Source: a virus. From it: a DNA stretch of 27,470 bases. Below are positions 1 to 27,470 of this stretch, in pieces (positions within the stretch are counted from its first letter, which is position 1; every line of letters starts with the position of its first letter). A model generated the notes under the pieces. It did not search any database. It saw only the letters and a list, made by a program, of their open reading frames with translations, and had not been told where the DNA came from. Both the position numbers and the translations under genes were made by a program. Location: positions 1 to 27,470 of the IMG/VR virus record IMGVR_UViG_3300022074_000297, one strand, 5' to 3'.

Positions 1-1
1 G

Positions 2-364
2 TCTAAGGTACTTACCTATCAAGATGGTCTGTACATGGACGTGTATCAGAACGGTGTACTACTAAAGCCGGGAACAGACTACACTGCCACTACAGGTACA
101 ACAGTCGTGCTGGTCACAGGTGCATCATCTGGTGACGTAGTTGAGATGGTAGCCTATGATGTGTTCTCTGTAGCCAACAGTTACACAGTGACAGAGAGTG
201 ACACACGCTACCCATTCAAAGGTAACAACAGCATCATCCGCTTGAATGGTCAAAGCATAACGGCAGACGTTACTATTGATGCAGATGAGAACGGCGTGAG
301 TGCAGGTCCGATTACACAGGACAATGCCACCGTCACTGTTAACGGATATTGGAGTATCGTATGA
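2..364 (+). CDS. Tail-fibre protein, C-terminal part (5' end outside window)
   Basis: The open frame runs in from the left edge with no stop, so the N-terminus is missing and about 120 residues remain. The visible start contains the pattern D-V-Y-Q-N-G-V-L-L-K-P-G-T-D-Y followed by a Thr/Val-rich beta-strand stretch ending in G-D-V-V-E-M-V-A-Y. This is a common repeat-like module of marine phage tail fibres and tail-tip proteins. The last 40 residues are small and polar (Asp, Ala, Thr) and end in G-Y-W-S-I-V. The stop overlaps the next start as ATGA, so it is translationally coupled to the fibre paralogues downstream. An internal ATG at 35 exists, but the frame continues upstream without interruption, so it is not taken as the start. 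The fibre role is inferred from the module and the neighbourhood; the exact fibre type cannot be told from the fragment. Confidence 0.75.
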   Translation, partial: SKVLTYQDGLYMDVYQNGVLLKPGTDYTATTGTTVVLVTGASSGDVVEMVAYDVFSVANSYTVTESDTRYPFKGNNSIIRLNGQSITADVTIDADENGVSAGPITQDNATVTVNGYWSIV

Positions 365-804
365 CCAGCCAACTCAACGTAGATACCATTGTAGACAAGG
401 CTGGCTCTGGCGGCACGAATGTAAAGGTTGCCAACAATGCTGTGGCTGTGGCTGAAGGCGGCAGTGCGACAACCAATGTTGTGCAGGGACTGGCGAAGGC
501 GTGGGCTAGCTTTGAACAATCAGGAACACACACAATAAGAGATTCGCTTAACTTCAGTTCTATTTCTGATTTAGCTGTAGGAAGGTCAAGTGTTGTTTTT
601 ACTAATAATATGGCAGACACAAACTATGCAACTACTGGTATGAGTGGCGAACAAGCTGGTGGCGGTAACAGGGTTATGGGTTTTTGTGGTAGCGCATTAA
701 CTCCTGCATCTAATACTTTTGCTATCGCTAACTATGATTTATCGAGTGCTGCGGGAAATGATGACGATAGACTAAGTATTTGTGTTTTAGGAGACCTCGC
801 ATAA
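361..804 (+). CDS. Short tail-fibre subunit, paralogue 1 of 3
   Basis: This 147-aa protein begins M-T-S-Q-L-N-V-D-T-I at the ATG of an ATGA overlap with the preceding fibre gene; an upstream ATG at 349 would lie inside that gene and is not preferred. Its plan is shared with the next two genes: an N-terminal segment with a V/L-D-T-I/L-like strand, a core Q-G-L-A-K-A-W, then R-D-S-L-N-F-S-S-I-S-D, a variable Gly/Ser/Asn-rich beta region, and the C-terminal signature G-D-L-A. Marine phages often carry strings of such short fibre or receptor-binding subunits. No enzyme motif is present. It most likely forms or caps a fibre on the virion. The middle (residues about 75-125) is the most divergent part among the three copies, as expected for a receptor-contacting region. 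Confidence 0.65.
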   Translation: MTSQLNVDTIVDKAGSGGTNVKVANNAVAVAEGGSATTNVVQGLAKAWASFEQSGTHTIRDSLNFSSISDLAVGRSSVVFTNNMADTNYATTGMSGEQAGGGNRVMGFCGSALTPASNTFAIANYDLSSAAGNDDDRLSICVLGDLA

Positions 805-1199
805 TGGCTAGTGTATTAAAAGTAGACTCAATCACAGGAGTAACCACGGCTGGTTCTATTAGCGTGACAGGTGAAGGCAACTCAACCACGACTAATCTTC
901 AACAGGGGTTGGCGAAGGCTTGGGTTTATGCTGAAGCAGATGCAGTAAGAACAGATTCATTTAACATGAGTAGTAGCACAGACCACGGTGATGGTGACTT
1001 TAGTTATGGTCTAACAGCCGCATTTTCTGCTGTTACATATAGTCAGTCGGGTATGGTTAGAACTGGCGCACGGAGCAAGATTTTGACTAGAAACTCTGAC
1101 AGAAGTACATCGTCCTTAATAGCGGTAGAGGTAGGAAATACTTCTGATGCCGCACAAAATTATGACCACGATGTTCAGGCACACGGAGACCTAGCATAA
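804..1199 (+). CDS. Short tail-fibre subunit, paralogue 2 of 3
   Basis: This is a 131-aa protein starting M-A-S-V-L-K-V-D-S-I at a TAATG overlap with paralogue 1. An in-frame ATG at 780 lies inside the previous gene and is rejected. It has the same order of elements as its neighbours: Q-Q-G-L-A-K-A-W, then D-S-F-N-M-S-S-S-T-D, then G-D-F-S-Y and a variable aromatic/Gly/Ser region, ending H-G-D-L-A. It lacks an obvious trimerisation coiled coil and looks all-beta. The overlap with both neighbours implies co-translation in a defined ratio. Assignment as a virion fibre component rests on the family pattern and context rather than on a catalytic motif. Confidence 0.65.
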   Translation: MASVLKVDSITGVTTAGSISVTGEGNSTTTNLQQGLAKAWVYAEADAVRTDSFNMSSSTDHGDGDFSYGLTAAFSAVTYSQSGMVRTGARSKILTRNSDRSTSSLIAVEVGNTSDAAQNYDHDVQAHGDLA

Positions 1200-1597
1200 T
1201 GGCAAGCGAACTTAGAGTAAATACATTAAAGGATGCCGCTGGGAACAACAGCATTGCTACTAGCTTTGTGGCAGGTGGTAGTGCGAAGGCGTGGATTAAT
1301 CAAACTACAAATACAACGATAAATGATAGCCTTAATGTAAGTAGCATAACAGATAACGCGGCAGGAGATTTTAGCTTTGCTTATAGTAATGCATTTGCAA
1401 ATGCATTTTATAGTCAAGGCGGTCATAGTAGTTCTGGTAGTAATTACTGTAATATTTTAATAAAACACTCTGTTGTCACAACCACAGCTAATCGTATCCG
1501 TATAGGTAACGCGGCAGGAACAGCAGGTTCAAGTACCCAACTAACTTTATTTGATTCCTCTAATGTGCCTACAACCGTTTACGGAGACCTCGCATGA
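1199..1597 (+). CDS. Short tail-fibre subunit, paralogue 3 of 3
   Basis: This 132-aa protein starts M-A-S-E-L-R-V-N-T-L-K-D-A-A-G at a TAATG overlap with paralogue 2. It carries G-G-S-A-K-A-W, then N-D-S-L-N-V-S-S-I-T-D, then G-D-F-S-F-A-Y, and ends Y-G-D-L-A. This copy is closest to the form most often seen in marine phage genomes. The region after the G-D-F-S motif is rich in Asn, Ser, Ala and Tyr and differs from the other two copies. The gene ends in an ATGA overlap with the large fibre gene, so all four are one translational unit. The fibre role is inferred. There is no sign of a frameshift or decay in any of the three copies. Confidence 0.68.
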   Translation: MASELRVNTLKDAAGNNSIATSFVAGGSAKAWINQTTNTTINDSLNVSSITDNAAGDFSFAYSNAFANAFYSQGGHSSSGSNYCNILIKHSVVTTTANRIRIGNAAGTAGSSTQLTLFDSSNVPTTVYGDLA

Positions 1598-2685
1598 GTA
1601 AAGCAGCAGAACTAGCCGCACTGATTGGTTCGCAGTCGGCGTTGTCGAACAGGAACCTTGTTATTAACGGTGCGATGCAGGTGGCACAGCGGGGTACGTC
1701 AGCCGCTGTCACCACTTCTTCTGGATACTTTACCGCAGACCGTTTTAGAACAACCGCAACGTCAGATACAGCAGGTAGGCACACGCAATCTCAAGCAACG
1801 ATTACAGACTTGCCGGGATTTGCTAACGCAATCAAACTGGACTGTACTACCGCAGATACATCTATTGCGGCGGGTGAAATACTGGTTCTAGCCACTCGTT
1901 TTGAAGGGCAGAACTTACAAAGTCTTGCCAAAGGTACAAGCAGTGCAAAGTCTGTGACCGTTTCTTTTTACGCAAAAGGAACAGCTAATAAATATATGTG
2001 TGAACTTACAGACCAAGATAATACAAGAAGCATTAGACAGCAGTTTACAGTAAGTAGTTCATGGCAAAGATTTAGTATTGTTTTTCCCGGCGATACTACG
2101 GGTGCTTTTGATGATGATAATGCGTTAAGTTCTATTCTTGGTTTTTGGCTTCATGCAGGTTCTACTTACTCAGGCGGTTCTTACACAGCAAACACTTGGG
2201 CAAGCACTGTTACCAACACAAGAGCGTCTGGTATTGACTCATTCTTCTCAAGCACAGACAACGAGTTGTTTATCACTGGCATTCAGATGGAAATCGGAGA
2301 TGTAGCCACGCCTTTTGAACATCGGTCTTATGGCGATGAGTTGGCGGCGTGTCAGAGGTATTTTACCAGAGTTCCTACAATAGACGGTAGTACCGCTTAT
2401 ACCTTTATTGCAACAGGTATGGCTATAAATGGTACAGAAAGCATATTCCCTGTTTCATTTCCAGTAACAATGAGAGCAAATCCATCTTTAGCAACTAGCG
2501 GCTCTATGCGAGTTTATAACGGTGGGACATTAAACCCTAGCGCAGGTATAACCTTAAATTCTGTTTCAACGTATGCGGCCTCTGTGACTGTTCCAACAGG
2601 TGATGTACATACAGCAAAAGATGCGCTTCTGGTTGGTGCAAACAATGATGCTGACGCAAACTTTCAGTTTGATGCGGAGTTATAA
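1594..2685 (+). CDS. Tail-fibre / tail-tip protein with carbohydrate-binding-like fold
   Basis: This 363-aa protein begins near N-R-N-L-V-I-N-G-A-M-Q-V-A-Q-R-G (residues about 19-34), a signature found at the start of the distal domain of many tailed-phage fibre proteins. A second hallmark, A-T-P-F-E-H-R-S-Y-G-D-E-L-A-A-C-Q-R-Y, lies in the middle (about residues 238-260). Between them is a jelly-roll-like segment with alternating hydrophobic strands, typical of carbohydrate-binding modules attached to fibres. The C-terminal 100 residues are variable, beta-rich and end in a Gly/Ala/Asn/Asp stretch. The start is the ATG in the ATGA overlap with the last short paralogue. It probably contacts the receptor. 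The family assignment is firm from the two signatures; the ligand is unknown. Confidence 0.8.
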   Translation: MSKAAELAALIGSQSALSNRNLVINGAMQVAQRGTSAAVTTSSGYFTADRFRTTATSDTAGRHTQSQATITDLPGFANAIKLDCTTADTSIAAGEILVLATRFEGQNLQSLAKGTSSAKSVTVSFYAKGTANKYMCELTDQDNTRSIRQQFTVSSSWQRFSIVFPGDTTGAFDDDNALSSILGFWLHAGSTYSGGSYTANTWASTVTNTRASGIDSFFSSTDNELFITGIQMEIGDVATPFEHRSYGDELAACQRYFTRVPTIDGSTAYTFIATGMAINGTESIFPVSFPVTMRANPSLATSGSMRVYNGGTLNPSAGITLNSVSTYAASVTVPTGDVHTAKDALLVGANNDADANFQFDAEL

Positions 2686-2687
2686 AA

Positions 2688-2894
2688 ATGGAAATTACAA
2701 CAGCAAAATACATTCAAGATGAAAGCGGAAACAACGCATTTATTAAAGTTACAAATAGTCAAACTCAAGAACCTGATGGTAATGGTTCACCAGAGTTTAC
2801 TATTACTGTACCACTTGACCCAGCTAACACACACTACGCGGAAATCATGCGTCAGGTAGCTGCTGGCGATTTGACTATTGCTGACGCTGACTGA
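2688..2894 (+). CDS. Small conserved-looking protein downstream of fibre genes
   Basis: This 68-aa acidic protein begins three bases after the fibre stop. The first half is polar, with N-S-Q-T-Q-E-P-D-G-N-G and a strand I-T-V-P-L-D-P. The second half reads like a short helix, H-Y-A-E-I-M-R-Q-V-A-A-G-D-L-T-I, ending A-D-A-D. There is no signal peptide or membrane segment. Its stop overlaps the next start as TGATG. I recognise the general type, a small protein after fibre genes in marine phages, but know no function. A fibre chaperone or a small tail component are possibilities suggested only by position. Confidence 0.55.
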   Translation: MEITTAKYIQDESGNNAFIKVTNSQTQEPDGNGSPEFTITVPLDPANTHYAEIMRQVAAGDLTIADAD

Positions 2895-3100
2895 TGAAGA
2901 TGGTACAGCAACAGGAACAAACATTGAAAGTAGCAATGGACTTGGAGTCGCATGAGAAAGAGTGTGCGATGTTCCGTGAGTTGGTACACGGTAAGCTGGA
3001 CAGTTTAGATAAGCGCATGTGGCGTTTAGAGGCAATGATAATGGGTAGCACTGTAATGGTGGTGGCTATGGTAGTTACAGTATTTATGGGAATGAATTAA
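2894..3100 (+). CDS. Small membrane protein with coiled coil, holin-like
   Basis: This is a 68-aa protein with two parts. Residues about 5-45 are charged and helical with heptad-like spacing (F-R-E-L-V-H-G-K-L-D-S-L-D-K-R-M-W-R-L-E). Residues about 48-66 form one hydrophobic span, I-M-G-S-T-V-M-V-V-A-M-V-V-T-V-F, followed by a tiny tail. This layout resembles XhlA-type haemolysin/holin accessory proteins, which have a cytoplasmic coiled coil and one C-terminal membrane helix. It sits between fibre genes and internal virion proteins, and no endolysin gene is adjacent in the window. The lysis role is an inference; a membrane-associated virion or ejection factor is the alternative. Confidence 0.55.
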   Translation: MKMVQQQEQTLKVAMDLESHEKECAMFRELVHGKLDSLDKRMWRLEAMIMGSTVMVVAMVVTVFMGMN

Positions 3101-3101
3101 T

Positions 3102-5327
3102 ATGGCGATGTTCAAAGCATTTAAACCTGAAGCAATGAATAAGATTGCAAAGGCTATGGGCTACTCTGGCGATATGGGGCAGTTCCAAAGCTACATCGAA
3201 CAAGACCCAGCACGTAAGGCACGTATGGATGGCTTTGTAAAAGCTGCACAGACTATGGCTAAAGGTGGTATGGTTAAGAAGATGGCTAACGGTGGTATGA
3301 TAGGACAGGTATCAAATGCTGCTGGTGGCTATAACCCACAGACAGGACAGTTTACACCGCTGAATCAACTGCCACAAGGTGGTGGTTTGATTGGCAATCA
3401 AATTGGTGCTGTTGGACCCGGTGGGTTAGCTGCAAATGGTGGTTTTTTCAATGCTACTCCTGCAGTTGTAGTGTATGACCCTAAGACTGGACAACAATAT
3501 GGTGATGCAAACCAAGCAAACCAAGCAGGTGTATCAAATCCTGTGATGTCATTGCCGCCGGGTATTTCACCTATACCTATGCAGTCTAGCCCTAAAATGA
3601 AGTATGACCAAGTAGCAGAGCCAGCACAACCAGCACCCGCACCTGCTGCTCCACAAACTGCACCAGCAAACATAGGTGATGTCAGTGTACAGCGTATGTT
3701 AACACCGGGACTACCTCAAGGTGCAGTGACTACTGCTGCTATGACGCCAACAGGTCCGGGTCAAGATATTGCACAGGGTACTGGTCAACTTACAGGTGCA
3801 GTTGCAGTGCCTACAGCAATGGCACAAACAGCTACAGCTACCCCACAACAAGAGTCACAAGCAAATGTAATGGAAGCCGCTACAGCCGCACCAGCAGTCG
3901 ATGCAGCTATGAATGCTACACAGGCAGCACAGGCTACAGTAGACCCCCGCGCACAGGTCACAGCGGCCCAGCAAACAGCTACTAGCGTAGGTAATCTATC
4001 TGCTGCACAGGGTAATGCCACACTTATTGACAATCCTGTACAACGTAACATACAAGCAGGTGAACTTATCTCAGGTGCTGCTGACGCACAGACTGCTGCT
4101 ACCTTTACTGAACAGGTACAAGCAGCTACAGCTACACCATCTACACAAGCTACCGTACAGGGTCAGCTTGCTTCTCTGACAGCTAACTTTGATGCAGCTA
4201 ACCCACCAGCGTGGGCAGCAGGTGCTATGCGTAATGCTACAGCAGCTATGGCAGCACGTGGACTAGGTGCAAGTAGCCTTGCTGGTCAGGCCATTGTACA
4301 GGCTACACTAGAAGCTGCACTGCCTATTGCACAGGCTGATGCACAAGTAGTAGCACAGTTTGAGGCACAGAACCTATCTAATCGTCAGCAACGTGCTATG
4401 TTATCTGCACAGCAACGTGCGCAGTTTATTGGTCAGGAGTTTGACCAAGCATTCCAGTCACGTGTACAAAACTCTGCACGTATTGGTGACATAGCTAACA
4501 TGAACTTTACTGCTGAACAGCAGGTACAGCTAGAGAACTCTCGTGCTACTAATACAATGAACCTTAACAACCTGTCTAACTCACAGGCAATGACAATGGC
4601 AGAAGCTGCTGCACTGGCACAAATGGATGCATCTAATCTTAATAATCGTCAGCAGTCAGCAGTAAACAATGCACAGACATTCTTACAGACTGATATGGCT
4701 AACTTGTCTAATCAACAGCAGACAGAGTTGTTTAAGGCACAACAGCGTACACAGTCTATGTTTACTGACCAAGCAGCTACCAATGCTGCGGCACAGTTTA
4801 ATGCCACAAGCCAGAACCAAGTTGACCAGTTCTTTGCTAATCTAGGACAGCAAACATCACAGTTCAATGCTACACAGCAGAATGCACAGGCACAGTTTAA
4901 TGCAGGTCAAGCTAATACAGTCAATCGTTTTAATGCTGAAATGAATAATCAGCGCGATCAATTCAACTCACAGAACCAGACAGTGATTGCACAGTCTAAT
5001 GCACAGTGGCGTAGACAAATTGCTACAGCAGATACTGCCGCAGTTAACCGTGCTAATGAAATCAATGCAGCAGCTATACTTGGTATATCTGAATCTGCGT
5101 ATAACAATATGTGGTCTTACTATTCTGATACAATGGAATGGGCATGGAACACTGCAGAGAATGAAGCACAACGTGCTATGCAATTAGCAGTAGCACACAT
5201 TAATGCAGATGCAAGTAAAGATATACAAAAAATTAAGGGTGACTATGAATCAAGTGCTGCAGTTGGTGGCTTTGTAACAGACATTCTTAAAATTGGTTTA
5301 GGTTCTGGCGGGTTTATGGGATTCTAG
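3102..5327 (+). CDS. Large Ala/Gln/Asn-rich structural protein with hendecad repeats
   Basis: This 741-aa protein has an N-terminal globular-looking part (residues 1-50, F-K-A-F-K-P-E-A-M-N-K-I-A-K-A-M-G). A basic Gly-Met motif follows at 54-66 (K-G-G-M-V-K-K-M-A-N-G-G-M), then a Pro/Ala/Thr/Gln-rich low-complexity middle (about 150-330). The long helical C-terminal half is rich in Gln, Asn and Ala. Residues 509-640 form twelve in-phase 11-residue units, many with the core Q-F-N-A. The end (about 690-741) returns to mixed sequence with a Gly-rich tail. No enzyme motif is seen. The composition and the neighbours point to an internal or ejected virion protein, or a tape-measure-like rod. It starts one base after the previous stop; an alternative ATG six bases later (M-F-K-A-F-K) is possible. 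Confidence 0.65.
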   Translation: MAMFKAFKPEAMNKIAKAMGYSGDMGQFQSYIEQDPARKARMDGFVKAAQTMAKGGMVKKMANGGMIGQVSNAAGGYNPQTGQFTPLNQLPQGGGLIGNQIGAVGPGGLAANGGFFNATPAVVVYDPKTGQQYGDANQANQAGVSNPVMSLPPGISPIPMQSSPKMKYDQVAEPAQPAPAPAAPQTAPANIGDVSVQRMLTPGLPQGAVTTAAMTPTGPGQDIAQGTGQLTGAVAVPTAMAQTATATPQQESQANVMEAATAAPAVDAAMNATQAAQATVDPRAQVTAAQQTATSVGNLSAAQGNATLIDNPVQRNIQAGELISGAADAQTAATFTEQVQAATATPSTQATVQGQLASLTANFDAANPPAWAAGAMRNATAAMAARGLGASSLAGQAIVQATLEAALPIAQADAQVVAQFEAQNLSNRQQRAMLSAQQRAQFIGQEFDQAFQSRVQNSARIGDIANMNFTAEQQVQLENSRATNTMNLNNLSNSQAMTMAEAAALAQMDASNLNNRQQSAVNNAQTFLQTDMANLSNQQQTELFKAQQRTQSMFTDQAATNAAAQFNATSQNQVDQFFANLGQQTSQFNATQQNAQAQFNAGQANTVNRFNAEMNNQRDQFNSQNQTVIAQSNAQWRRQIATADTAAVNRANEINAAAILGISESAYNNMWSYYSDTMEWAWNTAENEAQRAMQLAVAHINADASKDIQKIKGDYESSAAVGGFVTDILKIGLGSGGFMGF
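4626..5021 (+). repeat. 33-bp / 11-residue coding repeat array (hendecads)
   Basis: Twelve consecutive 11-codon units occupy residues 509-640 of the 741-aa protein. The last seven read A-Q-F-N-A-T-S-Q-N-Q-V, then units starting D-Q-F-F-A, S-Q-F-N-A, A-Q-F-N-A, N-R-F-N-A, D-Q-F-N-S and A-Q-S-N-A, with no insertion between them. In the earlier part alternate units are alike (D-A-S-N-L-N-N-R-Q-Q-S and D-M-A-N-L-S-N-Q-Q-Q-T), giving a 22-residue period. The repeats have diverged at the DNA level, so the array is old and kept by selection on the protein. Confidence 0.8.
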
Positions 5328-5339
5328 TTAGGTAGTAAA

Positions 5340-5528
5340 ATGAGTCATAAAAATCTTACACGTTTAGCGAATATGAATACTAAGTTTCTTTCTGATAAAG
5401 AAAGTAGTGCAAAACCTATTGCTATGTCATCAAAAGGCTTGCTTAATAAACCTAGTTCTGGTAAAATAGAAAGCAATAAACATATATCTGTACAGTTAAG
5501 AGAAGCAGTACGAAAGGCAATGGCATAA
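5340..5528 (+). CDS. Small basic protein of unknown function
   Basis: This is a 62-aa protein rich in Lys and Ser with no hydrophobic span. It contains S-S-A-K-P-I-A-M-S-S-K-G-L-L-N-K-P and ends in a short amphipathic helix, V-Q-L-R-E-A-V-R-K-A-M-A. It lies between two structural genes, 12 nt after the first, and its stop overlaps the next start as TAATG, which supports translation. I do not recognise a family. The basic character and place suggest a minor virion or DNA-associated component, but this is only positional inference. Confidence 0.5.
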   Translation: MSHKNLTRLANMNTKFLSDKESSAKPIAMSSKGLLNKPSSGKIESNKHISVQLREAVRKAMA

Positions 5529-6052
5529 TGCAAAATAAAAATGCACCAGCACCTATACTTGATGCACCTATTCCGGGTCAAGGTATGACTGCGCCATTAG
5601 GTGATAGACCGTGGCAAAAACCACCACAGTTTACCACACCTGAACAAGCACTAGAATTTTATGTAAATAAAATATCACAAGACAAACAAGTAGATCAGAT
5701 GCTAGATATTCTTGAGTTAGGTGTACCTGTAGATACTCTTGTAGATACAATGCAGCTAGGTGGTGTGATGGAAGGTTTGCATAGTGTCGATGTTGGTATG
5801 CTTATTGCACCTGCTCTTGTAGAAGTAGTTAGTGGTATAGGAGAGAAAGCAGGTATTGACTTTGTAACAGAAAGTCAAGAAGATGATTCAGATGTTTCTA
5901 CTCCTGCCGAGATTGCGCTTAACATGCAAAAACTTAAAAATAAAAAAGAAAAAGGTGTTATGTTAACAGACGAAATGTCTGCGCCAGAAGAAGAAGTTAT
6001 AGAAGATAGAACAGAAGAAAAACCTTCTGGCTTAATGGCAAGGAGAGTATAG
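5528..6052 (+). CDS. Probable minor virion protein ending in a G-L-M-A-R-R motif
   Basis: This 174-aa protein opens with a Pro-rich segment (A-P-A-P-I-L-D-A-P-I-P-G-Q-G-M-T-A-P) and continues W-Q-K-P-P-Q-F-T-T-P-E-Q-A-L-E-F-Y. A helical, hydrophobic core with D-I-L-E-L-G-V-P-V-D-T-L follows (about 60-115), then a very acidic Lys/Glu tail. The last residues, S-G-L-M-A-R-R-V, closely match the end of the 782-aa protein encoded at 10530-12878. Genes with this Pro-rich opening and a helical core are found among the virion proteins of marine phages. The next gene starts directly after the stop and uses AGGAG inside the end of this gene. No enzymatic function is visible. Confidence 0.6.
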   Translation: MQNKNAPAPILDAPIPGQGMTAPLGDRPWQKPPQFTTPEQALEFYVNKISQDKQVDQMLDILELGVPVDTLVDTMQLGGVMEGLHSVDVGMLIAPALVEVVSGIGEKAGIDFVTESQEDDSDVSTPAEIALNMQKLKNKKEKGVMLTDEMSAPEEEVIEDRTEEKPSGLMARRV

Positions 6053-7288
6053 ATGGCTTTTAGATTAGGGGCAGCTATTGGTGGTGCAGCTAAACGTGCA
6101 TCTGAAATACTGGATAAAGAACGTGAAGAAGCACTTACTAACACAGAAGATGAAATTAAAATTCTTACTCAAATAGGTTTACCTAAAGCACAAGAACGTA
6201 GGTCAAAAAGAATAGAAAAAGAAAAAATATATGATTCTTTGTCTAAACATTTTGATGGTGATGATATTGCTGTGATAATGGCAGAAGGTACAGGACAAAA
6301 AGTCTTGGACCACATTGACTCTATGACAAAAAAGTACGAACAATATAAAGTTAATCCTAGAGAAATTGTTACGCTTGATCCGGGTCAAGAAGCGCATGGA
6401 TATACTAAAGATCAAGTTCTTAACCTTGTAATGGGTAAAGTAGATAAAGGTGTACCTGTATTAGATGCTATGGATCAAGTTACAGGTAAACAAAGAGGTA
6501 GTGGTCTTACAGGATTGCTGGGTGGAAACTTAGATAATGTTAGAACAGAAAGAATGAATGCTATAGCAAATGCTACCGGAGTTTCTATGAGTGAATTAGC
6601 AGCACTTGCATCCGATAGTATTGTATATGATGATGTACAAATTAAAGGAAAAACACGTTTGTTTGACCCTGCTGCTGCAGCTACTGCTACTAAAGATACA
6701 TATACTGCCGCACAAATGGATGTTAAACTATTATCTGGTATTGGGTCTCAAATTAAAAGTAGTGAATCTGCAGGTTATGGTGGTCTATTTGACGAAGATG
6801 TTATATACAAGTTTACAGATAATAAAATCGCAACTGCAGTAAATCAAAAAATAAGAGAAGTCACGTTACAAAAAAGAAAAGAAAAAGAAGAGGGTGGTGA
6901 CTATGGGGCATTTAACACCCAAGACTTACAAGACATGGAAAATGCACTAAACTCGTGGGTTAAAACTGCTAAAGTTGGTGATACATATATTTCAACAGAA
7001 CCTGAAATAGTAGATAGTAAAGGTCAAGAAGGTAAAGGGCCACTTAATCTGGAAGGTTTAGGTATTGCAGAATTAGAAAGAACATTAAATGAAGAACTAA
7101 AACCTCAAGATGGAAAAATTATAGATGCAGTCACGGCTAATGTCATAGCAAAACAAATACGTGAAGCTATGATTGCTCTTGATTCTAATCTTACAGAAAA
7201 AGATATAGATGATGGTATTAATAGAGTACTTAGAAAGTATGGATATAATAAGGACACTGAAGGTAGTAAAATAACAGTTACTAATTAA
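6053..7288 (+). CDS. Probable internal virion protein, 411 aa
   Basis: The protein begins with a Gly/Ala-rich amphipathic segment (M-A-F-R-L-G-A-A-I-G-G-A-A-K-R-A) followed by a long charged helix (about 15-70) with E-K-E-R-E-E and K-R-I-E-K-E-K. The rest is mostly helical and soluble, with a short Gly-rich turn near residue 150 (G-L-T-G-L-L-G-G-N) and a charged C-terminus. No catalytic motif or membrane span is recognised. It lies between genes for likely ejected proteins and shares their AT-rich, Lys-rich character, so I infer an internal or ejection protein. AGGAG inside the previous gene, about 8 nt before the ATG, supports the start. The family is not recognised. Confidence 0.55.
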   Translation: MAFRLGAAIGGAAKRASEILDKEREEALTNTEDEIKILTQIGLPKAQERRSKRIEKEKIYDSLSKHFDGDDIAVIMAEGTGQKVLDHIDSMTKKYEQYKVNPREIVTLDPGQEAHGYTKDQVLNLVMGKVDKGVPVLDAMDQVTGKQRGSGLTGLLGGNLDNVRTERMNAIANATGVSMSELAALASDSIVYDDVQIKGKTRLFDPAAAATATKDTYTAAQMDVKLLSGIGSQIKSSESAGYGGLFDEDVIYKFTDNKIATAVNQKIREVTLQKRKEKEEGGDYGAFNTQDLQDMENALNSWVKTAKVGDTYISTEPEIVDSKGQEGKGPLNLEGLGIAELERTLNEELKPQDGKIIDAVTANVIAKQIREAMIALDSNLTEKDIDDGINRVLRKYGYNKDTEGSKITVTN

Positions 7289-7299
7289 TAGAGGACATA

Positions 7300-10200
7300 A
7301 TGTTCAAAGCCTACAATGAAATTGACGAACTGGATAAAGAAACACTGGCATCTGATGATGAATTTATCTCAGATGCTGTTTCTTTTTTAGAAAACCGTGG
7401 TGGTCTTAGTGGTGAGATGACTCGTGAAGACGTGTATAATAATTTTATGGAACATATGCGTTATCACGATGTCAATGAGATAACTACTTTGCGTGACCTT
7501 GAATATGCACAAAATGCAAAACAAGAAGATAAAGAAGGTTTTGCTAGACTAATAGACGCATATGATAAAGTAGATGATACAGATACCGGGCGTATGTTAG
7601 GTGACTACGCTATGGGTTTGCTAACAGCACCATCTACCTACATAGGTCTTATCACAGGCGGTACAGGCAAAGCTGCTGCTGTAGCAGGTACACAAGCTGC
7701 TAAGTTAGGTGTCCGTAAAGTTTTAGGTAATATTGGTCAGTCGGCTGTACGTGCCGCTATACCAGAAGCCGCTATGGGTTTTGGTCAAGGTGTTGCCCAA
7801 GAAGCTACTCGTGTAACTACGGGACAACAAGAAGAGTTTACAGGTGGTAGAACAGTGACTACAGGTATTGCTAGTGGTATAGGCGGCGGTGTATTTGGTG
7901 GGTTAGGTGCTGGTGCTGGTATGCTTACTGGAAAGGGGGCATTGTCCCGCGCAGAAAATGCAAACGAACTACTTGAAGCAGCTAGAATAGGTGCAGCAAA
8001 AAAAGCAAAAATAGCTGCAGAAAAATCAAAACAAACCCTAAAAACAGCAGATAAAGAAAAAATCAATACAGTAAGAAATACATTAAACGCTTTAGACCCA
8101 GCTAAAGTAGCAGAAGGTCGTAGACTAAAAAAAGATTTAAACCCAAGTGAAACACTTGAAGCGTCCCTTGGTTCTGAAGTGTTTGAAAATATCATGGCTG
8201 CTGCCATTAGAGTAAAAGATAAATTAAATATTGTTGATGATGTTTTGTATAAACAAGGAGATACTATACCTGCCGGAAAAGAAGTTGGTGATGTAAAGGT
8301 AATGGGAGACCGTATAACCACAAAGTTATATGATGCTATGCGTAATGGAGAATTAGAAAACCTTGGAATTGGTAATATTTTACGAGAACATAATTTGAAT
8401 ATGGATCAATTTTCTCTCGTATATTTAGCTGAAGTTTCACAGGCTGGTCGTATTCTAGGTATTCAAGGACAGTTGTCAAAAGCGTTAAAGAAAGCTAAAC
8501 CAGAAGAGTATGCTAAAATAAATAAGTTACTTGATGATTTAGATGATCTTAGTCAAGACTCTGTATCTAGTATAACACGTAAAGAAGCAGAAGATATAAT
8601 AGGTAATAGCCAGTTAAGGGAAAAGTTTTTTCAGGGTGTAAGAGATATAGATAAATTTGGTGTTGGTGCTATGACATTGCAACCAGCAACTACCATGAGA
8701 AACACCATAGGTGGTGGATTTCGTATAGGTGTAGATGCGGCAACAAGAACAATGGATAACTTAGTTCAGTCTCTTGTGGATTCAAACACTAAGGGTTATT
8801 TTGCACCTAAAAGAGGTTTGTTTGATGGTTCCTTAGATGTTGCAAAATATATGTTTAATCCTCAAGAGAGTAGAGTTGTACGGACTTTGTTTGAAGAAAA
8901 CATGCCAGAAGAAGCAAAAAGACTTTTCAGAGATGCGGCAGATTTATCAGCAGCTACAGACGCAGAAACTAAGTTAGCTAAATTTGGAAGAAAATTACAG
9001 ATACTAAATACATCATCTGATAATATATTTAAGCAAGGTGTTTTAGCTGCATCACTAAAACGCAGGTTGTCAGATAAAGGTATGAATCTTTATGACGTAA
9101 TTAAAGACGGTTCTTTTGGAGATATACCTGAAGATATATATCAGGCTGCAGTAAAAGATGCATATGAATTTACCTATCAATCAAGTATGAAAGGTAAAGA
9201 TATATTTAGTACTACTGCTAGAGGATTTATCCGGGCTAATGATAAATACCCTATTGCTATATCCGCATGGATGCCGTTTCCTAGATTCGTAGCTAACCAA
9301 TTAAAGTTTCAATATCAACATATGCCACTTATAGGTATGTTAGATGTAGTTGCTAATCCATCTATTGCTAGAGAACGTATACCAAAACAACTAGCTGGTG
9401 CAGCCATGCTTACAACAGCATATGCGTGGAGAGCAAAGCAGGGCGATGGCGCAGAATGGTACGAAATACACAAGGGTGGAGATGATTATATTGATGGACG
9501 GGCAATCTACGGACCTATGGCCCCATTTATGCTTATAGCAGATATGATATATCGCGCACAAACAGATACTTTTTCTAAACTGCCTCAGTCTATGGGCAAG
9601 TACTATTCACAAGCACTACTACAAGCAACACTTGGTTCTACATTTAGAACTGGTATGGGTATAGCTATGCTTGATAAAGTATTTGAAGATGGTATTAAAA
9701 GTGGTAACACTAAAACTATAGCAGAAGGTTTGGGTAACTTTTTGGGTCGTTGGACTATTCCAGCCGGAATAGCAAAGGATGTTTATGGTCAGTTTGATCC
9801 TCGTTCAAGAGATATTCCAACTACTTCTACAGGCGATGAAAACTTTTTCGATTACGTATATAAAAAATCAACTAGAAATCTGCCCGACTTTCCTTTATCT
9901 TCTTGGTCTGCTGGCCTTCTTGCGGATGAAGACTATGACACACCTGCTTCCTCTCCTCTTAAAACAGGAACACTGCGTGCTATAAACCCAATAGAAAAAC
10001 AACTATTTGGTGCTACTACTATACGTAAAAATACAGTTATGAAAGAAATGTCAAGACTAGGTATGTCTTATACAGATATGTATAGAAGAGATAAAGACGA
10101 TAAAATAGATTTCTATACTAGGCAAGAATTATCTCGTGCAGGTGGTCCTAATAATTTAAATGAAAGACTACGTAAAGTTATAAATACTCCTGAATATCAA

Positions 10201-10530
10201 AATGCGCCACGGGCTTTTCAACAGGATATGCTAGAAAAATCAGCGAGTGTAATAAAAACAAAGGCACAAAATGTGGCAAAGTTACGTCTACAAGCACAGG
10301 CTAGGCGTAGAGGATTGCCTTATAGCAGAGTTGAAATAGCTAAGTGGGATAGCCTATCTAAAAAAGTAAAAAATAGAATTAATGAAGTGTATCAAAGCTA
10401 TGATGGTTTTGAAGGTAGAACTGTAGGAGAAGATAAAGATATGTCAGTTGATATAGGTGGCAGAAGAGTTAATGCACTCCTATGGGCGTTGCGTGAGGCA
10501 CTACCTATTGCAGAAAGAGGTATTCAATAA
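7300..10530 (+). CDS. Very large internal virion / DNA-ejection protein
   Basis: This 1076-aa protein is among the largest in the window. Residues about 100-215 are Gly/Ala-rich and weakly hydrophobic (G-L-I-T-G-G-T-G-K-A-A-A, then G-I-G-G-G-V-F-G-G-L-G-A-G-A-G-M-L), like segments that could insert in or cross a membrane. A Lys-rich helix follows (about 230-275). The central region (about 450-680) contains T-L-Q-P-A-T-T-M-R-N-T-I-G-G-G and S-S-D-N-I-F-K-Q-G-V-L-A-A-S-L-K, a pattern I associate with large core proteins of marine phages and with the C-terminal domains of phage polyvalent proteins. No lysozyme or transglycosylase motif was found. The likely role is forming or filling the ejection conduit. 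Its stop overlaps the next start (TAATG). AGAGGA precedes the ATG at 7300. Confidence 0.6.
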   Translation: MFKAYNEIDELDKETLASDDEFISDAVSFLENRGGLSGEMTREDVYNNFMEHMRYHDVNEITTLRDLEYAQNAKQEDKEGFARLIDAYDKVDDTDTGRMLGDYAMGLLTAPSTYIGLITGGTGKAAAVAGTQAAKLGVRKVLGNIGQSAVRAAIPEAAMGFGQGVAQEATRVTTGQQEEFTGGRTVTTGIASGIGGGVFGGLGAGAGMLTGKGALSRAENANELLEAARIGAAKKAKIAAEKSKQTLKTADKEKINTVRNTLNALDPAKVAEGRRLKKDLNPSETLEASLGSEVFENIMAAAIRVKDKLNIVDDVLYKQGDTIPAGKEVGDVKVMGDRITTKLYDAMRNGELENLGIGNILREHNLNMDQFSLVYLAEVSQAGRILGIQGQLSKALKKAKPEEYAKINKLLDDLDDLSQDSVSSITRKEAEDIIGNSQLREKFFQGVRDIDKFGVGAMTLQPATTMRNTIGGGFRIGVDAATRTMDNLVQSLVDSNTKGYFAPKRGLFDGSLDVAKYMFNPQESRVVRTLFEENMPEEAKRLFRDAADLSAATDAETKLAKFGRKLQILNTSSDNIFKQGVLAASLKRRLSDKGMNLYDVIKDGSFGDIPEDIYQAAVKDAYEFTYQSSMKGKDIFSTTARGFIRANDKYPIAISAWMPFPRFVANQLKFQYQHMPLIGMLDVVANPSIARERIPKQLAGAAMLTTAYAWRAKQGDGAEWYEIHKGGDDYIDGRAIYGPMAPFMLIADMIYRAQTDTFSKLPQSMGKYYSQALLQATLGSTFRTGMGIAMLDKVFEDGIKSGNTKTIAEGLGNFLGRWTIPAGIAKDVYGQFDPRSRDIPTTSTGDENFFDYVYKKSTRNLPDFPLSSWSAGLLADEDYDTPASSPLKTGTLRAINPIEKQLFGATTIRKNTVMKEMSRLGMSYTDMYRRDKDDKIDFYTRQELSRAGGPNNLNERLRKVINTPEYQNAPRAFQQDMLEKSASVIKTKAQNVAKLRLQAQARRRGLPYSRVEIAKWDSLSKKVKNRINEVYQSYDGFEGRTVGEDKDMSVDIGGRRVNALLWALREALPIAERGIQ

Positions 10531-12878
10531 TGAAAGCTGTGCAGTCATATCTAGATACGTCTTTAAAAGAAATAGATGACAATGAAGTAGACGATCCTGT
10601 GTACGAATATGGCTTGCCATCAGAAGAAGAGGCTGGCTTAATTGGTACTGTACGTAATCTGTATGCCCCACAGCGTAGAGAAGTTATCAAAGCACCAGAA
10701 GAAAAGCAAGTACCTTTAGAAGATTTAGGTATGGATTCTATTCCCGGCGAGACTATGACAGTCAAAACTCCCGGTGAGTATGGTCCTGTTGAAACTGACT
10801 TTAGCTATGCACCTATAGTAAGAGGTGCTAAATCTGTACTTGACTATGGTAAAAAACTATTCTCAGATAAACAGACACAGGAAGATACTGTAGAGGCTCT
10901 AAAGGCTGCACCTGCTGCAGCAGTAGAAGGTGGTGGTAAGTTCCTAGAAGATCAGATGGCTGCAGCAATGGGTATGTCGGCTGGCTATTCGTCTGTAAAC
11001 AGACCTGATGGAGAGGTAGCTAGGTTTGATCCTCTTGCCTTCACAGGGGCTGTAGCACCCGCTGGTATCGCTGCTGTGAGTTCAGCCAAAGCTGGTGAGA
11101 CTGTGCTTGGTATATTTGGTAGTACCATGGGAAAAGGTTCCAGAAAACGATTTGATAAATTTACTGAAGAAGCAGAGAAAGCAGATGATTTAGAATTTGA
11201 CACACCAGAAGCACGTGAAGAGTATCTTTTTCAAAAAAGTAAAGGCGTATTTGTAGATGAGGCGGGTGATCCAAGATTTGAAATTGCTACAAAGGATGTT
11301 GATCTACTTCCCTACTTTAAGCGTAGAAATCTTGTAGAGGGTGCATCTGACTCATATGAAATTACACCTGATCCAACCATGCGGTCAGAAACAGTACTTG
11401 CAGATGTATTAAAGTTCGATGAATTATTTAATGAGTATCCTGCACTAAAAAACTATATAGTAGAACCATTGTCTGAAGAAGACATTCTGGATGGAACAAC
11501 AGGTACATTTTCCCCTAGTACTACCACTCTAAAGGTTGCCCCACAAGAAAGAAAACAATTTCTAAGTACTTTGCTACATGAGGTCCAACACGCCGTAGAT
11601 GATCTTGAAGGTTTACAATCAGGTTCTTCTCCTAATATGTTTACTACTATTAATAGTGAACACCTTGGTGCTGAAAGGCGAAACTTTTTTTATTTTTTAA
11701 CCAATAAAGAGACATCGGATAGTCTTGATAAATATACCCCTGACGAATTAGAAATATTAAAATCAAAAGAACATAAAAAATTAATGCCTCTTGCATTTAG
11801 TGGGCTTGATTTTACTAAACCAATGGATGAACTTAGAGATTTATATAGACCTATTATTGCAAAAATGGCAGACTGGGAAAAAGAAAATTTTGATAAATTA
11901 GTTCAGCTACAGAAAGAATCTGTTTTAGATTCAGATGAAACATATAGAAAATATAGGGGAACTCCGGGGGAAGTAGATGCCCGTAATGTAGAAAAACGAT
12001 TTTTAAATCCTGAGTTACAGTTAACTTCATTACCAAAGAACACAGCCGATACAGATAAACTTTTTGGTTTGGTTGATAAAAGAGGTGATAAAGTTTCTAG
12101 TGTTTCAAAAAACACAGACACAATGACTGCTGCAGGACTAACTCAAAAAGATGTAGAAGCATGGCGTAAAGCAAATGAAACAAGTGAAAAGTTTAGAAAA
12201 CGGCTAAAAGGAAGAAATGAAACTTTACAATCTTTAGCAAAACGTTTAAAAGATAAAGATATTACTGTTAAAGAATATAGAGAAGCTGCGGATGCCATAC
12301 GCCCTATACGCAGGGTAACAGATATACCTCGCCCAGCAACTTCAAAAGAAATCATTTCAGCTTTAGGCGGTAGAGAAGGTGGTAGAGGTATTGTAGGTTT
12401 AAATAGAAATATTCCAGATGGAGAAGAAATATCGGCTCGTTTAGATATTAATGCTTACACTAATTATGATGTATGGATTCCTACATTAATGCACCAAAAG
12501 AAAACTTTATATTCTCCAAGTGTTTCTTTACGAAATGTTAAATTTATTCAGCCTGACAGTCCAGCAGTTAATAAAGCATTAAAAGTAGCTACAGGATCAG
12601 AAAAAAGTCCCTTTGCTGTAATGACAGGTAATTATAATAAAATGTCAGATAGTGATGCTTTTGATTATGCAAAACAAGTGTTTGATGATGATGAGTGGAT
12701 ACAAATAGGATATGATCCAACCAGACGAGGTTATTTTTATGATAGGGCAGATGGCGCACCTGTATTGGAAGCAGAAGAAGTTGTGCAAATAGGTCATTTA
12801 GTATTAGCAAAAAAAGCACGTAAAGGTAATCCAGAAGATTTTACATTTGCCAAAGGCGGTTTAATGGCAAGAAGGTGA
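10530..12878 (+). CDS. Virion-associated protein with HEXXH metallopeptidase-like domain
   Basis: In this 782-aa protein, residues 1-150 are acidic and probably disordered, with Gly/Ala-rich stretches near 130-190. At about 250-360 comes the block D-V-L-K-F-D-E-L-F-N-E-Y-P, followed by T-L-L-H-E-V-Q-H-A-V-D-D-L-E-G with H350, E351 and H354. Downstream, G-E-V-D-A-R-N supplies a candidate third zinc ligand (E481). That trio matches the zincin-like domain found in large polyvalent proteins of phages. The remainder (500-750) holds a charged coiled coil and mixed alpha/beta sequence, and the protein ends K-G-G-L-M-A-R-R. It is the last gene before a terminator. I infer a packaged protease-like effector or maturation factor; the substrate is unknown. 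From about 11640 the gene is visibly more A/T-rich than its 5' part. Confidence 0.7.
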   Translation: MKAVQSYLDTSLKEIDDNEVDDPVYEYGLPSEEEAGLIGTVRNLYAPQRREVIKAPEEKQVPLEDLGMDSIPGETMTVKTPGEYGPVETDFSYAPIVRGAKSVLDYGKKLFSDKQTQEDTVEALKAAPAAAVEGGGKFLEDQMAAAMGMSAGYSSVNRPDGEVARFDPLAFTGAVAPAGIAAVSSAKAGETVLGIFGSTMGKGSRKRFDKFTEEAEKADDLEFDTPEAREEYLFQKSKGVFVDEAGDPRFEIATKDVDLLPYFKRRNLVEGASDSYEITPDPTMRSETVLADVLKFDELFNEYPALKNYIVEPLSEEDILDGTTGTFSPSTTTLKVAPQERKQFLSTLLHEVQHAVDDLEGLQSGSSPNMFTTINSEHLGAERRNFFYFLTNKETSDSLDKYTPDELEILKSKEHKKLMPLAFSGLDFTKPMDELRDLYRPIIAKMADWEKENFDKLVQLQKESVLDSDETYRKYRGTPGEVDARNVEKRFLNPELQLTSLPKNTADTDKLFGLVDKRGDKVSSVSKNTDTMTAAGLTQKDVEAWRKANETSEKFRKRLKGRNETLQSLAKRLKDKDITVKEYREAADAIRPIRRVTDIPRPATSKEIISALGGREGGRGIVGLNRNIPDGEEISARLDINAYTNYDVWIPTLMHQKKTLYSPSVSLRNVKFIQPDSPAVNKALKVATGSEKSPFAVMTGNYNKMSDSDAFDYAKQVFDDDEWIQIGYDPTRRGYFYDRADGAPVLEAEEVVQIGHLVLAKKARKGNPEDFTFAKGGLMARR

Positions 12879-12887
12879 TAGTAGTAA

Positions 12888-12912
12888 GGGGGCAATTAAG
12901 CCCCCTCTTTTT
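12888..12912 (+). terminator. Intrinsic terminator between convergent modules
   Basis: The stem GGGGGC (12888-12893) pairs with GCCCCC (12900-12905) across a six-base loop AATTAA. It is followed by a T-rich tract TCTTTTT, a classic rho-independent terminator for rightward late transcription, 10 nt after the last structural gene. Leftward transcripts also form the stem but lack a good U-tract after it, so termination is probably weaker that way. Confidence 0.9.
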
Positions 12913-13051
12913 ATGCCCAGTATTCTGCAGTCCACCAACCGTTTAGTTCCCTAGTACAGTCGCAGACCATTTCCGTTACAGCCATGCCCATTACATAACA
13001 TAGCCAGAGAACAATCAGTATGCCGGGTATCTTCCTAGCGATTGTCACCAT
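12911..13051 (-). CDS. 46-aa single-span membrane peptide
   Basis: Reading the gap on the minus strand gives an ORF of 46 codons plus TAA. It starts with an ATG that overlaps the end of the MazG-like gene in another frame. It begins M-V-T-I-A-R-K-I-P and then has a hydrophobic span, G-I-L-I-V-L-W-L-C-Y-V-M-G-M-A-V. A short C-terminal part with C-D-C and several Trp follows (N-G-W-W-T-A-E-Y-W-A). The basic N-terminus followed by one helix predicts an inner-membrane protein with its tail outside. It is the last leftward gene and its stop sits in the T-tract of the late terminator. Without it the stretch between terminator and MazG would be empty. The ribosome site is weak (GGAAAG far upstream), so expression may rely on coupling. 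Confidence 0.55.
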   Translation of the reverse strand: MVTIARKIPGILIVLWLCYVMGMAVTEMVCDCTRELNGWWTAEYWA

Positions 13052-13418
13052 CACCACTAATCTTTCCACGGTCTTTCCTTCCCTGTAACTTATTCAAGTT
13101 AGCTGCCGCCAGTGCCGACAACTCAAAGCCTAAGTCATTGGCTAGTGCCGCACAGTACCAGAGTACATCCCCAATCTCTGCAGCAATCTCCATCTTCTTA
13201 ACTTCAAATGATTCACGGTCAGCACCGTCACGTATGAACTTCTTGACCTTGTTAGCTACCTCACCAGCCTCACCAGCCAGCCCTAAAGCTGGGTAGGTGA
13301 TTACATGTGTCTTAGGGTAGATGGCGAACTCAGCGGCCTTCTCTTGATACTCTTGTAGTTTCATGTCTTTGTACCTCTCTTTCATCCAGTTACTAGCTTC
13401 TTGCTCTAGCTTGTTCAT
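13035..13418 (-). CDS. MazG-like nucleotide pyrophosphohydrolase
   Basis: This 127-aa protein has the all-alpha NTP-pyrophosphatase signature. G-L-A-G-E-A-G-E-V-A-N-K-V-K-K gives E50 and E53, and E-I-G-D-V-L-W-Y gives E81 and D84; these acidic residues bind the Mg ions. Members hydrolyse (d)NTPs, or in some phages are proposed to alter ppGpp-type signals. Phages often carry one beside nucleotide-metabolism genes, as here with the ribonucleotide reductase. The length fits single-domain MazG-like proteins. The annotated start overlaps the previous gene by 26 nt. A second start at residue 19 (M-K-L-Q-E-Y-Q, position 13364), preceded by AGAGG, matches where many relatives begin and is a real alternative. 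The last residues, G-D-G-D-N-R, overlap the next small gene. Confidence 0.85.
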   Translation of the reverse strand: MNKLEQEASNWMKERYKDMKLQEYQEKAAEFAIYPKTHVITYPALGLAGEAGEVANKVKKFIRDGADRESFEVKKMEIAAEIGDVLWYCAALANDLGFELSALAAANLNKLQGRKDRGKISGDGDNR

Positions 13419-13632
13419 TGTGTTGTATCCTCTTCAAATTGGCGTAGTAGGCATCATTGTACCCACGTAGCCATTCACGATGCTGCATTGTGTTGTGGTC
13501 AATGCCGCTGTCACCTATGTAGAACTTACCCTTCTTTGATTTCAGGGTCTTGCCCTTCATAAAGGCATCGAAGCCCCACTGGTATTGAATCTTTAGTGGG
13601 GCATCATACTTGCTTAGTCCGTTACGCCTCAA
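13393..13632 (-). CDS. Small protein resembling ribosome modulation factor (RMF)
   Basis: This is a 79-aa basic protein. It has the order W-G-F-D-A-F-M-K-G-K-T, a short Lys/Gly linker, then H-R-E-W-L-R-G-Y-N-D-A-Y. That pattern (aromatic/Gly plus Ala...Gly-Lys, a spacer, then W-x-x-G-[YW]-x-x-A) resembles bacterial RMF, which binds 30S ribosomes and causes dimerisation into inactive 100S particles. The RMF resemblance is pattern reading only; a DNA-binding or unrelated fold is possible. The start is set by AGGAG at 13640-13644. The ATG at 13638 lies just one base after that site, whereas TTG at 13632 is at the seven-base spacing used by its neighbours. The gene overlaps the end of the GIY-YIG gene, so the two are coupled. 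Confidence 0.55.
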   Translation of the reverse strand: MRRNGLSKYDAPLKIQYQWGFDAFMKGKTLKSKKGKFYIGDSGIDHNTMQHREWLRGYNDAYYANLKRIQHNEQARARS

Positions 13633-14158
13633 CTTCATTCTCCTGTATCTTGTAGTTGAAAATTTTAATCGCTGTTACTTTGTCAATCTTGAACCACTCA
13701 CCATTTCTGTCATCTGCAAAGTGTTCAAATGTACGATGCATTTCTCTTTCCAGTGCATTTCTATCTTCCGTAGAAATACGTGCAATAACAGAATAGTCAC
13801 GAAAGGGTGAAGATGTTTGATAACTTTTACATCTATCGTCAGCATCTTTTGCTCTACCTATCTTTACCCACTCAGGCCAAGCACTATTAGCTATTGCATA
13901 TACTTCACCTTCTAGTTGAGAATCCATTTTTTCATGTGAGTGTACATGAGACCATGTTTTCCAATTACCCGGCTTATGTAGTGGATCGCTTTTTGATATG
14001 TACTTTCCATTAACATACATACGAGTAGTATTTTTTCTAGCATGTGCTGATACACGCTGACGATAACCTGCTGGATTTTGATACCACCAATCTCCATCCT
14101 CAAAAACTGCTTCTTTCTTTGTGTATCTTTGTAAATCAATCTTTTCGTTCACTGTCAC
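13622..14158 (-). CDS. GIY-YIG (T5orf172/MUG113-type) endonuclease-like protein
   Basis: This 178-aa protein (from the GTG) has two parts. Residues about 1-80 form a small domain with W-W-Y-Q-N-P-A-G-Y-R-Q-R-V and M-Y-V-N-G-K-Y-I-S-K-S-D-P-L-H-K-P-G. From about 85 comes E-G-E-V-Y-A-I-A-N-S-A-W-P-E-W-V-K-I-G-R-A, followed by R-C-K-S-Y-Q-T-S-S-P-F and E-R-E-M-H-R-T-F. These match the T5orf172 branch of the GIY-YIG nuclease superfamily (a V-Y pair, then K-I-G, an Arg, then a late Glu). Stand-alone phage proteins of this type are thought to act in homing or DNA repair. The first ATG would lie too far upstream. AGGAG at 14166-14170 is seven bases before GTG at 14158, so GTG is preferred. It overlaps the preceding 48-aa gene by 23 nt. 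Confidence 0.75.
   Translation of the reverse strand: MTVNEKIDLQRYTKKEAVFEDGDWWYQNPAGYRQRVSAHARKNTTRMYVNGKYISKSDPLHKPGNWKTWSHVHSHEKMDSQLEGEVYAIANSAWPEWVKIGRAKDADDRCKSYQTSSPFRDYSVIARISTEDRNALEREMHRTFEHFADDRNGEWFKIDKVTAIKIFNYKIQENEVEA
13640..13644 (-). promoter_or_regulatory. Shine-Dalgarno that selects a TTG start
   Basis: AGGAG is followed by AATGAAG and then TTG at 13632. The ATG inside that spacer is only one base from AGGAG and too close to be used, so TTG is the probable initiator of the RMF-like gene. Confidence 0.55.
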
Positions 14159-14282
14159 TTTTGTTCTCCTTCTCTGCATGTTTCTGTTTAATCTTCTGCC
14201 ATTCGTCCCACTGTTCCGACTTGCGGGGTGGGTTGTATATTAACCAACCATCACCCCTTTTCCATATCAACTCTTTACTCAT
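14136..14282 (-). CDS. 48-aa basic protein of unknown function
   Basis: The gap between the 67-aa gene and the GIY-YIG gene encodes a minus-strand ORF of 48 codons. It begins M-S-K-E-L-I-W-K-R-G-D-G-W-L-I-Y-N-P-P, continues with E-Q-W-D-E-W-Q-K-I-K-Q-K-H-A-E-K and ends in a charged Ser/Lys/Asp tail. The first part is beta/aromatic and the second a charged helix. The ATG overlaps the previous stop (ATGAGTAA), and the 3' end holds the ribosome site of the GIY-YIG gene, a layout typical of real phage genes. I recognise no family. It is Trp-rich for its size and lacks a membrane span. Confidence 0.6.
   Translation of the reverse strand: MSKELIWKRGDGWLIYNPPRKSEQWDEWQKIKQKHAEKENKSDSERKD
14166..14170 (-). 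promoter_or_regulatory. Shine-Dalgarno that selects a GTG start
   Basis: AGGAG lies inside the end of the 48-aa gene with a seven-base spacer (AACAAAA) before GTG at 14158. No ATG lies at usable distance, so the GIY-YIG gene probably starts with GTG. Confidence 0.6.
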
Positions 14283-14478
14283 TGAAGTAGTTGTTTAGGA
14301 TGTCAAGTCTATCTTCATGCGATGCAATTCTATCCAGTTCACCTTGCATAGCTTCCATTATATCTGAATGTTCTCCAATCCCTACAGGGTTACGCAAGTA
14401 ACATTCAATGTTGGCAACATGCAATGCTATGTTAGCCTGTGCATGTTTCCGTAGTACTTCTACCATTTGTTCTCTCAT
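14275..14478 (-). CDS. Small conserved phage protein, helical
   Basis: This is a 67-aa protein that is almost entirely helical: V-E-V-L-R-K-H-A-Q-A-N-I-A-L-H-V-A-N-I, then a loop R-N-P-V-G-I-G-E-H-S-D-I, then M-E-A-M-Q-G-E-L-D-R-I-A. The central P-V-G-I-G-E-H-S-D pattern is familiar from short proteins in marine T4-like and T7-like phages, where no function is established. AAGGAG stands seven bases before the ATG. It follows the ribonucleotide reductase gene by 14 nt, so it may be co-expressed with nucleotide metabolism. Confidence 0.7.
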   Translation of the reverse strand: MREQMVEVLRKHAQANIALHVANIECYLRNPVGIGEHSDIMEAMQGELDRIASHEDRLDILNNYFNE

Positions 14479-14492
14479 GTGTCAACTCCTTT

Positions 14493-16433
14493 TTATGCAG
14501 CATTCAAGTCAACTATTTCACAAGCATCTGCAGTACACGCTAACTCACGTCCACCTGATGTTGTATCTTCCTTCTCAAACTCCTGTAGCAGTGACCAGTC
14601 TACACTCGTAGGCATCTGTGCCAGCATAGCATCATACTCGTCCTCTGTACAGTCTTGATATGGTGCTTGCTTGTACGTATGGTCACTGAATGGTAGGAAG
14701 CTGATGCCTGACACTTCATCGAAGTGGTCATATACCCAAGACCCTACCTGCATCCATTCGGATTCCTTCACAGAGATTGTTACGCTAGGCTTATGTTCAC
14801 ACCAGAAACGCTGATAGGTAAGCCACAACTCTAGCTGTTCAATAGCCGACAGAATTGTGCGTGTTACCGCCCCACGTGGTGATGCCATTGGGAAGCTGAA
14901 TACTGTAGTAGAATCAGGCTTCATAACATCCGGCTCATTAGGGATACCTTCTGCGATAAGAAACTGTGTAAGTGGGTCTTTGTTGTCACCACGTACAGTC
15001 CGAATGTAGTGTGGGTTGTGCCTTGCATGAATGCCAGATGCACTGTCCACAAGCTGTGACACTGTACCACTAGGCTTCACACAGGTAATAGCTGTTGACT
15101 GTGGAATACCAAGCTGTTGTGCCATAGCCGCATTAGTCTCTACTGCTGTGTCACGCAATGTCTCTAGTGTCTGACCAATGTTCTTACCAAGGTGGGCTGA
15201 TGTGCCACTAAGCAAGTCATTGTCCATGATACCAGTAAGTGATACACCCAACAAGCGTTCTTCTTCTGTGTTCTTCTTCCAGATATTACGAAGATACTTG
15301 AAGTCAGTCAGTGTAGATTGGAATGTACCCAAGATTGTAGCCAAGCGTACCTTCTCTCGTAGTGTCTGTTGTGTATCACTAGCACGTGCTACTACCTCTG
15401 ACAGATTACAGAACTGGTATGGGCGTAGCAGTATCTCACTGCAAGGGTTGCAGCCGAAGTCATGTTCTGTATCACGTCTGCCATTCTTAGCCGCTTGCTT
15501 CTTAGCAGATTCACGGTTAAAGATACCACGTTCACCTGACTTACTCTCGTACAGTGACACCCATTCACGCATGAATGTACCCATCTCCGGCTTGCCTTTA
15601 TATGCTACAGAGTTGTTAGCCAATGCACGTTGTCCTTCATTCTCCCACCACATACCTGACTTAGCGTGTGCCATCTGGTCATCATTAAGATTAGACAATG
15701 AAATCAATGCACTACGGCGTACACCGCCGACTACAACAACCTCGCCAATCTTACACATGATGTCGTGGCATTCGATAGGGAACAGCTTACGACCTGCCGC
15801 ATTCTTGAACTTGTCAATAACAAACTGAAATAGTTCTTCCAGTGGTGCAGGACCTGATGCCCTACCGCCAAATGTCTTGAGTCGTTCACCTGCTGGACGT
15901 ACAGCAGACACATCCCACTTAGGAATCTGACCAGCATACAGCATAGCAATTAACTCACGTAGTGACTTAGCCCATCCGGGGCGGCTGTCACCTACCTTGA
16001 TTACTGTATCAGTCTCATGCATGTCTTCATTAACTGTAGCCATCTTCTCAATATTGTGTCGTTCCACAGAGAAGCCTACACCAGTGCCACACATTAGGAT
16101 ATACATAGTCTCATCAAAGGCTCTAGGGCTGTCCACAGGGACGTAAGAGCAGTTGTATGCCCCTACGTGGCAACGGTCTAGTGCAGGGCCTGATGTCATC
16201 AAGGCTCTCATGCTAGGCATGATGTCCTGATTGAGTACAGCTTCCTCTAGTTCACCACGCAGTTCATCTGATAGCACATAGTTACACGTGCTTTGCAGAT
16301 GGTTCTTCATGTAATCAAAGTAGCGTTCTACTGTCTCAACCCATGTCTCACGGCGTTGTTCATCTTCTTTCCATCGGGCATACCGTGATAGCGCGATGAA
16401 GTTCTGGTAGTCTGTTGGTAAATAATTGTTCAT
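14493..16433 (-). CDS. nrdJ: Class II ribonucleotide reductase, adenosylcobalamin-dependent
   Basis: This 646-aa enzyme converts ribonucleotides to deoxyribonucleotides for phage DNA synthesis using a B12-generated radical. Motifs seen: N-C-S-Y-V with C95 (first reductive cysteine); G-T-G-V-G-F-S-V-E (about 116-124); V-V-V-G-G-V-R-R-S-A (about 232-242); N-P-C-S-E-I with C331 (radical-bearing) and E333; S-G-T-V-S-Q-L-V-D; and the C-terminal relay pair C633 and C638 (C-T-A-D-A-C). The lack of a partner small subunit and the monomeric plan match the Lactobacillus RTPR-type class II family, whose members are longer (about 740 aa). Host B12 or B12 uptake is therefore required. The start has GGAG six bases upstream. 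It lies three bases beyond the stop of the 52-aa gene. Class II enzymes are common in marine podoviruses of this kind. Confidence 0.93.
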   Translation of the reverse strand: MNNYLPTDYQNFIALSRYARWKEDEQRRETWVETVERYFDYMKNHLQSTCNYVLSDELRGELEEAVLNQDIMPSMRALMTSGPALDRCHVGAYNCSYVPVDSPRAFDETMYILMCGTGVGFSVERHNIEKMATVNEDMHETDTVIKVGDSRPGWAKSLRELIAMLYAGQIPKWDVSAVRPAGERLKTFGGRASGPAPLEELFQFVIDKFKNAAGRKLFPIECHDIMCKIGEVVVVGGVRRSALISLSNLNDDQMAHAKSGMWWENEGQRALANNSVAYKGKPEMGTFMREWVSLYESKSGERGIFNRESAKKQAAKNGRRDTEHDFGCNPCSEILLRPYQFCNLSEVVARASDTQQTLREKVRLATILGTFQSTLTDFKYLRNIWKKNTEEERLLGVSLTGIMDNDLLSGTSAHLGKNIGQTLETLRDTAVETNAAMAQQLGIPQSTAITCVKPSGTVSQLVDSASGIHARHNPHYIRTVRGDNKDPLTQFLIAEGIPNEPDVMKPDSTTVFSFPMASPRGAVTRTILSAIEQLELWLTYQRFWCEHKPSVTISVKESEWMQVGSWVYDHFDEVSGISFLPFSDHTYKQAPYQDCTEDEYDAMLAQMPTSVDWSLLQEFEKEDTTSGGRELACTADACEIVDLNAA

Positions 16434-16436
16434 ATC

Positions 16437-16595
16437 TCACTCCGTTACTGTTCGTATTGTTCTAATATCAGCACCGTCTACGTCATAGAAGTATTCACGT
16501 ATGCCATCCTCTATCTCTTCCCCCACCATACCATCAGCAGGGATAGGATATTCTTCTTCATCTACATCAATGTTGATAAATACTTTAACTCTCAT
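16437..16595 (-). CDS. 52-aa acidic conserved-looking protein
   Basis: The 150-base gap between the DUF3310 gene and ribonucleotide reductase encodes a 52-codon minus-strand ORF. It starts M-R-V-K-V-F-I-N-I-D-V-D-E-E-E-Y-P-I-P-A-D-G and ends R-T-I-R-T-V-T-E before TGA. The alternating strand, acidic loop, P-x-P-A-D-G, helix and strand pattern recalls a short protein seen in other marine phages, with no known role. The ATG overlaps the previous stop (ATGAGAGTTAA), and the next gene begins four bases past the stop. Both ends therefore fit a coupled operon. Confidence 0.7.
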   Translation of the reverse strand: MRVKVFINIDVDEEEYPIPADGMVGEEIEDGIREYFYDVDGADIRTIRTVTE

Positions 16596-16842
16596 CACTA
16601 GCCGCCACATCTTCTAGCAATGTATTCAAGTACCATTGTGCTTTCTGTAGGTCTTCTAGTGGCTTACCCTTGTAGTCAAAACGCCACATATATTTCATTA
16701 TGTTACCTTGTAAGTAGTACTTGAAGTTTGGACCTAGTGCCGCCTGTATAGCGGCAATACACTCAATGCCAGACTGATTGTAATGTTCTGGGCTATTGAC
16801 CATATCCACTGCGGCTTGTTTCATATATGCTTCATGTCTCAT
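16585..16842 (-). CDS. DUF3310 family protein
   Basis: This 85-aa protein contains V-N-S-P-E-H-Y-N-Q-S-G-I-E-C-I-A-A-I-Q-A, then Y-L-Q-G-N-I-M-K-Y-M-W-R-F-D-Y-K-G-K, then L-E-D-L-Q-K-A-Q-W-Y-L-N-T-L. These blocks define the DUF3310 family, small proteins common in phages and often annotated as nucleotide-kinase-like, without biochemical proof. It lies two genes upstream of ribonucleotide reductase, which supports a link to nucleotide metabolism. A perfect AGGAGG is six bases before the first ATG, and the start overlaps the previous stop by four bases (ATGA). Confidence 0.85.
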   Translation of the reverse strand: MRHEAYMKQAAVDMVNSPEHYNQSGIECIAAIQAALGPNFKYYLQGNIMKYMWRFDYKGKPLEDLQKAQWYLNTLLEDVAASDES

Positions 16843-17207
16843 GCGGAACCTCCTGTCTTTGTGTTAAAGTTAAGATGAACTACATTGCCATCATATTGCT
16901 TTTCAACGCCCATCTCTTCTTCAAGTTCTACATCAATTTCCATCTCGTTGTCAATAACTTTCATTACATATTCGTGAACAATATTACGAATACTTTCTTC
17001 CTGTTCCATGATAGGTACAGTAGCACACATCATCTTACAGAAATGCATTACATTGCCATAGTCATCATCCGTCATAGGGTTGTCAGGGAATGCCATGATT
17101 GAGATGTCTATCTCGCCACTCCATTCACCATCATCATCAGCGAAGGGTCTTACTCGTATGATGAAGTCTTCATCTTCAATCTTTTCTATTAGTTCTTCTT
17201 TTTTCAT
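16839..17207 (-). CDS. Strongly acidic 122-aa protein of unknown function
   Basis: The protein contains about 31 Asp/Glu and about 10 Lys/Arg, giving a large net negative charge spread over its whole length. It has runs such as F-A-D-D-D-G-E-W-S-G-E-I-D and E-I-D-V-E-L-E-E-E-M-G. There is no membrane span and only one central hydrophobic segment with two Cys (H-F-C-K-M-M-C). The start is in an ATGA overlap with the endonuclease I gene, with AGGAG eight bases upstream. I recognise no family. The charge pattern is compatible with a DNA-mimic or nuclease-modulating protein, which is a hypothesis from composition and position only. Confidence 0.65.
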   Translation of the reverse strand: MKKEELIEKIEDEDFIIRVRPFADDDGEWSGEIDISIMAFPDNPMTDDDYGNVMHFCKMMCATVPIMEQEESIRNIVHEYVMKVIDNEMEIDVELEEEMGVEKQYDGNVVHLNFNTKTGGSA

Positions 17208-17665
17208 TTCTTGGTTCTCCTCTTCACTGTTGAACTTGGGTGACTAATAAAGTCAGGGTGTTTATCTTTTCCTTTTTCTTTTAACCAATCTTCTGGAATG
17301 ATCCTGTCATAGTATCTAAAACCATTCTTTGTACACCAGTCACCATATGTTGACTTTGCTCCCTTACGTATTTTACTACGGCTATTCTCAAACACAAATC
17401 GTATATCTAAGTTAGGATGTTGTTTCTTAACTTCAAGATGCTTGCGTCTGTCTGCCGCCATGAACCTACCTTTTACCTCAATTATAATACCATTATCAAG
17501 TATTATATCAGGCGTATAGGTACGGTAGGCTAGGTCTTGCCATTCAATTTTAACAGCTTCGTATCTGAATGATACCTTATCTGTCTTTAGCTTTTCTGCT
17601 ATGGTCAACTCTAGCCCACTACGATACCCATATTTACGTGCGGCTCTCCATGCCTTATGGTACAA
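17204..17665 (-). CDS. T7-type endonuclease I (Holliday junction resolvase)
   Basis: This 153-aa member of the PD-(D/E)XK superfamily resolves branched DNA and helps to break down host DNA in T7-like phages. The four catalytic positions are visible: E19 in S-G-L-E, D53 in Y-T-P-D, and E63/K65 in I-I-E-V-K-G-R-F. They have the same spacing as the known catalytic residues of T7 gp3 (E20, D55, E65, K67). A later block D-I-R-F-V-F-E-N also fits. The size matches T7 gp3 (149 aa). The initiator is TTG, with AGGAG at 17672-17676 and a spacer of six, so a non-ATG start is probable. It overlaps the Cas4-like nuclease gene by 11 nt and is followed at once by the acidic gene. Confidence 0.9.
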   Translation of the reverse strand: MYHKAWRAARKYGYRSGLELTIAEKLKTDKVSFRYEAVKIEWQDLAYRTYTPDIILDNGIIIEVKGRFMAADRRKHLEVKKQHPNLDIRFVFENSRSKIRKGAKSTYGDWCTKNGFRYYDRIIPEDWLKEKGKDKHPDFISHPSSTVKRRTKK

Positions 17666-18509
17666 CTACATCTCCTATGTATGATGTAATTGGTGGCACT
17701 TTGGCTTTCGACATTACTGCTGGGCGTTCTGTTATATTATCCCAACAATCCATGCGAAAACTACAAAACCGACAACCATCGTTAAGTACTTTATTGCCCG
17801 TCTCCTTTCCTCTAAATGTCTCTGGTACTGGTTGAAAACACTTTTCAAACTTATTCTCCTTTACTGCGTCTGCTGTTGCTTGTATCTTAGCAACTTCTGT
17901 GTCTAAGTCAAGACCTGATGCTGGTACGTATTTGAACTGACCATTAGCTTTGTTGACTACCCACCAGCCACCAACATCCTTACCGGATGCTTTAGCGTAG
18001 CCAGCAAGCTGTCCTACATAACCAAAGCCATCACCACTAGCTAACTTATCATACGACTCAAACTTATTTGCGTATGACCACGGTGATGCAGACTTTATGT
18101 CATCAACTGCACCATCAATAACGACATCATATGTTCCATTGATGGAAGCGTCATCCAATTCCAGTGTAACGTGTTCAGGTTCTTCATAACGTACTCCCGC
18201 TTCTCTTAGCAAACCTTTGAATACTGCTTCTACAATATCTCCAATCATCATATTCATTATGAATGTAGTTGGCTTCGGTAATGCTACCTCTGGCTTATTC
18301 TTTTCGTACCAGAGTTGGCAAGTGGGGCGACCCACATTAGACATGCGTAACTTGAAATCGCCCCGCTTTTTACCACTGCCAAACTGCTTATGCAGTGCTT
18401 CGGCAACATCAGAAGAGACCTGTTCAATAGTCTCCTCTGACATTTCTGTTGTGCCTTTGACTGCATTCTCCAAGTATTGATGGAGAGCAATTTCAGCGCG
18501 GTGATGCAT
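17655..18509 (-). CDS. Cas4/RecB-like PD-(D/E)XK nuclease with Fe-S cysteines
   Basis: In this 284-aa protein the nuclease core is residues about 85-190. It includes helix I-G-D-I-V-E-A-V-F-K, G-T-Y-D-V-V-I-D (D128), V-D-D-I-K-S-A-S (D137 and K139) and the helix Y-V-G-Q-L-A-G-Y (Q167 and Y171). One cysteine before the core (C64, R-P-T-C-Q-L-W-Y) and three after it (C246, C249, C255 in C-R-F-C-S-F-R-M-D-C) match the Fe-S cluster layout of Cas4/AddB-type nucleases. Such enzymes degrade DNA ends, generating single strands for recombination. The start overlaps the previous stop as TAATG. The neighbouring putative ssDNA-binding protein and endonuclease I suggest a common DNA processing and recombination pathway. 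No CRISPR locus is nearby, so an adaptation role is not supported. Confidence 0.82.
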   Translation of the reverse strand: MHHRAEIALHQYLENAVKGTTEMSEETIEQVSSDVAEALHKQFGSGKKRGDFKLRMSNVGRPTCQLWYEKNKPEVALPKPTTFIMNMMIGDIVEAVFKGLLREAGVRYEEPEHVTLELDDASINGTYDVVIDGAVDDIKSASPWSYANKFESYDKLASGDGFGYVGQLAGYAKASGKDVGGWWVVNKANGQFKYVPASGLDLDTEVAKIQATADAVKENKFEKCFQPVPETFRGKETGNKVLNDGCRFCSFRMDCWDNITERPAVMSKAKVPPITSYIGDVVVP

Positions 18510-19405
18510 TATGCTACCTCTTCTTCATCTACTTCAATATCAACTAGGTCATCGACTACATCAATATCTGCATCTTCCATGTCTGCATTGGCTTTCTCTG
18601 CCCAAGCATTGATGATGTAGTTGTTGTAGTTGTCAACCCACGACATGAAGTCACCGAACAGTACTTGGTCTTTTTCAGTCAGTTCGATTACAGTGGTAAC
18701 ATCTAGTGATGCCACAGGCACGTAGTATTTTGCACCTGTAGGTATTGTGCGTTCATCTGTATTAGCAGTGATGATATGCTGGATAGGCAAGCGTTGCATC
18801 TTAGCTAGAGTAGTAAAGCTACTGCCAATTTCTTTGAAGGCATCACGGTTGTCAATCTCCCAGATGAATGGTGTAGGTGCAACCTCAACAGCCTCACCCT
18901 TTTCATTCACAGGGTTAACCAACTCAACCTCACCAAATACGACACGCACTCGCTTGATAGACTTTAGCAAGTCCTGTTGAGACTTGGGTAGTGCCTTCCA
19001 ATCTTTGATGAAGCCAGCAGGTTTGCCACAGTTAAACCCACCGTTGTTGTCCTTCAAGTCGATGTCAAGTGTATCTGCCATTACGCTTTTGACGTAACGG
19101 TTAGGATTCTTGGCATCACCCTGAATGAAACGCTTGTGCATGAAGCGTTGCATGAAAGGACGCATCTTGATGGATGACGCATAGTGAGTCGGCCCATCAG
19201 GAATCTCTAGTTTGTATGCACCACCTTCGACTACTTCAACATTAACACTCTTACCATTAACCTCTGCTGTACCCATGATAGGTGCATGATTAATGCGTAG
19301 TCGTGCAAGCGAACTAGAAGAAGATGATGTCTTCTCATGTGCGATACCCATAGCTTTTGCCATAGCCGCAAAGTTATTTGTATCTACTGTTGTCAATTGT
19401 GTCAT
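18509..19405 (-). CDS. Probable single-stranded DNA-binding protein
   Basis: This is a 298-aa protein with a mixed, beta-rich body and a strongly acidic C-terminal tail (last 25 residues, containing D-A-D-I-D-V-V-D-D-L and ending D-E-E-E-V-A). The tail is a hallmark of phage and bacterial ssDNA-binding proteins, where it recruits partners. A Ser-rich linker lies near residue 26. No standard OB-fold signature is recognised, so the call rests on the tail, its size, and its place as the first gene behind a strong promoter. DNA polymerase lies directly upstream and the nucleases directly downstream. AGGAG is six bases before the ATG. The alternative is an unrelated abundant early protein. Confidence 0.5.
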   Translation of the reverse strand: MTQLTTVDTNNFAAMAKAMGIAHEKTSSSSSSLARLRINHAPIMGTAEVNGKSVNVEVVEGGAYKLEIPDGPTHYASSIKMRPFMQRFMHKRFIQGDAKNPNRYVKSVMADTLDIDLKDNNGGFNCGKPAGFIKDWKALPKSQQDLLKSIKRVRVVFGEVELVNPVNEKGEAVEVAPTPFIWEIDNRDAFKEIGSSFTTLAKMQRLPIQHIITANTDERTIPTGAKYYVPVASLDVTTVIELTEKDQVLFGDFMSWVDNYNNYIINAWAEKANADMEDADIDVVDDLVDIEVDEEEVA

Positions 19406-19438
19406 TCATTTCTCCTTTCTTGAGAGTTTAGAACCGTA

Positions 19439-19467
19439 GTTATATCACGCTACGTCTTTAGTGTCAA
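19439..19467 (-). promoter_or_regulatory. Sigma70-type promoter before the ssDNA-binding gene
   Basis: TTGACA (19462-19467), a 17-base spacer and TATAAC (19439-19444), with TGA directly before the -10 giving an extended -10 (TGATATAAC). The -35 lies in the last codons of DNA polymerase, and the polymerase stop codon TGA is the extended -10 itself. An inverted pair CGTAG / CTACG (19435-19439 and 19450-19454) flanks the -10. Downstream the next gene starts about 35 nt away. Confidence 0.85.
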
Positions 19468-21484
19468 GCCAATTCGGGCCGATTTTTGATTCCAATAACA
19501 ATGGAACATTAAAGTTTATGCCCCATCGTAGTGCAATCAGATTAGGTAGTTCATTGTTTGTATTCTCTATTACCTGTATGACTGCATCCTCTTCATCGGG
19601 ATGTACATCAATTACAATTGAATCATGTACTGTGTTTACTACACATGACTGCATGTTGTCAAGCAGTTTATCAATATGCAACAGTGCAATCGGTACAATA
19701 TCTGCTGTAGCGAATGACTGTACAGGGTAATTCTTTATCTGCGTAAAGTATGACACACGGCCATTTGCCTTACGCACTACATCAGGGAAAGAAAACTCAC
19801 GACCAGAAGGTGTGACTATCTTCTGTGTCGTTATAGCTTCTTTAGCCAATCGGGAATGCCAATCTGAGACCCCTGTGTACTTTTCGTTGAAGTGTTCGTA
19901 GTATGCAGCTTCCGCTTTTGTTCGTCCGTACCCACTGGCACCGTAGAGTGGTGCAAACGTGTGCGCCTTCGCATCTTGGCGAGACGTATGTTGACCAGCA
20001 TCGGTAATAACTTTAGCGGTATATGCATGTACATCAAATCCAGTAGAGACTTCTTCAATTGCAACTCCATCCTGTGATAAATATGCGGCGGCTCTGAACT
20101 CCAACTGAGCAAAGTCAGCTTCCAGTATCTTACCACCATCCCATCGTGACACAAATACTTTCTTTACAGGAAACGTGCCGCCACGTGGCATGTTCTGCAT
20201 ATTAGGATTAGCACCCGACAATCGGCCTGTCGATGTACGATGTTGTAGTAGGCTGACATGCAACATGCCATCCTGTTTGGTATAGTTACTGATACCATCA
20301 ACGAATGATGACAGGTATGTATCTACAGCACTCAGTCTACGCACCTTCGATAAGAACTCAACTGCATCATCCATACCTCTTGTCTTAGCACCTGCCTCAA
20401 GCAACTGCAAGTTATTCTTGCTGGTACTAAAGCCATTAGCTGATGCCCACTTAGCTGTAGGTGGCTTGAACTTGAAGCCAGCCATAGTGTCAGTGGGATT
20501 GAACAGGAAGCCAGACGTACCACACTCAGGGCATTTACTTGGCTTGGCAAACGGCTGACCATTCTTCTTTGTCTTACGTATATAGCCACTGCCTTTGCAC
20601 GTAGGACACTGCACTGCATTAGTACGGTACATACGCTGTGTACGTGTAGCCACAAGCTGTCTGAACTCATCGTCAGGCATGTATGGGTCAATGAGTGTAG
20701 CCCAATCATGCTTGTCAATGACCTTACGACCGTAGATTACCCAAGACAACTGCTCTGGGCTATTAAGGTTGATAGGCGTATCACCCATGACCTTGCGTAC
20801 ATAAACCTGTAAATCGTCAACAAGTTGACACTTCTCCTGTTCAAATTCTTGACGCACTTCCTCAAGCGCACTCAAGTCAACCTTGAACCCACGCTGGTAT
20901 ATACGTGCCAGTGTGACACATACCTGATTAGTAAGCACCACAGTATCGTTTAGGCTAGAACTGTCTGACTGTAGCTGGCGCATCAGCTTATCTGATAGCT
21001 GTTGCGTAGCATGTAGGTCAGCAGATAGATACTCACACAACTCAGCATGTGGTATGTCTCGTGTGCTGTAGCCCTTCTTAAAGTACTCTTTCAGAGTGTC
21101 CTGTTTCTTTGTATCTAACTCATAGCGTTCAGCACAAGCCTCAAGCGACAGTGGTTGTTTCTGACCACGCTGTAGCACGTACTCGCCAAGCATAGTGTCA
21201 AAGACAGCACCATCATACTTGAAGCCTGATTCCCACAGCCACATCAAATCATATGCGGCATTGTGTGCGATGATTACAGTAGCGGCATCAAGAAACTCTT
21301 GTACCAATACGTGTCCATACTCATCTGCATCTACCTCACTGTGGTCAAAGGTAACTATACGTTCAACACCTTGGTCAGTCAGCATACCCACCATAGTCAG
21401 TGAGTTCTCTGGCTCAAAGGGGTCAAGGTGTAACTTACCATTACGTTCTGTTGTTGTATTCTCTACATCTAATGTTAGCTTCAT
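19445..21484 (-). CDS. Family-A DNA polymerase with DnaJ-like zinc insert
   Basis: This 679-aa polymerase has an N-terminal 3'-5' exonuclease with D6/E8 (L-D-V-E-N-T), N75/D79 (H-N-A-A-Y-D) and Y152/D156 (Y-L-S-A-D). Two zinc-ligand pairs follow at C293/C296 (C-P-T-C-K-G-S-G) and C318/C321 (C-P-E-C-G-T-S-G), a partial DnaJ central-domain pattern. The C-terminal polymerase has T-S-T-G-R-L-S-G, motif A (D457 in A-D-F-A-Q-L-E-F-R), motif B (R502, K506, F510, Y514, G515) and motif C (V-H-D-S-I, H620 and D621). Position F510 corresponds to E. coli Pol I F762. The insert between exonuclease and polymerase is the signature of HMO-2011-type marine podoviruses. It replicates the phage genome with the adjacent primase and helicase. 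The start overlaps the helicase stop (ATGA). Confidence 0.95.
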   Translation of the reverse strand: MKLTLDVENTTTERNGKLHLDPFEPENSLTMVGMLTDQGVERIVTFDHSEVDADEYGHVLVQEFLDAATVIIAHNAAYDLMWLWESGFKYDGAVFDTMLGEYVLQRGQKQPLSLEACAERYELDTKKQDTLKEYFKKGYSTRDIPHAELCEYLSADLHATQQLSDKLMRQLQSDSSSLNDTVVLTNQVCVTLARIYQRGFKVDLSALEEVRQEFEQEKCQLVDDLQVYVRKVMGDTPINLNSPEQLSWVIYGRKVIDKHDWATLIDPYMPDDEFRQLVATRTQRMYRTNAVQCPTCKGSGYIRKTKKNGQPFAKPSKCPECGTSGFLFNPTDTMAGFKFKPPTAKWASANGFSTSKNNLQLLEAGAKTRGMDDAVEFLSKVRRLSAVDTYLSSFVDGISNYTKQDGMLHVSLLQHRTSTGRLSGANPNMQNMPRGGTFPVKKVFVSRWDGGKILEADFAQLEFRAAAYLSQDGVAIEEVSTGFDVHAYTAKVITDAGQHTSRQDAKAHTFAPLYGASGYGRTKAEAAYYEHFNEKYTGVSDWHSRLAKEAITTQKIVTPSGREFSFPDVVRKANGRVSYFTQIKNYPVQSFATADIVPIALLHIDKLLDNMQSCVVNTVHDSIVIDVHPDEEDAVIQVIENTNNELPNLIALRWGINFNVPLLLESKIGPNWLDTKDVA

Positions 21485-22704
21485 GCTGTATACCTCGCTG
21501 TCTTATAATCAAGTTCACAGTGTACCACACCATGCCAACCTGACAACTTATTTTTTACCACATTCAAATGCCGTTGTGTATCTTCTTCTTCCTGATTGTC
21601 AACAGGCGGGTTCTTTGCAATCAGCACCATAAGGTCAGCCTCTGCCGCCTTACCTGTCCGACTACCTTCCATCATGCTTTGATTAAGCAGAACCTTACCT
21701 TCTGCATCAGCAGACAACTGTGACATATAGAATACAGCACACTCGTGTTGCTTGGCAATCATACGTGCATGTATTGCATTGGCCTTTAACGCCTCATCAG
21801 GACGTGCAAAGCCGCCTGTCCTAGCAAACTTGTCACCCATGTCCAGAAGAACTAAGTCAGGCTTGTACGCCTTGCATATGGACTCTACCCACGACATATC
21901 ACGGCCTGTAGCATCCTTGATCTTGATACGTTCCTTGACAGGTGCATACAAGTCACGTGCCTTGCTTGGGTTCTTCTTGATTTCCTGCATAGTCATACCA
22001 GTAGCGGCAGTCAGGTATCTAGCACCAACACGATGATAGCCTTCCTCGTTACACAAGATAATGCAGTTAGCACCCTGATGTGCAAAGCCACCGGGCGATG
22101 CGATCAGTGAGGCATGAAACGATGTCTTACCTGTGTTGGGTCTAGCACCCACCTCAATCAAGTGACCAGCATTCACACCTTCCACCTTACGTGTCAGGCT
22201 AGGTATGTTGAATGTCCATCGTGCCTCAAGGTCATTACGTGCAAGCAATGTCTCAAGTTCGATGTCATCCCACTCAACCTTGGCACTAGGTGTGAAGTCA
22301 TCACCATACTGTTCAAGTATCTGACGCAGTGGGTCAAGGCTAGTCTTCATACCATCCACGTAGTCACATCCTAGTGTGGCAATCTCTTCGCCAATGACCT
22401 TCTGGAACAGCTTGGATAGCACCTCTTGTGCTACGTCACTGCCCATCGGCTGTTCACGTTTGATGTTGTTGAACAGGGATGAGTATGCTTGTTTCTGTGC
22501 AGTAGTCAGCGTTGGATTGTTTGCCATAAACAATGCCTCAATCTCATCGGGTGTCACAGTACGTTCATACCGTTCCATAGCACTGTCGATAGACTGCTTG
22601 ATCTTACGTACATCTTTACTGAACAAGCGATCTGGACAACGTGATCCACGATGTTCCTCATAAAAATCCCTATTCATTAGGCTTCTAATTAGTGATAATT
22701 CCAT
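21481..22704 (-). CDS. Replicative DNA helicase, DnaB/T7 gp4-like ATPase
   Basis: This is a 407-aa protein. The RecA-like core starts near residue 170. Walker A is G-A-R-P-N-T-G-K-T (186-194), a catalytic Glu pair sits in I-I-L-C-N-E-E-G (about 216-222), and Walker B is L-V-L-L-D-M-G-D (about 284-291). A later block V-F-Y-M-S-Q-L-S-A resembles helicase motif H3, and G-S-R-T-G-K-A-A-E-A-D resembles motif H4. The N-terminal 160 residues are helical and would contact primase. Unlike T7 gp4 there is no primase domain, because the primase is encoded separately just upstream. It unwinds DNA at the fork. AGGAG precedes the ATG by nine bases. Confidence 0.9.
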   Translation of the reverse strand: MELSLIRSLMNRDFYEEHRGSRCPDRLFSKDVRKIKQSIDSAMERYERTVTPDEIEALFMANNPTLTTAQKQAYSSLFNNIKREQPMGSDVAQEVLSKLFQKVIGEEIATLGCDYVDGMKTSLDPLRQILEQYGDDFTPSAKVEWDDIELETLLARNDLEARWTFNIPSLTRKVEGVNAGHLIEVGARPNTGKTSFHASLIASPGGFAHQGANCIILCNEEGYHRVGARYLTAATGMTMQEIKKNPSKARDLYAPVKERIKIKDATGRDMSWVESICKAYKPDLVLLDMGDKFARTGGFARPDEALKANAIHARMIAKQHECAVFYMSQLSADAEGKVLLNQSMMEGSRTGKAAEADLMVLIAKNPPVDNQEEEDTQRHLNVVKNKLSGWHGVVHCELDYKTARYTA

Positions 22705-22708
22705 GTGG

Positions 22709-23476
22709 TTATTCTCCTATCTGTTTGTGGATAGCCTCTAGCTTCTCCATGTCTGTCGGGTTTCTGTATTTTATATCATCTTCTAGTTTTAGTAAACGTA
22801 CATTCTCTACATAGCCTCGTAATTCTTTTACCATCTGTATTGATTTGACTAGCGCATCGGGGTCTAGTGCAATCACTGCCGTTGAGAACTGTGCAAGATA
22901 CCTTTTATGCGAATCTTGGAGAGATGTACCAAGAAGCGCAACCCCGACAAAGGAACCATAACCAACAATGGCCGCACTCACACAGTCCTCAACAACTACA
23001 GCGACTTTACCACAACCTGACGTGTATGGCAAGCCACTTTTTCCATATCTTTTCCATTTAGGAATACGTTTACTCAATGTCCTGCCTGTCGCATCAACCA
23101 GCTTGCCATCATGTACGACAGGAAATACCACACGGTCTTCCTTTACATCATACATCAGGGCATGTTCATCCTCATTGATACCCCACTCAGCGCACCACTT
23201 AACAACGGCACGTTTATTACGATGTGGGACTACGTATGCAGGTAACTCAAATGTATCCTCTGTTGTATCAGTAACAGGGTTAAGGCGTTTCTGTACGTCA
23301 CTGATAGACAATGGCACACGAGTACCACCACTGACAGTACAACTCACCTTGTAGCAGTTCCATACAAGATTACCCATATCATTAGTGATACTAAATGTTC
23401 TGTCACCCTTACAGACAGGACAGTTCATGCGTTTAGTCTCGCCATTGGCAACATCATAGTCACTTGGATTAATCAT
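22709..23476 (-). CDS. DNA primase (zinc ribbon plus TOPRIM), separate from helicase
   Basis: This is a 255-aa protein. The N-terminal zinc ribbon has C19, C22, C41 and C46 (C-P-V-C and C-Y-K-V-S-C), as in T7 gp4 primase. A TOPRIM core follows with E163 (A-V-V-V-E-D-C-V-S-A) and D205/D207 (I-A-L-D-P-D-A). It makes RNA primers for the polymerase and acts with the helicase encoded four bases downstream. It lacks the helicase half of T7 gp4, so the two activities are split between genes. AAAGGA stands before the ATG. It is the first gene after a strong promoter and an AT-rich leader, which marks the start of the core replication operon. Confidence 0.9.
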   Translation of the reverse strand: MINPSDYDVANGETKRMNCPVCKGDRTFSITNDMGNLVWNCYKVSCTVSGGTRVPLSISDVQKRLNPVTDTTEDTFELPAYVVPHRNKRAVVKWCAEWGINEDEHALMYDVKEDRVVFPVVHDGKLVDATGRTLSKRIPKWKRYGKSGLPYTSGCGKVAVVVEDCVSAAIVGYGSFVGVALLGTSLQDSHKRYLAQFSTAVIALDPDALVKSIQMVKELRGYVENVRLLKLEDDIKYRNPTDMEKLEAIHKQIGE

Positions 23477-23482
23477 ATATGT

Positions 23483-23530
23483 GTCCTTTCTATATACAGT
23501 TATATATTATTATAGTTATATTATATATTA
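23483..23530 (-). other. AT-rich leader between promoter and primase; possible origin
   Basis: About 48 bases consist almost wholly of A and T, with repeated TATATA/TATAAC-like words and a weak hairpin, TATATA-CAGT-TATATA. It is the most AT-rich stretch noticed in the window and one of the few non-coding places. It sits in the primase leader; an unwinding element or origin is possible but unproven. Confidence 0.35.
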
Positions 23531-23551
23531 GTTCCCTGCGGCAGTTTAGTG

Positions 23552-23581
23552 CTTATATCATGTATTCTTACGTGCTGTCAA
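23552..23581 (-). promoter_or_regulatory. Sigma70-type promoter before primase
   Basis: TTGACA (23576-23581), an 18-base spacer and TATAAG (23552-23557) preceded by TGA (TGATATAAG, extended -10). The TTGACA is within the last codons of the recombinase gene and the TGA of the extended -10 is its stop codon. Transcripts would start near 23545 and carry a leader of about 70 nt before the primase. Confidence 0.75.
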
Positions 23582-24439
23582 GGCATTATTTGCACTGACA
23601 TACGTATTTTTTAGGTAAGGCTTTACTGATTGTGGGTCAGCATGTCCTGTAACCGACATGATTTGTCCTATACCTACCTCTGCATCAACCATTTCAGTCA
23701 CACCTGTACGTCTTAGATCAGATAGACGTAGTTCTTTAGGTAGTCCAGCATCATCCATCAGCTTACGTGCATGTAATGGTAGTTTATACATCGTATATGG
23801 TTCATACACACCCCTGTAAGATGTAGGTCTAGGTGCAACGTAAGGTTGAAAGCCAAAGTCTTGCTCCTGTTGTACTAACATATCATAGAGGTCATCATCA
23901 ATGGGTAGTTCTACCTGTGCATCACGCTTAGATTGTAAAATAATTACACGCTTCTTCTCAAAGTCAATAGCATCCCAAGTTAATACACGCATATCACCTA
24001 CACGCTGACACCATTCGTATGCCATGTGTGCAATAAGACCTATGTTACGTGTGCTAAAATCGCTGTAGGCGGCGTCTAGCAGTTTTGTTACATCTTCCCT
24101 GCTCCATACTACCTTACGCGGCTTGGTGGCTCTTTTACGCACCACTGCGAAGGGATTTACAAAGCAGTGTTCCATGCGTAGGGCATAGTTATATAATATT
24201 CTAGCCATAGCCATGATATGATTAGCAGTAGAGATACCACGATCACACCAGATGTCATAGGCTAACTTAGCTTGTTTGGTGGACAGCTTAGTGCAATCCA
24301 CCTCACCAATGACTACACCCTCGACAGGTGTAGCCAGCGCACTGTTAAGGCAGTATTCATAGTGCGTCTTAGTTTCTTGGCGTAAGTTCTTGTAATCATG
24401 GGACAAATAATATTCATCCGCTACTTGATACAGCTTCAT
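23558..24439 (-). CDS. Tyrosine recombinase (integrase family) with altered box II
   Basis: In this 293-aa protein the N-terminal SAM-like domain (about 1-105) precedes a catalytic domain. Box I has R146 (W-C-Q-R-V-G-D-M-R-V-L) and a beta-hairpin lysine K171 (Q-S-K-R). Box II reads S-D-L-R-R-T-G, so R243 is present but the usual His at 240 is Ser. H266 (T-G-H-A-D) and Y275 (P-Y-L-K-N-T-Y) follow with the normal 23 and 9 residue spacings. It may integrate the phage or resolve multimers. No tRNA-like attachment site or repressor is seen beside it. It overlaps the HNH gene by four bases, so it belongs to an early operon, unlike typical integrases next to attP. Confidence 0.85.
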   Translation of the reverse strand: MKLYQVADEYYLSHDYKNLRQETKTHYEYCLNSALATPVEGVVIGEVDCTKLSTKQAKLAYDIWCDRGISTANHIMAMARILYNYALRMEHCFVNPFAVVRKRATKPRKVVWSREDVTKLLDAAYSDFSTRNIGLIAHMAYEWCQRVGDMRVLTWDAIDFEKKRVIILQSKRDAQVELPIDDDLYDMLVQQEQDFGFQPYVAPRPTSYRGVYEPYTMYKLPLHARKLMDDAGLPKELRLSDLRRTGVTEMVDAEVGIGQIMSVTGHADPQSVKPYLKNTYVSANNALTARKNT

Positions 24440-24771
24440 AAAATGTTATCCTCTCTTTGTTTAGCGGTATGTACAGCATGACAATTAGCACATAATATTC
24501 TACACTTACGCATTTCTTTTTTTATGTTCTGTATGGAACCATTCATCATTTTTGCTATACTAGCAACCTTTGTTTTAGGGTCTATGTGGTCAAAGTGTAA
24601 TGCACTTGGGTGATGTTTATACCCACAAAAGGCACAGCCATACATTAATTTTACCCTATCTACAAAAGGCTTGCATTTTTTATATGCCTTACGGTTTAGT
24701 TCGCTACGCCTAGAGAGATATGCTTTTCTATCTCCTGACGTAAGTAAAGCATGTGTAGTTAGGCGCGACAT
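24436..24771 (-). CDS. HNH endonuclease
   Basis: This is a 111-aa protein with a basic N-terminus. The fold is marked by C46-x-x-C49 (Y-G-C-A-F-C-G), H-F-D-H-I-D (H59, D61, H62) and C94-x-x-C97-H98 (L-C-A-N-C-H), the two zinc knuckles and His-Asp-His of small HNH nucleases. Such short stand-alone HNH proteins in phages are often homing enzymes or act with packaging, which is not encoded here. It overlaps the DUF932 stop (TAATG) and the recombinase start (ATGA), so it is fully inside an operon. Targets cannot be predicted. Confidence 0.85.
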   Translation of the reverse strand: MSRLTTHALLTSGDRKAYLSRRSELNRKAYKKCKPFVDRVKLMYGCAFCGYKHHPSALHFDHIDPKTKVASIAKMMNGSIQNIKKEMRKCRILCANCHAVHTAKQREDNIL

Positions 24772-25601
24772 TATGCCGCCTCAAGTGACTTGAACACAGG
24801 GCTTTCAACCCAGCCAGCTACTTTAACTTCACGCATGAACATTCTTTTTTCTTGTGTGTCACCACCAGTGTTACGATGGGTGAAACCATTACGTTCATCT
24901 GCATAGGTAGCGTAGTTGGTGAAGGCAGAGTACAGTGACCACAGGTTGCGTCCACGTGTGGCTACCTCTTGGTTATATAAGATGTTCATCTTCTCTGCGT
25001 TACGATCAGACTTGAGCAGTGTTTCAAGCATAGCCTTAACATCCACATTGACTAGGCTAGTGTTTGCCCAGCGTTGCATCTGTTCTGCCTGTGCAGTGAA
25101 GTCCTGCTGAGACTTGTGCAGTTCAGTGATAAACTTGTCTATGTTGAAGCCACTGGTGTTCTTACGCATCACCTTGTCATGCTTGCCACGTATCTGCCCA
25201 TTGAGACAGAAGAAGTCGATAGCACCAAAGATGGTGGTGTTAGAACACGTGCCATTCACACCATGTAGGGCGATGATACGCTTCATCAGCGTAGTCTCAT
25301 GCTTGTCAGTAGCAATCTTAGCTGTCACGTTGGGCAGGGTAACGTCCATCATAGCCCAGCCATCCTTGTGTGCGCTACGCCAGCTAATGTGTGCGTCTTC
25401 CATGTCATAGTCCGACAGTGTTTCGGTTGTTGCGTTCATAACCTTGCGGAAGAAGTCACCATGATTGGCACAGGTGAAGTCTTTGCCTACGACACCAATG
25501 TACTCACCTGTATTACCATTGATAACATACTTCTTATCCTCAACTTTAGTAGGTTCAAACTCTACCTCAAAGTCGAGATGTTCTGGAATATATTCTAGCA
25601 T
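24771..25601 (-). CDS. DUF932 / phage-plasmid-like protein
   Basis: This is a 276-aa protein. It has W-R-S-A-H-K-D-G-W-A-M-M, a Thr/Lys stretch with T-L-M-K-R-I-I-A-L-H-G-V-N-G-T and the C-terminal pattern R-N-L-W-S-L-Y-S-A-F-T-N-Y. These match the DUF932 family (phage/plasmid-like protein, TIGR03299 relatives). Members occur in many phages and plasmids with no proven biochemical role. The gene is the first after the promoter at 25632-25660. The AGGAG at 25609-25613 is seven bases before the ATG at 25601; another ATG at 25607 is only one base from AGGAG and is rejected. Confidence 0.75.
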   Translation of the reverse strand: MLEYIPEHLDFEVEFEPTKVEDKKYVINGNTGEYIGVVGKDFTCANHGDFFRKVMNATTETLSDYDMEDAHISWRSAHKDGWAMMDVTLPNVTAKIATDKHETTLMKRIIALHGVNGTCSNTTIFGAIDFFCLNGQIRGKHDKVMRKNTSGFNIDKFITELHKSQQDFTAQAEQMQRWANTSLVNVDVKAMLETLLKSDRNAEKMNILYNQEVATRGRNLWSLYSAFTNYATYADERNGFTHRNTGGDTQEKRMFMREVKVAGWVESPVFKSLEAA

Positions 25602-25616
25602 TTTCATTCTCCTATC

Positions 25617-25645
25617 GTTAATTGATGTCCTGTTATATCATTAAC
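25617..25645. repeat. Imperfect inverted repeat across an early promoter
   Basis: The arms GTTAATTGAT (25617-25626) and ATCATTAAC (25637-25645) are reverse complements apart from one extra T, with a 10-base loop. The -10 of the adjacent promoter is in and beside the loop. It could be an operator for a repressor. Confidence 0.5.
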
Positions 25646-25660
25646 ATTTGCTGTAGTCAA
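25632..25660 (-). promoter_or_regulatory. Sigma70-type promoter before DUF932
   Basis: TTGACT (25655-25660), a 17-base spacer and TATAAC (25632-25637) with TGA directly before it (extended -10 TGATATAAC). It sits in the only intergenic gap of this region, just below the upstream stop. It would drive the DUF932, HNH and recombinase genes. Confidence 0.82.
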
Positions 25661-25663
25661 GCA

Positions 25664-25852
25664 TTAATCACAACTGTCCAGCCTTTCTATTACAGCCATC
25701 CATACATTCAGTTCTTCATTGAAGTATGGTGGCGTTACCATTCTAGTCATGTAACCCAATGGGTTATACATATCCATGTAGTCCTCTACTCTACCTTCCA
25801 GCAGGTCAGGTGAACTAGCCATGATTCTGTATTCTCGCATAGTGTTACTCAT
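25664..25852 (-). CDS. Small protein of unknown function
   Basis: This is a 62-aa protein with the order M-R-E-Y-R-I-M-A-S-S-P-D-L-L-E-G-R-V-E-D-Y, then Y-N-P-L-G-Y-M-T-R-M-V, then W-M-A-V-I-E-R-L. It looks globular and Met/Tyr-rich without a membrane span. AAGGGGGG stands six bases before the preferred ATG at 25852; an in-frame ATG at 25858 is too close to it. It overlaps the previous gene by 8 nt and is the last gene before the promoter that starts the DUF932 operon. No family is recognised. Confidence 0.55.
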   Translation of the reverse strand: MSNTMREYRIMASSPDLLEGRVEDYMDMYNPLGYMTRMVTPPYFNEELNVWMAVIERLDSCD

Positions 25853-26084
25853 CGTCATCCCCCCTTACATCTTCGGCGTACTCATAGTCTGCCCAATAAA
25901 TATGCTGTCCATGTTCTTTACACTTAGGTTTGGCGAATGCACCAATCCCACGCAATACAAATTCAGCATCCTGCAATTCACACACTTGGTTGTATGTGAT
26001 AGGCAGTTTTTCATCGGTGGTTATGCCAATATCTTTTATTAGATTGAGTACTTTCAGTAGTTTTTTGCGGTCTTGTTCAAGCAT
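25845..26084 (-). CDS. Small acidic protein of unknown function
   Basis: This 79-aa protein has a basic helical start (R-K-K-L-L-K-V-L-N-L-I-K-D-I-G). A middle with Y-N-Q-V-C-E-L and F-V-L-R-G-I-G follows, then C-K-E-H-G, which together with the earlier Cys could be a weak metal site. The tail is acidic (Y-A-E-D-V-R-G-D-D-D-E). AGGAG is seven bases before the ATG. It overlaps both neighbours, which supports translation in a chain of small early genes. No family is recognised; such genes often encode host-takeover factors, though nothing here shows that. Confidence 0.55.
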   Translation of the reverse strand: MLEQDRKKLLKVLNLIKDIGITTDEKLPITYNQVCELQDAEFVLRGIGAFAKPKCKEHGQHIYWADYEYAEDVRGDDDE

Positions 26085-26562
26085 ATTCTTTCTCCTCTTG
26101 CATCATTTCACTGATACCAAACTCGTCATCTAACTCTGGGCGTACCTCACCGATACTCTCAATATCAGCAGTTGACCAGTCATCACCATCCACATACTCA
26201 CCAATGTACATCCACCCTTCATCTAGGTATAGTGCGTTTATCTCATAGCCCATGTCTGTCAGCTTGTCAAAGACAGGGATAGGCGGCGACCATGCAGTGT
26301 AGAAGGTCATGGACAATGTGTTAGCATCAACGCGAGTGCAGTGAGTCTCATAAATGTCCCACTTCGTACCCCAATTATCCAGCCGCCAATCGTACCAGTT
26401 AGGGCTATCAGAAAAGCCTTCTGTGCCTTCTAGTTCCTCTGGCATTGGGATAAGTGTCTGGCACAAGGGTGTGTCATCTGTGTGCATGATGTTGTAAATC
26501 ATGTCAATCTTCTGGCTGTCAGCGTGTGACAGGATTACTCTGTTATCTGTATGGTTAGGCAT
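26077..26562 (-). CDS. Api92-like / DUF1281 protein
   Basis: This is a 161-aa protein. It starts M-P-N-H-T-D-N-R-V and contains I-P-M-P-E-E-L (about 38-44), W-Y-D-W-R-L-D-N-W-G-T-K-W-D (about 56-69), and F-Y-T-A-W-S-P-P-I-P (about 87-96). These blocks define the ferredoxin-like domain of Api92-like proteins, found in phages and plasmids and in mobile elements of bacteria. The function is unknown. The C-terminus is acidic. AGGAG stands nine bases before the ATG. It overlaps the following small gene by 8 nt, again implying co-translation. Confidence 0.82.
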   Translation of the reverse strand: MPNHTDNRVILSHADSQKIDMIYNIMHTDDTPLCQTLIPMPEELEGTEGFSDSPNWYDWRLDNWGTKWDIYETHCTRVDANTLSMTFYTAWSPPIPVFDKLTDMGYEINALYLDEGWMYIGEYVDGDDWSTADIESIGEVRPELDDEFGISEMMQEEKEYA

Positions 26563-26734
26563 CTTGTAAATCTCCTCTTATATCATGTGCTTTATCATCA
26601 AGAAGGTCAGCAATATCATCAGCAAAATCATCATAAACTGTCCCATCTCTAAAACACTTAGCCCAATGTTCTAATGCACTAGCATAGTCGGATGCATATA
26701 AATCATCTAATATCTTAGTTTGTGTTTTATTCAT
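26555..26734 (-). CDS. Small acidic helical protein
   Basis: This is a 59-aa protein beginning M-N-K-T-Q-T-K-I-L-D-D-L-Y, followed by helix A-L-E-H-W-A-K-C-F and an Asp-rich segment D-D-F-A-D-D-I-A-D-L-L-D-D. AGGAG at 26742-26746 is seven bases before the ATG at 26734; the longer frame would begin with a TTG overlapping that site and is not preferred. It overlaps both neighbours slightly. No family is recognised. The Asp-rich second half is unusual for its size. Confidence 0.55.
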   Translation of the reverse strand: MNKTQTKILDDLYASDYASALEHWAKCFRDGTVYDDFADDIADLLDDKAHDIRGDLQDA

Positions 26735-26909
26735 CTTGGTTCTCCTCAAATTTACAACGTGTTGTATAGTACGCCATCAACAGTGCGGCAACCTCTGGGA
26801 ATGTTTCCCAATCAGGTCTGCCGCCTGTCTCAAATATGTATTCAATCTCAGTGTCCATTGCAACTAGCATGGCGTTGACTTGTTTCGGTGGTAGGTTAAG
26901 CGTTATCAT
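26727..26909 (-). CDS. Small protein of unknown function, helical
   Basis: This is a 60-aa protein, M-I-T-L-N-L-P-P-K-Q-V-N-A-M-L-V-A-M, then a charged turn with T-G-G-R-P-D-W-E-T-F-P-E-V and a helix A-A-L-L-M-A-Y-Y-T-T-R-C. Three ATG codons lie in tandem at 26915, 26912 and 26909. AGGAG at 26917-26921 favours the third (spacer seven). The fold looks like two helices. It overlaps its neighbours. No family is recognised. Confidence 0.55.
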   Translation of the reverse strand: MITLNLPPKQVNAMLVAMDTEIEYIFETGGRPDWETFPEVAALLMAYYTTRCKFEENQDE

Positions 26910-27432
26910 CATCATTCTCCTTCATCCATGTGGGCATATCTCTACCCTTGTTATACCTAGCAAAGCGCATCTTGTCAACAATATAGAATGCACGATACGC
27001 AGTAATAGGCCAATCCTCATCTGTCTTGCAGTCATCGTGTCCACTGAAACACTGTGGGTGTGGTGTCAGTTCGCCATCAGGTATGAAATCCCTAGCGGCA
27101 ATGATATGCTGTGGTCTTGCCAGCGCATTAGTTGTGCTAGGATTACCAGCCCCATGCCACTTGCCATACCTGTGATTGTATTCACATAGCATAGAAGTGT
27201 ATAGATTGAAGGCATAGGTAAAGTTTGCACGAGATTCACCTGCCCATATTGTGCATGGGTGTTTGTGATATGCTGGCTTGTACAATTCATGTGCCTCTGC
27301 ATACTCTGGTGCATGTTGCCACACAGTAGTACATAGCATCTGCGCTTCTTCAAGTGGCATCTTGACAATGTGCTGGTCACATAGCTGTCGTGCTATGTCA
27401 TCAGGGTGATGGTCAATAATAAATCTATTCAT
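26896..27432 (-). CDS. Conserved phage protein with D-x-x-H-I-V-K-M motif
   Basis: This 178-aa protein begins M-N-R-F-I-I-D-H-H-P-D-D-I-A-R-Q-L-C-D-Q-H-I-V-K-M-P, with later blocks H-P-C-T-I-W-A-G-E-S, Y-N-H-R-Y-G-K and a C-terminal Y-R-A-F-Y-I-V-D-K-M. I recall the block C-D-x-H-[IV]-V-K-M and the later H-P-[SC]-x-x-W from many phage genomes, where it is annotated as hypothetical or loosely as a pyrimidine-dimer glycosylase relative. The match to T4 DenV is too weak for me to assert it. Several conserved His and Cys (H8, H9, C18, H21) could be a metal or nucleic-acid site. AGGAG at 27440-27444 is seven bases before ATG 27432; the upstream ATG and TTG candidates are too close or unsupported. 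Confidence 0.72.
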   Translation of the reverse strand: MNRFIIDHHPDDIARQLCDQHIVKMPLEEAQMLCTTVWQHAPEYAEAHELYKPAYHKHPCTIWAGESRANFTYAFNLYTSMLCEYNHRYGKWHGAGNPSTTNALARPQHIIAARDFIPDGELTPHPQCFSGHDDCKTDEDWPITAYRAFYIVDKMRFARYNKGRDMPTWMKENDDDNA

Positions 27433-27469
27433 CTTCATTCTCCTGTTTTGGATACCATACCTCAACATC
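27425..27469 (-). CDS. C-terminus of an upstream gene (cut by window edge)
   Basis: A minus-strand frame enters from the right edge and reads D-V-E-V-W-Y-P-K-Q-E-N-E-D-E before TAG, overlapping the start of the 178-aa gene by a few bases as is usual here. Only 14 residues are visible, so nothing can be said about function. Confidence 0.4.
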   Translation of the reverse strand, partial: DVEVWYPKQENEDE

Positions 27470-27470
27470 A

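Follow-up and report, generated by a model that had tools for sequence, protein, structure and literature searches.

The window analysed here, i.e., the whole stretch of 27,470 nucleotides of the IMG/VR virus record IMGVR_UViG_3300022074_000297, encodes a family-A DNA polymerase with two DnaJ-type cysteine pairs. The question raised by this locus is what the cysteine pairs form, where they sit in the polymerase fold and what they do for the phage.

The polymerase and its phage group

The polymerase gene and the adjoining replication genes were assigned as follows.

19445..21484 (minus strand): family-A DNA polymerase, 679 aa, homologue of HMO-2011 gp12 (PF00476, E 2.4e-51; PF01612, E 6.3e-9)
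20969..21484 (minus strand): 3'-5' exonuclease domain, residues 1-172, with D6, E8, D79 and D156 conserved
20114..20116 (minus strand): catalytic aspartate D457, motif A
19955..19957 (minus strand): F510 in motif B, equivalent of Pol I F762
19622..19624 (minus strand): catalytic aspartate D621 (VHDS), motif C
21481..22704 (minus strand): DnaB-type replicative helicase, its end overlapping the polymerase start by 4 bases, 74% identical to HMO-2011 gp11
22709..23476 (minus strand): DNA primase (phrog_47), 75% identical to HMO-2011 gp10

In the Pfam search, the exonuclease PF01612 was found at residues 44-172 and DNA_pol_A (PF00476) at residues 344-673, the latter match beginning at profile position 51. 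The acidic residues of the exonuclease and polymerase motifs A, B, and C were all present and conserved in the alignment of relatives. The preliminary description, made from the letters alone, had read a family-A polymerase with an exonuclease and the zinc pairs C293/C296 and C318/C321, and these were confirmed in the 679-aa minus-strand ORF. The product serves a marine phage of the HMO-2011 type as its replicative DNA polymerase.

The window polymerase is 77.6% identical to HMO-2011 gp12 over residues 1-678. The next-best relatives were the polymerases of CRP-345, CRP-1, and CRP-2, and those of HTVC033P and CRP-3/-235/-212/-738 were more distant. The tree was built without residues 252-348, so the zinc region cannot drive the grouping. 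In this tree, the window polymerase adjoins HMO-2011 inside the zinc-bearing group, and the sets of 3, 6, and 8 rows containing it are starred. The zinc-bearing group forms one side of a branch with a support of 82/94, which is consistent with a single origin of the group but does not fix it strongly. The minus-strand genes of the window are homologues of HMO-2011 gp6, gp8-gp18, gp20, and gp21 in the same order, with identities of 56% (integrase), 75% (primase), 74% (helicase), and 85% (RNR), and several tail-side genes of HMO-2011 were matched by plus-strand genes. The full-length identity, the position within the clade in a tree that omits the zinc region, and the conserved gene order bear out the earlier placement of this phage in the HMO-2011 group. 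The HMO-type capsid and terminase large subunit are inclusion criteria for the group (PMC9038755). In the 27.5 kb contig, where the matches to HMO-2011 fall in gp6-gp34, neither a capsid nor a terminase gene was recognised; HMO-2011 has those genes at gp47 and gp52.

The polymerases of HMO-2011 (gp12), CRP-1, CRP-345, HTVC033P, and CRP-3 share the domain order, the four cysteines and the replication gene block with the window (PMC9038755, PMC6918029). The window polymerase is approximately 37-78% identical to those of HMO-2011-type isolates, and it differs from them only as a sequence variant of its own, with CxxCxTxG as the second motif. A partial DnaJ domain with two CxxCxGxG motifs is a characteristic of the group (PMC9038755; PMC6918029), and PF00684 is already annotated for this protein in the HMO-2011 record. 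The zinc-module architecture is therefore already published, and the window phage adds one more member to this group. The arrangement had also been called rare, which did not hold, given the abundance of the group: each of two scans based on HMO-type polymerases gave at least about 600 rows, and more than 2000 HMO-type polymerases were reported (PMC9038755).

In the genome collection, four loci were found, all in marine metagenome-assembled genomes (MAGs). They are HMO-2011-type contigs of 55 and 63 kb in MAGs labelled Flavobacteriales and Marinimicrobia, and both bins share contigs. Because identical contigs occur in two different bins, no host can be deduced from them, and these placements are likely binning artefacts, not prophages. 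In the plasmid collection, Pol I-type matches were partial only, and none covered 80% of the query.

Other genes of the window showed uneven relatedness to HMO-2011. The tyrosine integrase (23558-24439, minus strand), at its 56%, stands against 74-78% for the adjoining replication genes; it evolves faster or was exchanged. The DUF932 protein (24771-25607, minus strand) is 93% identical to gp8, clearly above the polymerase. The Pyr_excise pyrimidine dimer DNA glycosylase at the window edge (26896-27468, minus strand) and two large plus-strand ORFs (6053-7288 and 10530-12878) had no match among HMO-2011 gp1-gp38. The plus-strand ORF at 7300-10530 is only 22% identical to gp22, and tail-side genes nearby reach up to 98% (35-364). 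The virion genes are a patchwork of conserved and exchanged genes.

F510, within KAHTFAPLYG, had been equated with Pol I F762, and the alignment to Pol I agreed. The position is an invariant Phe in the alignment of relatives, and Phe was the sole residue found at the motif in the wider set. In the lifestyle hypothesis, Leu stands for temperate and Tyr for virulent phages, and Phe is common in virulent phages (PMC13228545). The group includes integrase-bearing, partly temperate subgroups as well as integrase-less ones, and CRP-3 was shown to integrate (PMC9038755). The suggested value of this residue as a lifestyle marker was not upheld, as Phe is invariant though the group mixes both kinds of subgroup. 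With an integrase gene beside a Phe polymerase in the window, F510 is uninformative on lifestyle here, and this speaks against using F762 to infer lifestyle in the HMO-2011-type group.

The predicted zinc knuckle and its conservation

20510..20608 (minus strand): zinc knuckle, residues 293-325, predicted ligands C293, C296, C318, and C321 with a basic stretch between the pairs (cysteine pattern and conservation)

The motif CPTCKGSG begins at residue 293 and CPECGTSG at residue 318. Of the DnaJ-type pairs described before, the four cysteines stood, but the second motif is not a full CxxCxGxG, i.e., it reads CxxCxTxG here. The DnaJ zinc domain PF00684 matched residues 288-328 with an E value of 4e-5 and 24.2 bits, which is below the Pfam cut-off of 32.7; 47 of 52 diverse members matched PF00684 at E ≤ 0.1.

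The motif was an inclusion requirement in PMC9038755, so its universal presence there is circular. Here, the relatives were gathered by peptide patterns from elsewhere in the protein, i.e., with no selection on the zinc motif. All four cysteines were kept in every one of the 351 loci that cover the region, a count that includes re-fetched copies; the motif stretches number 225 when each is counted once. The complete three-glycine pattern was found in 350 of the loci, and the exception has one Gly changed to Ala with the four cysteines intact. Four further loci had no motif, i.e., three partial genes short of the region and one unrelated distant polymerase. Conservation of the pairs in the closest homologues, on which the preliminary description depended, was thus found throughout, and chance CxxC pairs were ruled out by it.

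The x positions of the cysteine motifs vary among relatives, and K306, G309, and P311 between the pairs show little or no variation. From the first cysteine of one pair to that of the other, the distance is 25 residues in most loci and 37-38 in the CRP-738-type branch. In the first 244 loci, the first motif is always CxxCxGxG; the inner glycine of the second is missing in 78, as it is in the window polymerase.

A profile of five diverse modules had E. coli DnaJ (1exk) as its best PDB match (E 3.6e-4), on repeats II and III, and UvrA, Anti-TRAP, and phage Q proteins matched more weakly. The CxxCxGxG pairs and the repeat II/III spacing are common to the module and the E. coli DnaJ zinc domain (PF00684, 1exk), with a cysteine spacing of 25 in the module versus 22 in DnaJ. 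Judged by sequence, the module fits one DnaJ zinc site, the one formed by repeats II and III, and C293, C296, C318, and C321 very probably bind one zinc ion. Unlike DnaJ, the module has one zinc site instead of two, has no J domain, and sits within a polymerase. No J domain was matched in Pfam searches of the window or the diverse members, and the module holds only two of the four CxxCxGxG repeats of DnaJ. "Partial DnaJ" is a fair label for the knuckle, but the resemblance does not speak for chaperone function.

A DnaJ-like role as in phage lambda replication was raised in PMC9038755. A captured DnaJ piece would recruit host DnaK or remodel replication complexes, as DnaJ does in lambda. DnaJ is the top profile match among solved structures, and two repeats equal one DnaJ zinc site, which would suit this role; but the J domain and repeats I and IV are absent, the match is under the Pfam cut-off, and the thumb loop, where the module was placed (below), is occupied by different inserts in relatives, a point in favour of local elaboration. 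We regard this role as highly improbable. Capture of a DnaJ protein was rejected on account of the missing J domain and the single zinc site.

Place of the knuckle in the polymerase fold

20786..20875 (minus strand): thumb helix H, residues 204-233 (AlphaFold and Klenow alignment)
20732..20758 (minus strand): thumb helix H1, residues 243-251, after NLNS, the counterpart of Pol I NLSS 579 (Klenow alignment and AlphaFold)
20447..20725 (minus strand): thumb-tip insert, residues 254-346 (Klenow alignment)
20483..20641 (minus strand): predicted beta-arm, residues 282-334, with the knuckle at its end (AlphaFold strands 282-284, 286-292, and 326-334)
20381..20419 (minus strand): post-insert helix H2, residues 356-368 (Klenow alignment and AlphaFold)

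The profile alignment to Klenow (E 3e-57) placed INLNSPEQLSWVIY opposite FNLSSTKQLQTILF (Pol I N579, thumb helix H1). In this alignment, NLNS at 239-242 corresponds to NLSS at 579-582 and GFSTSKNNL to GAPSTSEEVL (S608 region), with the module in between. Approximately 93 residues (254-346) stand where Pol I has approximately 13 (595-607). The AlphaFold model, made with 52 sequences for the protein without zinc or DNA, had a pLDDT of 91.1 and a pTM of 0.84. Its elements run in the order of helix H (204-233), H1 (243-251), two small helices, strands, the cysteine region, strand 326-334, and helices 356-368 and 372-401. In a Foldseek search of the PDB, the model hit Pol I-type polymerases with query-normalised TM values of 0.65-0.71. 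The Klenow alignment and the model point with high confidence to a module at the thumb tip, between H1 and H2. The earlier wording, between exonuclease and polymerase, was right in order along the protein but inexact, as thumb helices H and H1 precede the module, which lies inside the polymerase domain. An inter-domain linker was likewise ruled out by the Klenow alignment and the AlphaFold element order. Deletion of Pol I residues 590-613, the thumb tip, reportedly reduced DNA binding and lowered processivity in the work of Minnick and co-workers in 1996.

T7 gp5 is likewise a family-A phage polymerase with a basic thumb insert. Its thioredoxin-binding insert precedes the NPSS motif (gp5 residue 335), presumably between helices H and H1, whereas the window insert comes after NLNS and H1 and has a zinc knuckle. 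The two inserts are thus neighbours, and the site of the T7 thioredoxin-binding domain was rejected for the module; the global T7 alignment is unreliable in the thumb. Plant organellar polymerases also have a lysine-rich thumb insertion (AtPOLI insertion 1), which was proposed as a DNA clamp (PMC7699545), but no zinc motif is reported for it, unlike the window module. The S-beta-alpha-R motif of the G20c polymerase was set aside as a precedent, because in its authors' account it belongs with the 3'-5' exonuclease domain and not with the thumb.

At the thumb site of the window module, zinc-free relatives carry an insert too. In Pol A of Zobellviridae-type, KP34-like, Foturvirus, and Bifseptvirus phages, it is cysteine-free and has a basic YKxGxxxGxPK stretch; the window module has zinc cysteines instead, and the one relative modelled has a plain hairpin. 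In that AlphaFold model, of a Zobellviridae-type N-terminal half (pLDDT 84.3), long strands at 243-255 and 265-276 come directly after H1. The zinc arm and the plain hairpin were aligned by MAFFT, but profile-profile comparison gave no consistent hairpin alignment. From position and topology, the simplest reading is that the HMO-2011 arm would be a zinc-capped, elaborated thumb hairpin. Full-text searching for HMO-2011 together with "thumb" gave no paper in the library covered; the present analysis adds the thumb-tip location of the module and its connection to the zinc-free hairpins.

The Zobellviridae-type polymerases at four loci are encoded as two ORFs that are split near motif A, and in some of them a small ORF separates the two. 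An ICP2 record annotates an HNH endonuclease at this split.

Possible function of the thumb-tip arm

18509..19405 (minus strand): homologue of HMO-2011 gp13, 298 aa, whose C-terminal tail is acidic (net -10 over the final 20 residues)

The module has a mean net charge of +5.5 and a minimum of +2 (147 distinct modules), and whole proteins are approximately 0. From its position in the predicted fold, the arm would lie near the duplex behind the active site. One zinc ion would rigidify the end of the beta-arm, which would derive from a thumb hairpin as in the zinc-free phage relatives. The basic arm would grip the DNA backbone and raise processivity, and/or it would be a docking pad for a replisome partner. 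It would thus be a built-in counterpart of the role played by the T7 thioredoxin-binding insert. We lean, if only modestly, toward a basic thumb-tip arm, stiffened by zinc, that serves DNA grip and/or partner docking. The DNA clamp or partner contact suggested beforehand is plausible and is made more specific here.

Thumb insertions of other family members give some precedent. In the T7 and human mitochondrial polymerases, they are the binding sites of processivity factors, and the T7 single-strand-binding protein (SSB) touches the T7 thumb insert via its C-terminal tail (PMC7699545). Simulations show the basic residues of this T7 insert in contact with the DNA backbone (PMC5984650).

The best local candidate for a partner is the acid-tailed protein encoded immediately downstream at 18509-19405. 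Its homologue, with the acidic tail conserved, lies close downstream of the polymerase in the HMO-2011-type isolates examined too. The tail has a net charge of -10 in the close relatives of the window and a mean of -6.7 over 200 homologues, truncated ones included, and it is weaker in HTVC033P- and CRP-3-type phages. No family was assigned to the product by Pfam or PHROGs, and it had no library match as an SSB. Because acidic tails are typical of phage SSBs, it is a candidate single-strand-binding protein and a candidate partner of the thumb arm.

The module may instead be chiefly a docking site for the helicase or primase of the phage, linking DNA synthesis with unwinding or priming and making no contact with DNA. 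Small zinc modules often mediate protein contacts. The primase, helicase, and polymerase genes are adjacent, in the order seen in HMO-2011, and belong to the core gene set of these phages (PMC9038755). However, zinc-free MEP401 has an identical gene order, so the order does not explain the zinc, and the strongly basic charge suits DNA at least equally. We consider helicase or primase docking as the main role rather unlikely.

Likewise, the knuckle may be a purely structural staple with no contact role, holding the enlarged thumb loop folded in place of longer strands. The invariant cysteines and glycines among mostly variable surface positions would agree with this, as would the plain hairpin that suffices at the same site in zinc-free relatives. 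However, the stretch between the pairs is constrained too (K306, G309, and P311, above), and the positive charge, which folding alone does not require, is never lost. A purely structural role is thus judged unlikely.

The preferred reading, an arm for DNA grip and/or partner docking, can be carried further, and only tentatively. The arm could be a self-contained, zinc-capped thumb clamp, evolved from an ordinary Pol A hairpin, that makes the enzyme processive with no need for thioredoxin or another host factor. If this is true, abundant marine phages have another design of thumb module, with an insertion point different from that of T7. The "DnaJ domain" of HMO-2011-type phages has long been a marker feature lacking a structural address. 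Its placement at the thumb tip speaks against the reading as a captured chaperone and makes its function testable.
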